Under the pieces are notes generated by a model, which worked only from the letters and a program-made list of their open reading frames with translations, was not told where the DNA came from and did no database searches. The translations under genes were made by a program, and so were the position numbers. From Plantactinospora sp. BC1 (GTDB taxonomy: Bacteria > Actinomycetota > Actinomycetes > Mycobacteriales > Micromonosporaceae): a stretch of 64,000 nucleotides of DNA. The stretch's first letter is position 1; every line of letters starts with the position of its first letter. The stretch spans positions 6,138,001 to 6,202,000 of the forward strand of contig NZ_CP028158.1 in the NCBI RefSeq assembly GCF_003030345.1, read 5' to 3'. This document shows positions 1 through 64,000 of the stretch, in pieces.

Positions 1-1
1 C

Positions 2-82
2 TCCGAAGCGGAGCGGGAGCGGCTGCGCGTCGAGGGCAGGGAGGCGATGGCAGCGGCTCGGGAGGAGGAGGTCCAGCGATGA
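2..82 (+). CDS. 3' end of an unidentified gene (partial)
   Basis: Only the last 26 codons are in the window. They encode a charged, probably helical tail rich in Glu, Arg and Ala that ends in EEEVQR. The stop codon TGA overlaps the ATG of the next gene (ATGA at 79-82), so the two are almost certainly cotranscribed and translationally coupled. In related actinobacteria the gene before a WXG-type protein is often a small YbaB/EbfC-like or other helical protein, but the fragment is too short to assign a family. Confidence 0.6.
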   Translation, partial: SEAERERLRVEGREAMAAAREEEVQR

Positions 83-1113
83 CGGTCAAGGTGAAGACCG
101 CCGACCTGCGCGGGTACGTGGCCCTGCTCAACCGCAACGCCGAGCACAACGACAAGGTCCTGGCGTACCTGCGGCAGTGGTGCGGCGCGGAGATGCGGGC
201 GATCGACTCGGAGGGGCTGCTGGCGAAGGCGCTGAACTTCCACGACCGGTTCTACGCCGACGCCGAGAACCTGATCACCCAGTTGGGCCGGGCGTTGCGC
301 GGCTCGGCGGCGGAACTGGCCAAGGCCGCCACCCTCTACGACGGCAGCGACCAGGCGGCCAAGGAGCGCTTCGAGCGCCAGTACAGCAACCCGACCGCCC
401 GGGAGGGCTGGGAGGCGGGCCACTCCGGCTTCGCCGACTACATGAACCCGCTCGACGTACTCGTCGGAACCCCCTCCTACCAGGAGTTCTCCGACCCGAC
501 CAAGATCCTTGACAAGATCGGCGACTCGATCAGCATCAGCGGGACGGTGCTCAACTTCATCCAGGAGGTGACCGGGGTCAATCCGCTGGACAGGGCGGGC
601 CGGTTCTTCGCCGGCAACTGGGAGGCGTACAGCAAGGCCGCCGGAGCCTGGCGCGCCATCGGCGAGGCGCTGGAGCGGATCGGCAAGAACATCGACCGGG
701 GACTCGCCTCGCTGGACCGGGCCTGGGAGGGCAGCGCGAGCGAGGCGGCGTACGCGACGTTCCAGGCCCTCGCCAACGTCTTCAAGGACATGCTGTCGCG
801 GTTCACCAAGCTGCATCAGACGTACCAGGAGTTCGCCGAGTTCGCGATGTACACCGCATCGCTGGTGGTCGACACCATCAAGATGGCGATCGACACCGCG
901 CTGATCCTGCTGGCCCGGCGGAAGGGTGGACCCTTCGCCGAGGCGGCGGCGGCGTTCGAGATGTTCAAACTCGTCAAGTACATCGGGTACTTCAGCTGGA
1001 CCCTGATCACGGCACGTGGCGCCATCGCCACGATCTTCGGCGCCACCGCCGGGATAGGAAGTTCACCGCTGCGCGGAGTGGGGGTGGCGGGCTATGACGC
1101 ACCCGGGGTCTGA
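79..1113 (+). CDS. Helical protein with two WXG motifs (WXG100/ESX-related)
   Basis: This 344-residue protein is nearly all helix. It has two W-x-G motifs, WCG at residues 34-36 and WEG at 216-218, each in a predicted helix-turn-helix hairpin as in WXG100 (ESAT-6-like) proteins exported by type VII secretion. Between them lies a less regular segment (about 100-180) with aromatic residues. Residues 255-282 and 295-325 are hydrophobic and could be membrane segments or packed helices. WXG100 proteins are usually about 100 residues, so this looks like two modules plus a C-terminal hydrophobic part. The start overlaps the preceding stop. A role as a secretion substrate is inferred from the motifs; no secretion ATPase is in the window. 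Confidence 0.65.
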   Translation: MTVKVKTADLRGYVALLNRNAEHNDKVLAYLRQWCGAEMRAIDSEGLLAKALNFHDRFYADAENLITQLGRALRGSAAELAKAATLYDGSDQAAKERFERQYSNPTAREGWEAGHSGFADYMNPLDVLVGTPSYQEFSDPTKILDKIGDSISISGTVLNFIQEVTGVNPLDRAGRFFAGNWEAYSKAAGAWRAIGEALERIGKNIDRGLASLDRAWEGSASEAAYATFQALANVFKDMLSRFTKLHQTYQEFAEFAMYTASLVVDTIKMAIDTALILLARRKGGPFAEAAAAFEMFKLVKYIGYFSWTLITARGAIATIFGATAGIGSSPLRGVGVAGYDAPGV

Positions 1114-1294
1114 CGGCGTGATCCGTGGCGTCACCGGGTACGACGCCGACGACGAACCCGATCCGCTGCGCGACGTACGCCCCATGCTCGACCGGCTCTA
1201 CGCCGACGACGAGAGTCCCGACGGCGCGGGTATGGACGTGATCTCCGAGATTCTGCTCACCTGGATCGAGCGGCGCCGGCACGGCGAGGAATGA
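1094..1294 (+). CDS. Small acidic protein, last gene of the WXG operon
   Basis: A 66-residue acidic protein with many Asp residues (DADDEPDP, YADDESPDG) and an amphipathic C-terminal helix (ISEILLTWIERRR). I recognise no family. The ATG at 1094 lies inside the previous gene, giving a 20-bp overlap. A GTG at 1118, just after the previous stop at 1113, is an equally good start and would give 58 residues. Position and strand suggest a partner, perhaps a chaperone or immunity-type protein, of the two-WXG protein, but this rests on context only. Confidence 0.5.
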   Translation: MTHPGSDGVIRGVTGYDADDEPDPLRDVRPMLDRLYADDESPDGAGMDVISEILLTWIERRRHGEE

Positions 1295-1335
1295 GTCCCG
1301 CCAGAGCGGACCGCGGCGACGGGCGGTCAGCAGGG

Positions 1336-1644
1336 TCAGTCGGCCGGCTGCCAGTCGGCCGCCGCCATGTCGACTCCGGCGCCGCGCAGCGGGGTCCCCT
1401 CGGCCAGCAGCCGGGCCCGGGCCTCGGACTCGTGCCCCGGTGGCAGCCGACCGGCCGAGTTGACCACCCGATGCCACGGCACTCCGCCGCCGTGCCGAGC
1501 CATGATCGAGCCGACCAGCCGGGCCGACGCCCGGCCGGACCGGTCGGCCAGGTGGTCGGCGATGGCGCCGTACGACATCACCCGGCCGGGCGGGATCCGC
1601 TCGACCAGCGCGAGCACCTCTTCGACGTACTCCTCGGGGGTCAT
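1336..1644 (-). CDS. Alkyltransferase-like (ATL) DNA repair protein
   Basis: The 102-residue protein matches the DNA-binding domain of O6-methylguanine-DNA methyltransferase. It carries the helix-turn-helix region (YGAIADHLA, SARLVGSIMA) but has PWHRV at residues 56-60 where the active enzyme has PCHRV. Replacing the alkyl-accepting cysteine by Trp defines ATL proteins, which bind alkylated guanine and flag it for nucleotide excision repair without repairing it. The ATG at 1644 is chosen because it starts MTPEEYVEEV, the usual family N-terminus; the open frame runs further up but has no family match. It is divergent from proB. From memory the orthologue in M. tuberculosis is Rv3204, near the same moeZ-rhlE block. 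Confidence 0.88.
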   Translation of the reverse strand: MTPEEYVEEVLALVERIPPGRVMSYGAIADHLADRSGRASARLVGSIMARHGGGVPWHRVVNSAGRLPPGHESEARARLLAEGTPLRGAGVDMAAADWQPAD

Positions 1645-1715
1645 GAGCTGCCACGATATGGGAGTGCGGGGCGGGCCGGCGGGGCGGGCCGATCCGGGCA
1701 CCGCAGAATGGGCGG

Positions 1716-2906
1716 GTGCGGGAAGCAGTTACCACAGCTCGCCGGATCGTGGTCAAGGTCGGCTCGTCCTCGCTGACCACCGCCGCCGGTGGCCTGGACG
1801 CGACGCGGGTCGACGCGCTGGCCGACGTACTCGCCGGGTGGCTGACCGGCGGGTCGGCCGGCGCCCCTGTGACGGAGCCCGGTGCCCGACCGTCCGGGGT
1901 GGGCCGCAAGCGGGTCGTCCCGGCGGACCGGCGGGAGCTGGTGCTGGTCTCGTCCGGGGCGATCGCTGCCGGCCTGGCCCCGCTCGGGCTGGCCGCCCGC
2001 CCGCGTGACCTCGCCACCCAGCAGGCTGCGGCGAGCGTCGGGCAGGGGCTGCTGATCGGCCGCTACTCGGCCGGTTTCGCCCGGCACGGCCGCACCGTTG
2101 GGCAGGTGCTGCTCACCGTCGACGACGTGACCCGGCGGGCGCACTACCGCAACGCCTACCGCACGCTGCGCAAGCTGCTCGACCTCGGCGCGGTGCCGAT
2201 CGTCAACGAGAACGACACGGTGGCCACCGACGAGATCCGGTTCGGCGACAACGACCGGCTGGCCGCCCTGGTGGCGGCGCTGGTCCACGCCGACCTGCTG
2301 GTGCTGCTCTCCGACGTGGACGCCCTCTACACCGGCGACCCGGCCCGTCCCGGCACGGCGCGCGTCGAGGAGGTCCGCGACGAGCAGGATCTCGCCGAGG
2401 TGGCGATCGGCCGGGCCGGCCGGGCCGGGGTCGGCACCGGCGGCATGGTCACCAAGGTGGAGGCGGCCCGGATCGCCACCGGGTTCGGCATCCCGGTGGT
2501 GCTGACCGCCGCGCCGCTGGCACCGGCGGCGCTGGCCGGCGAGCCGGTCGGCACCTTCTTCCACCGGGTACGCCAACGCCCGGCGGCCCGGCTCTTCTGG
2601 CTGGCCCACGCGACCTCACCCCGGGGGCGGCTGCACCTCGACCCCGGTGCGGTGCAGGCGGTGGTGGCCCGGCGCAAGTCGCTGCTGCCGGCCGGGATCA
2701 CGGCGGTGGACGGCGCCTTCACCGCCGGTGACCCGGTGGACCTGGTGGACGACGCGGGAGCGGCGGTCGCCCGGGGACTGGTCAACTACGACGCGGTGGA
2801 GTTGCCCGGCCTGCTCGGCCGCTCCACCTCGGAACTCGCCGCCGCCCTCGGCCCCGGCTACGAGCGCGAGGTCGTGCACCGCGACGACCTCGTGCTGCTG
2901 GTCTGA
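1716..2906 (+). CDS. proB: Glutamate 5-kinase ProB
   Basis: ProB phosphorylates L-glutamate to gamma-glutamyl phosphate, the first step of proline synthesis, in the cytoplasm. The 396-residue protein has the amino-acid kinase fold: nucleotide-binding KVGSSSL at 14-20, VSSGAIAAG at about 78-86, the substrate loop NENDTVATDE and GGMVTK. A C-terminal PUA domain begins near residue 290. Start is GTG. Residues about 43-71 (GSAGAPVTEPGARPSG and following) form a Gly/Pro/Arg-rich insertion between beta strands that I do not expect in most ProB proteins. proA and obgE, its common neighbours, are not adjacent here. Confidence 0.95.
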   Translation: MREAVTTARRIVVKVGSSSLTTAAGGLDATRVDALADVLAGWLTGGSAGAPVTEPGARPSGVGRKRVVPADRRELVLVSSGAIAAGLAPLGLAARPRDLATQQAAASVGQGLLIGRYSAGFARHGRTVGQVLLTVDDVTRRAHYRNAYRTLRKLLDLGAVPIVNENDTVATDEIRFGDNDRLAALVAALVHADLLVLLSDVDALYTGDPARPGTARVEEVRDEQDLAEVAIGRAGRAGVGTGGMVTKVEAARIATGFGIPVVLTAAPLAPAALAGEPVGTFFHRVRQRPAARLFWLAHATSPRGRLHLDPGAVQAVVARRKSLLPAGITAVDGAFTAGDPVDLVDDAGAAVARGLVNYDAVELPGLLGRSTSELAAALGPGYEREVVHRDDLVLLV

Positions 2907-2967
2907 CCGCCGCCGCCGGCCGCCGGGCCCCCGCACCGCCGGCTCAGGCCGTGGCCCGTTCGGCGGC

Positions 2968-3210
2968 TCAGGCGGTGGCCCGTTCGGCGGCGCCGATCCG
3001 GGGGAAGGGCTCGGTGGAGAAGACCACCTCCACCGGGACCTCGAAATACCGCGCGATCCGCAGCGCCAGGTGCAGGCTCGGGTTGTATTCGCCACGCTCC
3101 AGATAGCCGACCGTCTGGTAGTGCACCCCGAGGGCGTCGGCGAGGTCCCGACGGGAGATCCCGCGCTCGGCCCGGAGCACCGCGATGCGGTTGTAGATCG
3201 CCTCGCTCAT
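2968..3210 (-). CDS. Small XRE-family regulator of the ABC cassette
   Basis: An 80-residue protein that is essentially a single Cro/C1-type helix-turn-helix: RRDLADALGVHYQTVGYLERGEYNPS at about 20-45, followed by a short tail. It resembles the YozG/YgzD group of tiny XRE regulators. The ATG at 3210 shares its base with the stop of the ABC permease gene (TGA/ATG overlap by one base), so it is the third gene of an ATPase-permease-regulator operon. It probably controls this operon; the inverted repeats before the ATPase gene at 5045-5080 are the candidate site. Confidence 0.85.
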   Translation of the reverse strand: MSEAIYNRIAVLRAERGISRRDLADALGVHYQTVGYLERGEYNPSLHLALRIARYFEVPVEVVFSTEPFPRIGAAERATA

Positions 3211-4061
3211 CAGTTGATCCTCTGCATCGCCTTCTCCTTCCGAGCGGCGACGCTCGAACCGGACTCCCGCCGGGCCATCCGGCGCAACACGATCGGCGCC
3301 ACCACCAGGCCCAGTACGGCCCAGCCGGCGAGCATGCCGAACGTCTCCAGGTGCCGCCAGGACCCGCCGATCTCCACCGCCGCCAGCTCGGGCGGCAGCA
3401 GCGCCGACCGCGTACCCAGGCCCAGCCAGTAGACCGGGAAAGCCTGACCGATCCACTGCAACCAGACCGGGAAGGAGGTGATCGGATAGAAGATCCCGGA
3501 GGTCGCGACGAGGCCCATGATAGGCAGCATGATCACCCCGACGTTGCGGGGGTTGTCGAAGAGCGAGCCGAGGATCGCGCCGAGCGGCAGGCAGGCGACC
3601 AGACCGAGCACGAGCACCCAGAGCAGGGTCAGCCAGGCGCCCGGACCGCGCAGGGCCACGCCGTCCACCAGAAACACTCCCGGTACCACCAGGATGACGG
3701 AGCTGACCAGTGCCATCCCGGAGACCAGCACCACCTTGCCGACCAGATGGCCGAGCATCCCGTTCGGGATCGCCTTGGCCCGCAGCAGGGTGCCGTCCTC
3801 ACGCTCCACGGTGAGCGCCATCATCATCGTCACCAGCGCCCCGAACGCCAACCCGCCGCCGAGCACGCTGGGCAGCGTACGGGCGCCGAGCGAGAAGTTC
3901 GTGCCGGGCACCGTGGCGTCCCGCATGAAGAACATCACGACCAGGAACGACACGTTGGGGAAGAAGTAGTTCCACAGGTCCTGCACGCTGACGAAGCTCT
4001 GCCGTACCTCGATCCAGCCCCGCCGTACCCCGGCCCGGAGGGCGACCACCGTCGGGTTCAC
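3210..4061 (-). CDS. ABC-2 type transporter permease
   Basis: A 283-residue integral membrane protein with about six transmembrane segments, typical of the ABC-2/DrrB group that exports drugs, lipids or polysaccharides. It starts with a short cytoplasmic helix (RRGWIEVRQSF) before the first membrane span, and has the conserved amphipathic stretch MMALTVEREDGTLLRAKA. The GTG start overlaps the stop of the ATPase gene by 4 bp (GTGA), showing coupled translation. Together they would form a half-size exporter of two permease and two ATPase chains. The substrate cannot be read from the sequence. Confidence 0.9.
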   Translation of the reverse strand: MNPTVVALRAGVRRGWIEVRQSFVSVQDLWNYFFPNVSFLVVMFFMRDATVPGTNFSLGARTLPSVLGGGLAFGALVTMMMALTVEREDGTLLRAKAIPNGMLGHLVGKVVLVSGMALVSSVILVVPGVFLVDGVALRGPGAWLTLLWVLVLGLVACLPLGAILGSLFDNPRNVGVIMLPIMGLVATSGIFYPITSFPVWLQWIGQAFPVYWLGLGTRSALLPPELAAVEIGGSWRHLETFGMLAGWAVLGLVVAPIVLRRMARRESGSSVAARKEKAMQRIN

Positions 4062-5029
4062 CGGCCCGCCTCCTCGAACTCGCGCAGCGTGGCGAGACTC
4101 CGCCCGGACTCGACCTCGCGGACCAGTGCCATGTAGGTGTCCTCCAGACTCGCCCGCCTGACCTCAAGGTCGGCGACAGCGTCGCCGTACTGCTGGAACA
4201 ACTCCCGGACGAACCGGGTGGCATCGGCGGTGGCGTGCACGAACCGCTGCCCGTCCCGGCTCCACTTGACCTCGGCCTCCGAGGACATCCGCCGGGAGAG
4301 CTGCTCGGCCGAGCCGTCGGCGATGATCGAGCCGCCGGCCAGGATCAGGATCCGGTCGGCCAGCTTCTCCGCCTCGTCCAGGTCGTGCGTGGTGAGCAGG
4401 ATCGTGGTCTGGTCCAGGTCGGTGAGCCGGTGCACCAGGTCGTGGAACTCGCGCCGGGCCTCCGGGTCGAACCCGGCCGTGGGCTCGTCGAGGAAGAGCA
4501 GCTCGGGGCGGCCGACGATGCCGATCGCGACGTCCAGCCGGCGCCGCTGCCCGCCGGAGAGCTGGCCGACCCGCTTGGCGGCGTGCGGGTTCAGCCCCAC
4601 CACGTCGATCAGGTCGTCGACGTCCCAGGGCCGGCGGATCCGGTCGGTCGAGTAGGGCTGGTAGTAGGAGCCGAGGTGGGCGAGGAGCTCGCGTACCCGC
4701 CACTTGGCGTGGTCGCGCCAGGACTGGAGCACCACGCCCAGCCGGGCCCGCCACCGCTCGTCGCCGTGCGCCGGGTCCACGCCGAGCACGGTGACGTCGC
4801 CGGCCGACCGCATCCGGAAACCCTCCAGGATCTCGATGGTGGTCGTCTTGCCGGCGCCGTTCGGGCCGAGCAGCGCCAGCACCTCACCGGGGCGGGCCGT
4901 GAACGTGACCCCGGTCAGCACGTCGGTGCTGCCGTAACGCATCCGCAGATCGCGGACGTCCAGCACGGGCTGCTCGACCGGTGACCCGGCAGGCTCGGTG
5001 GTCCGGCCCGGAGTCTCGGCGATGGTCAT
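4058..5029 (-). CDS. ABC exporter ATP-binding protein (DrrA/CcmA type)
   Basis: A 323-residue ATPase with Walker A GPNGAGKT at 55-62, signature LSGGQ at 157-161, Walker B/DEPT at 180-184 and the switch histidine in LLTTHD. A C-terminal extension of about 90 residues resembles that of drug-type exporters. The ATG at 5029 follows a G-rich Shine-Dalgarno (GGGGGTG); six upstream in-frame codons are not needed. First gene of the ATPase-permease-XRE operon. The 5048-5100 region ahead of it is unusually AT-rich for this genome and holds repeats that fit an autoregulated promoter. Confidence 0.92.
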   Translation of the reverse strand: MTIAETPGRTTEPAGSPVEQPVLDVRDLRMRYGSTDVLTGVTFTARPGEVLALLGPNGAGKTTTIEILEGFRMRSAGDVTVLGVDPAHGDERWRARLGVVLQSWRDHAKWRVRELLAHLGSYYQPYSTDRIRRPWDVDDLIDVVGLNPHAAKRVGQLSGGQRRRLDVAIGIVGRPELLFLDEPTAGFDPEARREFHDLVHRLTDLDQTTILLTTHDLDEAEKLADRILILAGGSIIADGSAEQLSRRMSSEAEVKWSRDGQRFVHATADATRFVRELFQQYGDAVADLEVRRASLEDTYMALVREVESGRSLATLREFEEAGR

Positions 5030-5044
5030 AGATCTACACCCCCT

Positions 5045-5080
5045 CATCTAATCTCTACGCGAGGAGATAGTACATCTACT
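5045..5080 (-). promoter_or_regulatory. Putative operator/promoter of the ABC-XRE operon
   Basis: An AT-rich patch 16 bp before the ATPase gene. It holds an inverted repeat ATCTC (5051-5055) / GAGAT (5064-5068) and CATCTA repeated at 5045-5050 and 5073-5078. These repeats, the low GC and the small XRE gene ending the operon suggest autoregulation. No binding data exist, so this is inference from layout. Confidence 0.45.
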
Positions 5081-5112
5081 ACATCGCACAGCAAGAGTGC
5101 TGCAAGAAACGC

Positions 5113-5150
5113 GACGCGGGGCAGCTCCGGAAACGGAACTGCCCCGCGTC
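5113..5150 (-). terminator. Strong intrinsic-type hairpin after moeZ
   Basis: A perfect 12-bp stem (GACGCGGGGCAG at 5113-5124 with its complement at 5139-5150) continues, after one mismatch, into TCCG/CGGA closed by a GAAA tetraloop. It lies 28 bp beyond the moeZ stop on the minus strand, so it most likely ends the moeZ transcript and insulates it from the ABC operon. There is no U-tract, which is usual in actinobacteria. Confidence 0.8.
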
Positions 5151-5177
5151 GGGGTGCCGGGCCGGGCCCGGCGTCGA

Positions 5178-6359
5178 TCAGTAGGCGGGCAGCGACGGGT
5201 CGATCTGCTTGATCCAGGAGAGCACGCCGCCCTGGACGTGCACCGCGTCCCGGAAACCGGCGGCCTTCAGCGCGGCCAGCGCCTCGGCGGACCGTACCCC
5301 GGACTTGCAGTGCAGCACGATCTGCTTGTCCTGCGGCAGCGAGGCCAGGGCGGCACCGGAGAGGATCTCGCCCTTCGGGATCAGCGTCGCACCCGGAATG
5401 CGGACGATTTCATACTCCGCCGGCTCCCGGACGTCGACCAGGAAGATGTCCTTGCCGGCGTCCTGCCAGTCCTTCAGCTCCCGGGCCGTGATGGTGGACT
5501 CGACCACCGCCTCCTCGGCCTCCGGCGAGACCGCGCCGCAGAAGTCCTCGTAGTCCTCCAGCAACTCGGTCACGGTCGGGTTCTCCCCGCAGAGCGCGCA
5601 GTTCGGGTCCTTGCGCACCTTGATCTTCCGGTACGACATCTCCAGCGCGTCGTAGACCATCAGCCGACCGACCAGCGGCTCACCGATCCCGGTCAGCAGC
5701 TTGATCGCCTCGGTCACCTGGATCGAGCCGATCGACGCGCAGAGCACGCCGAGCACCCCGCCCTCGGCGCAGGACGGCACCATGCCGGGCGGCGGCGGCT
5801 CCGGGTAGAGGCAGCGGTAGCAGGGGCCGTGCTCGGCCCAAAAGACCGACGCCTGCCCGTCGAACCGGTAGATCGACCCCCAGACGTACGGCTTGCCGAG
5901 CAGTACCGCCGCGTCGTTGACCATGTAGCGGGTGGCGAAGTTGTCCGTACCGTCGACGATCAGGTCGTACTGGCGGAAGATGTCCAGCACGTTGTCCCGG
6001 TCCAGCGCGGTGTTGTGGATCTCGACCTGTACCAGCGGGTTGATCTCCCGGATGCTCGACGCGGCCGACTCGGCCTTGGACCGGCCGACGTCCGACACGC
6101 CGTGGATGACCTGGCGCTGGAGGTTCGACTCGTCGACGGTGTCGAAGTCGATGATGCCGAGCGTCCCGACCCCGGCCGCGGCCAGGTACAACAGGGCGGG
6201 CGAGCCGAGGCCGCCGGCGCCGACGCAGAGCACCCGGGCGTTCTTCAGCCGCTTCTGCCCCTCGACCCCGACGTCCGGGATGATCAGGTGGCGCGAGTAG
6301 CGGCGGATCTCGTCAACGGTCAGCTCGGCGGCGGGTTCGACGAGCGGGGGCAGTGACAC
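5178..6359 (-). CDS. moeZ: Adenylyltransferase/sulfurtransferase MoeZ
   Basis: A 393-residue two-domain enzyme. The N-terminal MoeB/ThiF domain has the ATP-binding GAGGLGS at 47-53, the DFDTVDESNLQRQ segment and two CxxC pairs (CYRC, CALC) that bind zinc. The C-terminal rhodanese domain carries the catalytic cysteine in CKSGVRS (C351). MoeZ adenylates the C-terminus of small sulfur-carrier proteins (MoaD, CysO, ThiS types) and passes sulfur to them for molybdopterin, cysteine and thioamide synthesis. Fused MoeB-rhodanese is the normal actinobacterial form. No carrier protein gene is adjacent. From memory, the M. tuberculosis orthologue Rv3206c also neighbours a DUF3152 gene. Confidence 0.95.
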   Translation of the reverse strand: MSLPPLVEPAAELTVDEIRRYSRHLIIPDVGVEGQKRLKNARVLCVGAGGLGSPALLYLAAAGVGTLGIIDFDTVDESNLQRQVIHGVSDVGRSKAESAASSIREINPLVQVEIHNTALDRDNVLDIFRQYDLIVDGTDNFATRYMVNDAAVLLGKPYVWGSIYRFDGQASVFWAEHGPCYRCLYPEPPPPGMVPSCAEGGVLGVLCASIGSIQVTEAIKLLTGIGEPLVGRLMVYDALEMSYRKIKVRKDPNCALCGENPTVTELLEDYEDFCGAVSPEAEEAVVESTITARELKDWQDAGKDIFLVDVREPAEYEIVRIPGATLIPKGEILSGAALASLPQDKQIVLHCKSGVRSAEALAALKAAGFRDAVHVQGGVLSWIKQIDPSLPAY

Positions 6360-6507
6360 GGTGGACTCCCCGGTTCGGATCCTCGCTCAGCCGGCGGCTG
6401 AGCGCATCGACAGTGGCATGTCTGGCCATTCTTCCTCGCCGGAGCGCGGATAGACCATGAGCTGAAACACCTGCCCGAAATCCGGGAGCGGGGAATAGGG
6501 GCGCGGG

Positions 6508-7359
6508 TCAGGGAATCGGCGGACCGACGTACCGCTGCCCGTCCACGTACGGCCAGCCGTTCGGCACGCAGCCACGCAGCCCGTACGTCTGCTGGAGCAT
6601 CACCGGCGCCGGTGCACCCGGCCGGGGGCAGCCCTGGTGCTCCTCGCCGAACTCGTGCCCGACCTCGTGGTTGAGCGCGAATGCCTGGTAGACCTCCAGT
6701 GCCGCACCGTAGTCCGGCACCGCGGTCAGCCAGCGCGCGACGTTGAGCACCACCTGCCCCGGCAGCCGGCACGAGCCGTACCGCTCGGTGTGCAGCCCGG
6801 CGGTGGCGCACATCTTCTCCGAGGTCCCCGGCGTGGCCAGGAAGACGGTGAACTCGGCCTTCGTCGCCTTGGCCACCCGCTGGAGGCGGAGCTTCCCGGA
6901 GGCCGTCCAGCCGCGCGGGTCGCCGAGGACCGCGTCGACGGCGGCGGCGAAGGGCGCCACCTCCTGCCCCATGCCCTGCTCCACGGCGACGTGGTAGCGA
7001 CGCAGCGTACCCGCCTTGCCGAGCACCCGGCCGGCGGCCGCGTACCCGAAGGAACCCGGACCGGTGGTCGGATAGCCGGCGCCCGGGTCGGTCGTCGGAC
7101 CGCCGCGCCCGGCCCCGGTGCTCGCCCCGGCGACCACCCCGTCCCGGCCGGCCGCCGCCACGGTCGACCCCGGGCCGCCCGGCCGGGTCTGCACCAACCC
7201 GACCGTGAGCAGGCCGGCGGCGACCGCCAGCAGCGCCAGCGCGACGGTACGTCGGCGCCGTCGGCGGGCCTGCGCGGCGGCGACCCGGTGCCGTTCGAGC
7301 CGGCCGCCGGAGCGCGCGGGAAAACGGCCATGGTCGGGAGGGTTTGCCGGATTCGTCAT
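6508..7359 (-). CDS. Membrane-anchored DUF3152 protein, copy 1 (metzincin-like)
   Basis: A 283-residue protein with a basic cytoplasmic N-terminus, one membrane anchor at about 38-56, a Gly/Thr-rich linker and an outside DUF3152 domain. The domain contains HEVGHEFGEEH at 231-241, an exact HExxHxxGxxH zinc motif as in metzincin proteases, then VMLQQT and a conserved cysteine pair. The methionine in the VMLQQ segment could play the part of a metzincin Met-turn. The catalytic role is inferred from the motif; the family has no assigned substrate that I know of. The next gene upstream is a paralogue, so this is a tandem duplication. Confidence 0.85.
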   Translation of the reverse strand: MTNPANPPDHGRFPARSGGRLERHRVAAAQARRRRRRTVALALLAVAAGLLTVGLVQTRPGGPGSTVAAAGRDGVVAGASTGAGRGGPTTDPGAGYPTTGPGSFGYAAAGRVLGKAGTLRRYHVAVEQGMGQEVAPFAAAVDAVLGDPRGWTASGKLRLQRVAKATKAEFTVFLATPGTSEKMCATAGLHTERYGSCRLPGQVVLNVARWLTAVPDYGAALEVYQAFALNHEVGHEFGEEHQGCPRPGAPAPVMLQQTYGLRGCVPNGWPYVDGQRYVGPPIP

Positions 7360-7432
7360 GGCGGGCCTCAGCCTTCCATGCCGACGGGTCAGCGTCCAGA
7401 ACCGCTTTCCGCCCCGGCCTGGAGCAAGGGAC

Positions 7433-8338
7433 CTAGAGCGAGGGACCCTCGTACCGCTCCCCCTTCAGGTACGGCCACGGGTTCGGCACGCAGCCGTTGA
7501 GGAATAGCGTCTGCTGCATCATCACCGGGGCGGCCCGACCCGCCCGGGGACAGCGCTCGTGCCCGTGCCCCAACTCGTGCCCGACCTCGTGGTTGACCAC
7601 GTACGTCCGGTACCGGTCCAGCGGCACCCTGGCCTCGACGTAGTGCGGGACCGAGCGCATCCAGCGGTCCAGGTTGATGATCACCCGCCCGCTGCCCCGA
7701 CACGAGGTGTACGGCTTGCCACCGACCCGGATGTCCACACCGGACGCGGCGCACATCTCCCGGGCGGTACCGGCGGTGACCAGGTAGACCGTGAAGTCGT
7801 GCCCCGCCCTGTCCCTGTCCGGTACCCGCTGCAACCGCAGCCGCCCGCTGCCGATCCAACTGCGCGGGTCGGCCAGCGCGGCGTCGACCTTCGCGGTGAA
7901 CTCCGGGACGTGCTCGTCGACGTTGCGCTCCACCGCCACCCGGTAGCGGCGCACCGTACCGGCCCGGCCCAGCACCTCGCCCCGCCCGGTCGCGTAGCTG
8001 AAACTGCCCGGCCCGGTCGACGGCACCGGATCGGTGAGCCGCAGCACCGGTGCCGGTGCCCGGCTCGGCGTGGGAGTGGGCGTCGGGGTGGGTGTCGGGA
8101 CGGCGGAGGGCGTCGCCGGTCCGGCCGGCTGGGCGGCGGCGCTCGGATCGTCCCCGGTCAGCCGCTCGGCCGGCGGCACCAGGATCCCGAGCACCCCGAC
8201 CGCGCCGGCCACCCCGAGCAGCACCACCGCCAGCACCCGACCGCGCCGGAACCGCCGGGTACGTCGCCGGTGCGCCGAGCCGGCGGCCGGTGCTGCGGCA
8301 CCCGGTGCCGGGGGGCGGCGACGGTCTCTGTTCCACAC
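7433..8338 (-). CDS. Membrane-anchored DUF3152 protein, copy 2 (metzincin-like)
   Basis: A 301-residue paralogue of the neighbouring gene: basic N-terminus, membrane span near residues 36-56, a Thr-Pro-rich linker (repeated TP dipeptides near 115-125), then the DUF3152 domain with HEVGHELGHGH at 250-260 (HExxHxxGxxH) and VMMQQT. Start is GTG at 8338. The two copies share the domain from the GSFSYATG/GSFGYAAA segment to the C-terminus but differ in linker, so they have had time to diverge. The 73-bp gap suggests cotranscription, with this copy first. Confidence 0.85.
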   Translation of the reverse strand: MWNRDRRRPPAPGAAAPAAGSAHRRRTRRFRRGRVLAVVLLGVAGAVGVLGILVPPAERLTGDDPSAAAQPAGPATPSAVPTPTPTPTPTPSRAPAPVLRLTDPVPSTGPGSFSYATGRGEVLGRAGTVRRYRVAVERNVDEHVPEFTAKVDAALADPRSWIGSGRLRLQRVPDRDRAGHDFTVYLVTAGTAREMCAASGVDIRVGGKPYTSCRGSGRVIINLDRWMRSVPHYVEARVPLDRYRTYVVNHEVGHELGHGHERCPRAGRAAPVMMQQTLFLNGCVPNPWPYLKGERYEGPSL

Positions 8339-8433
8339 GCTTACTTAGTACGCCTGACCCACCCGCCCGGTTGCACGCATGGCCCGGGATCACCCACCGG
8401 AGTCGGCGGGCAAACGGTTCGACGGGCGGACGG

Positions 8434-9399
8434 TCAGCGGGGTGCGGTCGGCAGCGGGCTGACCTCGTCCAGCAGCGCCAGCGCCGCCCGGGCGACCATC
8501 CGGGGCACCTCCATCTGCGGGACGTGCCCGACGCCGGCCAGCATCAACAGTCGACTGTCCGGGATCACCCGGGCCACCTGGGCCGGTACCCGGACGTCGA
8601 CCAGCCGGTCCTGGCCGCCGCCGATCACCAGCGTCGGCGCGGTGACCAGGCCGGCGATCCGCCACAGCGAGCCGGACCCCGGCAGGTACGCCCGGACGAA
8701 ACTGCCGACCAGCCCGCGCAGCGTACGCAGGTAGGCCGCCGCGTAGTGCTCGGCGGTGTAGCGGATCCGGATCTCCTCGATCGCCTCCAGGCGGCGCTGG
8801 TCACAGATCCGGTCGGTGTCGGCGACACACGCCTCCATCACCTGCCGGGCCATCTCCTCCGGCGGCAACTGGGTCAGCCAGCGCGACGCGAACCGTTCCG
8901 CCCCGGGCACCGCCAGCAGCGGGACCAACCGGCCCTGGAGCGACCGGCGCGGGTCGAGGAACGGCATCGCCGGTGAGACCAGGGTCAGCGTACGGATCAG
9001 GTCGGGGCGGAGCCCGGCGACGCGTACCGAGACGGCTCCGCCGAGCGAGTTGCCGAAGAGGTGCACCGGCCCCCGACCGGAGTGTTCGATGTACCGGATC
9101 ACCCGGTCGGCGAAGGCCGGAATGGTGTACTTCCGGGCCGGGTCGCTCCGCCCGAAGCCGGGCAGGTCGATCGCGTGCCCGTCGAGCCGGTCGGCGAGCA
9201 GGCCGGCGAGGTCGGTCCAGTTCTGGGCCGAGCCGCCCAGCCCGTGCACGTAGAGCGCCGGTTCGGCGCCCTCCCGGGTGGCGGGGGTCTCCCGGACGTA
9301 GGTGATCGAGCCGTCGATCCGTACGCCCCGGCCGGGCCAGGGCGGCGGCATCTCGTCCGGGGCGATCGACTCGTCCGCCGTCAGCAGCGCACGCTTCAT
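8434..9399 (-). CDS. Alpha/beta hydrolase
   Basis: A 321-residue cytoplasmic alpha/beta-hydrolase with a complete triad: nucleophile Ser118 in GNSLGG, Asp264 in GGGQDRLVD and His292 in GVGHVPQ. The oxyanion motif HGLGG is at 52-56, and the cap domain spans about 150-235. It is probably an esterase or lipase for a small acyl ester. From memory it corresponds in position to the LipV/Rv3203 neighbourhood of M. tuberculosis, but the substrate cannot be deduced. It is preceded by a terminator of the next upstream gene and has its own promoter region. Confidence 0.88.
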   Translation of the reverse strand: MKRALLTADESIAPDEMPPPWPGRGVRIDGSITYVRETPATREGAEPALYVHGLGGSAQNWTDLAGLLADRLDGHAIDLPGFGRSDPARKYTIPAFADRVIRYIEHSGRGPVHLFGNSLGGAVSVRVAGLRPDLIRTLTLVSPAMPFLDPRRSLQGRLVPLLAVPGAERFASRWLTQLPPEEMARQVMEACVADTDRICDQRRLEAIEEIRIRYTAEHYAAAYLRTLRGLVGSFVRAYLPGSGSLWRIAGLVTAPTLVIGGGQDRLVDVRVPAQVARVIPDSRLLMLAGVGHVPQMEVPRMVARAALALLDEVSPLPTAPR

Positions 9400-9469
9400 C
9401 GGTCAAGTGTGCCGCCGGTACGACGATCGCGGGGCCGGGCCGAACCCGACCAGGCCGGAAGGGGTCCCC

Positions 9470-9498
9470 GGCGGAGGCATCGATCGGATGCCTCCGCC
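9470..9498 (-). terminator. Hairpin terminator after the 992-residue gene
   Basis: An 11-bp perfect stem, GGCGGAGGCAT (9470-9480) and its complement (9488-9498), with a 7-nt loop. It lies about 80 bp past the stop of the large gene on the minus strand and before the hydrolase gene. Between it and the stop, a 17-bp stretch (9549-9565) repeats the end of the coding sequence (9579-9595). Confidence 0.7.
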
Positions 9499-9575
9499 CC
9501 GGTTTGCTCCGTTTGCACCGCTGATCGGAGCCGCCCGCGATCGGTTCGGGTGAGCAACGCCTCAACGGCGTCGGG

Positions 9576-12554
9576 TCAGGTGAGCAACGCCTCAAGCCGG
9601 CGGTTGACCGCCGCCAGGGTGGCCCGGACCACCGCCTGTCGCGGGTCGCCGGAGACCAGTGCCGAGCCGGCGAGCTGCTCGACCCAGCCGTCGCAGACCA
9701 GCAGCACCACCACGGTGGCCACCTCGCAGCTGCCGAACGGCACCACCGCCGCGTGCTCGACGAAGCAGCGGCCCCGCTCGGTGACCCGGGTGGAGGCGCT
9801 GAGCAGCTCGTCGATGGCGGCGGCCGCAGCCACGGCACAGAGCCGCAGCACGTACCCGTCGACGGCGGGCCCGGTGGCCAGCCCGGCCGCCGGCTGCTTC
9901 CCGGCGGCGAGCCGTACCTCGACGGTGGCGTCCAGCCCGAAGGTGCTCACCTGCACGTGATCGATGATTACCCGGGGGCCGGGTGGCGAGCCCGGGTTGA
10001 GCGGCCGGGACGGCGCGGTCTCGGTGGTGGTCACCGGGCTGCCGGAGTAGGAGCTGCCGACCGTGCTGGAGTTGCCGGCGGTGCTGGAGCTGGCGCCGAG
10101 CGGGGACCCGCCCCGGCCGCCCTCCGGGGGCGCCACCGTCGCCGGCTCGCCGACGGTGGCCCGGCCCCGGTGACCCGGCGCCTGGTGCCGCCGACGCGGC
10201 TCCTCGGTCGCCGGCTCGGTCCGCGGTTCCGGCTCGGCCGGCGGCGCGTGCCGGGGCTGCGCCGGCCCGGGGCGGGTCGGCGCGGCGGTCCCGGCGAAGC
10301 CCGGCGGGGTCGGTGCCGGCCCGGTGGGCAGGTTCTGCGGGGCTGCGGCGAGCCCCATCCGTTCCTGGAGCAGCCGCGCCACGTGCCGGCTCACCTCGGC
10401 GGGATCGGCACCGTCGGCGAGATCCAGGCGCAGGCTGTGCGCCCCGGCCGGGGTGGTACGCAGCGAGGCGTCCCGTACCCCGGCGACTCCCCGGACCGCG
10501 TCCAGGATCGCGTTGACGTCGAAGCCGTCCGGTCGCTCGCGCAGCTGTGCCGCTCCGTCCTCCCGACGCAGATGGGTGGCGATCCGGGCCAGTTCGGGCG
10601 TCTCGGCGGGCGGCTCCACGGCGGGTGGCTCCGGCACGGTGGGCACGTCTGGCTCGGCCGGTACGCGTTGCGGCAACACGTCACCGGGGTCCGCCGGCCG
10701 GGCGGCGGGCGCGGGCTCCGCCGGAACCGGCTCCGGATAGCGGTACGGCGCACCGGGGTAGCTCGGCCCGGTCGGCAACGCCAGGGCCTCCCGCCGGTAC
10801 GGGTAGCCGGTCGCCGGCCCGACCGGCGGGTAGCCGACCGGCTCGGCGGCCGGCGGATAGCCGGTCGGCTCCACGGCCGGTGCCGGGCCGGGCGGCCCGG
10901 CCGGGCGGCCGGCGGGATCGGCGCCCGGGGTGGGTCCGGCCGCCGGGTGATCGGTCGGTTCCACGGCCGGGTCCGACCCGGGTGGCGGGGCCGGCGGCTC
11001 GGCGCCCGGGCCCGACGGGGCCGGGCCGGCGGGGCCGGCAAGGTAGTGGGAGTGCTCCGGCCCGGGCGGACCGGAGAGTCCGCCGGGGCCCGGCAGGTAG
11101 CCCGGCGCCTCCGGCCCGGGCGGCAGGTAGGCCGGGTTCTCCGGCCCGCCCGGCAGGTAGCCGGGGTTCTCCGGCCCGGGCGCGGCCGGCCCGGCGTAGC
11201 CGGTGTGCTCGTTGGGCGTGGCGCGGCGGGTCACGGTCTCGGGCGCCGTCGGGGCGTTCCGGGTGGCCGCCGGACCCGCCGCGAAGCCCGGCCCGGTCAG
11301 CGGCGACAGGACGGCGCCCTCCCGGGCGATCGGCCCGGTGGGCGGTTCGGCGACCCGCTGCGCCGACTGGTCGGCCCAGCTCGGTGACCAGTGCTGCTCC
11401 CGTCCGCCGGGGTTCTCGGGTTCCCGGGGCGGCTCGGCCGGTGCGACGGCCTCGGCCGGGTACTGGCTCTCCGGGTGCCGGCCGCCCTCCGGCTCCGGCA
11501 CCGGGGTGGCCGGGGCCCACGGCGGGGCCCAGCCGGACGACCAGTTCGCCGGCTCCTGGGCACGGAGGTCGGCCGGCGGGGCCGGTGCCGGCCCGCGCTC
11601 GTCCGCTTCGGCCGGACGCCAGCCCGGTGCCGCCGGTCCGGCCTGCTCCGGACCGGCCGGCGGGGCCGCGGAACGGTCCGGCTGCCGGGGTACGGCGGGC
11701 ATCAGGGCGGTCATCTCGGTCACCGGCGGGTGGTCGTGCTCGGACGGCGACCGGAAGCCGCGACCGCGCTCGAAGTCCGCCGCGACCAGGTGCTCGGGTG
11801 ACGTCGGGCCGCCGAGCTGCCCGGGGGTCCCGAGCGGCGGCCCGGAGACGGCGGCCGGTGGACCGGAGACGGCGGCCGGCGGGCCGGAGACGGCGGCCGG
11901 CGGGCCGGATGCCACCACCGGCGGTACCGGCGCGGCGCTGGGCGGTCCGGAGACCGCTGCCGGCGGCGCCGAGGTCGGATGCGGGTGGACCGGTTGCGCC
12001 GGTTCCCCCCAGCGTGGTGGCTGGCTGGCCGGCCCGATCCCGGCGCGTTCCGGCTCCCCGTAACCGGCCTCGCCGAAGGCGTGCCGGGCGGTACCGGACA
12101 GATCCGGCTCGGCCGGTGGCAGCGGCCCCGGCTGTCCCGGGTAGTCCGGGCCGGCGCCGCTCGGGAAGTCCGGTACGGCCGCCTGCCGGCCGGCCGGGTC
12201 GCCCCCCTCCGGCTCGTACGGGTAGCCGGGTCCGCCGCTCCAGCCGCGCTCCGGCTCGGGCGCCTCGCCGAGGTGCACGCCGTTGACCGGCTGCCGCAGC
12301 TCGCGGATCGGGATGCCGGGTGACGCCGGTAGCGGTCGGGGGCTGTAGGCGGCGTGGTCCCCCCAGCCGCGACTCGCCACCGGCTCGACCGCCTGGTGCC
12401 ACGGCCGTCCGCTCGGATCGACGCCGGTCTCGGCGCCGGACCAGCCCGGGTCGGCCGCCCAGCCGTTGGCCGGGCGGGCCGGGTCACCGTGCGGACCTGC
12501 CCCGTTGCCGTGCTCTCCCGGTGTGGGGGCTCCGGGTTGCCCTGTTTCGTCCAC
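9576..12554 (-). CDS. Large Pro/Gly-rich disordered protein with conserved C-terminus
   Basis: A 992-residue protein starting with GTG. Residues 1 to about 690 are low-complexity (Pro, Gly, Ala, Glu) with short repeats such as PAAVSGP (near 210-240) and GPENPGYLPG/GPEAPGYLPG (near 460-490). Two ordered parts follow: about 690-760 (LARIATHLRREDGAAQL, an alpha/beta region) and the last 130 residues (VIIDHVQVSTFGLDATVEVRLA onward), which look like a compact alpha/beta domain. There is no signal peptide or membrane span. I do not know its function; the layout suggests a scaffold with a folded head. It is divergent from the TetR gene. Related genes seem confined to this family, but I could not search. 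Confidence 0.75.
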   Translation of the reverse strand: MDETGQPGAPTPGEHGNGAGPHGDPARPANGWAADPGWSGAETGVDPSGRPWHQAVEPVASRGWGDHAAYSPRPLPASPGIPIRELRQPVNGVHLGEAPEPERGWSGGPGYPYEPEGGDPAGRQAAVPDFPSGAGPDYPGQPGPLPPAEPDLSGTARHAFGEAGYGEPERAGIGPASQPPRWGEPAQPVHPHPTSAPPAAVSGPPSAAPVPPVVASGPPAAVSGPPAAVSGPPAAVSGPPLGTPGQLGGPTSPEHLVAADFERGRGFRSPSEHDHPPVTEMTALMPAVPRQPDRSAAPPAGPEQAGPAAPGWRPAEADERGPAPAPPADLRAQEPANWSSGWAPPWAPATPVPEPEGGRHPESQYPAEAVAPAEPPREPENPGGREQHWSPSWADQSAQRVAEPPTGPIAREGAVLSPLTGPGFAAGPAATRNAPTAPETVTRRATPNEHTGYAGPAAPGPENPGYLPGGPENPAYLPPGPEAPGYLPGPGGLSGPPGPEHSHYLAGPAGPAPSGPGAEPPAPPPGSDPAVEPTDHPAAGPTPGADPAGRPAGPPGPAPAVEPTGYPPAAEPVGYPPVGPATGYPYRREALALPTGPSYPGAPYRYPEPVPAEPAPAARPADPGDVLPQRVPAEPDVPTVPEPPAVEPPAETPELARIATHLRREDGAAQLRERPDGFDVNAILDAVRGVAGVRDASLRTTPAGAHSLRLDLADGADPAEVSRHVARLLQERMGLAAAPQNLPTGPAPTPPGFAGTAAPTRPGPAQPRHAPPAEPEPRTEPATEEPRRRHQAPGHRGRATVGEPATVAPPEGGRGGSPLGASSSTAGNSSTVGSSYSGSPVTTTETAPSRPLNPGSPPGPRVIIDHVQVSTFGLDATVEVRLAAGKQPAAGLATGPAVDGYVLRLCAVAAAAAIDELLSASTRVTERGRCFVEHAAVVPFGSCEVATVVVLLVCDGWVEQLAGSALVSGDPRQAVVRATLAAVNRRLEALLT
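11841..11924. repeat. In-frame 21-bp coding repeat
   Basis: Four copies of a 21-bp unit containing CCGGAGACGGCGGCCGG; the first three are nearly identical and the fourth is diverged. On the minus strand they encode the seven-residue unit GPPAAVS of the disordered protein. Copy number may vary between strains. Confidence 0.85.
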
Positions 12555-12702
12555 CGTGCGCTCCTTGGTCGCCCCCGCTGAGGCTACCGTGTGGTGGCAG
12601 TGCCGATAAGTTACAGCGGCGGGCTAATTCGGCGGTCGAGTGATCGATCCCTGCTCCGGTCGGAATGAGGTCGAGGGCGTGCGAGGTGAAGCGGAGGTGA
12701 CC

Positions 12703-13341
12703 ATGACCCAGGTGGGAAACGGCGCGCAGACGGCCGGCCGCCCAACACGTCTGCCGCGCTCGGCACGGCGTAAGCAACTGCTGGCGGCGGCTCAGGAGGT
12801 GTTCGTCGCCCACGGGTACCACTCGGCCGCGATGGACGACATCGCCGAGCGGGCCGGTGTCTCCAAGCCCGTTCTCTACCAGCACTTTCCCGGGAAGTTG
12901 GAGCTCTATCTGGCGCTGCTGGACACGCACTGCGACGCGATCGTGGCGAAGGTCCGGGAGGCGATGGCCGCGACCACCGACAACAAGGAGCGGGTCAGCG
13001 GCGCCGTCCGGGCGTACTTCGACTTCGTCGACCACGAGAGCGGCGCGTTCCGGCTGGTGTTCGAGTCGGACCTGCGCAACGAGCCGGCCGTACGCGAGCG
13101 GGTCGAGCGGGTGGAGCAGGGCTGCATCGCCGCCATCACCGACACCATCATCTCGGACACCGGGGTGAGCCGGTCCCGGGCCGAACTGCTCGCCTCCGGG
13201 CTGGTCGGCGCGGCCGAGACCGCGGCCCAGTTCTGGCTCGCGGGCGGGCGGCAGGTGCCGAAGGCCGAGGCCGAGGCGCTGCTCACCGGCCTGTCCTGGC
13301 GGGGAATCGCGAGCTTTCCGTTGCAGGGCGAGTCAGCCTGA
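12703..13341 (+). CDS. TetR-family transcriptional regulator
   Basis: A 212-residue regulator with an N-terminal helix-turn-helix (MDDIAERAGVSKPVLYQHFPGKLELY at about 41-66) and a helical ligand-binding C-terminal domain. The ATG at 12703 is preceded by GGAGG at a good distance; the open frame extends 21 codons upstream without family similarity. It is divergent from the 992-residue gene and 66 bp before the DUF3107 gene. From memory this is the Rv3208-type TetR, conserved across actinobacteria next to DUF3107 and RhlE. The ligand is unknown; the 148-bp divergent gap is the likely operator region. Confidence 0.9.
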   Translation: MTQVGNGAQTAGRPTRLPRSARRKQLLAAAQEVFVAHGYHSAAMDDIAERAGVSKPVLYQHFPGKLELYLALLDTHCDAIVAKVREAMAATTDNKERVSGAVRAYFDFVDHESGAFRLVFESDLRNEPAVRERVERVEQGCIAAITDTIISDTGVSRSRAELLASGLVGAAETAAQFWLAGGRQVPKAEAEALLTGLSWRGIASFPLQGESA

Positions 13342-13407
13342 ACGTAACCGGCGCGGATCGGATAGCCTTTCCGACGGCGGATCTTTCGCCCCGAACGAGG
13401 AGGCCAC

Positions 13408-13635
13408 GTGGAGGTCAAGATCGGCGTGCAGTACGCGCCGCGCGAACTGGTCCTGGAGAGCGCGCAGACGCCGGCCGAGATCGAGCAGATCGTGACCGAC
13501 GCCCTCAGCACCAACGACGGGACGCTGTCACTGACGGACGAGAAGGGCCGTCGGGTCATCGTGCCGGTCGGCAAGGTGGCCTACGTCGAGATCGCCGAGG
13601 CCTCGCCCCGCGCGGTCGGCTTCGTCGCCCGCTGA
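13408..13635 (+). CDS. DUF3107 protein
   Basis: A 75-residue protein that matches the small actinobacterial DUF3107 family (TB9.4/Rv3208A type) over its whole length: N-terminal MEVKIGVQYAPRELVLES and C-terminal VAYVEIAEASPRAVGF. It starts at GTG after GAGGAGG. No reaction is known. The family is nearly always next to this TetR gene and the RhlE helicase, and it is predicted to be a small alpha/beta protein. In the short gap before it a TAGCCT box at about 13363 could give it its own transcript. Confidence 0.88.
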   Translation: MEVKIGVQYAPRELVLESAQTPAEIEQIVTDALSTNDGTLSLTDEKGRRVIVPVGKVAYVEIAEASPRAVGFVAR

Positions 13636-13691
13636 GCCGGACCCGCTGAGCGGCAGCCGTTGGCTCGGCGCGCTGAGCGGTAGCCGCAGCC

Positions 13692-13720
13692 CGACCGGCT
13701 GACCCGTAGCCGGGTCGGTC
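13692..13720. terminator. Bidirectional terminator between DUF3107 and ferritin-like genes
   Basis: GACCCG (13701-13706) and CGGGTC (13711-13716) form a 6-bp stem with TAGC loop; flanking CGACC/GGTCG can extend it across a bulge. It sits between two convergent genes. The preceding 50 bp hold degenerate copies of CTGAGCGG-AGCCG. Confidence 0.6.
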
Positions 13721-13741
13721 GTCCGGCCGGGCGGCGCCGGG

Positions 13742-14434
13742 TCAGTTGTTGAGCCCGGCCGCCGCCATCCGGGCGGTGTGCGCGGCGGTCAGCCGCTTGA
13801 ACAGCGCCTGCACCCCCACCTGGTCGTCGAAACCGGTCGCGATCAGGGCGGTCAGCGCCGCCCGCTCGCCGGCGGTCCGTCCGGCCTGGGAGAGTCCCTC
13901 CCCGACCAGCCGCCGGGCCCACATGGAGAGCCGGTTCGCGACCTTCGGGTCGGCCTGGATGGCGAGCCGGATCTCCTGACCGGCGAACTCGTCGTACCGG
14001 GAGCCGTGCAGCACGTCGAGCACGAGTTGCCGGTCCGGCTCGGTCAGCAGCGCCGCCATCTCCCGGAGGAAGTCGTCCGCGATGGCGTCCCCGACGTACG
14101 CCTTGGTCAGCGCCTCCAGCCAGTCCTTCGGCTCGGTCGAGTCGTGGTACGACTGGAGCGCCGGCACGAACGGGGCCATCGCCTCGCCGGGCGGTACGCC
14201 GAGTTCGGTCAGCCGGTCGGCGAGCCGCCGGTAGTTGGCGATCTCGACCGCCGCCATTTCGCTCAAGACGGCACGTCTGGCCAGATCAGGCGCCAACCGG
14301 GCGTCGGCGGCCATCCGGTCGAAAGCCATCAGTTCGCCGTACGCGACCAGGCCGAGCAGGTCGACGACGGCGCCCGGTACGGCCGGTTGCCGGGCGGGGG
14401 ACGGGACGGGGGCGGGCTCTGCGGGGGCGGACAC
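13742..14434 (-). CDS. Ferritin-like fold protein
   Basis: A 230-residue helical protein of the ferritin-like superfamily, related to the MiaE-type di-iron fold. Carboxylates and histidine candidates for metal binding fall on successive helices: GELMAFDRMA, LSEMAAVEIANY, SYHDSTEPKDWLE and YDEFAGQEIR. The GTG at 14434 is chosen because the first conserved helix starts shortly after it; the open frame reaches 14488. The function is unknown. It keeps company with DUF3107 and RhlE in other actinobacteria (Rv3210c in M. tuberculosis from memory). Confidence 0.82.
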   Translation of the reverse strand: MSAPAEPAPVPSPARQPAVPGAVVDLLGLVAYGELMAFDRMAADARLAPDLARRAVLSEMAAVEIANYRRLADRLTELGVPPGEAMAPFVPALQSYHDSTEPKDWLEALTKAYVGDAIADDFLREMAALLTEPDRQLVLDVLHGSRYDEFAGQEIRLAIQADPKVANRLSMWARRLVGEGLSQAGRTAGERAALTALIATGFDDQVGVQALFKRLTAAHTARMAAAGLNN

Positions 14435-14618
14435 GCCCGCAGGGTACCGCCGGACCACCCGCACCGGGCACCGCGCCGGCACCGGCACCCGCCAAGCCGG
14501 CCCGCGCTCACCGGTCGGTGACCCGGCGGATCGGATGTGTAACGGATGTCACATCGTCGGACCCCGGTCGCCGGTGGTGTCCCCGGACTGGAGACGTCGT
14601 TTGCCGGGCTCAGGTAGC
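14435..14618. other. Intergenic region before the rhlE leader
   Basis: No gene found. It contains a 6-bp inverted repeat GATGTG (14534-14539)/CACATC (14550-14555) and a -10-like TAGCAT at 14615-14620 preceded by GACG. This is the likely promoter of the helicase operon. If the TAGCAT box is used, the transcript starts near 14627 and has a 5' leader of about 180 nt. Confidence 0.5.
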
Positions 14619-14813
14619 ATGGATCAGTTGCCGAAGGAGGCAGAGGTCCGGAGGGTCTCCACCATTACCGGAAATTCTGCTCTGCGGCGCGCGCGTGCGG
14701 CCCGGTCTTCTACTCGGCGTTCAGCCGTCGACCGTGTGGCCCGCGCCATACCAGAATCGCGCCCTACGGACGAACGGGGCGCACCACGAGAGGGCACCCC
14801 CACAACCACATGA
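14619..14813 (+). CDS. Candidate 64-residue leader ORF overlapping rhlE
   Basis: An ATG at 14619 opens a 64-codon Arg/Ser/Ala-rich frame (begins MDQLPKEAEVRRVSTITG) that ends in TGA overlapping the helicase ATG as ATGA (14810-14813). Such a 4-bp overlap is what coupled genes show, and there is no SD-like sequence directly before the helicase ATG, so the leader may drive its translation. Against it: a TAGCAT box overlaps the ATG and would place the transcript start downstream, and the residues resemble no family. Alternatively the region is an untranslated leader like those that control cold-induced helicases elsewhere. Confidence 0.4.
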   Translation: MDQLPKEAEVRRVSTITGNSALRRARAARSSTRRSAVDRVARAIPESRPTDERGAPREGTPTTT

Positions 14814-16492
14814 GCGATCACATCGAAAACATCATGGCCGGCCAGGCACTGGCCGCCGACGCACCGGTCCGACCGGAGGCACCCACCTTCGCCGAACTCG
14901 GCGCCCGGCGGGAGACCGTCGAGGCGCTTGAGGCGGTCGGGATCACCCGCGCCTTCGCCATCCAGGAATACGCCCTGCCGATCGCGCTGCGCGGCACCGA
15001 CCTGATCGGCCAGGCGCCGACCGGCACCGGCAAGACCCTCGGCTTCGGCGTACCGCTGCTGGAGCGGGTCTTCGCGCCCGGCGAGGGCAGCGACGGGCTG
15101 CCGCAGGCGCTGGTCGTCGTACCCACCCGGGAGCTGGGGCTCCAGGTGGCGAAGGACCTCGCCGCGGCGGGCAAGACCCGGGGCGTACGGGTGCTGCCGA
15201 TCTACGGCGGCGTGGCGTACGAGCCGCAGGTCGAGGCGCTGCGCAAGGGCATCGAGATCCTGGTCGGTACGCCGGGTCGGCTGCTCGACCTGGCCAAGCA
15301 GAAGCAGCTCCGGCTGGACCGGGTGCACGCGCTCGTCCTGGACGAGGCGGACCGGATGCTCGACCTGGGCTTCCTGGACGACGTCGAGAAGATCCTGGCG
15401 ATGCTGCCGGAGGACCGGCAGACGATGCTCTTCTCGGCCACCATGCCGGACCCGATCGTCGCGCTGTCCCGCCGGTTCCTCCGGCACCCGGTGACCATCC
15501 ACGCCGGGCACACCGCCGAGACCGGGCCGTCGCCGCAGACCGAGCAGTTGGTCTACCGCACCCACTCGATGAACAAGGTCGAGATCGTCGCCCGGATCAT
15601 GCAGGCGCGGGGACGCGGCCTGACGATGATCTTCACCCGTACCAAGCGGGCCGCCGACCGGGTCGCCGAGGATCTCGACTTCCGGGGCTTCGCGGTCGCG
15701 GCCGTGCACGGTGACCTGGGCCAGGGCGCCCGGGAGCGGGCGCTGCGGGCGTTCCGGGCCGGCAAGATCGACATTCTGGTCGCCACCGACGTGGCGGCCC
15801 GGGGACTGGACGTCACCGGCGTCACCCACGTGATCAACTACGACTGCCCGGAGGACCAGGACACCTACACGCACCGGATCGGCCGTACCGGTCGGGCCGG
15901 CGCCACGGGTGTCGCGGTGACCTTCGTCGACTGGGACGACATGCCCCGCTGGCGGATCATCGACAAGACCCTCGGGCTGGAGATGCCGGAGCCGCCGGAG
16001 ACGTACCACACCTCCGCCCACCTCTACACGGACCTGGACATCCCGACCGACGTCGCCGGCACCCTGCCCTCCGCCGAGCGGACCCGGGCCGGACTCTCGG
16101 CCGAGGTCGAGGAGGATCTCGGTGGCCGGTCCCGGAGCACCGGTGGCCGACGCGGGCCGGGGCGCGGCGAGAGCGCCGGCCGGTCCCGCGACCGGCGTGG
16201 AGGCGGCAGCCGCAGCGCCGGCACCGCCGCCCCGACCGTGCCGGAGACCGAGGTCGGCGGCGAGGACGAGCCGCGCCGCCGGCAGCGGCGCCGGCGCCGG
16301 GCGGGCGAGGTCGTCACCGGCTCGCAGGGCACGCCGGAGACGGTCGAGGCCGGGGTGACCCCGACCGAGGCCGGCACCGGTGGCGGCGCGTCGACCGCGG
16401 TCGACGCCGACGGGTCCGCCAAGCCGCGCCGTCGGCGCCGCCGCAGCCGCCGGGGTTCCGGCGCCGGTGGCGACGCCCCCGCCGGCGAGTAG
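14810..16492 (+). CDS. DEAD-box RNA helicase (RhlE/DeaD type)
   Basis: A 560-residue RNA helicase. Q motif around F27-Q52, motif I APTGTGKT at 69-76, PTREL, motif II DEAD at 178-181, motif III SAT, and the C-terminal RecA-like domain with ARGLD and HRIGRTGRAG. Residues about 430-560 form a long basic, disordered tail rich in Arg, Gly and Ser, ending in clustered arginines (RRRRRRSRRG), suited to RNA binding. It unwinds structured RNA in ribosome assembly or decay. The stop abuts the next ATG without a gap. From memory it corresponds to Rv3211 (rhlE). Confidence 0.93.
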   Translation: MSDHIENIMAGQALAADAPVRPEAPTFAELGARRETVEALEAVGITRAFAIQEYALPIALRGTDLIGQAPTGTGKTLGFGVPLLERVFAPGEGSDGLPQALVVVPTRELGLQVAKDLAAAGKTRGVRVLPIYGGVAYEPQVEALRKGIEILVGTPGRLLDLAKQKQLRLDRVHALVLDEADRMLDLGFLDDVEKILAMLPEDRQTMLFSATMPDPIVALSRRFLRHPVTIHAGHTAETGPSPQTEQLVYRTHSMNKVEIVARIMQARGRGLTMIFTRTKRAADRVAEDLDFRGFAVAAVHGDLGQGARERALRAFRAGKIDILVATDVAARGLDVTGVTHVINYDCPEDQDTYTHRIGRTGRAGATGVAVTFVDWDDMPRWRIIDKTLGLEMPEPPETYHTSAHLYTDLDIPTDVAGTLPSAERTRAGLSAEVEEDLGGRSRSTGGRRGPGRGESAGRSRDRRGGGSRSAGTAAPTVPETEVGGEDEPRRRQRRRRRAGEVVTGSQGTPETVEAGVTPTEAGTGGGASTAVDADGSAKPRRRRRRSRRGSGAGGDAPAGE

Positions 16493-17638
16493 ATGCCGCA
16501 ACAGCTCGACGCGGCGCTCGCGCAGGTGCGGGCGCTGCTACTCGATCCCGGGTTGACCCGTGCCGTCGCCGCCGGGCGGCGGCGCGGGCAGCTCCCCACC
16601 GTGGTACGCGCCGAACTGCGCCCGGTCGCCCTCAAGTCGGGCGCCCGGCTCCAGATCGTCACCGACGACGGCGCCCGACCGTTCACCCGGAACGTCTCCC
16701 CCGGCCCGGAGGCGGACGCGGCGGTCGACGCGCTGCTGGCCGAACCCTTCGGCAACTGGCACGTCGAGACCGAGACCGCCACCCTGCAACTGCGGGTGAC
16801 CAAGCGGGGCGAGGCACAACTGCACCGGGTCGCCGCGCAGCGGCCCGGGGCGGCGGTCGGCTCGCACGACCGGGTCCGGGAGCACCTGATCGACCCCGGT
16901 GACCCGCTCTTCGCCGAGATCGGCGGCAGCGCGGCCAAGCGGCGGCAGGTCGACGCGTTCCTGCGCGCCCTCGCCGCCACCCTGCCGGAGGAGCTGACCG
17001 GCCCGCTCCGGGTGGTCGACCTCGGCTGCGGCAACGCCTACCTCAGCTTCGCGGCGTACCGGTACCTCGCCGGGCGGGGCATCGAGGTGGAACTGGTCGG
17101 CGTGGACGTACGCGAGGACCAGCGGCGCCGCAACACCGCGCTCGCCGAGCGACTCGGCTACGCCGACCGGGTACGTTTCGTCGCCGGCACCATCGCAGAG
17201 GCGACCGTGGAACCCGCCCCCGACCTGGTGCTGGCGCTGCACGCCTGCGACACCGCGACCGACGAGGCGCTGGCCCGGGCGGTGCGCTGGGGTGCCCGCT
17301 GGATACTCGCCGCCCCGTGCTGCCACCACGACCTCGCCGCGCAACTGCGGGCACACCCGGCCCCGGGGCCGTACGACGCGCTGGTCCGGCAGGGCATCCT
17401 CCGGGAGCGCTTCGCCGACGTACTCACCGACGCGCTGCGGGCGGCGCTGCTCCGGCTGCACGGCTACCGGGTCGAGGTGGTGGAGTTCGTCGACTCGCAG
17501 CACACCCCGCGCAACCTGCTGCTCCGGGCCCGGCACACCGGCGCCGAGCCGACCGACCGGCAGCGCGACGACTACCGGGCACTGATCGGCGACTGGCAGC
17601 TCACGCCACGCTTGCAGACCCTGCTCGGTTCACCCTGA
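16493..17638 (+). CDS. SAM-dependent methyltransferase (Methyltransf_32/GSTCD-like)
   Basis: A 381-residue protein with an N-terminal region of about 165 residues followed by a class I methyltransferase domain: motif I VDLGCGNAYLSFAAY at about 173-187, acidic loop VGVDVRED, and APCCHHDLAAQL. The Cys-Cys-His-His run is characteristic of a family also found in eukaryotic GSTCD, whose substrate I do not know. The start ATG follows the helicase TAG directly (TAGATG), so the two are cotranscribed; RNA or a ribosome component is a reasonable but unproven substrate. Confidence 0.85.
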   Translation: MPQQLDAALAQVRALLLDPGLTRAVAAGRRRGQLPTVVRAELRPVALKSGARLQIVTDDGARPFTRNVSPGPEADAAVDALLAEPFGNWHVETETATLQLRVTKRGEAQLHRVAAQRPGAAVGSHDRVREHLIDPGDPLFAEIGGSAAKRRQVDAFLRALAATLPEELTGPLRVVDLGCGNAYLSFAAYRYLAGRGIEVELVGVDVREDQRRRNTALAERLGYADRVRFVAGTIAEATVEPAPDLVLALHACDTATDEALARAVRWGARWILAAPCCHHDLAAQLRAHPAPGPYDALVRQGILRERFADVLTDALRAALLRLHGYRVEVVEFVDSQHTPRNLLLRARHTGAEPTDRQRDDYRALIGDWQLTPRLQTLLGSP

Positions 17639-17768
17639 CCCGCACCGCCCGCCCCGGCGACGGCCCCGGGCCGGGGCGCCGACCGGCGGTTCATCGGCCG
17701 TACCGGCGGAACTCTCCGGACGATCGGGTACCCGGGGCCGATGCCGGCCGACCGATGGTACGGGCGGG

Positions 17769-18281
17769 GTGGGTGCGATCAGTCGGGTTGCCGGACGGGC
17801 TCGCGGATTACTCTCGAAGGGCCACCCGAGGTCCGGGCGAAAGGGTTTTCCGCTGAGCATCGGTGCCGCACAGGACTCGCCGCAGGCGGCCTTCGCCCGC
17901 TTCGTCCGGCGGGCCATCGACGACGCCAAGAGCGAGCGCGGCTGGACCGTCAGCGACGTCGCCGCGCACACCGGCGTGGGCCGCTCGACCCTGTTCCGCT
18001 GGCTCGCCGGGGACTGGCAGGACTATCCGGAACTGGCCAAGGTTCGCGGATTCTGCACCGCCCTGGACGTACCCGTCGGGGTGGCCTTCCGGGCGCTCGG
18101 CCTGCCCGACGGCGAGCAGCCCGGCCCGCCCCGGCGGGACCGGATCGAGTCGCCGGTGGAGGCCGACCTCCGGGTGATCATGACCCGGCTCGCCGATCCC
18201 GGGGTACCGCCGGAGGAGAAGAAGCTGATCCGGGACATGCTGCGCTACCTCGCCCACCGGCAGGTCCGCCGCGCCGGCTGA
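17769..18281 (+). CDS. XRE-type helix-turn-helix protein
   Basis: The reliable part begins near residue 29: IGAAQDSPQAAFARFVRRAIDDAK, then an HTH (TVSDVAAHTGVGRSTLFRWLAGD) and a tail that ends in a helix (PPEEKKLIRDMLRYLAHRQV). The GTG at 17769 gives 170 residues, but the first 28 codons look non-coding and include a TTA, very rare here. A CTG at 17853 preceded by GAAAGGG may be the true start (142 residues). Probably a DNA-binding regulator; targets unknown. Confidence 0.7.
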   Translation: MGAISRVAGRARGLLSKGHPRSGRKGFPLSIGAAQDSPQAAFARFVRRAIDDAKSERGWTVSDVAAHTGVGRSTLFRWLAGDWQDYPELAKVRGFCTALDVPVGVAFRALGLPDGEQPGPPRRDRIESPVEADLRVIMTRLADPGVPPEEKKLIRDMLRYLAHRQVRRAG

Positions 18282-18301
18282 CCCGGTCGGCCCGTTCGGC
18301 C

Positions 18302-19348
18302 TCAGGGCACCGTCAGGGTGAACTCGGCCGTGTGCACCGCGCCGGCCACCTGGAAGTCGAGGTACATCCGGTACCGCCCGGAACTCGGGGCGGCGAGCCA
18401 GAACTTCACCGCCCCGCCCGCCAGCTCGGTCTCCGGGTGCACGTGCACGTAGCCCAGGTCGCCCTCGCGCAGCGCCACCAGGTGCCCGTACGCGCCGAGG
18501 TACGGCTCCAGGGCGGTGACCGGGTTGCCGCCCGCGAAGACCCGGAACAGCAGCGGCTGGCTGGCCCCGACCTGCGGAGTGCCCTCGTAGGTGACGGTGA
18601 ACTTGTCGACCGTCGCCTCCCGGGCTGGCGACGGCAGCGGTCGGGGGGCGTAGTCGCCGGCGACCACTAGGTCCACCCCGAGGGTCAGCGGCAGCTGCCC
18701 GCCACTGGCGTCGAGCGCGGTGAAGTCGGCGTACGCCCGCCAGATGCCCGGCGACGGCAGGGTCAGCGGCACGCTCCAGGTGCCGTCGGGGGCCATCGTC
18801 GGATGCAGGTGCTGGTAGCCGCTGAGATCCCGACGGGCAATGATCATGTGCAGCGGCTTCTCGTGCACCACCGCGTACCCGGTCACCGGCTGGCGGTCCG
18901 GGCCGCGCACCTGGAACCGGAAGTCCTGGGCCCGGCCGGCGGTCAGGGTGGTGCTGGTCGGTGCCAGGGTGTAGCCGGCGGTGCTGACGCTCAGGCCGCC
19001 CGGCTCGGCACCGCCGCCCGGTCCGGCGGGCGCCCCGGCGGGATGCTCGTGCGGCCCCGTCCCCGGCGGATGCGTGTGGTCCCCGGCGCTGGTCGCGGGC
19101 GGCGCGCCACCGCCGGCCGCCGGAGTGTCGCCGCTGTTCACCCGGCCGAGTCCGAAGCCGGCCAGCAGGGCCAGCACCAGCCCGCCCACGGTCAGCGCGA
19201 GCCGCACGGTGCCCCGGTCCGGCACGGCCGACTCGACGGGGTCGGCGGCCGGTCGGCGGTCCCGGGCAGGCTCGGGCGCCGTCCGCCGGGCAGCGCCGGA
19301 CGCCCTGGTCCGCTCGGTCTCCGGCGCCGCCGGCTGCTCACCCGTCAC
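18302..19348 (-). CDS. Membrane-anchored His-rich protein with two HxHP segments
   Basis: A 348-residue protein beginning at GTG 19348. After a charged cytoplasmic segment there is one membrane span (LALTVGGLVLALLAGFGLG), then a His-rich linker (HTHPPGTGPHEHPAG). The outside part appears to be two beta-sandwich modules, each with an xHxHP motif (YQHLHPTM and YVHVHPE). This fits the YtkA/FixH-like Ig-type fold and hints at metal binding, copper being the first guess. It is divergent from the NlpC/P60 gene and convergent with the HTH gene. The open frame runs further upstream in the database-style reading, but that part is the antisense of the P60 gene. Confidence 0.75.
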   Translation of the reverse strand: MTGEQPAAPETERTRASGAARRTAPEPARDRRPAADPVESAVPDRGTVRLALTVGGLVLALLAGFGLGRVNSGDTPAAGGGAPPATSAGDHTHPPGTGPHEHPAGAPAGPGGGAEPGGLSVSTAGYTLAPTSTTLTAGRAQDFRFQVRGPDRQPVTGYAVVHEKPLHMIIARRDLSGYQHLHPTMAPDGTWSVPLTLPSPGIWRAYADFTALDASGGQLPLTLGVDLVVAGDYAPRPLPSPAREATVDKFTVTYEGTPQVGASQPLLFRVFAGGNPVTALEPYLGAYGHLVALREGDLGYVHVHPETELAGGAVKFWLAAPSSGRYRMYLDFQVAGAVHTAEFTLTVP

Positions 19349-19487
19349 GACCGGCAGGTTACCGTCCCGCCCCGGCGGCGCGGCAGGGCCGGTCACCGAC
19401 AAGTTCCGGAGAGCGACGCCCGTCACGGTACGAAACCCAGCGGCTTCGATGCGTGGCCTACGGTCGGCATCGATCGTTAGATAGATC

Positions 19488-20450
19488 GTGTCGACCACCG
19501 CATTGCCAGGGCGCGCCGCGGCCCTCGCCGCCGGGATGACCATGGCGTTGTCGCTCGCCCCCGCACCGGGGCGGGCCGCACCGGTCACCGATCCCGCCGA
19601 GCGGATCGCCAGCGCCGCCGAGCAGTTGGAGATCGTCGTCGAGCAGTACAACGACCTGCGCGAGGCGCTGCGGGAGACCCGGGCGAACAGCGCGGCGATC
19701 CACGCCGAGATGGCGCCGCTGGAGCGCGCGATCGAGGCGCACCGGACCGAGGCGAGCATGATCGCCGCGCGGGCGTACCGCACCGGCGACACCCACGTGC
19801 TCGGGGTGCTCGGCACCCTGCTCGGCGCCGCCACCCGGGAGAACCTGGTGGACCCGCTGCTCCTGCTCGACCGGCTGAGCCGGGAGCAGCACCGGGTGAT
19901 CGCCGCGCTGACCGCCGCACACGACCGGCTGGCCGAGGCCCGGCGCACCGTCGAGGCGCTCGCCGCCCGGCAACGGGGCCAGGAGCGGCAGCTCGCCGCC
20001 CGGAAGCTGGCGATCGAGACCGAGCTGGCCCGACTCGCCCAACTGCCCGGACCCGACGAGCCGCCCGCCGGGGCCGTACCCCGGCTGCCGGAGCCGGTCA
20101 CCGGGGCCGCCGGCAAGGCGGTGCGGTTCGCGTACGCCCAGCTCGGCAAGCCGTACCGGTGGGCCGGGGACGGCCCGGACGGGTACGACTGCTCCGGGCT
20201 CACCTCGGCCGCCTGGGCGGCTGCCGGGGTACGGCTGCCGCACAACGCGGCTCGGCAGTACCGGGCGGTGACCCGGATCAGCCGCGCCGCCCGGCAAGCC
20301 GGTGACCTGGTCTTCTACTACCGCGACCTGCACCACGTCGCGATCTACATCGGCGGCGGGAAGATCATCCACGCGCCGCGTACCGGCACCCGGATCCGGA
20401 TCGACCGGGTCGACTACCAGCCGATCGTCGGGTACGGCCGACCCGGCTGA
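19488..20450 (+). CDS. NlpC/P60 peptidoglycan endopeptidase
   Basis: A 320-residue secreted protein: short signal peptide ending near ALSLAPAPGRA, a coiled-coil region of about 45-180 (many Glu/Arg/Ala heptads), a Pro-rich hinge, and a C-terminal NlpC/P60 domain. The catalytic cysteine is C235 (GYDCSGL) and the histidine H283 (HHVAIYIG). This class cuts D-Glu/mDAP bonds in peptidoglycan, the coiled coil acting as an inhibitory or docking segment as in RipA. Start is GTG. No c-di-AMP riboswitch signature is seen ahead of it. Confidence 0.92.
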   Translation: MSTTALPGRAAALAAGMTMALSLAPAPGRAAPVTDPAERIASAAEQLEIVVEQYNDLREALRETRANSAAIHAEMAPLERAIEAHRTEASMIAARAYRTGDTHVLGVLGTLLGAATRENLVDPLLLLDRLSREQHRVIAALTAAHDRLAEARRTVEALAARQRGQERQLAARKLAIETELARLAQLPGPDEPPAGAVPRLPEPVTGAAGKAVRFAYAQLGKPYRWAGDGPDGYDCSGLTSAAWAAAGVRLPHNAARQYRAVTRISRAARQAGDLVFYYRDLHHVAIYIGGGKIIHAPRTGTRIRIDRVDYQPIVGYGRPG

Positions 20451-20510
20451 GCCGCCCACGCCGGCTGAGCGGCCGGAGGAACGGGTCGGAGGAGCACGCC
20501 GGAGGAGGGG

Positions 20511-22730
20511 TCAGCCGGCGACGGCGAGGGCGAACGGGAGCACCCCCGGGGCACCGGCCTGACGCAGCAGCCGGGCGACGACCGTCATGGTCCAGCCGGA
20601 GTCGACGAGGTCGTCGACCAGCAGCACCGGACCGGTCAGCCCGGCCAACGCCCCGACCAGCGGTTCCGGCAACTCGAAGGCGTCGTGCAGCGCGCGTACC
20701 CGCTGGGCGCTGTTGCCGCGCGGCCCGGCGCCGGCCGCCGCGCCGTCCCGGGGCGGCACCTCGCCGAGCAGCGGCAGCCGGCCCACCCGGGCGATCCGGT
20801 CGGCCAGCCCGTGCACCAGCCGGGGCCGGCGCCGCGAACCGACCGCGACCACGGCGACCGGGCGGGCCGGCCACGGATCGTCGCCGTGCGCCCACGCCTT
20901 CAACACCTCGACCACCGCGGTCGCCACGTCCTCCGGCAGCTCGCCGTCCGACGCCTCCGGCCCGGTCAACGCGCGCAGCCGGCCACCCCAGCCGAGGTCG
21001 GAGAGCCGCCCGACGGCCCGCCCCGGGTACGCCTGCTCGGCCGGCCCGATCCTGCCGCGCAGCGCGACCCCGACCGCCTCCAGCCCGGTCGGCCAGAGCT
21101 TCTTCGCCGGGATCTCCACCCCGGGGCGGCCGAGGAACGCCTGCGCGGCGGCGAGCGCCGGTGCCGACACCTCGGCGTCGAAGCGGGCCCCGGTGCAGCG
21201 GTCGCAGCGCCCGCACGCGGTCGCCGCCGGATCGTCCAGGCAGCGGCGGAGGAACTCCATCCGGCAGCCGGCGGTCGCGGTGTATTCCCGCATGGCCTGC
21301 TGCTCGGCGGTACGCGCCTGCGCCACCCGGTGCAGCCGGGCCGCGTCGTAGTGCCACGGCTCGCCGGTGGCCAGCCAGCCGCCCCGGACCCGGCGTACCG
21401 CGCCGTCCACGTCGAGCACCTTGAGCATCAGCTCCAGCCGGGTCCGGCGCAGGTCGACGATCGGCTCCAGCGCCGGTGTGGAGAGCGGACGGTCCGGGTG
21501 CAGGGCGGCGAGGACGGCCCGGACCTGCTCCTCCGGCGGGAAGGCCAGCGAGGCGAAGTAGCGCCAGATCGCCTGGTCCTCGGCACCGGGCATCAGCAAC
21601 ACCTCGGCCGCCCCGACGGCCCGGCCGGCCCGGCCGACCTGCTGGTAGTAGGCGATCGGCGACGGCGGCGCACCGAGGTGCACCACGAAACCCAGGTCCG
21701 GCTTGTCGAAGCCCATGCCGAGCGCCGAGGTGGCGACCAGAGCCTTGATCTTGTTGTCCAGCAGGTCCTGCTCGGCGGCGCGCCGGTCGGCGTCGTCCGC
21801 CTGACCGGTGTACGACGCCACCGCGTAGCCCCGGCCGCGCAGGAACTCGGCGGTCTCGCCGGCCGCCGCCACGGTCAGGGTGTAGATGATCCCCGAGCCG
21901 GGCAGCCGGTCGAGCTGGTCGGCCAGCCAGCCGAGCCGGTGCGCCGGGCTCGGCAGCTCCAGCACGCCCAGCCGCAGCGACTCGCGGTCCAGCGGCCCGC
22001 GCAGCACCAGTGCGTCGCCGAGCTGCTCGGCCACGTCGTCGGTGACCCGGCTGTTCGCCGTGGCGGTGGTGGCCAGTACCGGCGTACCGGCGGGCAACCC
22101 GGCCAGGAAGGTACGCAGCCGCCGGTAGTCGGGGCGGAAGTCGTGCCCCCAGTCGGAGACGCAGTGCGCCTCGTCCACCACCAGCAGCCCGGTGGTGGCG
22201 GCGAGCCGGGGCAGTACGGCGTCCCGGAAGTCGGGGTTGTTCAGCCGCTCCGGGCTGATCAGCAGTACGTCGACCGTGCCGGCCCCGATCTCGGCGACGA
22301 TCTCGTCCCACTCGTCGAGGTTGGCCGAGTTGATGGTCCGGGCCCGGATCCCGGCCCGGGCCGCCGCCTCCACCTGGTTGCGCATCAGCGCCAGCAGCGG
22401 CGAGACGATCACCGTCGGTCCGGCCGGCCCGGCTCCCTGACGCGCATCCGTCGACGTCGACGCGTCCTCGGCGGACTGCCGGAGCAACGCGGTCGCGACG
22501 AAGTAGACGGCCGACTTGCCCCAACCGGTCCGCTGCACGCAGAGCACCCGGCGCCGCCCCACCACCAGCGCCTCGATGGCCCGCCACTGGTCCTCGCGGA
22601 GCCGGGCGTGCTCACCGGCCAACCGACGCAGTACGGCCTCGGCCCGCTCGCGTACGACGCCGGCCGGCCCTCGGTCCGCCGGCTCCGCGCCGGTCCGCTC
22701 GTCCTCGTCCGGCGTCGGGTTTCCGTCCAT
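20511..22730 (-). CDS. RecQ-family DNA helicase fused to a phosphoribosyltransferase-like domain
   Basis: A 739-residue protein. Helicase domain: QRTGWGKS (Walker A, 66-73), DEAHC (186-190), SDWGHDFRPDYR, and the second RecA domain with GMGFDKPDLGFVVHLGAPPS and QQVGRAGR. A RecQ zinc site follows with four cysteines (the pattern C...C then CGRC..C). The last about 130 residues are not typical of RecQ: they hold LLVDDLVDSGWTMT at 703-716, the PRPP-binding motif of type I phosphoribosyltransferases. It may act in recombination repair; the PRT-like part may sense PRPP or nucleotides. The walker-A lysine and the catalytic acids are present in both parts. Confidence 0.9.
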   Translation of the reverse strand: MDGNPTPDEDERTGAEPADRGPAGVVRERAEAVLRRLAGEHARLREDQWRAIEALVVGRRRVLCVQRTGWGKSAVYFVATALLRQSAEDASTSTDARQGAGPAGPTVIVSPLLALMRNQVEAAARAGIRARTINSANLDEWDEIVAEIGAGTVDVLLISPERLNNPDFRDAVLPRLAATTGLLVVDEAHCVSDWGHDFRPDYRRLRTFLAGLPAGTPVLATTATANSRVTDDVAEQLGDALVLRGPLDRESLRLGVLELPSPAHRLGWLADQLDRLPGSGIIYTLTVAAAGETAEFLRGRGYAVASYTGQADDADRRAAEQDLLDNKIKALVATSALGMGFDKPDLGFVVHLGAPPSPIAYYQQVGRAGRAVGAAEVLLMPGAEDQAIWRYFASLAFPPEEQVRAVLAALHPDRPLSTPALEPIVDLRRTRLELMLKVLDVDGAVRRVRGGWLATGEPWHYDAARLHRVAQARTAEQQAMREYTATAGCRMEFLRRCLDDPAATACGRCDRCTGARFDAEVSAPALAAAQAFLGRPGVEIPAKKLWPTGLEAVGVALRGRIGPAEQAYPGRAVGRLSDLGWGGRLRALTGPEASDGELPEDVATAVVEVLKAWAHGDDPWPARPVAVVAVGSRRRPRLVHGLADRIARVGRLPLLGEVPPRDGAAAGAGPRGNSAQRVRALHDAFELPEPLVGALAGLTGPVLLVDDLVDSGWTMTVVARLLRQAGAPGVLPFALAVAG

Positions 22731-22859
22731 CCGGCCTTTCTACCAGCAGGGCACGACGACCCGGCGCACCGTTACCCGGGTGAGGCCTGGCCGGCCTTGT
22801 CGCCGACCACGACACTGTGGTGATCTGTGCAACACGCATAGCAACGCCAGGAGGTGCGC

Positions 22860-25559
22860 ATGCGTTCGGTCGCGACCCAGGGACAGCCGACCTCGGGCCG
22901 GGAACGGCTGCCGTCCGGAGGCTCGGAGTTCCTCGCCCTGCTGGCCCGGCTGGTGCGCCGGCCGCGCCGGGGGGACCGGCGGCTGCCGCTGGTCTGGCTG
23001 GTCCGCTCGGCGGCCTCGCCGGACCTGATCGCCCTGCTGCGCCGGGTACTCGGCCGGGGCCAGCGACGGCGGATCCCGCACGCCGTCCTCGACCTGACCG
23101 AGTCGACCGCCACCGACATCGCGGGCGAGTTGCGGGAGGTGCACCGGCAGCTCTCCCTGGAGGCGTTCGGCGGCGAGCGGCTGCGTTTCCGGCACTACCC
23201 GCTGGCCGACTGGCTGCTGCACCAGCCCGCGCCGGAGTCGGCGGAGGCGGGCGAGGACCGCCGGCCGGCCCTGGCCCGCCAGCTCCGGGACCGGCGGGGC
23301 GCCCGGCCCGGTGGCGAGCCGGCGGGTGCCGGCGACGGCGACCTCTTCTCCACCGCGTACCAGCTCGCCTTCTGGCTGGTCCGCCGGGCGATCCCGAGCG
23401 CCGTGTTCCGGGTCGCCGTCTCGGGTCGGGTGCCGCTGCTGGGGCCGCACTACCGGTGGTTCATGCGGCAGCAGTACCTGGCGCCCCGGCAGTCGGTGAC
23501 CTTCCTCGGCTTCGCCGAACGGCTCACCGCCGGCTGGCGGGACGGGGAACAGCCGGACCAGGTGAACAAGCTGCTCGTGCACGCGTTCCTGGAGGACCTG
23601 CGGCAGGCGTACCGGCGCCGGCTCTGGCGGCCGTCGAGCTGGCGGCGGACGGCGTACCCGGTGCTGCTGCTGAACAACGTGACCACCGGCGATCCGGGGC
23701 ACACCCTGGTCCGGCTGGTCAACGACGTCCGCAACGAGACCGGCCGCAACGACCCGCTGCTGGTGGTCGCGGCCGGCGCCGAACCGCCGCCGGAGCTGCC
23801 CGAGCCGTACGCCCTGGTCGACGCCGAGGAGGCGTACGACGAATGGGTGGACGTCCTGCCGGAGACCCGTCGGCTGCGCCGGCCGGCCGCCTGGCTGATC
23901 GCCCTGCTGCTCGGCGACCCGAACGCGGGCTCGGAGCCGAGGGGCGGGCTGCTGAACTTCACCCCGCCGGGCCCGCCGTGGTGGAGCCGCCGGTTCCTGC
24001 CCACCGCGCTCGCGCTGCTGCTGGTCGCTGGCGCCGCGCTGTGGGCGAGTTCGCGCTGGAACCTGGACTGCCACCCCCGGCCGTTCGACGGCGCGGTCTC
24101 GGTCGAGCTGGTCGGCGGCGAGTGCGTCGGCTACAGCGACACGGCCGGGCACGTCTTCAACCGCGACCCGGGGCAGGACCGGCTCCGGGCCGTGCAGCGC
24201 CGGATCTTCGCCCAGAACGCCGCCGCCGAACAGGTCTGGCAGCACAGCGCGCAGCGCCGTCCGCTGGTCACCCTGGTCTACCTCGGCACGCTGACCGGGA
24301 ACCGGACCCGGGCCGACGAGGAGTCGTACGTCTCCGAGCGGGAGGAACTGGAGGGGATGGCGACCGCCCAGTACGCGCTGCTGCGCGAGTCGGCCGGCGC
24401 CGACGGTGCCGCGCTGCTCCGGGTGGTGGTCGCGAACGCCGGACAGCAGATGCGGCACGCCGGCCGGGCGGTGGCGATGCTCGAAGGACTCATCCGGGAG
24501 GACCCGACCGTGCTCGGCGTGGTCGGGCTGGTGGAGAGCCGGACCAGCACCGCGGCGGCGCTGCGGGAACTCAACCGGATCGGCCTGCCGGCGCTGGCAC
24601 CGACGCTCTCCGCCGACGGCATGCACGAGAACTCCCGGCTCTATCTCCAGATCTCCGCACCGAACCGGGACCAGGCCGCGCTGATGGACGAGTACGCCCG
24701 CCAGGTGCTCCGGGTCGACGGCGCGCACGTCTACTACACCACCGGGGAGAACAGCTCGCTGACCGAGGACCTCTACGTCGGTACCCTCGTCGCCGACCTG
24801 CGGCAGCGGTTCGGCGACCGGCTGACCCGGGTCGAGGAGTGGCGTACCGGCCAGCGGATGACCCAGGAGTGCGGCTATGCCGGCGTGCTGGTCTTCGCCG
24901 GCCGGTGGTCCGAGTTCGACGGCTTCCTCCGGGCGCTCAAGGAGTGCGGCCCGAACCCGCCCCGGCACCTGGTCGGCGACGACTCGGTCAACCGGTACAT
25001 GGCGAATCCGGCGCTACGGGCCAGCGCACCCGGCAACCTCCCGGTCACGTACGTCTCGAAGGCGGCCCTGGCCACCTGCGCCTCGCTGCGTGTCGCCCGG
25101 GACCAGCGCGACGACGTACGCGGCAGCTTCCTCTCCTGGATCCAGGCCGACGACCTGCTCGACCCGCCCCGCTGCCGGGACGACGGCCCGGCCGCCCAGG
25201 TCGGCGAACGGGTCAGTCTCGCCTACGACGCGGCGACCATGGTGGTCCGCGCGGTGGAGAGCCTCGCCGCCCGGCTGCGGCACGGCAGTCCCCGCGAGAC
25301 CTGGGATCCCCGGGCCGTCAACCCGGCCGGCGTGCACACCGAGGTGCTGCGGCAGAACGCCGAGAACGGCTACCCGGGGGTCAGCGGCCTGATCCGGTTC
25401 GCGGCCGACTCGGGCGAGCCGGTGGCGAAGCGGCTCTCCCTGGTCCGGGTCGACCGGGTGACCGACGTCGACACCGAACCGGTCGAGGTCTTCCACTGCG
25501 GTACGGCAGACGACCCCGCCGACCAGCGCTGCCGACCGGCCCGCCCCGGCCCGGCCTGA
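22860..25559 (+). CDS. Membrane receptor-like protein with periplasmic-binding module
   Basis: A 899-residue protein. The N-terminal 370 residues are cytoplasmic, start with LPLVWLVRS and have an alpha/beta look but no Walker A motif. A membrane span follows at about 379-400 (LPTALALLLVAGAALWA). The outside part, about 440-850, resembles a Leu/Ile/Val-type ligand-binding fold (Peripla_BP_6): LVTLVYLGTLTG, VVGLVESRTSTAAALRELNRIGLPALAPTLSADGM and VYYTTGENSSLTEDLY. Such binding folds normally are free lipoproteins, so this is a receptor architecture. The ATG at 22860 follows AGGAGG by five nt. It converges on the membrane BTAD gene. Confidence 0.78.
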   Translation: MRSVATQGQPTSGRERLPSGGSEFLALLARLVRRPRRGDRRLPLVWLVRSAASPDLIALLRRVLGRGQRRRIPHAVLDLTESTATDIAGELREVHRQLSLEAFGGERLRFRHYPLADWLLHQPAPESAEAGEDRRPALARQLRDRRGARPGGEPAGAGDGDLFSTAYQLAFWLVRRAIPSAVFRVAVSGRVPLLGPHYRWFMRQQYLAPRQSVTFLGFAERLTAGWRDGEQPDQVNKLLVHAFLEDLRQAYRRRLWRPSSWRRTAYPVLLLNNVTTGDPGHTLVRLVNDVRNETGRNDPLLVVAAGAEPPPELPEPYALVDAEEAYDEWVDVLPETRRLRRPAAWLIALLLGDPNAGSEPRGGLLNFTPPGPPWWSRRFLPTALALLLVAGAALWASSRWNLDCHPRPFDGAVSVELVGGECVGYSDTAGHVFNRDPGQDRLRAVQRRIFAQNAAAEQVWQHSAQRRPLVTLVYLGTLTGNRTRADEESYVSEREELEGMATAQYALLRESAGADGAALLRVVVANAGQQMRHAGRAVAMLEGLIREDPTVLGVVGLVESRTSTAAALRELNRIGLPALAPTLSADGMHENSRLYLQISAPNRDQAALMDEYARQVLRVDGAHVYYTTGENSSLTEDLYVGTLVADLRQRFGDRLTRVEEWRTGQRMTQECGYAGVLVFAGRWSEFDGFLRALKECGPNPPRHLVGDDSVNRYMANPALRASAPGNLPVTYVSKAALATCASLRVARDQRDDVRGSFLSWIQADDLLDPPRCRDDGPAAQVGERVSLAYDAATMVVRAVESLAARLRHGSPRETWDPRAVNPAGVHTEVLRQNAENGYPGVSGLIRFAADSGEPVAKRLSLVRVDRVTDVDTEPVEVFHCGTADDPADQRCRPARPGPA

Positions 25560-25605
25560 CCGCCCTGACCCGGCTGACCCGACGGACCCGGCTGACGGGG
25601 AGGGG

Positions 25606-27474
25606 TCAGCCGTCCCGCTCGGCGTTGGCGGGCCGGCCGAGCGGGGGCAGGAAGACGAGCACCTCGCGGAGCGAGTCGGCCACCTCCATCGGCAGCAGGC
25701 AACGCGCGACCAACTCCTCCATCGAGGCGTACGGCCCGCGTACCAGGCGGTCCACCAGGATGTGCCGGCTCTGCTCCGGGGACGGCCCGGGCAGCCCGAG
25801 GACGACGTGTTCGGCGACGGCGTTGATGTCGATCAGACCGCCGTCGTCGAAGTTGCGCGGCAGGTCCGGCCGACCGATCCCCAGCTCGGTACGGGCGGTC
25901 GGGTAGTGGTAGAGCAGGTACCGGGCATGCTCCCGGCGTACCCGCTGGTCGGTGGCGCTACGCGGGACCGCCGGGGCGGGCTGGCGCCGCCCGCCGCCGA
26001 GTACGCGCTGCACGCCACGGTTGAGCAGGATCACGTGCAGGATGCCGCCGAGCCAGTTCACCAGGAAGAGGCCGAGGATCGCGAACATCTGGCCGGTACT
26101 CGCCGGAGCCGCCGGGTCCGGATCGCCGCTCTCCATCCCGAGGACGAATCCGACCACCACCGCGAGGTATCCGACGCCGGCCGCCACCAGCCACCTGCTG
26201 CGCCGTCGCCAGGCGTAGACGAAGACGACCAGCCAGGTGAGGAGTCCGAAGGTGAGCAGGATGCCGACCGCGCCGAGTACCGTGCCGACGGTGCTGGTCC
26301 AGTGCCGTCCGCCCGGCTCGCCGGCTCCCGGCGGCGGCGCGATCGGCAGCAGCGGCGGTGGCAGCAGCACCGGCGGGGGCACCGCCACGGGTACCGGAGG
26401 CGGCGCCACGGGCTCGACCGATCCGAGCCGACCGGCCGGCGTGGCGGGTCCGGCCACCGCAGACCGGCCGTCCGGAAAATTCTGCGAAGCCGAAGCCGAA
26501 GCCGGAGCCGGAACCGGAACCGGAACCGGAACCGGATCGGCGGCGGTGACCGGTGACGGATCGGCGGGGACCGGAGCCGGGTCGGCGGCGTGGATGGGTG
26601 GCGGGGCGGCGGCCGGGACGGGTGGCGGGGCGGCGGCGGGGCGCTCGGCCGCCGTCGCGGTGACCTGCGGTGGCGCGGGACGCGCGGCCGGATCGGGGAC
26701 GGCCAGCGTCGGGTCGGAGCGCAGGATCCGGCGGTGCAACTCCTGGAGCTGCTCACCGGGCTCCAGCCCGTGCTCGTCACGGAGCAGGGTACGCACCTCG
26801 CGGAACGTGTTGAGCGCCTCCGCCTGCCGTCCCTCCCGATAGAGCGCCAGCATCAGCAGGCCGCGCAGCCGCTCCCGTACCGGAAACTCGGCGGCCAGCC
26901 GGGCCAGCTCGCCGACCACCTCGTGATGGTGGCCAAGTCGCAACTCGAGTTCGGCCCAGACCTCCAGGGCGCCGGTACGCATCTCCACCAACCGGTGCCG
27001 GGCCGAGTCGAAGTACGGCCCGGTCAGGCCGGGGAACGGCTCGCCGCGCCACAGGTCGAGCGCGGCGCGCAGCCCGGCCGCCGCCTCCGGCCACCGGCCG
27101 GCGTCCCGGGCCGCCGTCGCCTGCCGGGTAGCCCGCTCGAACCGCAGGGCGTCGACGTCGTCCCGGTCGACCCGCAACAGGTAACCGGCGTCGGTCAGGC
27201 TCAACACCTGACCGGGGGTACGCGGCGACCGGCCCGGCTCCAGCACCCGGCGGAGCCCGGCGACGTACTTCTGCACCACGTTGGGACCGTTCGCCGGGGG
27301 CTCCTCGGCCCACACCGCGTCGACGATCCGACCGGTCGGGACCGGGCGCCCCGCGTTCAGCAGCAACACGGTCAGGACGGCTCGTTGCTTGCCCGGCCCG
27401 AGTTCGAGTTCGCGGTCGGCGTGCCAGGCGCGCAACGGTCCGAGGATCTCGAAGCGCACCGCCTCCTCCACCAT
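25606..27474 (-). CDS. Membrane-anchored BTAD (SARP-type) protein with C-terminal HhH-like domain
   Basis: A 622-residue protein. N-terminus: winged-helix DNA-binding domain (FEILGPLRAWHADRELELG, start at ATG 27474) and BTAD helical domain to about 250, as in AfsR/SARP activators. Then a Pro-rich linker with a VPVPVP run, three or four membrane spans (TVGTVLGAVGILLTFGLLTW onward), and a C-terminal soluble segment with DINAVAEHVVLGLPGPSPEQ and GPYASMEELVARCL, which recalls ComEA-type helix-hairpin-helix repeats. A DNA-binding domain tethered to the membrane is unusual. The ligand, if any, is unknown. It is divergent from the lipoprotein gene. Confidence 0.82.
   Translation of the reverse strand: MVEEAVRFEILGPLRAWHADRELELGPGKQRAVLTVLLLNAGRPVPTGRIVDAVWAEEPPANGPNVVQKYVAGLRRVLEPGRSPRTPGQVLSLTDAGYLLRVDRDDVDALRFERATRQATAARDAGRWPEAAAGLRAALDLWRGEPFPGLTGPYFDSARHRLVEMRTGALEVWAELELRLGHHHEVVGELARLAAEFPVRERLRGLLMLALYREGRQAEALNTFREVRTLLRDEHGLEPGEQLQELHRRILRSDPTLAVPDPAARPAPPQVTATAAERPAAAPPPVPAAAPPPIHAADPAPVPADPSPVTAADPVPVPVPVPAPASASASQNFPDGRSAVAGPATPAGRLGSVEPVAPPPVPVAVPPPVLLPPPLLPIAPPPGAGEPGGRHWTSTVGTVLGAVGILLTFGLLTWLVVFVYAWRRRSRWLVAAGVGYLAVVVGFVLGMESGDPDPAAPASTGQMFAILGLFLVNWLGGILHVILLNRGVQRVLGGGRRQPAPAVPRSATDQRVRREHARYLLYHYPTARTELGIGRPDLPRNFDDGGLIDINAVAEHVVLGLPGPSPEQSRHILVDRLVRGPYASMEELVARCLLPMEVADSLREVLVFLPPLGRPANAERDG
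26486..26533. repeat. Hexanucleotide repeat in the BTAD linker
   Basis: Eight 6-bp units, three GAAGCC, one GGAGCC and four GGAACC, in frame. On the minus strand they encode alternating Val-Pro and Ala-Ser dipeptides. Such runs are prone to slippage, but a change by whole units keeps the frame and only alters linker length. Confidence 0.9.
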
Positions 27475-27637
27475 GCGCCCATCACCCCCCGGCTGCTCGC
27501 GGACCAGCGCACGGCAGTCCGACGGCAGCATAACGGCAGTGGCCGGGTGCAGGTACGCAGTGACTGGTCAGTACGGCGGCAGTCCCGGGGGGCAGCATTT
27601 CCGGCGTCGAACCACGGCCCCCGGTGAAGGGAAAGCA

Positions 27638-28438
27638 ATGAACAGAGATATCCGCGCGGCACGCTGGGTCCGGCGTACCGCCGGCCCGACGGCCGCACTG
27701 CTCGGCGTGGCGGTCCTGCTGGGCGGCTGCGGGAAGCTACAGGAGGAAGTCGCGACCGTCACGGCCAAGCAGACGCTGCTGGAGACGGTGCCGGACGGCA
27801 GCGAGGGACCGTTCCGGTTCAGCGGCAAGGACGGTACGGACGACGTCTCCGGCTCGGTGGACCCCGCGGCGAAGGGGCTGGAACTCTCCACCGCGATCAA
27901 GGATCCGGAGCACGGCTTCACCACCACCATCGCGTTCCGAGTCGTCGGTGAGGACATCTGGACGAAGATCTCCTTCACCGGCACCGAGGGACTGACCGGG
28001 CTGCCGAAGCTCCCGAACAAGTGGCTGAAGCTGGACCCGGCGAAGCTCACCGACTCGGAGAACGTGCCGAAGTACGAGGGGACCGACCCGGGCAACGCCG
28101 GCCCGCTGCTCCAGGCGGCCACCTCCGTCACCGAGGCCGGCAGCGGCAAGTACTCGGGCAGCATCGACCTCACCTCCGGCGAGGCGGCGAAGGTGCTGTC
28201 CGCGGAGCAGATGACCGCCCTCGGCGAGGCGGCGAAGCAGGTGCCGTTCACCGCGTCGGTCGACGGTGAGCAGCGGCTGACCTCGCTCACCCTCGACGTG
28301 CCGGCGGCCGGCAGCGCCAAGCCCTTCCAGTACGTCGTGAACTACCGGGACTTCGGCAGCACGCCGAAGGTCGCCGCACCGGCGGGCGGGCAGGCGCAGA
28401 ACGCGCCGGAGCTGGCGTACGAGCTGCTCAACGGCTGA
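27638..28438 (+). CDS. LppX/LprAFG-like lipoprotein
   Basis: A 266-residue lipoprotein: basic N-terminus, hydrophobic segment and lipobox LLGGC with lipidated Cys31. The mature part resembles the LppX_LprAFG family (beta-sheet shell carrying lipids), with repeated DVSGSVD, KYSGSIDLTSGEAAKVL and LTLDVPAAG features. Members carry lipid or lipoglycan across the periplasm in mycobacteria. The ATG at 27638 follows GAAGGGAAAG. It shares a 163-bp divergent promoter region with the BTAD gene, which may regulate it. Confidence 0.85.
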   Translation: MNRDIRAARWVRRTAGPTAALLGVAVLLGGCGKLQEEVATVTAKQTLLETVPDGSEGPFRFSGKDGTDDVSGSVDPAAKGLELSTAIKDPEHGFTTTIAFRVVGEDIWTKISFTGTEGLTGLPKLPNKWLKLDPAKLTDSENVPKYEGTDPGNAGPLLQAATSVTEAGSGKYSGSIDLTSGEAAKVLSAEQMTALGEAAKQVPFTASVDGEQRLTSLTLDVPAAGSAKPFQYVVNYRDFGSTPKVAAPAGGQAQNAPELAYELLNG

Positions 28439-28454
28439 GCGTAGCGGGGCCTGC

Positions 28455-28491
28455 GGGCCGGGTGGTGGCCACGGGGGACACCACCTGGCCC
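28455..28491. terminator. Bidirectional terminator after the lipoprotein gene
   Basis: GGGCC-G-GGTGGTG (28455-28467) pairs with its complement at 28479-28491, a 13-bp stem with one G-U pair and an 11-nt loop. It lies 16 bp after the lipoprotein stop and faces the convergent SDR gene. Confidence 0.75.
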
Positions 28492-28564
28492 GTACGCGTC
28501 TTCCCGGCCGGGACGCCTCGTCGGGGCCCGCTCGCGGAGGTCGGCTCTCTCTTCCCTCGCCGGG

Positions 28565-29311
28565 TCAGCGGCCGAGGACCGATCCGCCGTTCACCCCGAG
28601 CACCTGCCCCGTCACATAGCCGGCGGCCGGGCTGGCCAGATATCTGACCGCCGCGGCGATGTCGGCCGGCTCGCCGGCCCGCCCCACCAGGGTCGCGTCG
28701 ACCCGCCGCTGGTGCCCCTCCGGAGTCATCCGGTCACCGAAGAACTCGGTGCCGGCGACGTAGCCCGGGCTCACCACGTTGACCGTGATCTGCTCCGGCC
28801 CGAGTTCCTGAGCGAGGTCGTACGCCCAGCCGTGCAGCGCCGCCTTCGCCGCCGAGTACGGCCCACCGCCGCCCCGTTGCGCGGCGATCGAGCTGAGCAG
28901 CACCACCCGGCCACCGGGCCGGCGCAGTGCCGGGCGGAGCGCCTCGGTCAGCAGTACGGCGGTGAGCACGTTGCTGTCGAGGTTGGCCCGCCACTGCGCG
29001 GCCACACCATCCAGTGTGGACGGGTCGCCGCTCAGGTAACCACCGGCGTTGTTCACCACCACGTCGACGGCGCGTCCGCCGACCGCCTCGGTGACCCGGC
29101 CGAGCTGCGCCGGGTCGGTCAGGTCCGCCGGCACCGCCTCGACCGAGCCCGGTCGGCCGAGCCGCTCCCCGATCCGTTCGGCGGTCCTCGCCAACGGTTC
29201 GGCTCGGCGGCCGACCACGATGACGTCGTACCCGTCCTCGGCCAGGCCCTCGGCGACCGCCGCACCGATTCCGGTCGCGCCGCCGCTGACCACCGCCAGT
29301 TTTTCCGGCAT
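28565..29311 (-). CDS. SDR-family oxidoreductase
   Basis: A 248-residue short-chain dehydrogenase/reductase with cofactor motif GGATGIGAAVA at 10-20, NNAGG, catalytic Ser (LSSIAAQ), Tyr and Lys (PYSAAKAA) and VSPGYVAGTEFF. VVGRR after the first strand suggests NADP(H) preference. It is classical-type, similar to FabG-like enzymes. The substrate is unknown; no pathway genes are adjacent. Confidence 0.92.
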   Translation of the reverse strand: MPEKLAVVSGGATGIGAAVAEGLAEDGYDVIVVGRRAEPLARTAERIGERLGRPGSVEAVPADLTDPAQLGRVTEAVGGRAVDVVVNNAGGYLSGDPSTLDGVAAQWRANLDSNVLTAVLLTEALRPALRRPGGRVVLLSSIAAQRGGGGPYSAAKAALHGWAYDLAQELGPEQITVNVVSPGYVAGTEFFGDRMTPEGHQRRVDATLVGRAGEPADIAAAVRYLASPAAGYVTGQVLGVNGGSVLGR

Positions 29312-29454
29312 CCGTTCTCCCCGCTTCCCGTCGTGCCCACGCGCGCCGGCCGGGTCGGAGCTTTCGCGGCCGCCCGGCGTGGAACGCCACGCCCCGGAGT
29401 CGTCGACCCGGACCGACGAGCCACGCTACCCCGCTACGGCATCACGGAATTGAG

Positions 29455-29485
29455 CCTGTGGATGAAGCTGGGGGTTGTCCACAGG
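29455..29485. promoter_or_regulatory. Inverted repeat containing a DnaA-box match
   Basis: CCTGTGGA (29455-29462) and TCCACAGG (29478-29485) form an 8-bp inverted repeat with a 15-bp spacer. The right arm includes TTGTCCACA (29475-29483), an exact match to the actinobacterial DnaA-box consensus. A lone box pair away from oriC may titrate DnaA or regulate the neighbouring gene. The 29312-29665 gap otherwise holds no gene. Confidence 0.5.
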
Positions 29486-29540
29486 CGGGGTGGATGGGGT
29501 GGCGGGAGGTGGGGGTCGAGGGTTGGCTCGGTGGCATGTC

Positions 29541-29597
29541 CGAGGAGTCGGTGCGGCCGTTCGAGGAGTTGGTACGGCCGTTCGAGGAGTTGGTGCG
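29541..29597. repeat. 21-bp tandem repeat, 2.7 copies
   Basis: Units start at 29541, 29562 and 29583 with CGAGGAGT(C/T)GGT(G/A)CGGCCGTT; the third copy is cut after 15 bp. A short frame across it would read the seven-residue repeat VRPFEEL, but codon pattern and lack of a proper start make it unlikely to be a gene. Confidence 0.75.
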
Positions 29598-29611
29598 AGG
29601 GCGGTGCGGGG

Positions 29612-29651
29612 CCGTAGCGTCCGGCCGGTCAGCACGAGCCGGACGCTACGG
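29612..29651 (-). terminator. Terminator of the Liv operon
   Basis: A perfect 14-bp stem (CCGTAGCGTCCGGC at 29612-29625, complement at 29638-29651) with a 12-nt loop. It begins 15 bp after the livM stop on the minus strand. The strongest hairpin in the window. Confidence 0.88.
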
Positions 29652-29665
29652 GATCAACGGAAGGG

Positions 29666-30886
29666 TCAGCGGGGTGGGCGGGAGCGGGTGGGTAGGGCAG
29701 CGCGGAGCGGGCCCAGGCGGGTGGAGAGGCTGGCCAGGCCGCCGGGGAAGAAGTAGACCGCCAGGATGAAGACCGTGCCGAGCACGAAGAGCGGCTGCGA
29801 CAGCGGCCCGCTCAGCACCCCGGGCAGCGAGTCCACCGCCGAGGAGGTGCCGAAGGCGGTCAGCCGGTGGTCCAGATACATGTAGAGCATGCCGCCGAGC
29901 ACCGGGCCCCACCGGGTACCCGGCCCGCCGAGCACCACCATGACCAGCAGCGAAAGGGTCAGCTCGGAGGAGGTCACGTGCGGCGAGGCGCCGCCGACCA
30001 GCAGGCAGTAGATCGCCCCGCCGGCGGTGGCCAGCCCGCCGGCCAGGGTGAAGGCGAGCAGCTTGAACCGGTACGGGTCGAGCCCGAGCACCCCGACCCG
30101 GCGCTCGTCGTCGCGCAGCCCGGCGAGTACCCGGCCGGTGGGCGAACCGGCCACCCGGTGCACCACGAAGACGACCAGGGCCAGGTAGGCGAGTGCCAGC
30201 CAGTACAGGTTGACGGTGTTGCCGACCCCGACCAGCATCGCCGGCAGCCCCGACACGTCCAGCGACAGCCCCTCCTCGCCGCCGGTGAGCCCGCCGAAGT
30301 CCCGGGCCACCAGGATCGCGCCGACCTGGGCGAACGCCAGCGTCACCATGGCGAACGCGATCCCGGCGGTACGCAGCGCGATCGCGCCGAGCAGCCCGGC
30401 CAGTACGGTGCCGCCGACCAGGGTCAGCAGCGCCGCCTGCCACAGTGGCAGCCCGGCCCGGGTGACCAGGATGTCGGTGCCGTAGACGCCGGCCGCGAAA
30501 TAGAGGGCGTGCCCGAAGGAGAGCATGCCGGTCCGGCCGAAGAGCAGGTCGTAGCCGGCGGCCAGGCCACCGAAGACCAGACAGATGGCGAGCAGTTGCA
30601 GCGTTCCCGGCCCGTTGAGCGGCCCGTCGAAGACCCCCGGTACGGAGATCGTCGAGTACGGCAGTACCGCGAAGACCAGCAGTACCAGCAGCGGTGACCA
30701 GGCCCGCAGGGCCGACCGCCGGTCCCGGCGGGGTGCCGGCGCGGCACCGGCGGTCGGCGGTGCGGCCGGCGGGTTGTCCGCCGCCGCCGTCTTCAACCCG
30801 GTCATGCCCGTCTCCTCGCCCGGCGCGGTCGTGCCCGTCTCCTCGCTCGGCGCGGTCGTGCCCGTTCGCTCGCTCGGCGCGGTCAC
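29666..30886 (-). CDS. livM: Branched-chain-type ABC transporter permease LivM
   Basis: A 406-residue inner-membrane permease with about ten membrane spans, of the LivM type: the GLAAGYDLLFGRTGMLSFGHA segment and the cytoplasmic loop RVGVLGLDPYRFKLLAF that contacts the ATPases. Its first 45 residues are an added disordered Thr/Glu/Pro-rich cytoplasmic tail with three copies of a nine-residue unit (TAPSE-TGT). The GTG start overlaps the LivH stop by 4 bp. Last gene of the operon livJ-G-F-H-M. Similar systems move Leu/Ile/Val, urea, amides or aromatic acids; substrate not set by sequence. Confidence 0.92.
   Translation of the reverse strand: MTAPSERTGTTAPSEETGTTAPGEETGMTGLKTAAADNPPAAPPTAGAAPAPRRDRRSALRAWSPLLVLLVFAVLPYSTISVPGVFDGPLNGPGTLQLLAICLVFGGLAAGYDLLFGRTGMLSFGHALYFAAGVYGTDILVTRAGLPLWQAALLTLVGGTVLAGLLGAIALRTAGIAFAMVTLAFAQVGAILVARDFGGLTGGEEGLSLDVSGLPAMLVGVGNTVNLYWLALAYLALVVFVVHRVAGSPTGRVLAGLRDDERRVGVLGLDPYRFKLLAFTLAGGLATAGGAIYCLLVGGASPHVTSSELTLSLLVMVVLGGPGTRWGPVLGGMLYMYLDHRLTAFGTSSAVDSLPGVLSGPLSQPLFVLGTVFILAVYFFPGGLASLSTRLGPLRAALPTRSRPPR
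30805..30885. repeat. 27-bp repeat at the livM N-terminus
   Basis: Three exact-length 27-bp units (30805, 30832, 30859) differing at a few bases. They encode the three nine-residue repeats in the LivM N-terminal tail. Copy number may vary. Confidence 0.9.
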
Positions 30887-31773
30887 GTCGTCGCCGCCCT
30901 TCCGGCGATGCCCTGCGGGCGGAGCAGCAGCACGACCGCCAGCAGCGCGACCACGCAGATGTCTCCGGCCCCGGAGGTGCCGTAGTAGTTGACGAACTGT
31001 TGGAGCAGCCCCACCGCGACGGCGGCGTACGCGGACCCGACGACCGAACCCATCCCGCCGATCACCACCACGATGAAGGCGAAGATCAACAGGGAGCCGC
31101 CCTGGCTCGGCGAGACCGATCCGAAGTAGACCCCGCCGAGCGCCCCGGCCAGCGCGGCGGCGGCCCCGCCGATCGCGAAGACCAGGGTGAACGCCTTCCG
31201 CACGTCGATGCCGAGCGCGGTGACCATCTCCCGGTTCTCCACCCCGGCCCGGATCACCAGGCCGTAGCGGGTGTAGCGGAGGAAGCCGAGCAGCGCGGCC
31301 AGCACCAGCGCGGCGGCGAGGATCAGCAGCAGACCGGAGTTCGGCACCTTGGCGCCGAGGATCGAGGTGACCCGCTGGGTCCAGTCCGGGCGCGGGAAGG
31401 GGCGCGGGTCGGCACCCCAGGTCGCCTGGAGCAGTGCCACCCCGGCCAGCGAGAGCCCGACCGTGACCAGCACCTGTTCGATGGTGCGGGAGTAGAGCGG
31501 GCGGATCATCACCAGTTCGACCGCCATCCCGACCACCGCACCGGCGACGACGCCGAACGCGACCGCGAGGACGAAGCCGAAGCCGGACGGGCCGGCACCG
31601 GGCAGGTTCCCCGCCGCCCACCAGGTGGCGTACGCCCCGACGGAGAGGAAGAGCCCGTGCGCGAAGTTGAGCACGTCGGCGAGGCCGAACACCAGGGAGA
31701 GGCCGGAGGCGACCAGGAAGTAGAGCGCGGCCAGGCCCAGCCCGGTCAGCGTCAGCAGCACGATCGTGCTCAT
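30883..31773 (-). CDS. livH: Branched-chain-type ABC transporter permease LivH
   Basis: A 296-residue permease with about eight membrane spans, LivH type: GLSLVFGLADVLNFAHGLFL near the N-terminus and ENREMVTALGIDVRKAFTLVFAIGG for the ATPase coupling loop. The ATG at 31773 overlaps the LivF stop by 4 bp. It pairs with LivM to form the membrane channel of the importer. Confidence 0.93.
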   Translation of the reverse strand: MSTIVLLTLTGLGLAALYFLVASGLSLVFGLADVLNFAHGLFLSVGAYATWWAAGNLPGAGPSGFGFVLAVAFGVVAGAVVGMAVELVMIRPLYSRTIEQVLVTVGLSLAGVALLQATWGADPRPFPRPDWTQRVTSILGAKVPNSGLLLILAAALVLAALLGFLRYTRYGLVIRAGVENREMVTALGIDVRKAFTLVFAIGGAAAALAGALGGVYFGSVSPSQGGSLLIFAFIVVVIGGMGSVVGSAYAAVAVGLLQQFVNYYGTSGAGDICVVALLAVVLLLRPQGIAGRAATT

Positions 31774-32528
31774 CCGGCCGGCACCTCCCGGGCGGGCTCG
31801 GGATGTGACCCGGCCACGCCGACGCCGAGCAGGGATCTGGTCAACTCCGCCTCCCGCAGCAGTTCGGCGGCGGCGCCGGACCAGGCGACCCGGCCGGCGG
31901 CGAGCACCACCGCGTCGCTGGCCAGCCGGCGTACCACCGCGAGGTTCTGTTCGACCAGCAGTACCGGCACGGCGACGGCGACCCGCTCCAGCACCTCGGC
32001 CACCTCGGTGACCACCTTCGGCGCCAGCCCCTTGGTCGGCTCGTCGACCAGCAGCAGCCGGTTGTCGTTGAGCAGCACCCGGCCGATCGCCAGCATCTGC
32101 TGCTGACCGCCGGAGAGCGAGCCGGCCCGCTGCCGCCCGCGCCGCTTCAGCTCCGGAAACAACTCGAAGACCCGGTCGTACGCCGGGGTGCCGCCACGCC
32201 GCTCGGCGAGCCGCAGGTTCTCGGTGACGGTGAGGCCGGCGAAGACGCACCGGTCCTCGGGTACGTAGCCGAGACCGTCCCGGACCAGCCGGTGGGTCGG
32301 CTCGCCGGCCAGCGACCGGTCGCCGATGCGCACCGTGCCGCGTACCTCGCCGCCGCGCGGGGTCAGCCCGAGGATCGCCCGCAGGGTGGTGGTCTTACCG
32401 ACCCCGTTGCGGCCGAGCAGCACCGTCACCCCGCTCGGTGCCACGGCGAAGGAGACGCCCTGCAGGATGTGCAGCCCGGCGATCCGTACCGACAGGTCTG
32501 CGACGGTCAGGATGGGACTCTCAGTCAC
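31770..32528 (-). CDS. livF: ABC importer ATP-binding protein LivF
   Basis: A 252-residue ATPase: Walker A GRNGVGKT at 39-46, signature SLSGGQQQML, Walker B LLLVDEPTKGLAP and switch region LLVEQN. The KGLAP and VPEDR segments are typical of LivF. Start GTG overlaps LivG by 4 bp. It has a longer C-terminal tail (about 20 residues) than E. coli LivF. Confidence 0.94.
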   Translation of the reverse strand: MTESPILTVADLSVRIAGLHILQGVSFAVAPSGVTVLLGRNGVGKTTTLRAILGLTPRGGEVRGTVRIGDRSLAGEPTHRLVRDGLGYVPEDRCVFAGLTVTENLRLAERRGGTPAYDRVFELFPELKRRGRQRAGSLSGGQQQMLAIGRVLLNDNRLLLVDEPTKGLAPKVVTEVAEVLERVAVAVPVLLVEQNLAVVRRLASDAVVLAAGRVAWSGAAAELLREAELTRSLLGVGVAGSHPEPAREVPAG

Positions 32529-33268
32529 AACGACTCACCTAGGTACGCCTCCTGCACCACCGGGTTGGCCATCACGGTCGCCGGGACGTCGCAGGCGAGC
32601 AGCGCGCCGTGGTGCATCACCGCGATCCGGTCGGCGAGCCCGAGGATCACGTCCATGTGGTGTTCCACCATGAGTACGGCCCGGCCACTGTCGCCGGTCA
32701 ACGACCGGATCACCGCGACCAGCTCCGGTACGTCCTCGGCGCTCACCCCGGCCATCGGCTCGTCGAGCAGCATCACCCTCGGCTCGCCGGCCAGCAGCAG
32801 CGCGATCTCCAGTTTCCGCTTCTCGCCGTGTGCGAGGGTGCCGGCCAGCGCGTCGGCCCGGTGTGCCAGGCCGACCCGGTCCAGTGCCGCGTCGGCGGCG
32901 GCGACCACCTCCCGGTCGGCCGCCGCCCGCCGCCACAGCCGCATCGAGCCACCCCGGTGCGCCTGTACGGCCAGCCGCACGTTCTCCCGCACGCTCAGCG
33001 AGCCGAAGACCGAGGACGCCTGGAACGTCCGGCCCAGCCCCAGCCGGGCCCGCTTGTGCGGCGGCAGTGCGCTGATCTCCGTACCGTCCAGCAGCACCTG
33101 GCCGGCGGTGGGCCGGCGCAGGCCGGAGACCAGGTTGAACAGCGAGGTCTTGCCGGCGCCGTTCGGACCGATCACCCCGAGGAACTCCCCGGGGGCCAGC
33201 TCCAGGTCGACGCCGTCGACGATGGCGACCTCGCCGATCCGCCAGGTCAGGTCGCGGGTGGCGAGCAC
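32525..33268 (-). CDS. livG: ABC importer ATP-binding protein LivG
   Basis: A 247-residue ATPase: Walker A GPNGAGKT at 34-41, RTFQASSVFGSLSVREN, a degenerate signature LAHGEKRKLEIA as usual in LivG, and MLLDEPMAGVS. The switch histidine is in MVEHHMDV. Start GTG lies three bases after the substrate-binding protein stop. Partner of LivF. Confidence 0.94.
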   Translation of the reverse strand: MLATRDLTWRIGEVAIVDGVDLELAPGEFLGVIGPNGAGKTSLFNLVSGLRRPTAGQVLLDGTEISALPPHKRARLGLGRTFQASSVFGSLSVRENVRLAVQAHRGGSMRLWRRAAADREVVAAADAALDRVGLAHRADALAGTLAHGEKRKLEIALLLAGEPRVMLLDEPMAGVSAEDVPELVAVIRSLTGDSGRAVLMVEHHMDVILGLADRIAVMHHGALLACDVPATVMANPVVQEAYLGESL

Positions 33269-33271
33269 ACC

Positions 33272-34477
33272 TCAGCCCTTCATCGCCACGGCCGGCGGCG
33301 CCGTCTCGTCCGGGGTGAGCACCTTCTGCGACTCCGCCTTCATCGCGTCGCCGGTGCCGCTCAGCCTGGCCTGGAACATCGGCTGGAGCAGCGCGTGGTC
33401 CTCGGCCCGGACCGTCATCTTGCCCTTGACCCCGTCGAAGCTCCAGCCCTCCAGGCCGGTGACCATCTTGTCGACGTCGTCGCCGCCCTCCTGCACCGCG
33501 CGGACGATCATCTGGGCGGCGGTGAAGCCGTCCGGGTGGAAGAGGTCCAGCACCCCGCCGGGTACGGCCTGCTTGGCCGCCTGCGCGGCCGGGTTGTCGG
33601 CGGCGCCGTCGAAGAAGTGCGACAGGAAGGAGATCTTGGTGCCGGCCGCCCCGAAGGTCGGCCAGGAGGCCCGGATGTCCAGCCCGGTGACCACGGTGGT
33701 GGCGCCGAGTACGCCCTGCTGGTCGAGGGTCTGCCACATCGCCGGGGCGGTGGTGCCGGCCCAGGCGACGAAGAGCAGGTCCGGCTTGGCCGCCGTCAAC
33801 TGGCTGGCGAACGGGGTGAAGTCGGTGGCGCTGGCCGGGGCGAGCACGCTGCTCACGGTGGCACCGGCGCCGCCGATGACCGCCTTGACCGCCGCCTCGT
33901 TGCTCTTGCCGAACGCGCTGTCCTGGGCGAAGACCACGACCTTCTTGCCGGCCGCGTTGCCGATGAAGGACTTCGCGGTCTGCACGTCCTGGTACGACTG
34001 CCGCCCGGACCGGAAGGTGTACCTGTTGACCCCGGTCGCGCCGTCGGTGGCGGCCGGCCCGGAGATGAAGAGCACCTTGTTCTGCGCGGCGATCGGCGCG
34101 ACCTGGAGCGCGACGCCGGAGGCGGTCGAGCCGGCGAGGATCCTGTGACCCTTGCCGATCAGGTCCTTCGCCGCCGAGACCGCCTTGGCGGGGTCGCCCG
34201 CGTCGTCGACCTCGGTCACCTCGACCGTACGGTCACCGATCTTGTTGGTGCCGTCGGTGGCGTACGCCAGTCCGGCCCGGAACCCTTCGATGTACTGCTT
34301 GCCGTAGCTGGCCAACGCGCCCGACTGGGAGTACACCAGGCCGACCTTGACCGGTGCGGCGCTGTCGCCACCGCCGCTCGCGGTCTCCTGCGGGCTGCCA
34401 CAGGCCGTCGTGGCGAGCGCCCCTACCAGCAGCGTGGCGGCGGTGACCAGTACCCGCCGCGTCGTCCGGACCGTCAT
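33272..34477 (-). CDS. Liv-type substrate-binding lipoprotein
   Basis: A 401-residue lipoprotein with a signal ending in LATTAC (Cys26) and a Peripla_BP_6 fold: KVGLVYSQSGALASYGKQYIEGFRAGL, ILAGSTASGVALQVAPIAAQ, LFISGPAATDG and FAQDSAFGKSNEAAVKAV. It captures the ligand outside and delivers it to LivHM. Of two adjacent ATGs, 34477 is better spaced from GGAG. First gene of the operon; its promoter contains the palindrome at 34532-34541. The ligand pocket residues do not let me name the substrate, so no gene symbol is given. Confidence 0.9.
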   Translation of the reverse strand: MTVRTTRRVLVTAATLLVGALATTACGSPQETASGGGDSAAPVKVGLVYSQSGALASYGKQYIEGFRAGLAYATDGTNKIGDRTVEVTEVDDAGDPAKAVSAAKDLIGKGHRILAGSTASGVALQVAPIAAQNKVLFISGPAATDGATGVNRYTFRSGRQSYQDVQTAKSFIGNAAGKKVVVFAQDSAFGKSNEAAVKAVIGGAGATVSSVLAPASATDFTPFASQLTAAKPDLLFVAWAGTTAPAMWQTLDQQGVLGATTVVTGLDIRASWPTFGAAGTKISFLSHFFDGAADNPAAQAAKQAVPGGVLDLFHPDGFTAAQMIVRAVQEGGDDVDKMVTGLEGWSFDGVKGKMTVRAEDHALLQPMFQARLSGTGDAMKAESQKVLTPDETAPPAVAMKG

Positions 34478-34522
34478 CATCGCTCCACGTGGGGGTGAAG
34501 GTGGGAGAAGCATCGTCGGCCC

Positions 34523-34541
34523 ACGGTAGAAGTGACGTCAC
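34523..34541 (-). promoter_or_regulatory. Liv operon promoter with palindromic operator
   Basis: On the minus strand a TACCGT box (34528-34523) fits the actinobacterial -10 element about 45 bp before the start codon. Three bases upstream is the perfect palindrome GTGACGTCAC (34532-34541), inside the -35/-10 spacer, where a repressor would block polymerase. Confidence 0.5.
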
Positions 34542-34622
34542 GCACGTGCTATGTGGCTGCAACCCACAAGTAACCGGCAGGGGATGGCCCGCGCAGCCAG
34601 GCCACCGGGTGGATCGGCTGGG

Positions 34623-36341
34623 TCAGTGCTTCGGGCCCTTGCCCTTCGGCGGCTTGCCCGGGCCCTTGCCCTTCGAGCCGGCGCGTTCCGGCCCGGCGCC
34701 GGAGGACTCCGCACCCTTCGAGCCGGTGTTCTTCGCACCGGCGCCGGGTCCGGGCTGACCGGCTGACCGATCCGGCGGGGGCGGGGTCGCCGGTGCCACC
34801 GCGCCGACCGCCCCGCCGGCCGCCGCACCGCCGGTCTCGCCCGGCACGGTGGAGACCCGGGCCGCACAGGCGGTCTCGCCGAGCCGGAACTCGACGGGCA
34901 GCGGGTTGCTGCCGGCGTGGCTGCCCACCAGCCCGAACCGGGTCGCGCCACCGGCCGGCAGGGTCGTCTCGGGGCCGGACGCGGGCCGGAGCAGCACCTC
35001 CCGGCCCTGCTGTCGGGACTCCGGCGACGGGTGCCGGGTGAGCACCTGCTCGGCCGGGAAGGCGAAGCGCAGCGTCCAGTCCCGGACCGCCGTGACGCCG
35101 AGGTTGGTGACCGTGACCTCGGCCTGGAACGACCGGCCGGTGTCCACGCGCAGCACGTAGTCGACCCGGCACGGTGCGGTGCCGCCCATCGCCAGGTTCG
35201 TCGCCCCGCCGGCCGGTTCCGAGCCGTTGGCGGCGCCCGCCCAGACCGCCCCGCTCACCGCGAGCAGGCCGACCCCGACCGCCGCGACCCGGACCCGGTT
35301 ACCGCGCCGGGCCGACGGCCGGCGCAGCCGGACCGGCAGCGGCAGCGGGTCGGTCGCCGACCGGGGCAGCATCGCGGTGTCGGAGTGCGCCGGCGCGACC
35401 TGCTGGCGCTCGGCCGGCGCCGGTTCGTCCCGCTCGGCCCGCCGGGACGGCGTGGCCGGGGTCGGACCGACGGTCACCGGCAGCACCACCCCGGCCGCCC
35501 GGGCCAGGGTACGGGCCAGCTCGGCGCTCTCCGGCCGCTCCTCCGGCACCTTCACCAGGCAGCGCGCGACGAGTTCCGCCACCTCGGCCGGCAGCCCCGG
35601 TACCGGTGGCATCGGCGCCGGCTCGGCGTAGAGGTGCGCCCGCAGCGTCTGGGTACGGGTCGACGCCCGCCACGGCATCCGGCCGGTCAGCGTCCGGTAG
35701 AGCAGCAGGCCGAGCGCGTACACGTCGGTGGCCGGACAGACCTCGCCCAGGTTGAGCCGCTCCGGAGCCACGTACGCGGGCGTGCCGTAGAGCCCGCCGT
35801 CGCCGTCGCCGTCCCGCTCGCCGACCAGCGCGGAGATTCCGAAGTCGACGACCTTGGCGCCCATCGCGGTGAGCATGACGTTGCCCGGGGTGATGTCGCG
35901 GTGCACCACTCCCCGGGCGTGCGCGGTGGCCAGCGCGGCCGCCACCTGGACGCCGAGCACGACCGCGTCCCACCAGGGCATCGTGCCCTCGCGGTCGAGC
36001 CAGTTCGCCAGCGTCTCGCCGTCGACCAGCTCCATCACCACGTACGGCACGGTCCGGCCGTACCGCACCGACTCGCCGTAGTCGTAGACCCCGGTGATGT
36101 GCGGGTGGCAGAGCCGGGCCGCGGCCCGGGCCTCGGTGCGGAGCCGGTGCCGGAAGGACCGGTCGGTGGCGAGTCTCGGGGCGAGCATCTTCACCGCCAC
36201 CGGTCGGCCCAGCACCTCGTCGTGGCCCCGCCAGACCACCGACATGCCGCCCTCGCCGAGCTCCTCGATCAGCCGGTAGCGGTCACCGACCAGTTCCGTG
36301 CCGTACCGCTGCGACCCGCCCCACCTGCCCCACCCGGTCAT
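34623..36341 (-). CDS. Transmembrane Ser/Thr protein kinase with extracellular CBM2-like domain
   Basis: A 572-residue kinase of the PknB type. Kinase domain about 22-285: glycine loop GEGGMS, K51 (AVKM), HRD at 147-149, DFG at 166-168, APE. The catalytic loop reads HRDITPGN, with Thr151 in place of the usual Lys. A Pro-rich juxtamembrane stretch and one span (about 350-370) follow. The outside part at 390-492 matches carbohydrate-binding module family 2: bounding cysteines C391 and C492, FQAEVTVTNLGVTAVRDWTLRF and TRFGLVGSHAGSNPLPVEFRL. The tail is Gly/Lys/Pro-rich. It could sense cellulose, chitin or cell wall glycans; most PknB-type sensors use PASTA repeats instead. Confidence 0.88.
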   Translation of the reverse strand: MTGWGRWGGSQRYGTELVGDRYRLIEELGEGGMSVVWRGHDEVLGRPVAVKMLAPRLATDRSFRHRLRTEARAAARLCHPHITGVYDYGESVRYGRTVPYVVMELVDGETLANWLDREGTMPWWDAVVLGVQVAAALATAHARGVVHRDITPGNVMLTAMGAKVVDFGISALVGERDGDGDGGLYGTPAYVAPERLNLGEVCPATDVYALGLLLYRTLTGRMPWRASTRTQTLRAHLYAEPAPMPPVPGLPAEVAELVARCLVKVPEERPESAELARTLARAAGVVLPVTVGPTPATPSRRAERDEPAPAERQQVAPAHSDTAMLPRSATDPLPLPVRLRRPSARRGNRVRVAAVGVGLLAVSGAVWAGAANGSEPAGGATNLAMGGTAPCRVDYVLRVDTGRSFQAEVTVTNLGVTAVRDWTLRFAFPAEQVLTRHPSPESRQQGREVLLRPASGPETTLPAGGATRFGLVGSHAGSNPLPVEFRLGETACAARVSTVPGETGGAAAGGAVGAVAPATPPPPDRSAGQPGPGAGAKNTGSKGAESSGAGPERAGSKGKGPGKPPKGKGPKH

Positions 36342-36457
36342 GAGGATCTCTCTTGCCCGGACGGCGCCCGGCTACACCTACCGGAGGGGATTCGTCTCCG
36401 TCGGTGGTCGACCGGTCGCGCGGCGCGGCGCCGCCCAGCACCGGACTGAGCGGCGGG

Positions 36458-38038
36458 TCAGGCGGTGGCGAGGAGCTGGTCGACCGGGGCGTACTCGTCG
36501 GTCAGCACCATCGCGTCGTCGACGAACTCGTCGAGCGCGGGGCCGGAGAGCACGGTGACGGGTTCCTCCGCCGAGGTGATCAGGCGTTCCCGTACCTGCT
36601 GCACCGGCAGCGGCCGGTCGGAGGCGAGGATCACGAAGTTCGCGCCCTGCGAACCGGCCAGCGCGGCCGGCGGTGCGACCAGCGCGATGTGTGGGAACTC
36701 GGCCGCCACGGTGGCGACCTCGGCCCGGATGAAGCGCAGCGGCGGGTGGTCGATCACGTTCTGCGCGTAGATGCCGCCGGGGCGGACCACCCGGCGGACC
36801 TCGGCGGCCATCTCCCGGGTGGCCAGGTGCCAGGGCACCACCAGGTGCCCGAACGCGTCCCCGACCACCAGGTCGGCGCTCTGTCCGGCCCGCTCCCCGA
36901 TCAGCATCCGGGCGTCGCCGACCCGGGCCGACAGCTCCGGGCCGATCCGCACGTCCAGCTCGCGGCGGCCCAGCTCGACCAGCTCGCCGTCGATCTCGTA
37001 GACCTCGTTGCGGGTGCCGGGCCGGGTCGCGGTCAGGTAGCGCGGCATGGTGAAGCCGCCACCCCCGAGGTGTACGGCCTGAAGCGGTGCCCGGGCCGGT
37101 GCCATCACGTCGGCGACCGCCCCGATCCACTTGGTGTACTCGAACTCCAGGTGCCCCGGATCGGCGAGGTCCACATAGGAGTGCCAGGCCGAGTTGAGCA
37201 CCAGCAGCCGGCCGGTGGAGTTCTCCGGGTCCGGCTCGACCGAGGCGCAGTGGTACGCCGTCTCCACGTCGCACGGGGTCGGCGCGACGGCGGTGAGCGA
37301 GGCGCCGGCCAGGCCGAGCACGGCCGCGGCGGCGGTGAGCCGGGACGGCTTCGGCAGCGTGTCACGGAGCTGCCGGCGCAGGTAGCCGGCGAGCACCAGC
37401 CCGGTCACCCCGAGCAGGACCGCCAGGCTGATGATGATCACGGTACTCGGCAGGGCGGCGACCAGCACGAAGCCGGTACCCAGCGTCGCGGTGATCGCGC
37501 CGAGCGTGCCGATGCTGGAGAGCCGCCCGACCACCTGCCCGGTCTGCCGCAGGTCGCCGAGTTGCAGCTTCACCACCAGCGGGGTGATCGAGGCGAGCAG
37601 GGCCGCCGGCAGAAAGATCGCCAACGCGGTGAGCAGCAGGATGCCGACGGCGGCACCGCCGCGCAGCACCTCGCCGGCGTACCGGACGATCGGCAGGGTC
37701 AGCGCGGTGCAGATTCCGGCGAGGATCAGGGCCGGGGCGAGCAGCCGGCGCGGGTCCCGGCGGTCGGCGAGCCACCCGCCGACCCAGGCGCCGTACGCGA
37801 TCGCGGCCAGCGCCACCCCGATCACCGAACTGGTGACCTGGAGGGTGACCCCGACGTACGGGCCGACGAGCCGCAGCGACGCCGTCTCCAGGACGAGTAC
37901 GGCACCGCTGGAGACGAAGACCAGGGTGGCCGCCAGGCCCGTCGGCAGGGCCCGGGCCGGTGATCCGGGTGGCTCGTCGGCGACGGTGGTGGCCGCCACC
38001 TCAGGTGGTGAAGAGTCCATCGCAGCGATGGTACGCAT
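36458..38038 (-). CDS. Membrane protein with spermidine-synthase-like domain
   Basis: A 526-residue protein: about seven membrane spans in the first 270 residues, then a cytoplasmic SAM/aminopropyl-transferase-type domain: VHLGGGGFTMPRYL (ligand-binding), EVYEIDGELVELGRREL, ARMLIGERAGQSADLVVGDAFG. This is the fused MFS/spermidine-synthase family. Typical polyamine-binding acids are only partly kept, so the true reaction is open. Start at ATG 38038; an alternative ATG at 38020 lacks a clear SD. It is downstream of the secreted coiled-coil gene by 18 bp, so the two may be one transcript. Confidence 0.85.
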   Translation of the reverse strand: MRTIAAMDSSPPEVAATTVADEPPGSPARALPTGLAATLVFVSSGAVLVLETASLRLVGPYVGVTLQVTSSVIGVALAAIAYGAWVGGWLADRRDPRRLLAPALILAGICTALTLPIVRYAGEVLRGGAAVGILLLTALAIFLPAALLASITPLVVKLQLGDLRQTGQVVGRLSSIGTLGAITATLGTGFVLVAALPSTVIIISLAVLLGVTGLVLAGYLRRQLRDTLPKPSRLTAAAAVLGLAGASLTAVAPTPCDVETAYHCASVEPDPENSTGRLLVLNSAWHSYVDLADPGHLEFEYTKWIGAVADVMAPARAPLQAVHLGGGGFTMPRYLTATRPGTRNEVYEIDGELVELGRRELDVRIGPELSARVGDARMLIGERAGQSADLVVGDAFGHLVVPWHLATREMAAEVRRVVRPGGIYAQNVIDHPPLRFIRAEVATVAAEFPHIALVAPPAALAGSQGANFVILASDRPLPVQQVRERLITSAEEPVTVLSGPALDEFVDDAMVLTDEYAPVDQLLATA

Positions 38039-38056
38039 CCCACCGGCGGCTCCGGG

Positions 38057-39100
38057 CTACAACATCGACAGATGAACGTGGTTCGTGTGGTCGGAGGCCG
38101 GATCACCGTTGCCGTTGTACGCCCGCCAGCCGTTGCCGGGCATCCAGATCTGCCTGTACCAGATCACGTAGAGCACGCCGAGCCGGTCGGCGTTCTTCAC
38201 GTAGAAGGCGGCGAGGTTGTTGCCGTAGGTGCGGTCGCCGCCGCTCGCGTCGACGTTCTCGAAGCCGCCGGGCGCGGCGGAGAAGTCGCAGGCGCGGCCC
38301 TTGGGGTGCTCACCGCCGCCGCCGCTGCGGTGGCAGGAGGCGTGCCGCTTGAAGTTGTTCGCCTTGGCCTGGTTGAGCGCGTGCAGGGTGCGCGGCGTGA
38401 TGCACCCGCTGGTGGTCGGGTCCTTGATGCTGCACGACTCCTTGGGCCAGGAGCCGTCGGAGTTGCGCGGGGCGGGCTTCGCCAGCGGCGAGTTGGCGCT
38501 GATCAGCCCGCCGGACTGGCCGCCGCCGACGGCGGCGAGGGCGCGCTCGGCGTCCTTCTTCTTCCGGGCGATGACCTCGACCTGCCGCTGCTGCTCGCGG
38601 ACCTCGGCGTCGATCGCGTTCTTCGCCCTGGTCGCCTGGTCGAGCGCGTCGGCCAGCTCGCGGAGCTTCCGGTCGTCGCGCTGGGCCAGCACTTCGAGCC
38701 CGGCGGCCCGCTCCACGAACGACTGCGGCGAGGCGCTGTTGAGCAGGGCCGAGATCGGGGTGAGCCGGCCCCGGCGGTACGTCTCGGCGGCGATCACCCC
38801 CACCTCCTGGGTGAGGGTGGTGATCCGGGCCTGGACCTGCTTGAGCTGCGTGCCGAGCTGGCTCTGCCGCTTCTTCGAGCTGTTCAGCTTGGCGGTCGCC
38901 TCGATGTGCCCCTTGGAGGCGGACTCCAGGGCGTCCCGGAGCTTCTTGGTGCCGCCCTCGTCGCCGGGCGAGCTGGGTGCGGCGGCCGCCGGGGCGGCGG
39001 CCGGGCCGACCAGGGCCGCGGGGGTGCCGACGAGGAGCGCGGCGGCGACGAGCAGCGCCGCGGATGGACGCCGCAGCCGGGCGATGGCCGTTGTGCGCAC
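38057..39100 (-). CDS. Secreted coiled-coil protein with a peptidase-like C-terminal domain
   Basis: A 347-residue exported protein starting at GTG 39100 with a signal peptide that ends in an alanine run (AAAPAAAA). About 45-215 is a long coiled coil with a break (RRGRLTPISALLNSASPQSF), the pattern of EnvC/RipA-type regulators. The C-terminal domain, 235-347, has HASCHRSGGGGEHPKGRACDF and a closing DHTNHVHLS, which resemble the zinc-binding His/Asp set of D-Ala-D-Ala carboxypeptidases (ARB_07466-like). Probably acts on peptidoglycan. The leader ahead of it is long and structured. Upstream frames up to 39358 are non-coding leader. Confidence 0.8.
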   Translation of the reverse strand: MRTTAIARLRRPSAALLVAAALLVGTPAALVGPAAAPAAAAPSSPGDEGGTKKLRDALESASKGHIEATAKLNSSKKRQSQLGTQLKQVQARITTLTQEVGVIAAETYRRGRLTPISALLNSASPQSFVERAAGLEVLAQRDDRKLRELADALDQATRAKNAIDAEVREQQRQVEVIARKKKDAERALAAVGGGQSGGLISANSPLAKPAPRNSDGSWPKESCSIKDPTTSGCITPRTLHALNQAKANNFKRHASCHRSGGGGEHPKGRACDFSAAPGGFENVDASGGDRTYGNNLAAFYVKNADRLGVLYVIWYRQIWMPGNGWRAYNGNGDPASDHTNHVHLSML

Positions 39101-39373
39101 GAAAGCCGTTCCTTTCGTAGGCCGCCGACCCCGAGGGGTCCACACTGACCAGTGAACCGTTCTCGACCTGCCCGTGTGCTCGGACGGACCGCACGGTCGG
39201 ACGCGGTCCGTGAGCGCCGCTCGGCTCAGGTGGGGAACGGTTCGTTCGGCGGCGGCCACCGCCGGCACCCTCGACGGTGCCACCTGGCGGAGACCGCCGG
39301 TCAGCCTACCGGAAGCCGGCCGCGCTGTCGGCCCACGGACGAGGCACCGCAATACCATAGAAAACGGATTATA
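39101..39373 (-). promoter_or_regulatory. Promoter and structured 5' leader of the coiled-coil gene
   Basis: The 39101-39424 gap carries no gene. On the minus strand a perfect TATAAT lies at 39373-39368, so a transcript beginning near 39361 has a leader of about 260 nt. It can form hairpins at 39184-39211 (9-bp stem), 39264-39281 (6 bp), 39127-39140 (GACCCC/GGGGTC) and a long-range AGGTGG/CCACCT pair (39228-39233 with 39280-39285). I did not find the conserved core of the c-di-AMP (ydaO) riboswitch, which often precedes such genes. RBS AAAGGAAC is near 39107-39114. Confidence 0.45.
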
Positions 39374-39424
39374 GCCGGCGAACGGATATTCCTGCCTGAA
39401 CCGCCGCCGGTCCCACCGCTCCGG

Positions 39425-40246
39425 TCAGGATTCGGCCAGCAGGGCGTGCTGCACGGTGTCCCAGATCGACTCGTTGGCGGCCACCAGCAGCCCGGTCCGC
39501 CCGTCGGCCGGGTCGTACGGGCTGCCGTCGAGCCGCCGTACCACCCCGCCGGCCGCCTCGACCAGCAGCGCTCCCGGGGCGTGGTCCCAGGGCAGCGTCC
39601 GCCAGAAGATCGCGAACTGCTGCCGATTGTCCACAATATCCGTATATTCCTGACCAGCACAGTGTTGTCCATGCAGCACCGCACCGATCCGGTCCGCCCC
39701 GGCGGCCACCCGGCCCTGGAGTTCCACCGGCAGGAACCGGGTCGCCACCACACCGCGCAACGACCTGGCCGGCAGCGGCTCGGCGGTGGTCCGCACCGGT
39801 TCCCCGTCCCGGTACGCCCCGTCCCCGGCCCGGGCCACCAGCAGGCGGTCCGCCATCGGGTCGAGGATCCAGGCCGCCTCGGTACGCCCGGCCCGCCGCC
39901 GCGCCACCATCACCGCGAACGGCTCCCGCCCGGCCGCGAAGTTGGCCGTACCGTCCAGGGGATCGACCAGCCACACCTCGGCCGGCCCGCTCAGCCGCTC
40001 CAACACCGCCGGATCGGCCGCCACCCCCTCCTCGCCGACCACCTCGGAGTCCGGCCGGAGCCGGCGCAGCTCGGCGCCGATGATCTCCTCGGCCCGGCGG
40101 TCGGCGACCGTCACGACCTCGCCGGGAGCCTTCTCCGAGACGTCGGCGTCGGCCAGGTGCCGGAACATCGGCAGGATGGCGTCGGCGGCGGCCCGCCGGA
40201 GCAGCGCACCGACCTCCTCCACCAGCCGCGAATCGGGGTCAGCCAC
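39425..40246 (-). CDS. Inositol monophosphatase family protein
   Basis: A 273-residue phosphatase with the metal sites of the family: VVGEEG (Glu-Glu), DPLDGTANF at about 94-102 and [15 protein letters not shown] near 215-230. It dephosphorylates inositol phosphate, histidinol phosphate or a related sugar phosphate. The GTG start at 40246 overlaps the response-regulator stop by 8 bp. One stretch ([15 protein letters not shown]) is coded by locally AT-rich DNA at 39630-39660. Last gene of the signalling operon. Confidence 0.9.
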
Positions 40247-40691
40247 GCGGCGGAAGCTTCACGACGCTGACGAAGAACTCGTCGATCTGCCGCACCACCG
40301 AGATGAACCGCTCGAAGTCGACCGGCTTCGTCACGTACGCGTTCGCGTGCAGTTGGTAGCTGCGCAGGATGTCCTCGTCCGCCTGCGAGGTGGTCAGCAC
40401 CACCACCGGGATCCGGCAGAGCTGCTCGTCCCGCTTGATCTCGGCCAGCACCTCCCGGCCGTCCCGCCGCGGCAGGTTCAGGTCGAGCAGGATCAGGTCC
40501 GGGGGGACGGCGTCGGCGTACTCGCCCTCCTGACGCAGGTAGGCCAGCGCCGCCGCGCCGTCGGAGACCACGGTCAGCCGATTGCGCAGCTTGTGCTCGT
40601 CAAAAGCCTCCTGCGTCATCAGCACGTCGCCCGGGTCGTCCTCGACCAGCAGCACCTCGATCGGGCTCCTGCCGTCCGCCGGTGCCGTCAT
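40239..40691 (-). CDS. Single-domain response regulator (Rcp1 type)
   Basis: A 150-residue receiver domain without an output domain. Acidic pocket VEDDPGD at 16-22, phospho-acceptor D70 (LILLDLNLP), Thr in LTTSQ and Lys in TKPVD. The longer loop after the first helix (KLRNRLTVV) is typical of Rcp1-type partners of phytochrome-like kinases. Its kinase is most likely the neighbouring CHASE3 protein. Confidence 0.93.
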
Positions 40692-40720
40692 CGGCCCCTC
40701 CTCGTCGATCCGCTCATCCG

Positions 40721-42424
40721 TCAGACAGTCTGCTTCATGTCGCCGGCCGGCCGGGCCGACTCACCCGCCGGTGTGGCGTCGGCCTCGCTCTCGGCCGGCG
40801 CCTCGGCCTCCGGCGCCGACGGGGTCGGCTCCGCCCCGTCCACGCCCGGGGCCTCGGACGGCTCGACCGACTCCCGCAGCTCCGGTGGCACCGGAAGGGT
40901 GAACCGGATCATCGTGCCCTCGGTGACCGCCTCGGGATCGACCCAGACCCGGCCACCGTGGTACTCGACGATCTTCTTCACGATGGCCAGCCCGATCCCG
41001 GTGCCCGGATAGGCGTCCTTCGCGTGCAGCCGCTGGAAGATCACGAATATCTTGTCGGCGAACTCGGGCTCGATGCCGATCCCGTTGTCCTGACAACTGA
41101 TCTCCCACTCGTCGCCCAGCCGCCGGGCCGAGACGTGCACCTTCGGCGCGACGTCCGGGCGGCGGAACTTGAGCGAGTTGCCGACCAGGTTCGCCAGCAG
41201 GTTGGTCAGCAGGGTCTCCTCGCCCCGGATGACCGGCAGGTCCGACCAGGTGAGCTCGCCGCCGACGTACTGCCGGGTCGGCTCGGTCTGGCCGGCGACC
41301 TCGCTCATCACCGCGTTCAGGTCGACCTCGGTGAACCCGCTGGTGAGCCGGCCGATCCGGGAGAACGCCAACAGGTCGTTGATCAGCCGCTGCATCCGCT
41401 GCGCCCCGTCCACCGCGAACGCGATGTACTGGTCGGCGCGCTCGTCGAGCTTGCCCGCGTACCGGCGTTGCAGCAGCTGGCAGAAGCTGGCCACCTTGCG
41501 CAGCGGCTCCTGGAGGTCGTGCGAGGCGACGTAGGCGAACTGCTCCAGGTCACGGTTGGACCGGACCAGCTCCTCGGCCTGCCGCTCCAGTTGGCTGTTG
41601 ACCCACTCGATCCGTTCCCGCGCCTGCCGTACCTCGTCCAGGTCGGCGGCGATCCGGCGGCGCATCCCGTCGATGTCGCCGGCCAACGCGGCCAGCTCCG
41701 GCGGACCGACCTGCTCGATCTCCCGCTGGTACGCCCCGCCGGCCACCTCCCGCACCTGGCCCGCCAGCGTGGTGACCGGCCCGATGACCAGCCGGTTCAG
41801 CGAGGTCATCAGCGCGAGCCCGGCCAGCACCACCACGATCGCGGCCAGGATCAGCAGCAGCACCAGGGTGTTGCCGGTCGCCCGGGCGTTGCGCGCGACG
41901 CTGTTGCGCAGCTCCAGGATCGACCCCTGCAACGCCTCCACCTCGCCGCGCAGCTCGGTGAAGCGGGCCCCGGTCTGGGCGGTCAGATGCGCCTGTGCGG
42001 CCTCCGGCCCGCTCCGCACGGTCAGCTCGATCGCCGGCTCGGCCACCGCCTCCCGCCACTGCTGGGCGTGGTCCCGCACCGTGTGCAGCTCGCGGCGGAT
42101 CTCCGGCTGGTCGGTCAGCAGCGCGTCCATCGAGGCGATCAGCGCCGTCTCCCGCTTCAGCCCCTCCCGGTACGGCGCCAGGTCGGCGTCGTTCGCGGTG
42201 ACCGCGTAGCCGCGTACCCCGGTCTGCTGGTCGACCAAGGCGCTGAGCAGCGCCTGACCGTCGGTGCGCAGCGGACCGGTCTTGGTGAGCAGGGTGTCCA
42301 GGTGTTGCCGGTTGCTGGTGGCGACGACCGCCGCGCTGACCGCCAGCATGCCGAGCACCACACCGACGACCACGCACAGTACGGCGACCCGACGCCGCAG
42401 CGTCCAGCGAACCCGTGCCTTCAC
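40721..42424 (-). CDS. CHASE3 sensor histidine kinase
   Basis: A 567-residue kinase: membrane span 11-35, CHASE3 sensory domain about 40-175, second span 184-207, HAMP, coiled coil, HisKA with H302 in SHDLQEPL, HATPase ([42 protein letters not shown]) and an acidic C-terminal tail of about 65 residues. SHDLQEPL is the phytochrome-related HisKA variety that pairs with Rcp1-like regulators. GTG start overlaps the phosphatase stop by 4 bp. Confidence 0.94.
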
Positions 42425-43665
42425 CGCCCCTCCCCCCGGCAGACCAGCAGCATCGCCACGTCGTCGGAGAGCGGGCCGCCGTTGTGCTCCTCGGCCCGCT
42501 CCACCAGCCAGCCGGGCAGCTCCGGCAGGCCCACCCCACGGGCCCGCGGATCAGCCACCAGCCCGCTCAGTCCGGGTACGTCCAACCGCTCGTCGCCGTC
42601 GCCGATCCGGCCCTCGACGAGCCCGTCCGTGTACATCAACAATGACCAGTCCTCGGTGTCGAAACGCAACTCGTGGGCGACCGGCGGCCGGGGCCGTACG
42701 CCGAGCAGCAGCCCGTGCGGGGCCGGTACCGGCGCCACCCGGCCCCCGGCGAGCAGCAGCGGCGGCGGATGCCCGGCGAGCCGTACGGTGGCCCGGTTGC
42801 CGGCCAGGTCCAGCCGGACGGCGGCGACGGTGGCGAAGATCTCCCGCCTCGACCGCTCGCTCATCAGCACCTGCTCCAGCGCCGGCAGCACCTGCTCGTC
42901 GGGCACCCCGGCGAGCACCAGGGCCCGCCAGGCGACCCGCAGCTCGACACCGAGCGCCGCCTCGTCGACACCGTGCCCGCAGACGTCCCCGACGATCAGG
43001 TCGATCCGGTCCGGGGAGGTCTGCACCACGTCGTAGAAGTCGCCGCCGATCAGGGCCTCGTGCCGGCCGGGGCGGTAGAAGGGGTGCACCTGCACCAGGT
43101 CGGTGTCGATCAGGGGCTGGGGCAGCAGGCCGCGCTCCAACCGGGCGGACTCGGCCTGGCGCAGCTCCACCTCGCGCAGCCGGCGGGTGTTCTCGTCGGC
43201 CCGCTTGCGCTCCACCGCGTAGCGCAGCGCCCGGGCCAGCAGCACCCCGTCGACCTGGCCCTTGACCAGGTAGTCCTGGGCGCCCTCGGCGACCGCACCG
43301 ATGCCGAGGTGCTCGTCGGAACGGCCGGTGAGCACGCAGACGGCGGCGTTGCTGGACATCCCGAGCACCTGGCGGAGCCCGTCCAGGCCCTGCGCGTCCG
43401 GCAGGCCGAGGTCGAGCAGTACGCAGTCGACGCCGGAGATCTTGGACCGGGCACCGTTCAGGCTGTTCGCGACGAGCAGGTCGATCCCCTCGCCGGTCTC
43501 GGCGAGCAGCTCGCCGACCAGGAAGGCGTCGGCGTCGTCGTCCTCGATCAGCAGCACCCGCAGCCGCTCCCGGGGCGGCAGTTTGGCGTGCCGCCCGAGC
43601 CCGCCGTGCGGGTACGACGGCGCGGGTACGACGGACGACCCGGTCACCGGGCCGCCCCCACCCAT
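42421..43665 (-). CDS. Receiver-SpoIIE (PP2C) phosphatase
   Basis: A 414-residue protein: receiver domain about 35-155 with D85 (LLDLGLPD), a short coiled coil (ERKRADENTRRLREVELRQAE, about 160-180), then a SpoIIE/RsbU-type phosphatase with metal acids in GGDFYDVV, VGDVCGHG and SDDVAML. Phosphatases of this kind dephosphorylate anti-sigma-factor antagonists. ATG 43665 chosen; a GTG six codons later is also possible. First gene of the operon; its target partner is not in the window. Confidence 0.92.
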   Translation of the reverse strand: MGGGGPVTGSSVVPAPSYPHGGLGRHAKLPPRERLRVLLIEDDDADAFLVGELLAETGEGIDLLVANSLNGARSKISGVDCVLLDLGLPDAQGLDGLRQVLGMSSNAAVCVLTGRSDEHLGIGAVAEGAQDYLVKGQVDGVLLARALRYAVERKRADENTRRLREVELRQAESARLERGLLPQPLIDTDLVQVHPFYRPGRHEALIGGDFYDVVQTSPDRIDLIVGDVCGHGVDEAALGVELRVAWRALVLAGVPDEQVLPALEQVLMSERSRREIFATVAAVRLDLAGNRATVRLAGHPPPLLLAGGRVAPVPAPHGLLLGVRPRPPVAHELRFDTEDWSLLMYTDGLVEGRIGDGDERLDVPGLSGLVADPRARGVGLPELPGWLVERAEEHNGGPLSDDVAMLLVCRGEGR

Positions 43666-43837
43666 CCGGTCACGACGCCTCCTCGCTCCGTTCCTCGCCG
43701 CCCCGACCGTCCCGCTCCGGCACGGGGTCCTGCGTGCCCCGTGCGGTCGTGCCCGGCCCACGCCGACGATCCGCGCCGATCCTGTACCACCCAACGCTGC
43801 CACACAACACAGGTAGCGCCGACACGGTGCCCGGACG

Positions 43838-44200
43838 TCACCTCGGGGCTTCCGCCGCTCCGGGGGCGTCGCGCAGGCGTACCCGTTCGGCCTGCTCCGC
43901 GATCACCTGACCGAGCACACCGTGTAGCCGGCCGCAGTCGAGGCAGTGCAGGTTCTCGTCCAGCCGCCGGCTCCCGCAACTCGCGCAACCGCCCCGGTCG
44001 GCCCGGTCCCGGTAACCGGCCAGCGCCTCGGCCAGGGCCCGGGCCAGATGCGGGGTGAGCGTGATCGTCGCAGCCTCGCCGCCGGAGCGGACGTCGACGA
44101 CGCCGACCGGTGCCGCCGCCGGCTCGGGGTCGTACGGCGCCACCCGGGCGACGAAATCGCGCAGTACGGCGACGGGATCGGTCACTCGGTACGTGGACAT
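43838..44200 (-). CDS. Small zinc-ribbon protein
   Basis: A 120-residue protein with CASCGSRRLDENLHCLDCG at about 82-100, two CxxC knuckles expected to bind one zinc. The N-terminal part (TITLTPHLARALAEALAGY) is alpha/beta. ATG at 44200. I do not recognise the family; it could bind nucleic acid. It is divergent from the M28 gene with a 102-bp gap. Confidence 0.75.
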   Translation of the reverse strand: MSTYRVTDPVAVLRDFVARVAPYDPEPAAAPVGVVDVRSGGEAATITLTPHLARALAEALAGYRDRADRGGCASCGSRRLDENLHCLDCGRLHGVLGQVIAEQAERVRLRDAPGAAEAPR

Positions 44201-44302
44201 GGGTATCACGCTATGCGACCGGCCGCCAGCAGGGTGACCCGGCCGGGCGGGCGGCGGCCGAACCGCGATGATGGCAGTCGCTGCCGACCCCTGGAGGCAC
44301 CC

Positions 44303-46696
44303 GTGCCCAGCCCCGACACCCCTCACTCCCCCGTCCGTCTGCCCGCCGCCGAACGGGCCCTGGCCCGGCCCCGGCGCCGGCTGACGGCCGCGCTGGCCGC
44401 CGTGGCCGCGCTGGCGGCGGTCGGCGTGCTCACCGTGTTCGGCGTGGGTACGCCCGACCCGGCCGGCCTGGACGCGCCGGCCGACGAGTTCAGCGCGGAC
44501 CGGGCGTACCAGCACCTGCGGACCGTCGCGGCGGAGACGCATCCCGCCGGCAGCCCGGCCGCGGAGCGGGTACGGGGCCACCTGGAGCGCACCCTGCGTG
44601 ACCTCGGTCTCACCCCGGAGTCGCAGGACACCGTCGCCGAGGAGGCGGGGCAGCTCAGCGGCGGGTCGGGCGGCGCGACGCTGGCCCGGGTCCGCAACGT
44701 GGTCGCCCGGATCCCCGGCACCGATCCCACCGGCCGGGTCTTCCTGGTCGCCCACTACGACTCGGTGCAGGTCGGGCCGGGCGGCAACGACGACGGGGCC
44801 GGCACCTCCGCACTGCTGGAGGTGGCCCGCGCGCTGACCGTGGGCGAGCGCCCCCGCAACGACGTCGTACTGGTCTTCACCGACGCCGAGGAGGCGTGTC
44901 TCTGCGGCGCCTCGGCGTTCGCCGCGGACCATCCGCTAGCCGCCGACGGCGGCGTGGTGCTCAACCTGGAGGCGCGGGGCAGCACCGGTCCGGTGATCAT
45001 GTTCGAGACCTCGCTGCGCAACGCCGGGCTGGTGGAGGTCTTCGGCCGGGCCGCGCCGTACCCGGTGGGTACCTCGTTCGCGGTCGAGGTCTACCGGCTG
45101 CTGCCCAACGACACCGACTTCACCGCCTTCCTCGACCACGGCTTCACCGGGCTGAACGCCGCCTACATCGACGGTGCCGCGCTCTACCACACCCCGTTGG
45201 ACACCCCGGCCAACGTCGACCGGGGCAGCCTGCAACAGCACGGTGCGAACGCCCTCGGGCTGGCCCGGGAGTTCGGCGCGGTCGACCTGACCCGGCTGGA
45301 CGCCGACGGGGACGCCACCTACTTCCCGCTGCCCGGCGGGCTGGCCCGGTATCCCGGCTGGCTCACGCTGCCGCTCGCGCTGCTCGCCCTGGCCGGGGTC
45401 GGCGTACTCGGCTGGGCCGTCCGGCGGCGCGGACGGGCGAGCTGGCCCGGGCTGGCCGCCGGGTTCGGGCTGGCGCTGCTGCCGATCGTGCTCGCCCCGG
45501 TCGGGGCGCAACTGCTCTGGGCCGGGATCACCGCGATCCGGCCGGGCTACGCGACGCTGCTCGACCCGTACCGTCCACTGTGGTATCGACTGGCGGTGGT
45601 GGCGCTCGCCGCCGCCGTGCTGTTCGGCTGGTACGCGCTGACCCGCCGACGCGTCGGCCCGGCGGCCCTCGCCGTCGGCGGGCTGGGCTGGCTGGCCGTA
45701 CTCGGGGTGCTGCTCGCGGCCGTGGCGCCCGGCGGGGCGTACCTGGCCACCCTGCCGGCGCTGGCCGGCGTACTGGCCGGGCTGGTGGCCCTGGCCGTAC
45801 CCCACAACGGCCCGTGGCCGGTGGTCGCGGTGACCGTCGGCGCGGCGGTCGGGGTACTCGTGCTGCTCCCCACCGTCGTGCTGCTCTTCCCCGCGCTGGG
45901 GATGGCGATGGGCGGGGTCGGCGCGCTCTTCGCGGTGCTGCTCGGGCTGGCCGCGCTGCCGGTGGTGGACCTGCTGCACCCGGCGGCCGGCGGCCAGCGC
46001 GGGATGGCCGCGCTCCGGGCCCGGCGACGCGGCGCGCTGCCCGCGCTGGCCGCGCTGCTCGGCGCCGTGCTCTGCGCCGGGACCGGCCTGGCCGTCGACC
46101 GGTTCGACGCCGGGCACCCGGTGCCGACCCACCTGATGTACGCGCTGGACGCCGACACCGGCACCGCCCGCTGGCTCACCGAGGAGACCGACCCGCAGCC
46201 CTGGACCGACCGGTACGTCGACGCCCCGACCCGGATCGACGACAGCTTCCCGTTCTTCGGCGACGAGGAGCTGCGCGCCGGCCCGGCCGAACCGGCCACC
46301 CTGCCCCCGCCCCGGCTCGACCCGCTCGCCGACGTCACCGAGGCCGGGCTGCGTACGCTACGCGTCCGGCTGGTGCCGCAACGCCCGGTACGGTTCGCCG
46401 CGCTGCACGTCGACCCGGCGACCGCCGACGTCGTCTCGGCCCGGGTCGCCGGCCGCGAGGTCCGGGTCGACGGTCCGGAGCCGTTCGGTGTGGTGTTCCA
46501 CGCCCCACCGGCCGGGGGGATCGAGATCGAGCTGCGGTTGCGCCCGACCGGCGGCGGTCCGGTGCGGCTGCGGGCGATGGACGGCAGCGACGGCCTGGCC
46601 GGACTGCCTGGCTTCCGGCCGCGGCCGCCCGGCGTCGGCATCGTCGGATCGCACAGCTCGGAACTGGTCGCGGTGGCCCGGACGTATCCGCTCTGA
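44303..46696 (+). CDS. M28-family membrane peptidase
   Basis: A 797-residue protein: one N-terminal span (about 30-47), then a zinc aminopeptidase domain with HYD (H151, D153), NDDGAGTSALLEVA, DAEE and YHTPLDT, the five ligands of M28 peptidases, on the outside. From about 350 there are eight or nine more membrane spans, then an outside beta-rich segment. This is the layout of yeast vacuolar Pff1/FXNA-type proteases. GTG at 44303 follows TGGAGG. Probably cleaves peptides at the cell surface. Confidence 0.9.
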   Translation: MPSPDTPHSPVRLPAAERALARPRRRLTAALAAVAALAAVGVLTVFGVGTPDPAGLDAPADEFSADRAYQHLRTVAAETHPAGSPAAERVRGHLERTLRDLGLTPESQDTVAEEAGQLSGGSGGATLARVRNVVARIPGTDPTGRVFLVAHYDSVQVGPGGNDDGAGTSALLEVARALTVGERPRNDVVLVFTDAEEACLCGASAFAADHPLAADGGVVLNLEARGSTGPVIMFETSLRNAGLVEVFGRAAPYPVGTSFAVEVYRLLPNDTDFTAFLDHGFTGLNAAYIDGAALYHTPLDTPANVDRGSLQQHGANALGLAREFGAVDLTRLDADGDATYFPLPGGLARYPGWLTLPLALLALAGVGVLGWAVRRRGRASWPGLAAGFGLALLPIVLAPVGAQLLWAGITAIRPGYATLLDPYRPLWYRLAVVALAAAVLFGWYALTRRRVGPAALAVGGLGWLAVLGVLLAAVAPGGAYLATLPALAGVLAGLVALAVPHNGPWPVVAVTVGAAVGVLVLLPTVVLLFPALGMAMGGVGALFAVLLGLAALPVVDLLHPAAGGQRGMAALRARRRGALPALAALLGAVLCAGTGLAVDRFDAGHPVPTHLMYALDADTGTARWLTEETDPQPWTDRYVDAPTRIDDSFPFFGDEELRAGPAEPATLPPPRLDPLADVTEAGLRTLRVRLVPQRPVRFAALHVDPATADVVSARVAGREVRVDGPEPFGVVFHAPPAGGIEIELRLRPTGGGPVRLRAMDGSDGLAGLPGFRPRPPGVGIVGSHSSELVAVARTYPL

Positions 46697-46932
46697 GCCG
46701 ATTCCCGGCGCGGATGTGACGCCGGAGGCGGGTCCGGCGCTGTAATAGCCGAGAGATGGAAAGTCGGCGGCCGGAACCGCCCACCGACGAACGCCTGCCC
46801 TGCGGCGGGCGGTTCCGGCCGCGCACAGGTTTGCGGCCCGGACCGAGCCGGCGAAACGCCGGTCGGCCGGGTCGAGGACCCACCGACCCACAACGGGCCA
46901 GGTGCGGTGGGGCGGTCCCCGGCCGGCGGTCA
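46697..46932. other. Intergenic region between convergent genes
   Basis: No gene, repeat or RNA seen in these 236 bp between the M28 peptidase and GH9 genes, apart from the terminator at its right edge. Confidence 0.5.
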
Positions 46933-46964
46933 CCCGCCGACCGGGGGCTTCGCCCGTCGGGCGG
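46933..46964. terminator. Terminator between M28 and GH9 genes
   Basis: CCGCCGAC and GGGGGC pair with GCCC and GTCGGGCGG across a TTC loop, with two bulges. It ends directly at the GH9 stop and can serve both convergent genes. Confidence 0.6.
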
Positions 46965-49256
46965 TCAGTGCCGGCGGTTGCCGGCGTCGCCGTTGTCCTG
47001 GTCGGCGATGAAGGCCGCGATCCAGGCCAGCGGGGCGTTCCAGTTGATGGTCAGCTCGTTCGTCGACCAGGACTCGATGTCGTCGATGTAGCAGAACTGC
47101 GGCGCGCAGCCGCGCAGCTTCTGCTGGGCGACCGGGTCCTGGATGGCCGAGTTCGGGCCGCCGGAGAGGGTGCCCCGGGGCGGGTTGGGCAGGTCGGGGT
47201 TGAGCTGGCGGGCGTACCAGCGGCTGTGCTGGTTGCGCGAGGCCACCTCGCCGTAGCCGGTCACGTACGACTGGTTCAGGGCGTTGCGGCCGAGGATGTA
47301 GTCCATCGTCTCCAGTACGCCGTCCCGGTAGCGGTCCTTCCCGGTCAGGTCGAACGCGGTGGCGAGCACGATGGCGTTGTTGACGATCAGGTTGTTGGAG
47401 CCCCAGTCGAAGAGGTTGTCCGACGGGCTGTACGGGATGCCGTACGGGTGCGCCCGCAGCGTGGCCAGGTAGCGGTCGGCGCCCTGGGCGACCGAGGCGC
47501 GTACCCGGGCCCGGTCCGGCAGGTTGTTCGGCACCGTCGCCAGTTGCAGCCGGCCGAGCGCTGCGGTGTTGCCCCAGTCCATGCCCCGCTCCCGCCAGAC
47601 GTCGCCGGTGTGGTGCGGCGAGGCGAGCACGAAGTCGCGGTACTCCTTCGCCCCGGTGCTCAGGTAGAGCTCGGCGGCGGCCCAGTAGAACTCGTCGGTG
47701 ACGTCCGCGTCGTTGTACGCGCCGCCGCCGTTGGCGTCGGCCGGGTCGGCGTACCGCTCGGGGTTGGCCAACGCGGCCGCCCAGGCCGTCTTGGCGGCGG
47801 CCAGGTTCCGCTCGGCGAACCTCCGGTCGTACGGCTTGAAGACCCGGGCCGCCTGTGCGGCGGTGGCGGCCAGGTTGAGCGTGGCGGCGGTGGACGGCGG
47901 GTGCAGTTCGCGCCGCTTCTCGTCGAGGTGCGGCAGCAGCGGCAGGCCGGTCCAGGAGTCGTCGTGGATCTTGTGGTGGGCCATCCCGGCCAGCGGCTTA
48001 CCGGCCGGCACCTGCATGCTGAGCAGGAACTCCTGCTCCCAGCGCGCCTCGTCGAGGATGTCCGGCACCCGGTTGCCGCTCTCCGGCAGGTTCAGGGTGC
48101 GGTCGCCGAGCCGCCACGGCTGCCCGGTGCGGGCCCGGGTCGAGCGCTCGTACTCGCTCATCAGCTGGTGCACCGAGATGCCGCCGTTGACCACGTACTT
48201 GCCGTGGTCGCCGGCGTCGTACCAGCCGCCGGAGACGTCCAGGGTGTAGTCGCAGACGCCGGGCTGGCAGGGTACGGCCGTGTCGCCCTGGTTGGGCGCC
48301 ACCCCGACGTGTCCGGCCGGCCGACCGTAGCCGGGGCGGAGCGCGTCGGAGATCTCGATGCCGCTGCGCTGGGTGTAGTAGAACTTCAGCGCGTCGGTGC
48401 GGAGCTGCTCGTAGAAGTCGACGCCGATGTCGAACGGCCGGCTGGTCTCGCCGTCGGCGGTCAGCGTGTAGCCGGTGCCGGGGCGGGTGAAGTGCCCGAA
48501 GTCGATGGTGTGCACGTTCTGCCCGGAGGAGCTGTCCAGGCCGCGCGGGGTCGTCCGGCCCTGCTTGACGAGCCGGCCGGCGCCGTCGCGGAGCTGGTAG
48601 GGCAGCGGGCCGGTCGCCTCGGTGACCACTGTGGCGTTCTTCGGCCCCTTCGGCAGGTAGCCGACCTGGTTGACCCGGACCCTCGGGCCGGTGTCCGGGA
48701 CGTAGACGTCCGGCTCGGCGCCGCCGGTCAGCGAGACGTTGTCCAGGCAGACCGTCCAGGGTTCGGCGCTGCCGCCGAGCTGGAAGACGACCTGGGCGTT
48801 CGGCAGGTCGACCGGGGAGGTGAAGGTGTAGCGGTACTCGTTGCCGGAGACGCTCAGCTCGGGGCTGGCCGACAGGTACTGGGTGTACGGGTCGACCGGC
48901 AGCTGGACCAGCGCCCGGCCGACCCTGTTCGGGGTGGCCTGGCCGAAGAACCGGAACTCGTACGACTCACCGGCGACCAGCGCGACGTTGTCCTGACCGA
49001 TGATCACGTCCCAGGGGTTGACGGTGCCACCCGGTATCCCGGCGCAGAGCTGGCCGGTGCTGGAGTCGAGGGTGAGGTTGGCCGTGCCCCACCAGGGGGC
49101 GTGACCGTCGTCGAAGGTGCCGTTGACGATCTGCTCCGGCGCCTCGTCGGCCGGGGCGGCGACGGACGCGACGGGTGCGGTCAACACGGTGGCGGCGAGG
49201 GCCGCGACGGTGGCCGCGGCGAGCGGAACGGTACGCGGCGAGCGGGGTCTGAGCAC
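46965..49256 (-). CDS. Secreted GH9 cellulase with CBM4/9 module
   Basis: A 763-residue exported endoglucanase/exoglucanase. Signal peptide 1-34; CBM4_9 at about 40-178; an Ig-like CelD-N domain at 185-275; GH9 catalytic domain from about 283. Catalytic residues: Asp350 in DAGDHGKY (base region 347-350), H677 in QHSRWYARQ and proton donor E734 in [13 protein letters not shown]. It cuts beta-1,4 bonds in cellulose. GTG 49256 follows GGAAGGA; longer frames upstream are intergenic. A CebR-like operator lies 77 bp upstream, so it is probably induced by cellobiose. Confidence 0.94.
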
Positions 49257-49332
49257 GTCATTCCTTCCGGTGGGCGCGGTGACCGGTGGCCGGCACCGCC
49301 GGGCGGGGTGGTACGACGTGGAGCAAGATCTA

Positions 49333-49346
49333 TGGAAGCGCTCCCA
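49333..49346 (-). promoter_or_regulatory. CebR-like operator upstream of the GH9 gene
   Basis: TGGAAGCGCTCCCA differs at one base from the palindrome TGGGAGCGCTCCCA, the known binding site of the cellobiose-responsive LacI repressor CebR in Streptomyces. It sits upstream of the cellulase start, in the spot expected for a repressor near the promoter. cebR is not in the window. Confidence 0.75.
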
Positions 49347-49842
49347 GTCCGAGAATACCGGGAGATTGACATCGAGTTTCCGGCCTGTCAACCGGCTCCC
49401 CACCGCCACCGCAGCGGATGACCACGATAAATCCCGCCGAAGCGGGACAGCCCGGCTCCGTCCACCCCGGACGACGGACCGATCGGCCGACCGACCGCCC
49501 ACCGACCGGCACCGGCGGGCCGGCACCCGCGCCGACCGGCGTACCGGCCGACCCGCGCGGCACCTCGGGCCGGGCCGGCCACCACAACCACACGAAGCCC
49601 TACGACTACTAAGGGTAGTCGTGGCCGATCGCAGTCGAATGAACTCCCTGGTCTCCGCGAATTCGGCCGACCCGCTCGCCCGGAGTTCCACCACCGACGG
49701 TAATTCACACCCGCAATTTCCAGCTTCCGCGCGCCTCGGCGAATCCGTATTGACGCGTCGAGCTGTCGAGCGGTGCCCGCGCAACCAGGTATCCGCCAGC
49801 AGCCGACCGCTCGACGGGTAAGACCTCCGTTAATATGGCCTA
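49347..49842. other. Region between the GH9 and flavoprotein genes
   Basis: No gene seen. It holds an AT-leaning stretch near 49347-49380, then GC-rich degenerate CCGACCG repeats (about 49470-49560), an inverted repeat at 49602-49622, and a TAATAT box at 49831-49836 just before the flavoprotein start. Confidence 0.5.
49602..49622. promoter_or_regulatory. 8-bp inverted repeat, possible operator
   Basis: ACGACTAC (49602-49609) and GTAGTCGT (49615-49622) with a 5-nt loop. It resembles BlaI/CopY-type operators with TAC/GTA cores more than a terminator, because no gene ends nearby. It is too far from the flavoprotein start to be its core promoter. Confidence 0.35.
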
Positions 49843-50799
49843 ATGGCAACATCCCGACGGCCCGACGTTCTGGTTATCGGCGCGGGCGTCATCGGACTGT
49901 CCACCGCGGTCCGACTCGCCGACGCGGGGCTCTCGGTCCAGATCCGGGCCGCCCGGCCGCCACAGGAGACCACCTCCGCCTCCGCCGGGGCGAGCTGGGG
50001 GCCGTACGAGCTGACCGACGAACGCGTCCTGCACTGGAGCGAACAGACCCGGCTGACCCTGGAGAAGATCGCCGAGGACCCGACGGCCGGGGTACGACTC
50101 GTCCGTGGCCTGGAGGTGGCACCATTCCCGCTGGAGCCGCCGGCCTGCGTCCGCGACCTGAGCGACTTCGAACTGTGCACCCCCGACGAACTCCCACCCG
50201 GTTACGTCAACGGCTGGCGTTACACCAGTCCACTGGTGAACATGCCGACCTATCTGGAATATCTCACCGAGCGCCTGATCGGTCAGGGCGGCGATATCGA
50301 AATCGGCACCATCGGCTCTTTCAAGGAACTCGCCGGGGCCGCCGAGGTACTGGTGAATTGCACCGGACTCGGTGCCCGCTATCTGGTCCCGGACGACCAG
50401 GTCTATCCCACCCGGGGCCAATTGGTGGTCGTCGACAATCCGGGAATAGAGACGTTCTTCCAGGACTGGGCCGAGCACGAGGACATGACCTACATCCTGC
50501 CGCACGGCAACCACGTCGTACTCGGCGGCAGCGCGACGCCCGGCTCGGAGGACCTCACCCCGGACCCGGCCCGGGCAGCGGCGATCGTCGAACGCTGCGC
50601 CGCCGTCGAGCCGCTGCTCCGGGACGCCCCGATCCGGCGCATCATGGTCGGGCTCCGGCCGAGCCGGCCGAGCGTACGGATCGAACGCGATCAGGTCGAC
50701 GGCACCGTCCTCATCCACAACTACGGTCACGGCGGCTCGGGGCTCGCCCTTTCCTGGGGATGCGCCGACGAGGTGCTGGCGCTGAGCGAGTTGGCCTGA
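49843..50799 (+). CDS. D-amino-acid-oxidase family FAD protein
   Basis: A 318-residue flavoprotein: FAD motif GAGVIGLSTAVRLADAG at 13-29, the family NCTGLGARYL, and C-terminal HNYGHGGSGLALSWGCA. It is the right length for D-amino acid oxidase/DAO-like deaminases. The substrate-binding Tyr/Arg set (RYTSPLVNMPTYL, GLRPSRPSVRIERD) fits the D-amino acid group. A TAATAT box ends seven bases before the ATG, pointing to a leaderless mRNA. It may use D-amino acids from cell wall material. Confidence 0.9.
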   Translation: MATSRRPDVLVIGAGVIGLSTAVRLADAGLSVQIRAARPPQETTSASAGASWGPYELTDERVLHWSEQTRLTLEKIAEDPTAGVRLVRGLEVAPFPLEPPACVRDLSDFELCTPDELPPGYVNGWRYTSPLVNMPTYLEYLTERLIGQGGDIEIGTIGSFKELAGAAEVLVNCTGLGARYLVPDDQVYPTRGQLVVVDNPGIETFFQDWAEHEDMTYILPHGNHVVLGGSATPGSEDLTPDPARAAAIVERCAAVEPLLRDAPIRRIMVGLRPSRPSVRIERDQVDGTVLIHNYGHGGSGLALSWGCADEVLALSELA

Positions 50800-51018
50800 C
50801 CGGAGCCACGAAATCGCCCCCGTTCGGAATGGACCGCGGAAATGCCGGTCACACCCGTGCCGTCCGGGCGGGAAGTCGACCGCAGAGCCGCCGATATCCG
50901 ACTGACAGACAGGGCGGACTGTTAAACGATGACGGCACGACAGCCGGTAGGGTCCGCGCGGTTGACCCCGCCGCCGCAGAGCCACGGTCCGCCACGGGAG
51001 AGGCACGGTGAGAAACCC
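50800..51018. other. Intergenic region before the holin-like gene
   Basis: No gene seen in 219 bp. An AT-leaning stretch GGACTGTTAAACGATGAC near 50918-50935 is the likely promoter area. Confidence 0.4.
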
Positions 51019-51402
51019 ATGATCCGCAAGTACGGAAAGGCCCTCGCCGCCGTCGCCGGGGCGGCGCTCACGGTCGCGTACGGCGCGCTCTCCGGCGACC
51101 AGCGCGTCGAGCCGGACGAGGCGGTGCAGATCGCCATCGCCGCCGCGACCGCGATCGGTGTCTACCTGGTGCCGCTGACCCCGCAGTACCGGTGGGGCAA
51201 GACCGCCGTCGCCGTGGTGCTGAGCGTGCTCCAGGTGCTGGCCACGGTGATCCTCGGTGGACTGGACTCCAACGAGTGGATCGCGCTGCTGCTCGCCGCG
51301 CTCACCGTGCTCGGTGTCGGCGCGGCGCCGGCCGTCTCCAACAACGGGACCAGCAACTCGACGCCCCGCCAGCCCACCCCCACCAGCAGCCAGCCGGCCT
51401 GA
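51019..51402 (+). CDS. Small membrane protein, holin-like
   Basis: A 127-residue protein with three predicted membrane spans (AAVAGAALTVAYGAL, IAIAAATAIGVYLVPL, AVAVVLSVLQVLATVILGG and IALLLAALTVLGVGA, the last two close together) and a polar Asn/Ser/Thr/Pro tail. Small size, spans and a C-terminal polar tail match actinophage holin-like proteins (DUF7439-type from memory). There is no endolysin next to it. ATG at 51019. Confidence 0.6.
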   Translation: MIRKYGKALAAVAGAALTVAYGALSGDQRVEPDEAVQIAIAAATAIGVYLVPLTPQYRWGKTAVAVVLSVLQVLATVILGGLDSNEWIALLLAALTVLGVGAAPAVSNNGTSNSTPRQPTPTSSQPA

Positions 51403-51578
51403 CCGACCAGGTCGGCGCCGGGCGCGGCCCGTCCTGGACCGGACGGGCCCGCCGCCCGGCACCGGTCGCCCGGGATTACGGCCCGCGTCGACGGTCCGTC
51501 ACGCGACCGTGGCGGTCCGGTCACGATGATCGGTTACGTTGATCTCTCCCGTACCCCCAGAGCCTTCGGGAGGCATCC

Positions 51579-52235
51579 GTGCCGTTCATCCGCCGTCGCC
51601 GTATCCGGCGCACCCTCACCGCCACCGCCGCCGTCACGGCGATCACCGCGTCCCTGCTGGTCGCCACCCCGGCCGGCGCCGCCCCGCCCGGCATCCCCGC
51701 CAAGGCCACCGCCCAGTCCAACCTGAACGCGCTCACCGTCGCCACCCAGGGGTCGATGACCGGCTACAGCCGCGACCTCTTCCCACACTGGAGCACCGTC
51801 AGCGGGGCCTGCAACACCCGGGAGACGGTGCTGCGGCGCGACGGCAGCGGGGTGGGTGTGGACAGCTCCTGCTACCCGACCTCGGGTAGCTGGTACAGCC
51901 CGTACGACGGGGCGACCTGGAGCGACCCGGCCGACGTCGACATCGACCACGTCGTGCCGCTCGCCGAGGCGTGGCGTTCCGGGGCCAGCTCGTGGACCAC
52001 CAGCCGCCGGCAGTCCTTCGCCAACGACCTGAACGGGCCGCAACTGATCGCCGTCACCGACAACGTGAACCAGGCCAAGGGCGACCAGGACCCGTCCACC
52101 TGGAAGCCGAGCCGCACCGCCTACCACTGCACGTACGCCAAGATGTGGATCCGGACCAAATACAACTGGGGCCTGCGGTTGCAGTCGGCGGAGAAGAGCG
52201 CCCTGCAGACCATGCTGAACACCTGCTCCTCCTGA
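51579..52235 (+). CDS. Secreted HNH nuclease-like protein
   Basis: A 218-residue exported protein: signal peptide ends near VATPAGAA, mature part has cysteines paired as in secreted nucleases, and the HNH core DIDHVVPLAEAWRSGA, followed by NDLNGPQLIAVTDNVNQAKGDQDPSTW. The family is HNH/DUF1524-like (GmrSD C-terminal type), used as free extracellular nucleases. GTG at 51579 after GGGAGG. Probably for DNA scavenging; it ends just before the large inverted repeat at 52252. Confidence 0.88.
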   Translation: MPFIRRRRIRRTLTATAAVTAITASLLVATPAGAAPPGIPAKATAQSNLNALTVATQGSMTGYSRDLFPHWSTVSGACNTRETVLRRDGSGVGVDSSCYPTSGSWYSPYDGATWSDPADVDIDHVVPLAEAWRSGASSWTTSRRQSFANDLNGPQLIAVTDNVNQAKGDQDPSTWKPSRTAYHCTYAKMWIRTKYNWGLRLQSAEKSALQTMLNTCSS

Positions 52236-52251
52236 CCGACCTGACGATGTT

Positions 52252-52285
52252 GGCGAACGTCGCCGCCGTGGCGGCGACGTTCGCC
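52252..52285. promoter_or_regulatory. 15-bp inverted repeat between nuclease and SARP genes
   Basis: GGCGAACGTCGCCGC (52252-52266) and its exact complement (52271-52285), 4-nt loop. It is 17 bp after the nuclease stop and ends 11 bp before a TAGCCT -10-like box (52297-52302) that precedes the SARP start by six nt. It could be the nuclease terminator or, covering the -35 zone, an operator; both are possible. Confidence 0.65.
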
Positions 52286-52308
52286 CGCGACTTCCGTAGC
52301 CTGGGTCG

Positions 52309-55300
52309 GTGCGATTCGGGGTGTTGGGGCCGCTGGCCGTCTGGACCGACCACGGTGCGCCGGTCACCATCCCCGGCCGGAAGGTGCGGGCCCTCCTGGC
52401 CGACCTGCTGATCTCGCCGGGACGCCCGGTCTCGATGGACCGGCTGGTCGAGGACCTCTGGGGTACGGCGGCGCCGGCCGACCCGACCGCCGCGCTGCAC
52501 GTACGGGTCTCGCAACTGCGCCGGGCACTGGCCGGAGCCGAGCCGGCCGCCCGCGATCTGGTCGTCTCGCGGCCACCCGGGTACGAGCTGCGGGCCGGCC
52601 CCGACGCGGTCGACGCGGCGACCTTCACCACACTGCTCGGACAGGCGCAGGCGGCCGACGACCCGGGTACCCGGGCCGGGCTGCTCGCCGACGCGCTGGC
52701 CCTGTGGCGGGGTCCCGCGCTGGCCGACTTCGCCGACGAGGAGTTCGCCCGTACCGCCGTGGCGCGCTGGGAGGAGCAGCGGGCCACCGCCGTGGAGGCG
52801 TACGCGGAGGCGCGGCTCGAACTCGGCGAGCACGCCGAACTCGTCGGCGAGCTGACCGAGCAGGTGGCCCGGCACCCGTACCGGGAACGGCTGCGCGCGG
52901 CGCAGATCCGGGCGCTGCACCGCTCCGGCCGCACCGGCGAGGCGCTGGAGAGCTTCCAGGAGCTGCGGCGCGGCCTCGCCGACGAGCTGGGACTCGACCC
53001 GGGGCCGGAGTTGGCGGCGCTGCACCGGGCGATCCTCGCCGGTGACCCGGCCGAGGACCCGCCCGCACCGGCCCGGCGGCGGTTGCGGGCCGGCACTGCC
53101 CTGCCGGCACCGGTGACCGAGCTGATCGGCCGCGACCACGCCGTGCGGCGGGTACGCGAACTGCTCACCGCCGGCCGGCTGGTCACGCTGACCGGGCCGG
53201 GCGGGGTGGGCAAGACCAGCGTGGCGACCGAGGTCGCCCGGACGCTGACCGAGGCGTACCCGGACGGGGTCTGGCTGGTCGACCTGACCACCTGGGACGG
53301 GTCGGGCGAGCCGGCCGAGCCGCTCCTCGGCGTACTCCGTATTCCGGACGGTCCGGACGGTGCGGAGCCGCCGGGCGAACGGCTGGTGACCGCCCTGCGG
53401 GAGCGGCGGACGCTGCTGGTGCTGGACAACTGCGAACACGTCGTCGAGCCGGTGGCCGGGCTGGTCGGCGAGCTGCTGCCGGCCGCACCCGGGCTGCGGG
53501 TGCTGGCCACCAGCCGGGAACCGCTGCGGCTGCGCGGCGAGACCCGCTGGGAGCTGCCGCCGCTGGACCTCCCCGACACCGACGACCCGGACCGGCTGGC
53601 CGGGTCCGCCGCCGTGCGGCTCTTCCTGGCCCGCGCCGGCCTGGAGCCGGCACCGGAGACGGTCGCCGAGGTGGCCGAGGTGTGCCGGCGGCTGGACGGC
53701 ATCCCGCTGGCGCTGGAGCTGGCCGCGACCCGGGTACCGGTGCTGGGCGTGGCCGAGCTGGCGGCCCGGTTGCAGGTGCCGCAGGACCGGTTCGGGCTGC
53801 TCGCCACCGGCCCGCGCGACGCACCGGCCCGACAACGCACCCTGGCCGCGGTCATCGACTGGAGCTGGCAACTGCTGACCGAACCGGAGCGGGCGGTACT
53901 GCGCGGGCTGGCCGTGCACTCCGGCGGCTGCACGCTGACCGCCGCCGAGGCGGTCTGCGCCGGAGACGGCACGCCGGCCGGTGAGGTGCTCGAACTGCTG
54001 GCCGGGCTGGTCGACCGTTCGCTGGTGGTACGCGCCAGCGCGCCGACCGGCGGCGACGGCCCACGGTTCCGGCTGCTGGAGTCGGTCTCCGCGTACTGCC
54101 TGGTGCGGCTCCGCGAGGCCGGCGAGGAGGAGTCGCTGCGACGCCGGCACGCCGACCACTACCTGGCGCTGGCCGAGCGGGCCGACCCGGAACTGCGCGG
54201 TCCCGGCCAGCGGGAGTGGCTGCGCCGGCTGGACGCCGAGGCCGCGAACCTGCGGGCCGCCGGGGAGACGTTCCGGCGCGAGGGTGCGGCCGAACCGGCG
54301 CTGCGGCTGGCCAGCGCCCTGGTCTGGTACCGGTTCCTGCGCGGCCGGCTCACCGAGGCCCGTCGGGCGCTGGCCGGCGCGCTCGGCGTACCCGGTGAGG
54401 TGCCGGACGTGGTCCGGGCCGGCGCCGAAGCGTGGCACGCCGGCCTGGCGATCCGGCAGGGTCAGGCCGGTCCGGAGCTGGCGGCGGAGGTGCTCCGCGG
54501 CTACGACAAGGTGCCGGACCCGCTCGGCCGGGCCCGGGCGGAATGGTTCCTCGCCATGTCGACGATCGACTTCGGGGATCTGACTGGCACCGGCGAACTG
54601 CTGGCCCGGGCGCTGGAGACGTTCCGGGCCGCCGGGGACCGGTGGGGCGAGGCGGCGGTGCTGAGCAACCGGGCGATGCTCGGGCACATCCGGGCCGACC
54701 CGGCCGCGCTGGAAGCCGACGCACGGCGCGGCGCCGAACTCTTCACCGAGATCGGCGACGACTGGGGGTTGCTGCAAGCGACCGACTGGCTGATCGGCCT
54801 CGCCGACCTGACCGGCGACCGGGCCGAGGCGGCCCGGCTGAGCCGGCAGGGCCTGCGGATCGCCGAGGAGCTGGGGCTCTGGTCCGATGTGGCCGGTCGG
54901 CTCGGCTGGCTCGGTTGGATCTCGACGCGGCTCGGCGACCACCCGCGCGCGATCGAGTACGCCGAGCAGGCGCGGCGGTTCTCCGCCGAGCAGGGGCAAC
55001 CCTCCGGCGAGGTCTTCGCCACCATCACGCTGGCCTTCGCCGCCCGCCGCGACGGCCGGCTCGACCTGGCCGACCAGCATCTGCGCTGGCTGCTCGCCAC
55101 CGGCCGGCAACAGCAGAGCGGGGACGGGCACCCGCCGTACCTGGCGATGGTGCTGATCGAACTGGGCCTGTTGACCGGCGAGCGCGGTGATCCGGCGGCG
55201 GCGCTGGCCTGGCACCGGGAGGCGTTCGACGTGGCCCGGGCGCAGGATTCGGGGCCGGAGATGGCGTCCGCGCTGGCCGGCATGGCCGACGCGCTGGTCC

Positions 55301-55521
55301 GGGCCGGGCGGGCCGAGCAGGCCGGCCGACTGCTCGGCGCCGCCGACGCCGCCCGCCGGGAGTCCGACTACCGGCTCGCCGACCCGGACCGGGCCGAGCT
55401 GGACCGGCTCACGGCGGCGGTCCGGGCCGCCACCGGACCGGACTTCGACCGGCTCTTCGCGGACGGTGGCGGTCTCACGACGGCTCAGGCCCGGTCCCTG
55501 GTGGACGGGGACCGGGCCTGA
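52309..55521 (+). CDS. AfsR-type SARP regulator with NB-ARC and TPR
   Basis: A 1070-residue transcription regulator. Winged helix and BTAD domains at 1-250 (FGVLGPLAVW, ALHVRVSQLRRAL, SFQELRRGLADELGLDPGPEL); an NB-ARC/STAND ATPase with Walker A GPGGVGKTS at about 295-303, LLVLDNCEH, TSREPLRLRGE; then TPR-like helical repeats to the C-terminus. Such proteins often activate antibiotic clusters. GTG at 52309 is six nt after a TAGCCT box: probable leaderless message. No biosynthetic gene cluster is in the window. Confidence 0.92.
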   Translation: MRFGVLGPLAVWTDHGAPVTIPGRKVRALLADLLISPGRPVSMDRLVEDLWGTAAPADPTAALHVRVSQLRRALAGAEPAARDLVVSRPPGYELRAGPDAVDAATFTTLLGQAQAADDPGTRAGLLADALALWRGPALADFADEEFARTAVARWEEQRATAVEAYAEARLELGEHAELVGELTEQVARHPYRERLRAAQIRALHRSGRTGEALESFQELRRGLADELGLDPGPELAALHRAILAGDPAEDPPAPARRRLRAGTALPAPVTELIGRDHAVRRVRELLTAGRLVTLTGPGGVGKTSVATEVARTLTEAYPDGVWLVDLTTWDGSGEPAEPLLGVLRIPDGPDGAEPPGERLVTALRERRTLLVLDNCEHVVEPVAGLVGELLPAAPGLRVLATSREPLRLRGETRWELPPLDLPDTDDPDRLAGSAAVRLFLARAGLEPAPETVAEVAEVCRRLDGIPLALELAATRVPVLGVAELAARLQVPQDRFGLLATGPRDAPARQRTLAAVIDWSWQLLTEPERAVLRGLAVHSGGCTLTAAEAVCAGDGTPAGEVLELLAGLVDRSLVVRASAPTGGDGPRFRLLESVSAYCLVRLREAGEEESLRRRHADHYLALAERADPELRGPGQREWLRRLDAEAANLRAAGETFRREGAAEPALRLASALVWYRFLRGRLTEARRALAGALGVPGEVPDVVRAGAEAWHAGLAIRQGQAGPELAAEVLRGYDKVPDPLGRARAEWFLAMSTIDFGDLTGTGELLARALETFRAAGDRWGEAAVLSNRAMLGHIRADPAALEADARRGAELFTEIGDDWGLLQATDWLIGLADLTGDRAEAARLSRQGLRIAEELGLWSDVAGRLGWLGWISTRLGDHPRAIEYAEQARRFSAEQGQPSGEVFATITLAFAARRDGRLDLADQHLRWLLATGRQQQSGDGHPPYLAMVLIELGLLTGERGDPAAALAWHREAFDVARAQDSGPEMASALAGMADALVRAGRAEQAGRLLGAADAARRESDYRLADPDRAELDRLTAAVRAATGPDFDRLFADGGGLTTAQARSLVDGDRA

Positions 55522-55536
55522 CGTCGGCTGCCGGGC

Positions 55537-56106
55537 CTACTTGGGTACGTAGATGTGCACGACGATGCCGGAGTCGAACCGCTCGACGTCGGCGAGCTTC
55601 AGGTGCGTGGTGTCGAACCCGGCGCCCTCGAAGAGGTGCTTGCCGGCGCCGACGACGACCGGGAAATACCAGAAGTGGAACTCGTCGACCAGGCCGTGCT
55701 GCACCAGCGTGCGGTCGAGCTCGCCGGTGCCCCACTTCAGGATGTTCCGGCCGGGCTGCTCCTTCAGCTTGGCCACCTCCTCGGCCACGTCACCCTTCAG
55801 CAGGGTCGCGTTCCAGGTGGTCTCGGTGAGGGTGCGCGAGGCGACGTACTTCGGCATCGCGTTCATCACGTCGGCGTGCGGGTCGCCGGCTTGGGAGGAC
55901 CACGCCTCGGCGAACCCCTCGTACGTCACCCGGCCCAGCAGCATCGCGTCGCCGGACTCCATCAGCTTCTGGGCGTAGCCGGCGTGGTCGGCGTCCCAGT
56001 ACGGCTGGCCCCAGTGCTGTGGCTGCGCCCGGGACGCCGTCGAGGGGCGGGTGTCGTCGATGATCCCGTCCAGCGAAACGAAGGTCGACTCGATGATCTT
56101 GCGCAT
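55537..56106 (-). CDS. Dihydrofolate-reductase-like protein (RibD C-terminal fold)
   Basis: A 189-residue protein of the DHFR/RibD-C superfamily: N-terminal RKIIESTFVSLDGIID, the NADPH loop MLLGRVTYEGFA at about 55-66, KWGTGELDRTLVQHGLVDEF and VVVGAGKHLFEG. These small proteins are common in actinobacteria; substrate unknown. It is not the true DHFR (folA). Confidence 0.9.
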   Translation of the reverse strand: MRKIIESTFVSLDGIIDDTRPSTASRAQPQHWGQPYWDADHAGYAQKLMESGDAMLLGRVTYEGFAEAWSSQAGDPHADVMNAMPKYVASRTLTETTWNATLLKGDVAEEVAKLKEQPGRNILKWGTGELDRTLVQHGLVDEFHFWYFPVVVGAGKHLFEGAGFDTTHLKLADVERFDSGIVVHIYVPK

Positions 56107-56183
56107 GGTCTCTGCTCCCTGTGGTCCGTGCCGGCGTTTCCCGTTGCCGCCCGCCCGATGACCTCACTCTGCCGCCGACGCCT

Positions 56184-56278
56184 TACGGTTTCCTTCCGCC
56201 GGCCCTACGGTGCCGCAGGCCGCCCTTACGGTGCCGCAGGGCCGCCCTTACGGTGCCGCAGGCTGTGACCTACGGTGC
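56184..56278. repeat. Array of TACGGT motifs, 21-22 bp apart
   Basis: TACGGT occurs at 56184, 56206, 56227, 56249 and 56271, spaced 22, 21, 22 and 22 bp; three copies are extended to TACGGTGCCGCAGG. Two turns of DNA separate them, so all lie on one face. The last copy sits 7 nt before the GTG at 56284 and may itself be the -10 box of the GNAT gene. The array fills most of the gap between the DHFR-like and GNAT genes. Confidence 0.7.
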
Positions 56279-56283
56279 TTCCC

Positions 56284-56706
56284 GTGGCTGACGTGACCCT
56301 GCGGACGGCGGATGCCGCCGACGTTCCGGCCGTACTCGACCTGTGGCAGAGGGCGGCCGAGGACGCGCACCGGCCGGTCGACACGGCGGCGGCCGTGCAC
56401 CGGCTCGTCGCGCGCGACCCCGAGGCGCTGATCCTCGCCGTACGCGGCCCGGCGCTGGTCGGCTCGGTCGTCGCGGGATTCGACGGGTGGCGGTGTCACC
56501 TCTACCGGCTGGCGGTGGTGCCGGAATGCCGTGGCCAGGGGGTCGGGCGGCTGCTGGTGGAGACGGCGGAGGAACGGTTCCGGCAGCTCGGCGCTGGCCG
56601 GGTCGACGCGATGGTGCTCGACGACAACGCGCTGGCGCACCGGGCCTGGCGGGCGCTGGGCTACCAGCCGCAGGCCGAGTGGTCGCGCTGGGTCAAGCCA
56701 CTGTGA
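56284..56706 (+). CDS. GNAT-family N-acetyltransferase
   Basis: A 140-residue acetyltransferase. Acetyl-CoA motif VVPECRGQGVGRLLVETAEE at about 77-96, and ALGYQP near the end. GTG at 56284 chosen over GTG 56275, three codons earlier, because MADVTLRTADAAD is the usual N-terminus and it lies right after a TACGGT box. Substrate unknown. Confidence 0.85.
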   Translation: MADVTLRTADAADVPAVLDLWQRAAEDAHRPVDTAAAVHRLVARDPEALILAVRGPALVGSVVAGFDGWRCHLYRLAVVPECRGQGVGRLLVETAEERFRQLGAGRVDAMVLDDNALAHRAWRALGYQPQAEWSRWVKPL

Positions 56707-56759
56707 GTGCCGGTGATGTCAAGCCACCGTGAGTGCCGGCGATCCGAGAACGCCGCCCC

Positions 56760-57014
56760 CTACTTCCAGCGGAAGTGTACGAAGAGGCGGCCGAAGTTCT
56801 TGGAGTCCTTCTCGACCCGGTGGTAGAGCTGCTTGATCTCCTTCTGGTCGAGGAAGCGCAGCACCCGCTTCTTGAGCTGCCCCGACCCCTTGCCCGGGAT
56901 GATCTCGACCATGGTCGCCTTCTTGGCCACCGCCTCGTCCATGATCCCGCGCAGCGCCCGGTCGATGTCGTGACCCTTGTTGAAGATGTCGTGCAGGTCG
57001 AGCTTGAGTTTCAT
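56760..57014 (-). CDS. Stand-alone Smr-domain protein
   Basis: An 84-residue protein that is only a Smr (small MutS-related) domain: KLKLDLHD at 2-9, EIIPGKGSGQLKKRVLRFL (conserved GKG) and HRVEKDSKNFGRLFVHFRW. Smr domains nick nucleic acid or bind branched DNA/RNA; in MutS2 they act in ribosome rescue. Nearly half of it is charged and it looks complete. Confidence 0.88.
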   Translation of the reverse strand: MKLKLDLHDIFNKGHDIDRALRGIMDEAVAKKATMVEIIPGKGSGQLKKRVLRFLDQKEIKQLYHRVEKDSKNFGRLFVHFRWK

Positions 57015-57078
57015 CGGCGGGTCACCGGCCGGGCAGCGTCCATGGCACCCGATCGTAGGCGCAGCAGCGGACCGGCGG

Positions 57079-57447
57079 TCACCGTCGACCGCCGACCCGG
57101 GTCTCGACCCGCTCCAGGGCGATCCGGTAGTCGTCGTTCTCCGCGTACATCGCGGCGGCGATCCGGAGGTGCCGGAGGGCCTCCTCCGGGCGGCCGACCC
57201 GCTCCAGGGTGCGGCCCAGCACGTGGTGCGCGTAGTGGTCGCTCGGGTCGCGCTGCACCAGGGTGCGCAACTGCTCCTCGGCCCGGGCGAGCTGGGCCGT
57301 CTGGAAGTACGCCCGGGCCAGCAACTGGCGTACGGAGGCGTTGTCCGGCTCGGCCTCGACGATGGGCTCCAGCAACCGGGCAGCCCCGGACGGGTCCCCG
57401 GTCTCGAAGTACATGGTCGCCCGCCGGTACTCGGCCAGAAGATCCAC
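57079..57447 (-). CDS. Tetratricopeptide repeat protein
   Basis: A 122-residue protein with about three TPR units (YRRATMYFETGDPSGAARLL, RAYFQTAQLARAEEQLRTL, GRTLERVGRPEEALRHLRIA). GTG at 57447 chosen because AGGAGG lies 8 nt before; the GTG three codons earlier overlaps the SD itself. A small adaptor; partners unknown. Confidence 0.85.
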   Translation of the reverse strand: MDLLAEYRRATMYFETGDPSGAARLLEPIVEAEPDNASVRQLLARAYFQTAQLARAEEQLRTLVQRDPSDHYAHHVLGRTLERVGRPEEALRHLRIAAAMYAENDDYRIALERVETRVGGRR

Positions 57448-57571
57448 TAGACCCACCTCCTCGTGTCGCGACTACTTTCCCCCGACGCTGGCACAACACC
57501 GCCAGTACCGCGACTGTTCCGATCCACGAGATCGTGAGGCCGGCGGCCTGCCCGCCGCCGCGCTCGGGCGC

Positions 57572-57642
57572 CCGCTGTCGACCTGGACATCCGGTGCGTC
57601 ATCCGCGCCGGATAACGCCCTTGGTGTCCAGGTCGACAGCGG
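57572..57642. repeat. 18-bp perfect inverted repeat with nested hairpin
   Basis: CCGCTGTCGACCTGGACA (57572-57589) and its exact complement (57625-57642) flank a 35-nt loop. Inside the loop ATCCG/CGGAT (57601-57613) forms a smaller hairpin. It lies in the 57448-57736 gap between two minus-strand genes and no other gene is seen there. The double stem looks more elaborate than a terminator; it could also be a small mobile repeat. Confidence 0.75.
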
Positions 57643-57736
57643 CTCGGGTACCGCGGCAGCCGGAGCGTCGTGATCGTCTAGGCGCGCCGGCAGCCCGCCT
57701 TCGCCGCGCTGCCGGTGGAAGGCCAGGTGAGCTCCG

Positions 57737-58492
57737 TCAACGCCAGCCGGGGCGCAGCTCCCAGGCGCGTACCCCGCCGATGATGCCGGCGCTGTTCGGC
57801 ACCACCACCACGTCGTCGCCCATCCGGGCCAGCTGCTCCGGCCGGACCAGCCGGGAGTTGCCGCCGCCCAGATAGAGCCGGTCCCAGAGGAAGACCGGGC
57901 GCAGCCCGTCCACCACGCCCCGGACCCGGCGGGACCAGAACGCGTCGCCGAGCCGGCGCCGCTCGTGCTCACCGATGTAGGTGTCGTAGCTCATCCCCCA
58001 CCGCACCGGCGCCTGCGACAGCTCCAGGTGCGGGGCGAGCTGCCCGCCGTCGAAGAGCGCGCAGCCCAGCCCGGTGCCGAGGGTCAGCACCAGTTCCAGG
58101 CCAGTCCCGGCGACCACCCCGGCGCCGTGCACCTCGGCGTCGTTGAGCACCAACGTCGGCAGCCCGAACGCGTCGGTGAGCGCACTGCGCACGTCGAAGC
58201 CGGACCACTCGGCGACCAGCTCCGGGTCGGGCTTCGTGCGCGGCCCGGCCCGGGTGACGTAGTGCGGGGTGGCCACCACGACGCCGTGCCGGAGCATCCC
58301 GGGCATCCCGACGGTGACCCGGTCCGCCGCCGGCAGCCGGCCGCCGAGCGCGAGCAGGGTCTTGACGAAGAGCGCGGTCGGCAACGGGTACGGGGTCGGC
58401 ACCCGCAGCGGCCGGGTACGCATCGTGCCGGCGTCGTCGAGTACGGACGCCTTGATGCCGCCACCGCCGCAGTCGATCGCCAACGTGGTCAT
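57737..58492 (-). CDS. ROK-family kinase (polyphosphate glucokinase-like)
   Basis: A 251-residue protein with ROK features: phosphate loop DCGGGGIKASVLD at 7-19, NDAEVHGAG, TLGTGLGCALFDGGQL. The length and TLGTGLGC fit polyphosphate/ATP glucokinase (PpgK) of actinobacteria, which phosphorylates glucose at the C6 hydroxyl. ATG 58492. The HELSQAP region is where the active-site His/Glu set lies, so specificity is probable but not certain. Confidence 0.85.
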   Translation of the reverse strand: MTTLAIDCGGGGIKASVLDDAGTMRTRPLRVPTPYPLPTALFVKTLLALGGRLPAADRVTVGMPGMLRHGVVVATPHYVTRAGPRTKPDPELVAEWSGFDVRSALTDAFGLPTLVLNDAEVHGAGVVAGTGLELVLTLGTGLGCALFDGGQLAPHLELSQAPVRWGMSYDTYIGEHERRRLGDAFWSRRVRGVVDGLRPVFLWDRLYLGGGNSRLVRPEQLARMGDDVVVVPNSAGIIGGVRAWELRPGWR

Positions 58493-58543
58493 CACAGGGA
58501 TCAGTCTGCTCCTCCACCGCCGGGTCGCACCTGCCCGGGCGGA

Positions 58544-58549
58544 TAGCAT
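58544..58549 (+). promoter_or_regulatory. -10 box of the ABC-F gene
   Basis: TAGCAT fits the TANNNT -10 consensus, ten bases before the ATG at 58560. The 67-bp gap to the ROK kinase gene is a divergent promoter region. Confidence 0.45.
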
Positions 58550-58559
58550 CTGAACTCTC

Positions 58560-60233
58560 ATGAGCGCCACACTGATCGCCAAGGACCTCGCCGCCGGACA
58601 CGGCGACCGGGTCCTCTTCGCCGACCTCGAACTCGTCGTCGCCCCCGGTGACGTGATCGGGGTCGTCGGGGTCAACGGCGCGGGCAAGTCCACGCTGCTG
58701 CGTACCCTGGCCGGGCTGCAACCGCTCGAACACGGCACCCTGGCCCTCAACCCGCCGTCGGCGAGCGTCGGCCACCTGCCGCAGGAACCCGACCGGCGCC
58801 TGGGCGAGACGGTCCGGGCCTTCCTCGGCCGGCGTACCGGGGTGACCGCCGCGCAGGCCGAACTCGACGCCGCGACCGAGGCGCTGACCGACGGCGTCCA
58901 CGGGGCCGACGACCGGTACGCGACCGCGCTGGAGCGCTGGCTCGCCCTCGGCGGCGCCGACCTGGCCGAGCGGGCCGACCAGATCGCCGCCGAACTGGGG
59001 CTGGCGGTCGACCTGGAGCAGCCGATGACGGCGCTCTCCGGCGGTCAGGCGGCCCGGGCGGGACTGGCGTCGCTGCTGCTCAGCCGCTACGACATCTTCC
59101 TGCTCGACGAGCCGACCAACGATCTCGACCTGGCCGGCCTGGACCGGCTGGAGGAGTTCGTCACCGGGCTGCGCGCCGGCACGGTACTGGTCAGCCACGA
59201 TCGCGAGTTCCTGACCCGGACGGTGACCCGGGTCCTCGAACTCGACCTGCACCAGCAGCAGGTACGGCACTACGGCGGCGGCTACGCGGCCTACCTGGAG
59301 GAGCGCGAGGTGGCGCGCCGGCACGCCCGTGCCGACTACGAGGAGTACGCCGACACCCGCGCCGCACTGGAGGCCCGGGCCCGGTCCCAGCGGGCCTGGA
59401 TGGAGAAGGGCGTCAAGAACGCCCGGCGGAAGGCGACCGACAACGACAAGATCGGCCGGAAGTTCCGGACCGAGGCGACCGAGAAGCAGGCCGCCAAGGC
59501 CCGGCAGACCGAACGGCTGATCGAGCGGTTGGACGTGGTCGAGGAGCCGCGCAAGGAGTGGCAGCTCAAGATGGAGATCGCCGCCGCGCCCCGGGCCGGT
59601 GCGGTGGTGGCGGCGCTGCGCGGTGCCCTCGTCCGGCGCGGCGACTTCACCCTCGGCCCGGTCGACCTCCAGGTGGACTGGGCCGACCGAGTGGTGATCA
59701 CCGGCGCCAACGGCTCGGGGAAGTCGACGCTGCTCGCCGCCCTGCTGGGCCGGCTGCCGCTGGACGACGGGCACGGCTCGCTCGGCCCGGGGGTGGTGGT
59801 CGGCGAGGTCGACCAGGCCCGGGGACTCTTCGTCGGCGGCGAGCCGCTGCTGGACGCCTTCGGCGCCGCCGTACCGGAGCTGAACCCGGCCGACGTGCGG
59901 ACCCTGCTGGCCAAGTTCGGGCTGCGCGCCGCGCACGTGCTGCGGCCCGCCGACACCCTCTCGCCGGGCGAGCGGACCCGGGCGGCGCTGGCCCTGCTCC
60001 AGGCCCGGGGAGTGAACCTCCTGGTCCTGGACGAGCCGACCAACCACCTCGACCTGCCGGCGATCGAGCAGCTCGAATCGGCGCTGGAGTCGTACCCGGG
60101 AACGCTGTTGCTGGTCACCCACGACCGCCGGATGCTGGAGACGGTCCGGGCCGACCGGCACGTCCGGGTCGACGGCGGCCGGGTCACCGAGGAGATCCGG
60201 CGCGCGACCGCCGAACGGCGGCGCCGCCGCTGA
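58560..60233 (+). CDS. ABC-F family ATPase
   Basis: A 557-residue soluble protein with two ATPase domains joined by a charged linker of about 80 residues. Walker A GVNGAGKST (38-46) and GANGSGKST (about 383-391); signatures LSGGQ and LSPGE; Walker B FLLDEPTNDLD and LVLDEPTNHLD. There are no membrane spans. ABC-F proteins bind the ribosome E-site; members include resistance factors and translation regulators. The length and the EEYADTR/KARQTERLIERL linker do not decide between these roles. Confidence 0.93.
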   Translation: MSATLIAKDLAAGHGDRVLFADLELVVAPGDVIGVVGVNGAGKSTLLRTLAGLQPLEHGTLALNPPSASVGHLPQEPDRRLGETVRAFLGRRTGVTAAQAELDAATEALTDGVHGADDRYATALERWLALGGADLAERADQIAAELGLAVDLEQPMTALSGGQAARAGLASLLLSRYDIFLLDEPTNDLDLAGLDRLEEFVTGLRAGTVLVSHDREFLTRTVTRVLELDLHQQQVRHYGGGYAAYLEEREVARRHARADYEEYADTRAALEARARSQRAWMEKGVKNARRKATDNDKIGRKFRTEATEKQAAKARQTERLIERLDVVEEPRKEWQLKMEIAAAPRAGAVVAALRGALVRRGDFTLGPVDLQVDWADRVVITGANGSGKSTLLAALLGRLPLDDGHGSLGPGVVVGEVDQARGLFVGGEPLLDAFGAAVPELNPADVRTLLAKFGLRAAHVLRPADTLSPGERTRAALALLQARGVNLLVLDEPTNHLDLPAIEQLESALESYPGTLLLVTHDRRMLETVRADRHVRVDGGRVTEEIRRATAERRRRR

Positions 60234-60302
60234 ACGAGAGTCCCGGCGAGCGCCGCATCGATCCCCGTTTCTGCCGCCGCCCGGCTGGGCAAGAACTACT
60301 CC

Positions 60303-60620
60303 ATGCTCAGATGGGAGTACGCCCTGTTGGTGCGTCGGCGCCAGCCCCGGCTCGACGACACCGGCTGGGAACTCGCTTACACCTGGTACGGCCCGGATGG
60401 CGCCGTGCTCGACGTCTCCCCGTACGGGGACACCGCGCTCGCCCACCTCAACCGGGCCGGTGCCCAGGGTTGGGAGCTGGTCTCGGTGACCGAGGACGGC
60501 AACATGCAGGGCAGCGCCGAACTGCACCGTTACCACCTCAAACGGGTACTCCGGGCGGTCGCCTCCCGGCCGAGGATGCGCAACCTGGGGCGGGCCGGCC
60601 GACGCGCCAGCACCGGGTGA
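60303..60620 (+). CDS. DUF4177-like small protein
   Basis: A 105-residue protein: MLRWEYALLVRRRQPRLD, then WELAYTWYGPDG, HLNRAGAQGWELVSVTEDG and YHLKRVLR. The GWELV...YxLKR pattern is that of DUF4177. The last residues fall in the start of a 23-bp tandem repeat. ATG at 60303. Function unknown. Confidence 0.72.
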   Translation: MLRWEYALLVRRRQPRLDDTGWELAYTWYGPDGAVLDVSPYGDTALAHLNRAGAQGWELVSVTEDGNMQGSAELHRYHLKRVLRAVASRPRMRNLGRAGRRASTG

Positions 60621-60698
60621 GGCGTGCACCCTCCACCGGGTGAGGCGTGCAGCCGCCACCGGATCAGGCGTGCAGCCGCCAGCGGGTGAGGCGAGGCG
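60611..60698. repeat. 23-bp tandem repeat, about four copies
   Basis: GGTGAGGCGTGCA and close variants start at 60616, 60639, 60662 and 60685, an exact 23-bp period. It overlaps the end of the DUF4177-like gene and fills the gap before the BON-methyltransferase gene. No coding sense. Confidence 0.8.
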
Positions 60699-60740
60699 TA
60701 GACCGGACGATTCCGGGTAGCCGGCGTCCGGGAGGTGGTG

Positions 60741-61463
60741 ATGGTCGCGCAACTGCACAGGGCGCCCTCCGGGGAACGGTTGCGGGCGATCGACGAGTTC
60801 CTCGGCATGGCCTACGCCGACCTCGTCAAGCACGACGACCGGCTGCGCGGCACGGCGGTGGAGGTACGGTTCGACCGGGGCGTCGCACACCTGACCGGCG
60901 ATGCGGCCGACCGGGACGAGCTGGCGCTGATCCGGCGACTCGTCGGCCGGCTCGACGGCGTACTCGCCGTCTGGTCCCGGGTACGGGTGGCCGGCCGGGA
61001 CCCGGTGGTGATGGATCTCGGCTGCGGCGCCGCGAAGCAGTACCCCGGCAACCTCGGTCTCGACCTGCGGGTGGCCCCGGGGGTGGACGCCCAGGCCGAT
61101 CTCTCCGGCCCGTTGCCGCTGGCCGGCGACTCGGTCGACGTGATCTTCACGGTGCACATCCTGGAGCACCTGATCGACTTCCTGACCCTGGTCGACGAGT
61201 GCCATCGGGTACTCCGGCCCGGTGGCGTACTGCACGTGATGAGCCCCTGGTGGGGCCATGTCAACGCGGTCGCCGACCCGACCCACGTACGCCTGCTGGA
61301 CGTGCAGACGATCAAGCACATCTGCCAGCGCCATCCCGGTGCGCCCCGGTGGTATCCGCTGCACGCCGGCTGCGACGGCGCGTCGATCTTCGCCGACCTG
61401 ACTCCGCTGGGCCCGGACGACCCCGGCCCGGACCCCGGCCACCTGGCCCGGTTCTTCGACTGA
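60741..61463 (+). CDS. BON-domain methyltransferase fusion
   Basis: A 240-residue protein. Residues about 25-85 resemble a BON domain (VEVRFDRGVAHLTGDAADRDEL, then VGRLDGVLAVWSRVRV). The rest is a class I SAM methyltransferase: MDLGCGAAKQYPGNLGLD (motif I about 93-103), SVDVIFTVHILEHLIDFL and LVDECHRVLRPGGVLHV. BON usually binds phospholipid or a membrane in outer-compartment proteins, so the pairing is odd. ATG at 60741 follows GGGAGG; two GTGs just before are less well placed. Confidence 0.8.
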   Translation: MVAQLHRAPSGERLRAIDEFLGMAYADLVKHDDRLRGTAVEVRFDRGVAHLTGDAADRDELALIRRLVGRLDGVLAVWSRVRVAGRDPVVMDLGCGAAKQYPGNLGLDLRVAPGVDAQADLSGPLPLAGDSVDVIFTVHILEHLIDFLTLVDECHRVLRPGGVLHVMSPWWGHVNAVADPTHVRLLDVQTIKHICQRHPGAPRWYPLHAGCDGASIFADLTPLGPDDPGPDPGHLARFFD

Positions 61464-61677
61464 GCCGGCCGGCTCCAGGGCCGCCGGTCGCGGATCTCGT
61501 ACCCGTCGGTCGCCGAGACGGTCCACGTCGTCGCTGGCCGGGGCCGGACCGGCCTGGCCCGCCGTCGTCTCCGGCCCGCAGCGCGCAGGTACCGGGCGAG
61601 CCGGAAGGCATGTAGCGCAGCCCGGCGGGAAAGCACCGGTGTCGGAGCGGGTGAAGCGTTCGGGGGAGGGCCGGTAG
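61464..61677. other. Intergenic region
   Basis: No gene, RNA or clear repeat in 214 bp. GAGGGCCGG at 61666-61674 just before the ATG at 61678 may act as a ribosome-binding site. Confidence 0.4.
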
Positions 61678-62622
61678 ATGCGTGCCGTGATGTCTGAGTC
61701 CTTTGGGGCCATGCCGGAGGTCCGGGAGATGCCGGAGCCGACGCCCGGGGACGGCGAGGTGAAAATCGAGGTACAGGCCTCGTCCCTGAACGGCTTCGAC
61801 GCCAAGCTCGCCGGAGGCTTCCTGGCGGGCGAGATCGAGCACCAGTTTCCGGTGGTGCTCGGCCGGGACTTCTCCGGCATCGTGACCGAGGTCGGTCCGG
61901 GCGTCAGCGGGTTCATGCCCGGCGAGAAGGTCTTCGGGGTGGTGGCCAAGCCCGGGCTCGGCGACGGCTCGTTCGGCGAGTACGTGGTCGTACCGGAGGA
62001 GATCGGCCTCGCGCCGCTGCCCGCCGGGGTCGACTACCGGGCCGCCGGGGTGCTCGGCCTGGCCGGGGTCGCCGCGCTGGCCAGCGTGGACGCGGTCACG
62101 CCGGGGCACGGCGAGACGGTGCTGATCTCCGGGGCCACCGGCGGGGTGGGCCACTACGCCGTCCAGCTCGCCGCCGCCCGGGGAGCCACGGTGATCGCCA
62201 CCGCCGAGGCCGGCCCCGCCGCCGACCTGCTGCACGAACTCGGCGCCGCGCACACCGTGGACCACCGGGCCGACCTGGCCGCGCAGGTCCGCCAGCTCGC
62301 CCCGAACGGCGTGGACAGCGCCGTGCACCTGGCCGGTGACCCGGAGCTGATCGCCGACCTGGTCACCCCGGAGGGCAAGTTCTCCTCCACCCTGGGGGTG
62401 AGTGCCGAGCAGCTCGGCGACCGGCCGCTGAACGTCACCGCGATCGAGGCGATCCCGGACCGGATCGTGCTCGACCACCTCGCCACCGAGGCCGCCGCCG
62501 ACCGGCTGCGCCCCTCCATCGCCCGCACCTATCTGCTGGACGAGGTTCCGCAGGCGTTCGCCGACTTCAACAACAGCGGTACCGTCGGCAAGCTCGCCGT
62601 GGCGATCGGCTCGGCCGGATAG
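61678..62622 (+). CDS. MDR-family NADPH-dependent oxidoreductase
   Basis: A 314-residue quinone-oxidoreductase-type protein without the zinc ligands: SSLNGFDAKLAGG, VVLGRDFSGIVTEVGPGV, cofactor motif SGATGGVGHYAVQLA at about 152-166, and a shortened C-terminal half. The GFDAK and FNNSGTVGK segments fit the zeta-crystallin/QOR group. Substrate unknown. Confidence 0.9.
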   Translation: MRAVMSESFGAMPEVREMPEPTPGDGEVKIEVQASSLNGFDAKLAGGFLAGEIEHQFPVVLGRDFSGIVTEVGPGVSGFMPGEKVFGVVAKPGLGDGSFGEYVVVPEEIGLAPLPAGVDYRAAGVLGLAGVAALASVDAVTPGHGETVLISGATGGVGHYAVQLAAARGATVIATAEAGPAADLLHELGAAHTVDHRADLAAQVRQLAPNGVDSAVHLAGDPELIADLVTPEGKFSSTLGVSAEQLGDRPLNVTAIEAIPDRIVLDHLATEAAADRLRPSIARTYLLDEVPQAFADFNNSGTVGKLAVAIGSAG

Positions 62623-62670
62623 CGGCCCGACCGACCCGGCACCCGCCAGCCGCGCACCGCGCCGGCCCAC

Positions 62671-62820
62671 CGTCGCACCGGCCTGTGCGCCTCCCGGGCA
62701 CGCCACCACCGGCCTGTCGCTCGCCAGCCGCGTCGTCGCCGGCCTGGCGCCCGCCAGCCGCGCCACCGCCGGCCCGTCGCTCGCCAGGCGGCCCGTTGCC
62801 AGCCTGTCGGTCGGGGCCGG
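62671..62820. repeat. 30-bp tandem repeat, five degenerate copies
   Basis: Five 30-bp units in exact register (62671, 62701, 62731, 62761, 62791) sharing a CGCCACCGCCGGCCTGTCGC-type core. It fills the 212-bp gap between the MDR and Crp-like genes, which both end or begin next to it. A 10-residue frame exists but shows no gene-like start. Confidence 0.8.
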
Positions 62821-62834
62821 CCGCGGCACGCCCG

Positions 62835-63512
62835 TCAGCTCGCCGCCGTGGCGCGCGCCGCCAGGAGTTCGGGTGCCAGCACCACCACCGCACCCGGCTC
62901 GACCCGGACCAGCCCGGCGTCGGCGAGGGTCCGCAGCGCCCGGTTGACCGTCACCCGGGTCATCCCGACCGACTCCGCCAGCCCCTGCTGCGCGCCGGGG
63001 AGCGGCACCCGGCGCCCGCTCCGGCCGGCCGCCGCGACGAGCCAGGCCGCCACCCGGGTCCCGGCATCGGCGTACGAGGTGCGCACCAGCTCCGCCTGCC
63101 GGTCCCGCAGCCGGCCGGCCAGGTGTCCGAGTACGTGCCGCCGCACCGCCGGTACGTCGTCGATCAGCCGGAGCAGCTCGCCGGCCGGCACCAGCCGGTA
63201 GCGCAACACGGTGGCGGCCAGCCAGGTCGCCGTGTACCCGCCGCCGTCCAGCACCGCGCTCTTGTCGACCGCGCACGGGCCGACGAAGTCGCCGAGCCGC
63301 AGCCGCTTCCCGTCGGCCGTCTCGTGCACCCCGGTCAGGGTGCCCGCCTCCACCACGATCACGTGCTCGGCGGGCTGTCCGCGTACCGCCAGCACCACGC
63401 CGGGCCGGACGGTTCGCGGCGCGGAACGGTCGAGCAGCCGGCGTAGCCGCGCCGGCCCGAGCCCGGCGAAGACGGGTACGTCGGCGAGTCGTCGCAGGTC
63501 CGTCGCTTCCAT
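62835..63512 (-). CDS. Crp/Fnr-family regulator
   Basis: A 225-residue regulator: cNMP-binding beta-barrel at about 15-135, dimer helix, and a winged helix with GLAESVGMTRVTVNRALRTLADAGLV (about 175-200). The phosphate-binding cassette reads FVGPCAVDKSAVL instead of the usual GE...R.A pattern, so it may not bind cAMP. It is divergent from the YciI-like gene (103-bp gap). The target may be that gene or itself. Confidence 0.88.
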   Translation of the reverse strand: MEATDLRRLADVPVFAGLGPARLRRLLDRSAPRTVRPGVVLAVRGQPAEHVIVVEAGTLTGVHETADGKRLRLGDFVGPCAVDKSAVLDGGGYTATWLAATVLRYRLVPAGELLRLIDDVPAVRRHVLGHLAGRLRDRQAELVRTSYADAGTRVAAWLVAAAGRSGRRVPLPGAQQGLAESVGMTRVTVNRALRTLADAGLVRVEPGAVVVLAPELLAARATAAS

Positions 63513-63615
63513 CCCTGAATTCTTCCCGACGGGCCGGGACGGCGCCGCGCCCGGTGTGGAGCGGCTGTATCAGCGGTTACTGCGGCCACCCCTCGGGCGG
63601 CCGTAGGGTCTGCAC

Positions 63616-63903
63616 ATGATCGTTGTGGAACTGCGCTTCACCGGCGACCCCTCCGCCCGACTGGCGGCCCGGCCGGCCCACCGGGAACTACTGGCCCGGC
63701 TGCACGCCGAGGGCGGCCTGCTGGCGGCCGGCCCGTGGGCGGACGACTCCGGCGCCCTGCTGCTCTTCGACGCGGACGAACCGGCGGTACGGGAGGCTCT
63801 GGACGCCGACCCCTACTACCGGGCACCCGGGGTCAGCGTGGTCGCGGTGCGGCCCTGGACGCCGGTCGTCGGCGGCCCGGCGAGCCTCGGGGGCGCCGCC
63901 TGA
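63616..63903 (+). CDS. YciI-family protein
   Basis: A 95-residue alpha/beta protein of the dimeric YciI group: MIVVELRFTGDP, His in PAHRELLARL, GLLAAGPWADDSGALLLFDAD and DPYYRAPGV. A TAGGGT box (63604-63609) ends six bases before the ATG, suggesting a leaderless message. Reaction unknown; relatives act on chlorinated muconolactones. Confidence 0.85.
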   Translation: MIVVELRFTGDPSARLAARPAHRELLARLHAEGGLLAAGPWADDSGALLLFDADEPAVREALDADPYYRAPGVSVVAVRPWTPVVGGPASLGGAA

Positions 63904-63916
63904 ACCACGCCGTCCG

Positions 63917-64000
63917 CTACCGGCCGGAGCGCGGCTGGCCGGACTGCGGCTGGCCGGACTGCGGCTGGCCGGACTGCGGCTGGCCGGACTGCGGCTGGCC
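63917..64000 (-). CDS. Possible 3' end of a gene with SGQPQ repeats (partial)
   Basis: On the minus strand the 15-bp repeat reads in frame as SGQPQ, five times, then SGQPRSGR and a TAG stop at 63917. Gln/Pro/Ser/Gly repeats are common as disordered tails of actinobacterial proteins, so this is probably the end of a gene outside the window, convergent with the YciI gene. The + strand has no start here. Confidence 0.5.
   Translation of the reverse strand, partial: GQPQSGQPQSGQPQSGQPQSGQPRSGR
63931..64000. repeat. 15-bp perfect tandem repeat at the window end
   Basis: GCGGCTGGCCGGACT repeated four times and two thirds without a mismatch, cut by the window end. Perfect copies mean recent expansion or selection at protein level (see the possible gene on the minus strand). 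Confidence 0.95.

Follow-up and report, generated by a model that had tools for sequence, protein, structure and literature searches.

A receptor-type Ser/Thr kinase family of Micromonosporaceae with a CBM2-like ectodomain that lacks the cellulose-binding platform

Introduction

What might a membrane kinase perceive when the domain that it exposes is labelled automatically as a cellulose binding domain? This question is raised by one gene of Plantactinospora (genome of 8.33 Mb, single contig), which lies in a stretch of 64,000 nucleotides, here called the window, and encodes a protein kinase joined to an outside domain of the CBM2 type. A preliminary description of the locus had proposed that this domain would let the kinase sense cellulose, chitin or its own wall glycan, and had pointed to a GH9 cellulase with a CebR-type operator about 11 kb away as part of a possible polymer-sensing path. 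Here, we compare the protein with its relatives, with the remaining CBM2 domains of its genome and with known receptor systems, and we weigh the readings of its ectodomain.

Results

A single-pass receptor kinase

By domain and motifs, the window gene is a Hanks-type Ser/Thr kinase for which protein phosphorylation is predicted (Table 1). A Pkinase domain is present together with the ATP-binding Lys, the alphaC Glu, HRD and DFG, and K51, E70 (alphaC), R148-D149 (HRD) and F167-G168 (DFG) are identical in 66 of 66 sequences, that is, the window protein and 65 named relatives. The open frame, the intact motifs and a dN/dS below 1 rule out a pseudogene. The catalytic loop follows the pattern HRDxTxxN, with Thr where Lys is usual; this Thr is common to most relatives read, with Lys, Ser or His in a few, and a motif search found Lys at this position in most other kinases of the genome. 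Because an Arg-rich stretch precedes the membrane span, the kinase should lie inside and the CBM2-like domain outside, and the bounding cysteines noted at first, C391 and C492, are the only ones C-terminal to the span. The genome contains 25 Pkinase matches in 24 frames and 42 CBM_2 matches, and the window gene alone appears in both lists (coordinates compared by eye). The architecture given in the preliminary description, a PknB-type kinase, one span and an outside CBM2-type domain, is confirmed by sequence, predicted fold and conservation.

Table 1. Features of the kinase gene and its surroundings, in coordinates of the window
Feature	Position	Strand	Basis
Ser/Thr receptor kinase with CBM2-like ectodomain, 572 aa	34623..36341	-	whole ORF
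Hanks-type kinase domain, residues 22-275	35517..36278	-	Pfam 2.2e-41 and motifs
Catalytic loop HRDITPGN, residues 147-154	35880-35903	-	
Transmembrane helix, residues ~350-368; N-terminal (inside) flank Arg-rich	35238..35294	-	hydropathy
CBM2-like ectodomain, residues 391-492; Cys at both ends, core W422	34866..35171	-	
Asp-Thr-Gly, residues 400-402, replacing the Cex W17 loop	35136..35144	-	alignment
Asn-Pro-Leu-Pro, residues 479-482	34896..34907	-	alignment
C-terminal tail, outside, residues 503-572, Gly/Pro/Lys-rich	34626..34835	-	
Fused MFS/spermidine synthase-like (SpeE) protein, same strand, 116 bases before kinase start	36458..38038	-	NF037959, 293.8 bits, cut-off 40
Coiled-coil protein (weak RipC match), C-terminal His/Asp domain; putative secreted wall hydrolase	38057..39358	-	
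Upstream block: inositol-monophosphatase family protein, single-domain response regulator, CHASE3 histidine kinase	39425..42424	-	
SpoIIE-type phosphatase with receiver domain; adjoins the CHASE3 histidine kinase and response regulator on their upstream side	42421-43803		
CebR-like palindrome, one mismatch, in 5' part of listed GH9 frame	49333-49346		match to consensus

The CBM2 fold is retained and the cellulose platform is gone

Pfam CBM_2 (PF00553) matches residues 391-492 over profile positions 1-101 with 53.6 bits against a gathering cut-off of 24 (E 3.1e-14), and the predicted ectodomain fold is a CBM2-type beta-sandwich with a Cys at each end, so that the profile and the structure model both agree with the earlier assignment. 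In the CBM2a of Cex (C. fimi; 1exg, 6qfs), W17, W54 and W72 are described as a flat strip that contacts cellulose, and one natural CBM2 as carrying Asp at the third platform place (PMC5935602). The window ectodomain, unlike that of Cex, has no such strip, is about 20% charged and is tethered to a membrane kinase. Cex and CBM2 domains from the Plantactinospora genome itself were aligned with 62 distinct ectodomains, drawn from 70 loci (L061-L130); the 62 include those of L125 and L129, whose kinase region is damaged or truncated. Aromatic residues at the Cex W17, W54 and W72 positions occur in none of the 62 related ectodomains in this alignment, and in the window domain there are none either; position 17 is Ser or Thr in 58 of the 62.

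The other CBM2 domains of the genome, each taken by its CBM2 match without individual annotation as an enzyme, look different. In a first set, 25 of 30, Trp stands at 17 and Trp or Tyr at 54 in all 25, and position 72 is Trp or Tyr in 20 and His in the remaining five. In the completed control, for which 40 of 41 matches were aligned (the last, weak and with a stop inside, yielded no alignment), an aromatic residue stands at 17 in 37, at 54 in 38 and at 72 in 30, with His at 72 in seven, and at least two of the three platform positions are kept in 38 of 40. Secretion of these other proteins is expected; a hydropathy scan of the 40 control frames, several of them cut by the locus edge, marked spans near the start in most uncut frames, a scan in which signal peptide and anchor are indistinguishable. 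Counted without alignment, each of the 66 named relatives and 50 of the 62 domains in the wider set have a single Trp, as against three to six in the 25 other domains, and the median share of charged residues is 20% in the kinase set versus 5% in other CBM2 domains. Trp is found at Cex position 58, four past W54, in 11 of the 62 relatives, none of them in the genera g1 and g4, and in L064, from Plantactinospora, a Trp adjoins position 17.

Trp422, singled out in the preliminary description as a conserved residue of the domain, is indeed present in 62 of 62 kinase-set domains and in 25 of 25 others, but it corresponds to the core Trp of Cex (W38) and is not a binding residue. By sequence family and fold, the ectodomain is a CBM2 in which the surface that grips cellulose is missing. 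With no aromatic residue at any platform position, either in the window domain or in the 62 related ectodomains, the proposal that the kinase senses cellulose or chitin is not supported at the sequence level.

The ectodomain is under purifying selection

Loss of the platform does not reflect decay, as the ectodomain is conserved and under purifying selection. Among 673 Micromonospora pairs, the median dN/dS is 0.15 for the kinase domain, 0.36 for the CBM2-like domain and 0.61 for the tail; in the comparison with P. endophytica, whose locus (L161) shares 85% identity with the ectodomain query, the CBM2-like domain has a dN of 0.062 and a dS of 0.264. An alignment of 22 diverse ectodomains has 13 invariant columns, and most of these, being common to ordinary CBM2s, may be structural. 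Several residues are characteristic of the kinase set, being conserved there and seldom seen in other CBM2 domains: an Asp, a Gly, a Tyr, one Pro and two Leu. The Asp of the former W17 loop is present in 62 of 62 kinase-set ectodomains versus 12% of the 25 other domains, the Gly after it in 97% versus 20% and the Tyr in 94% versus 20%, and one conserved Pro and one conserved Leu occur in none of the 25. Within Asn-Pro-Leu-Pro, the Leu is found in 92% of the kinase set and in 0 of 25 others, whereas the Asn and the last Pro, found in all 62, are also common in the others (60% and 100%). The tail that follows is poorly conserved in sequence among relatives; of the 66 named relatives, 61 have a net positive tail (median +11) and five do not, and in the window the charge is only +6 (10 K/R and 4 D/E in residues 502-572).

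Distribution of the kinase family

The kinase protein is present in five of seven genomes of the genus, and an ectodomain match (E <= 1e-20) was found in 162 of 300 sampled Micromonosporaceae genomes, from 20 of 44 genera. The kinase motif lies in the same frame in 65 of the 70 loci read (L061-L130); three others (L105, L107 and L108) encode a kinase with another catalytic-loop motif, and two look broken, with the CBM2-like domain present and the kinase part outside the frame (L125, 8408-9877) or cut short (L129, 9201-10337). From 303 loci, 80 named ones were kept, 66 of them with the kinase motif; the rest include a kinase with another loop motif (L227, at the location of L108) and a protein that by eye is a GH3-like enzyme whose CBM2 has retained its Trp (L228, the only one read of the 13 others).

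Beyond the Micromonosporaceae, no member was found in samples of 394 genomes of the class and 346 of the phylum. The class search, made with the ectodomain profile and about 11 candidates scored per genome, returned 30 loci, of which three have the kinase motif in frame, all of them Micromonosporaceae, and the other 27 are without further annotation. In the phylum search, made with the whole protein, three candidates scored per genome and a cut-off of 1e-60, the ectodomain was reached only by matches in two Micromonosporaceae. Viral contigs gave 26 pattern matches and no relative of the kinase. No description of a CBM2 receptor kinase was found in the literature searched, subscription papers and supplements lying outside its scope, and the main texts of two surveys of prokaryotic kinase architecture (PMC2877116, PMC1262709) hold no match to cellulose, carbohydrate or CBM.

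Gene neighbourhood

Synteny was counted over loci with a kinase match of at least 250 bits (105 of 120, 101 distinct); L127, a kinase by motif, falls under this cut and outside the count. With some contigs ending early, the 101 distinct loci include the SpeE-like protein in 96, the RipC-like protein in 96, the inositol monophosphatase and the response regulator in 91 each and the histidine kinase in 89, and block order, side and strand are as expected in all counted loci but L124. The SpeE-like gene is absent from five (L092, L093 and L106-L108). TrkA and TrkH, named by Pfam as a potassium-uptake pair from the G003 copy, occur in 87 each and lie convergent downstream of the kinase in 86, and livK, which in the window is separated from the kinase by 109 bases, occurs in 55. 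In Plantactinospora, four kinase-bearing loci (L109, L110, L130 and L162) have no TrkH/TrkA pair, and in G003 and G005 such a pair stands in the place of the kinase, with no kinase found (L273, 5572-7594; L274, 11664-13644). The SpoIIE-type phosphatase is retained in the block of G003 and G012. Much of the upstream block is also present where the kinase is absent, and its genes may be passengers relative to the kinase.

The RipC-like neighbour is a putative wall hydrolase, a role suggested by weak matches. Its coiled coil matches the RipC model NF038345 with 29 bits against a cut-off of 425 and the NlpC/P60 protein of PDB 8idc, which we take to be RipC, with an E of 0.0065. Its C-terminal part carries HxxxxxxD and HxxHxH motifs and matches PDB 9flh (E 6.6e-5); Pfam gave no enzyme family, and the pLDDT of the predicted C-terminus is 45. 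The true start of this protein is probably inside the listed frame.

The linkage to a GH9 cellulase

The GH9 gene to which the preliminary description had tied a polymer-sensing path is in place: its frame, one of three GH9 matches in the genome, begins 10.6 kb from the kinase start, and the CebR-like palindrome lies presumably upstream of the true GH9 start. The linkage itself is weak, and the GH9 gene is part of a wider block that two genomes without the kinase retain. Among 61 genomes searched for GH9, 23 have a kinase match, and comparison of positions by eye placed a GH9 within 16 kb of the kinase in eight (G000, G004, G007, G014, G026, G039, G062 and G064) and, on long contigs, not within 16 kb in six (G009, G016, G041, G042, G050 and G057); the other nine, in many contigs, fall outside this judgement, the position of the kinase not being given for three. 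In five many-contig genomes (G024, G025, G030, G034 and G044) the kinase contig carries no GH9 match, and G061 has no GH9 match at all. The two g4 genomes in the comparison (G009 and G050) have no GH9 close to the kinase, and in G003 and G012, where the block lacks the kinase, GH9 is still at its usual position. Since the linkage recurs in several genera and GH9 also stays in place without the kinase, it is real in these genera and looks like block synteny, not a shared pathway.

Other membrane proteins with a platform-less CBM2-like domain

Apart from the window domain, just two aligned CBM2 matches of the genome have none of the three aromatics; these (L290 and L291) are the two control domains that fall short of two platform positions. 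L290 (2427-3587; own genome, 925 kb) combines a cytoplasmic AHSA1 domain, a transmembrane helix, a Pro-rich linker and a CBM2-like domain (24.1 bits), and L291 (2712-3593; own genome, 3241 kb) one or more spans, a Pro-rich linker and a CBM2-like domain (24.5 bits); both scores are just above the CBM_2 cut-off of 24, and for L291 the scan marks two spans. Relatives of L290 occur in 15 and those of L291 in 19 of 61 family genomes, in overlapping lists. Among 32 distinct frames of the two types, at least one span is predicted in 31 and more than one in six; aligned loosely with Cex, with a gap at position 17 in most, they have an aromatic residue at 54 or 72 in none and Tyr at 17 in one, and each contains one to three Trp.

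Discussion

The reading that we favour, although tentatively, is that the protein is a wall-proximal receptor Ser/Thr kinase of the Micromonosporaceae whose CBM2-derived ectodomain has been remodelled for a ligand other than cellulose. The ectodomain would derive from a secreted-type CBM2, would have lost the flat aromatic strip and gained charged and loop residues, and would now have as its ligand either a peptide or protein or, through a different face, a polymer of the wall. The tail, mostly basic and rich in Gly, Pro and Lys, may hold the ectodomain in the anionic wall; the gene neighbourhood and the tail charge are the grounds for placing the signal at the wall. Ligand or wall strain might then alter how the kinase clusters and autophosphorylates, and thereby the phosphorylation of wall-growth targets, much as in PASTA kinases or the malectin-like receptor kinases of plants, to neither of which the protein belongs.

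The comparison with PASTA kinases (PknB, PrkC and StkP) extends to the order of kinase domain, juxtamembrane segment, single transmembrane helix and outside C-terminal part; however, the window kinase scores 266.6 bits with the PASTA kinase model NF033483 against a cut-off of 450, and Pfam shows no PASTA domain. The plant CrRLK1L proteins (ANXUR1/2 and THESEUS1) are likewise receptor kinases with a CBM-like outside fold that lacks the carbohydrate surface; the ANXUR ectodomains are described as having a CBM-like fold in which this surface is not conserved and sugar binding was undetected (PMC6038381). Those receptors are of plant and separate origin and carry tandem malectin domains, whereas the window protein has one CBM2-like domain and no malectin match in Pfam. 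We regard the parallel as close in logic, a resemblance of kind and not of descent. A further use of the CBM2 fold is described for the copper-binding CBM2 of cellulose-active LPMOs, which, unlike the window domain, sits on an enzyme and keeps its cellulose-binding residues on another face in addition to an MMH copper site (PMC12703677); by eye, an MMH motif was not seen in the window domain.

Three alternatives to a remodelled, non-cellulose receptor have to be weighed. That the ectodomain directly binds the own wall of the cell (peptidoglycan glycan, stem peptide or an anionic polymer) by a face other than the strip, in the manner of PASTA domains, seems to us fairly unlikely. The wall glycan named in the preliminary description is a conceivable ligand because other faces of a beta-sandwich can bind, and the mostly basic tails, the putative wall-hydrolase neighbour and the conserved loop residues are consistent with it, as is PknB, whose outside domain is described as binding muropeptides and as required for localisation (PMC3145798). 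Against it stand the poor conservation of the tail sequence and the fact that Pfam lists no peptidoglycan-binding domain in the window protein. We consider it unlikely that the ectodomain is a ligand-free spacer or dimerisation module, which would keep the kinase some way off the membrane or paired and read no signal: the lost CBM2 ligand face and a purifying selection weaker than that on the kinase (0.36 versus 0.15) would suit such a module, but the 13 invariant columns and a loop Asp that is rare in other CBM2 domains argue against it. That the ectodomain binds environmental cellulose or chitin and the kinase turns on degradation genes such as the nearby GH9 is very unlikely. The family and fold match, the 42 CBM2 and three GH9 matches in the genome and the GH9 with its CebR-like site speak for it, and the clostridial RsgI factors, described as sensing polysaccharide through outside CBMs, with the CBM3 of RsgI2 recognising cellulose (PMC12203970), keep the idea reasonable in kind, but the three binding Trp positions are lost throughout a charge-rich domain and the GH9 gene and the kinase occur without each other. 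The RsgI anti-sigma factors (C. thermocellum) resemble the window protein as single-pass sensors with an outside CBM-type domain, and differ from it in a cytoplasmic part that is an anti-sigma domain instead of a kinase.

The remodelled receptor that we favour may belong to a broader pattern. It is possible, although we hold it to be somewhat doubtful, that the Micromonosporaceae have made the CBM2 fold a general membrane-tethered receptor module, shared by the kinase, the AHSA1-type proteins and at least one further family, that no longer binds cellulose and monitors the state of the cell wall by way of wall or protein ligands, as a bacterial counterpart of the malectin-like wall-integrity kinases of plants. 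Loss of the sugar surface in carbohydrate modules turned receptor ectodomains is already known from plants, and the kinase ectodomain offers a small, expressible bacterial case for a direct search for the new ligand. The receptor-kinase family is common in the Micromonosporaceae and without a description in the literature searched, and its automatic label would mislead, as family and fold say CBM2 and the binding residues disagree. Within this one genome, the platform is missing where a CBM2-like domain follows a kinase, an AHSA1 domain or only a membrane span and is largely kept in the other CBM2 domains; if this contrast holds elsewhere, it could guide the re-annotation of CBM2-bearing signalling proteins.
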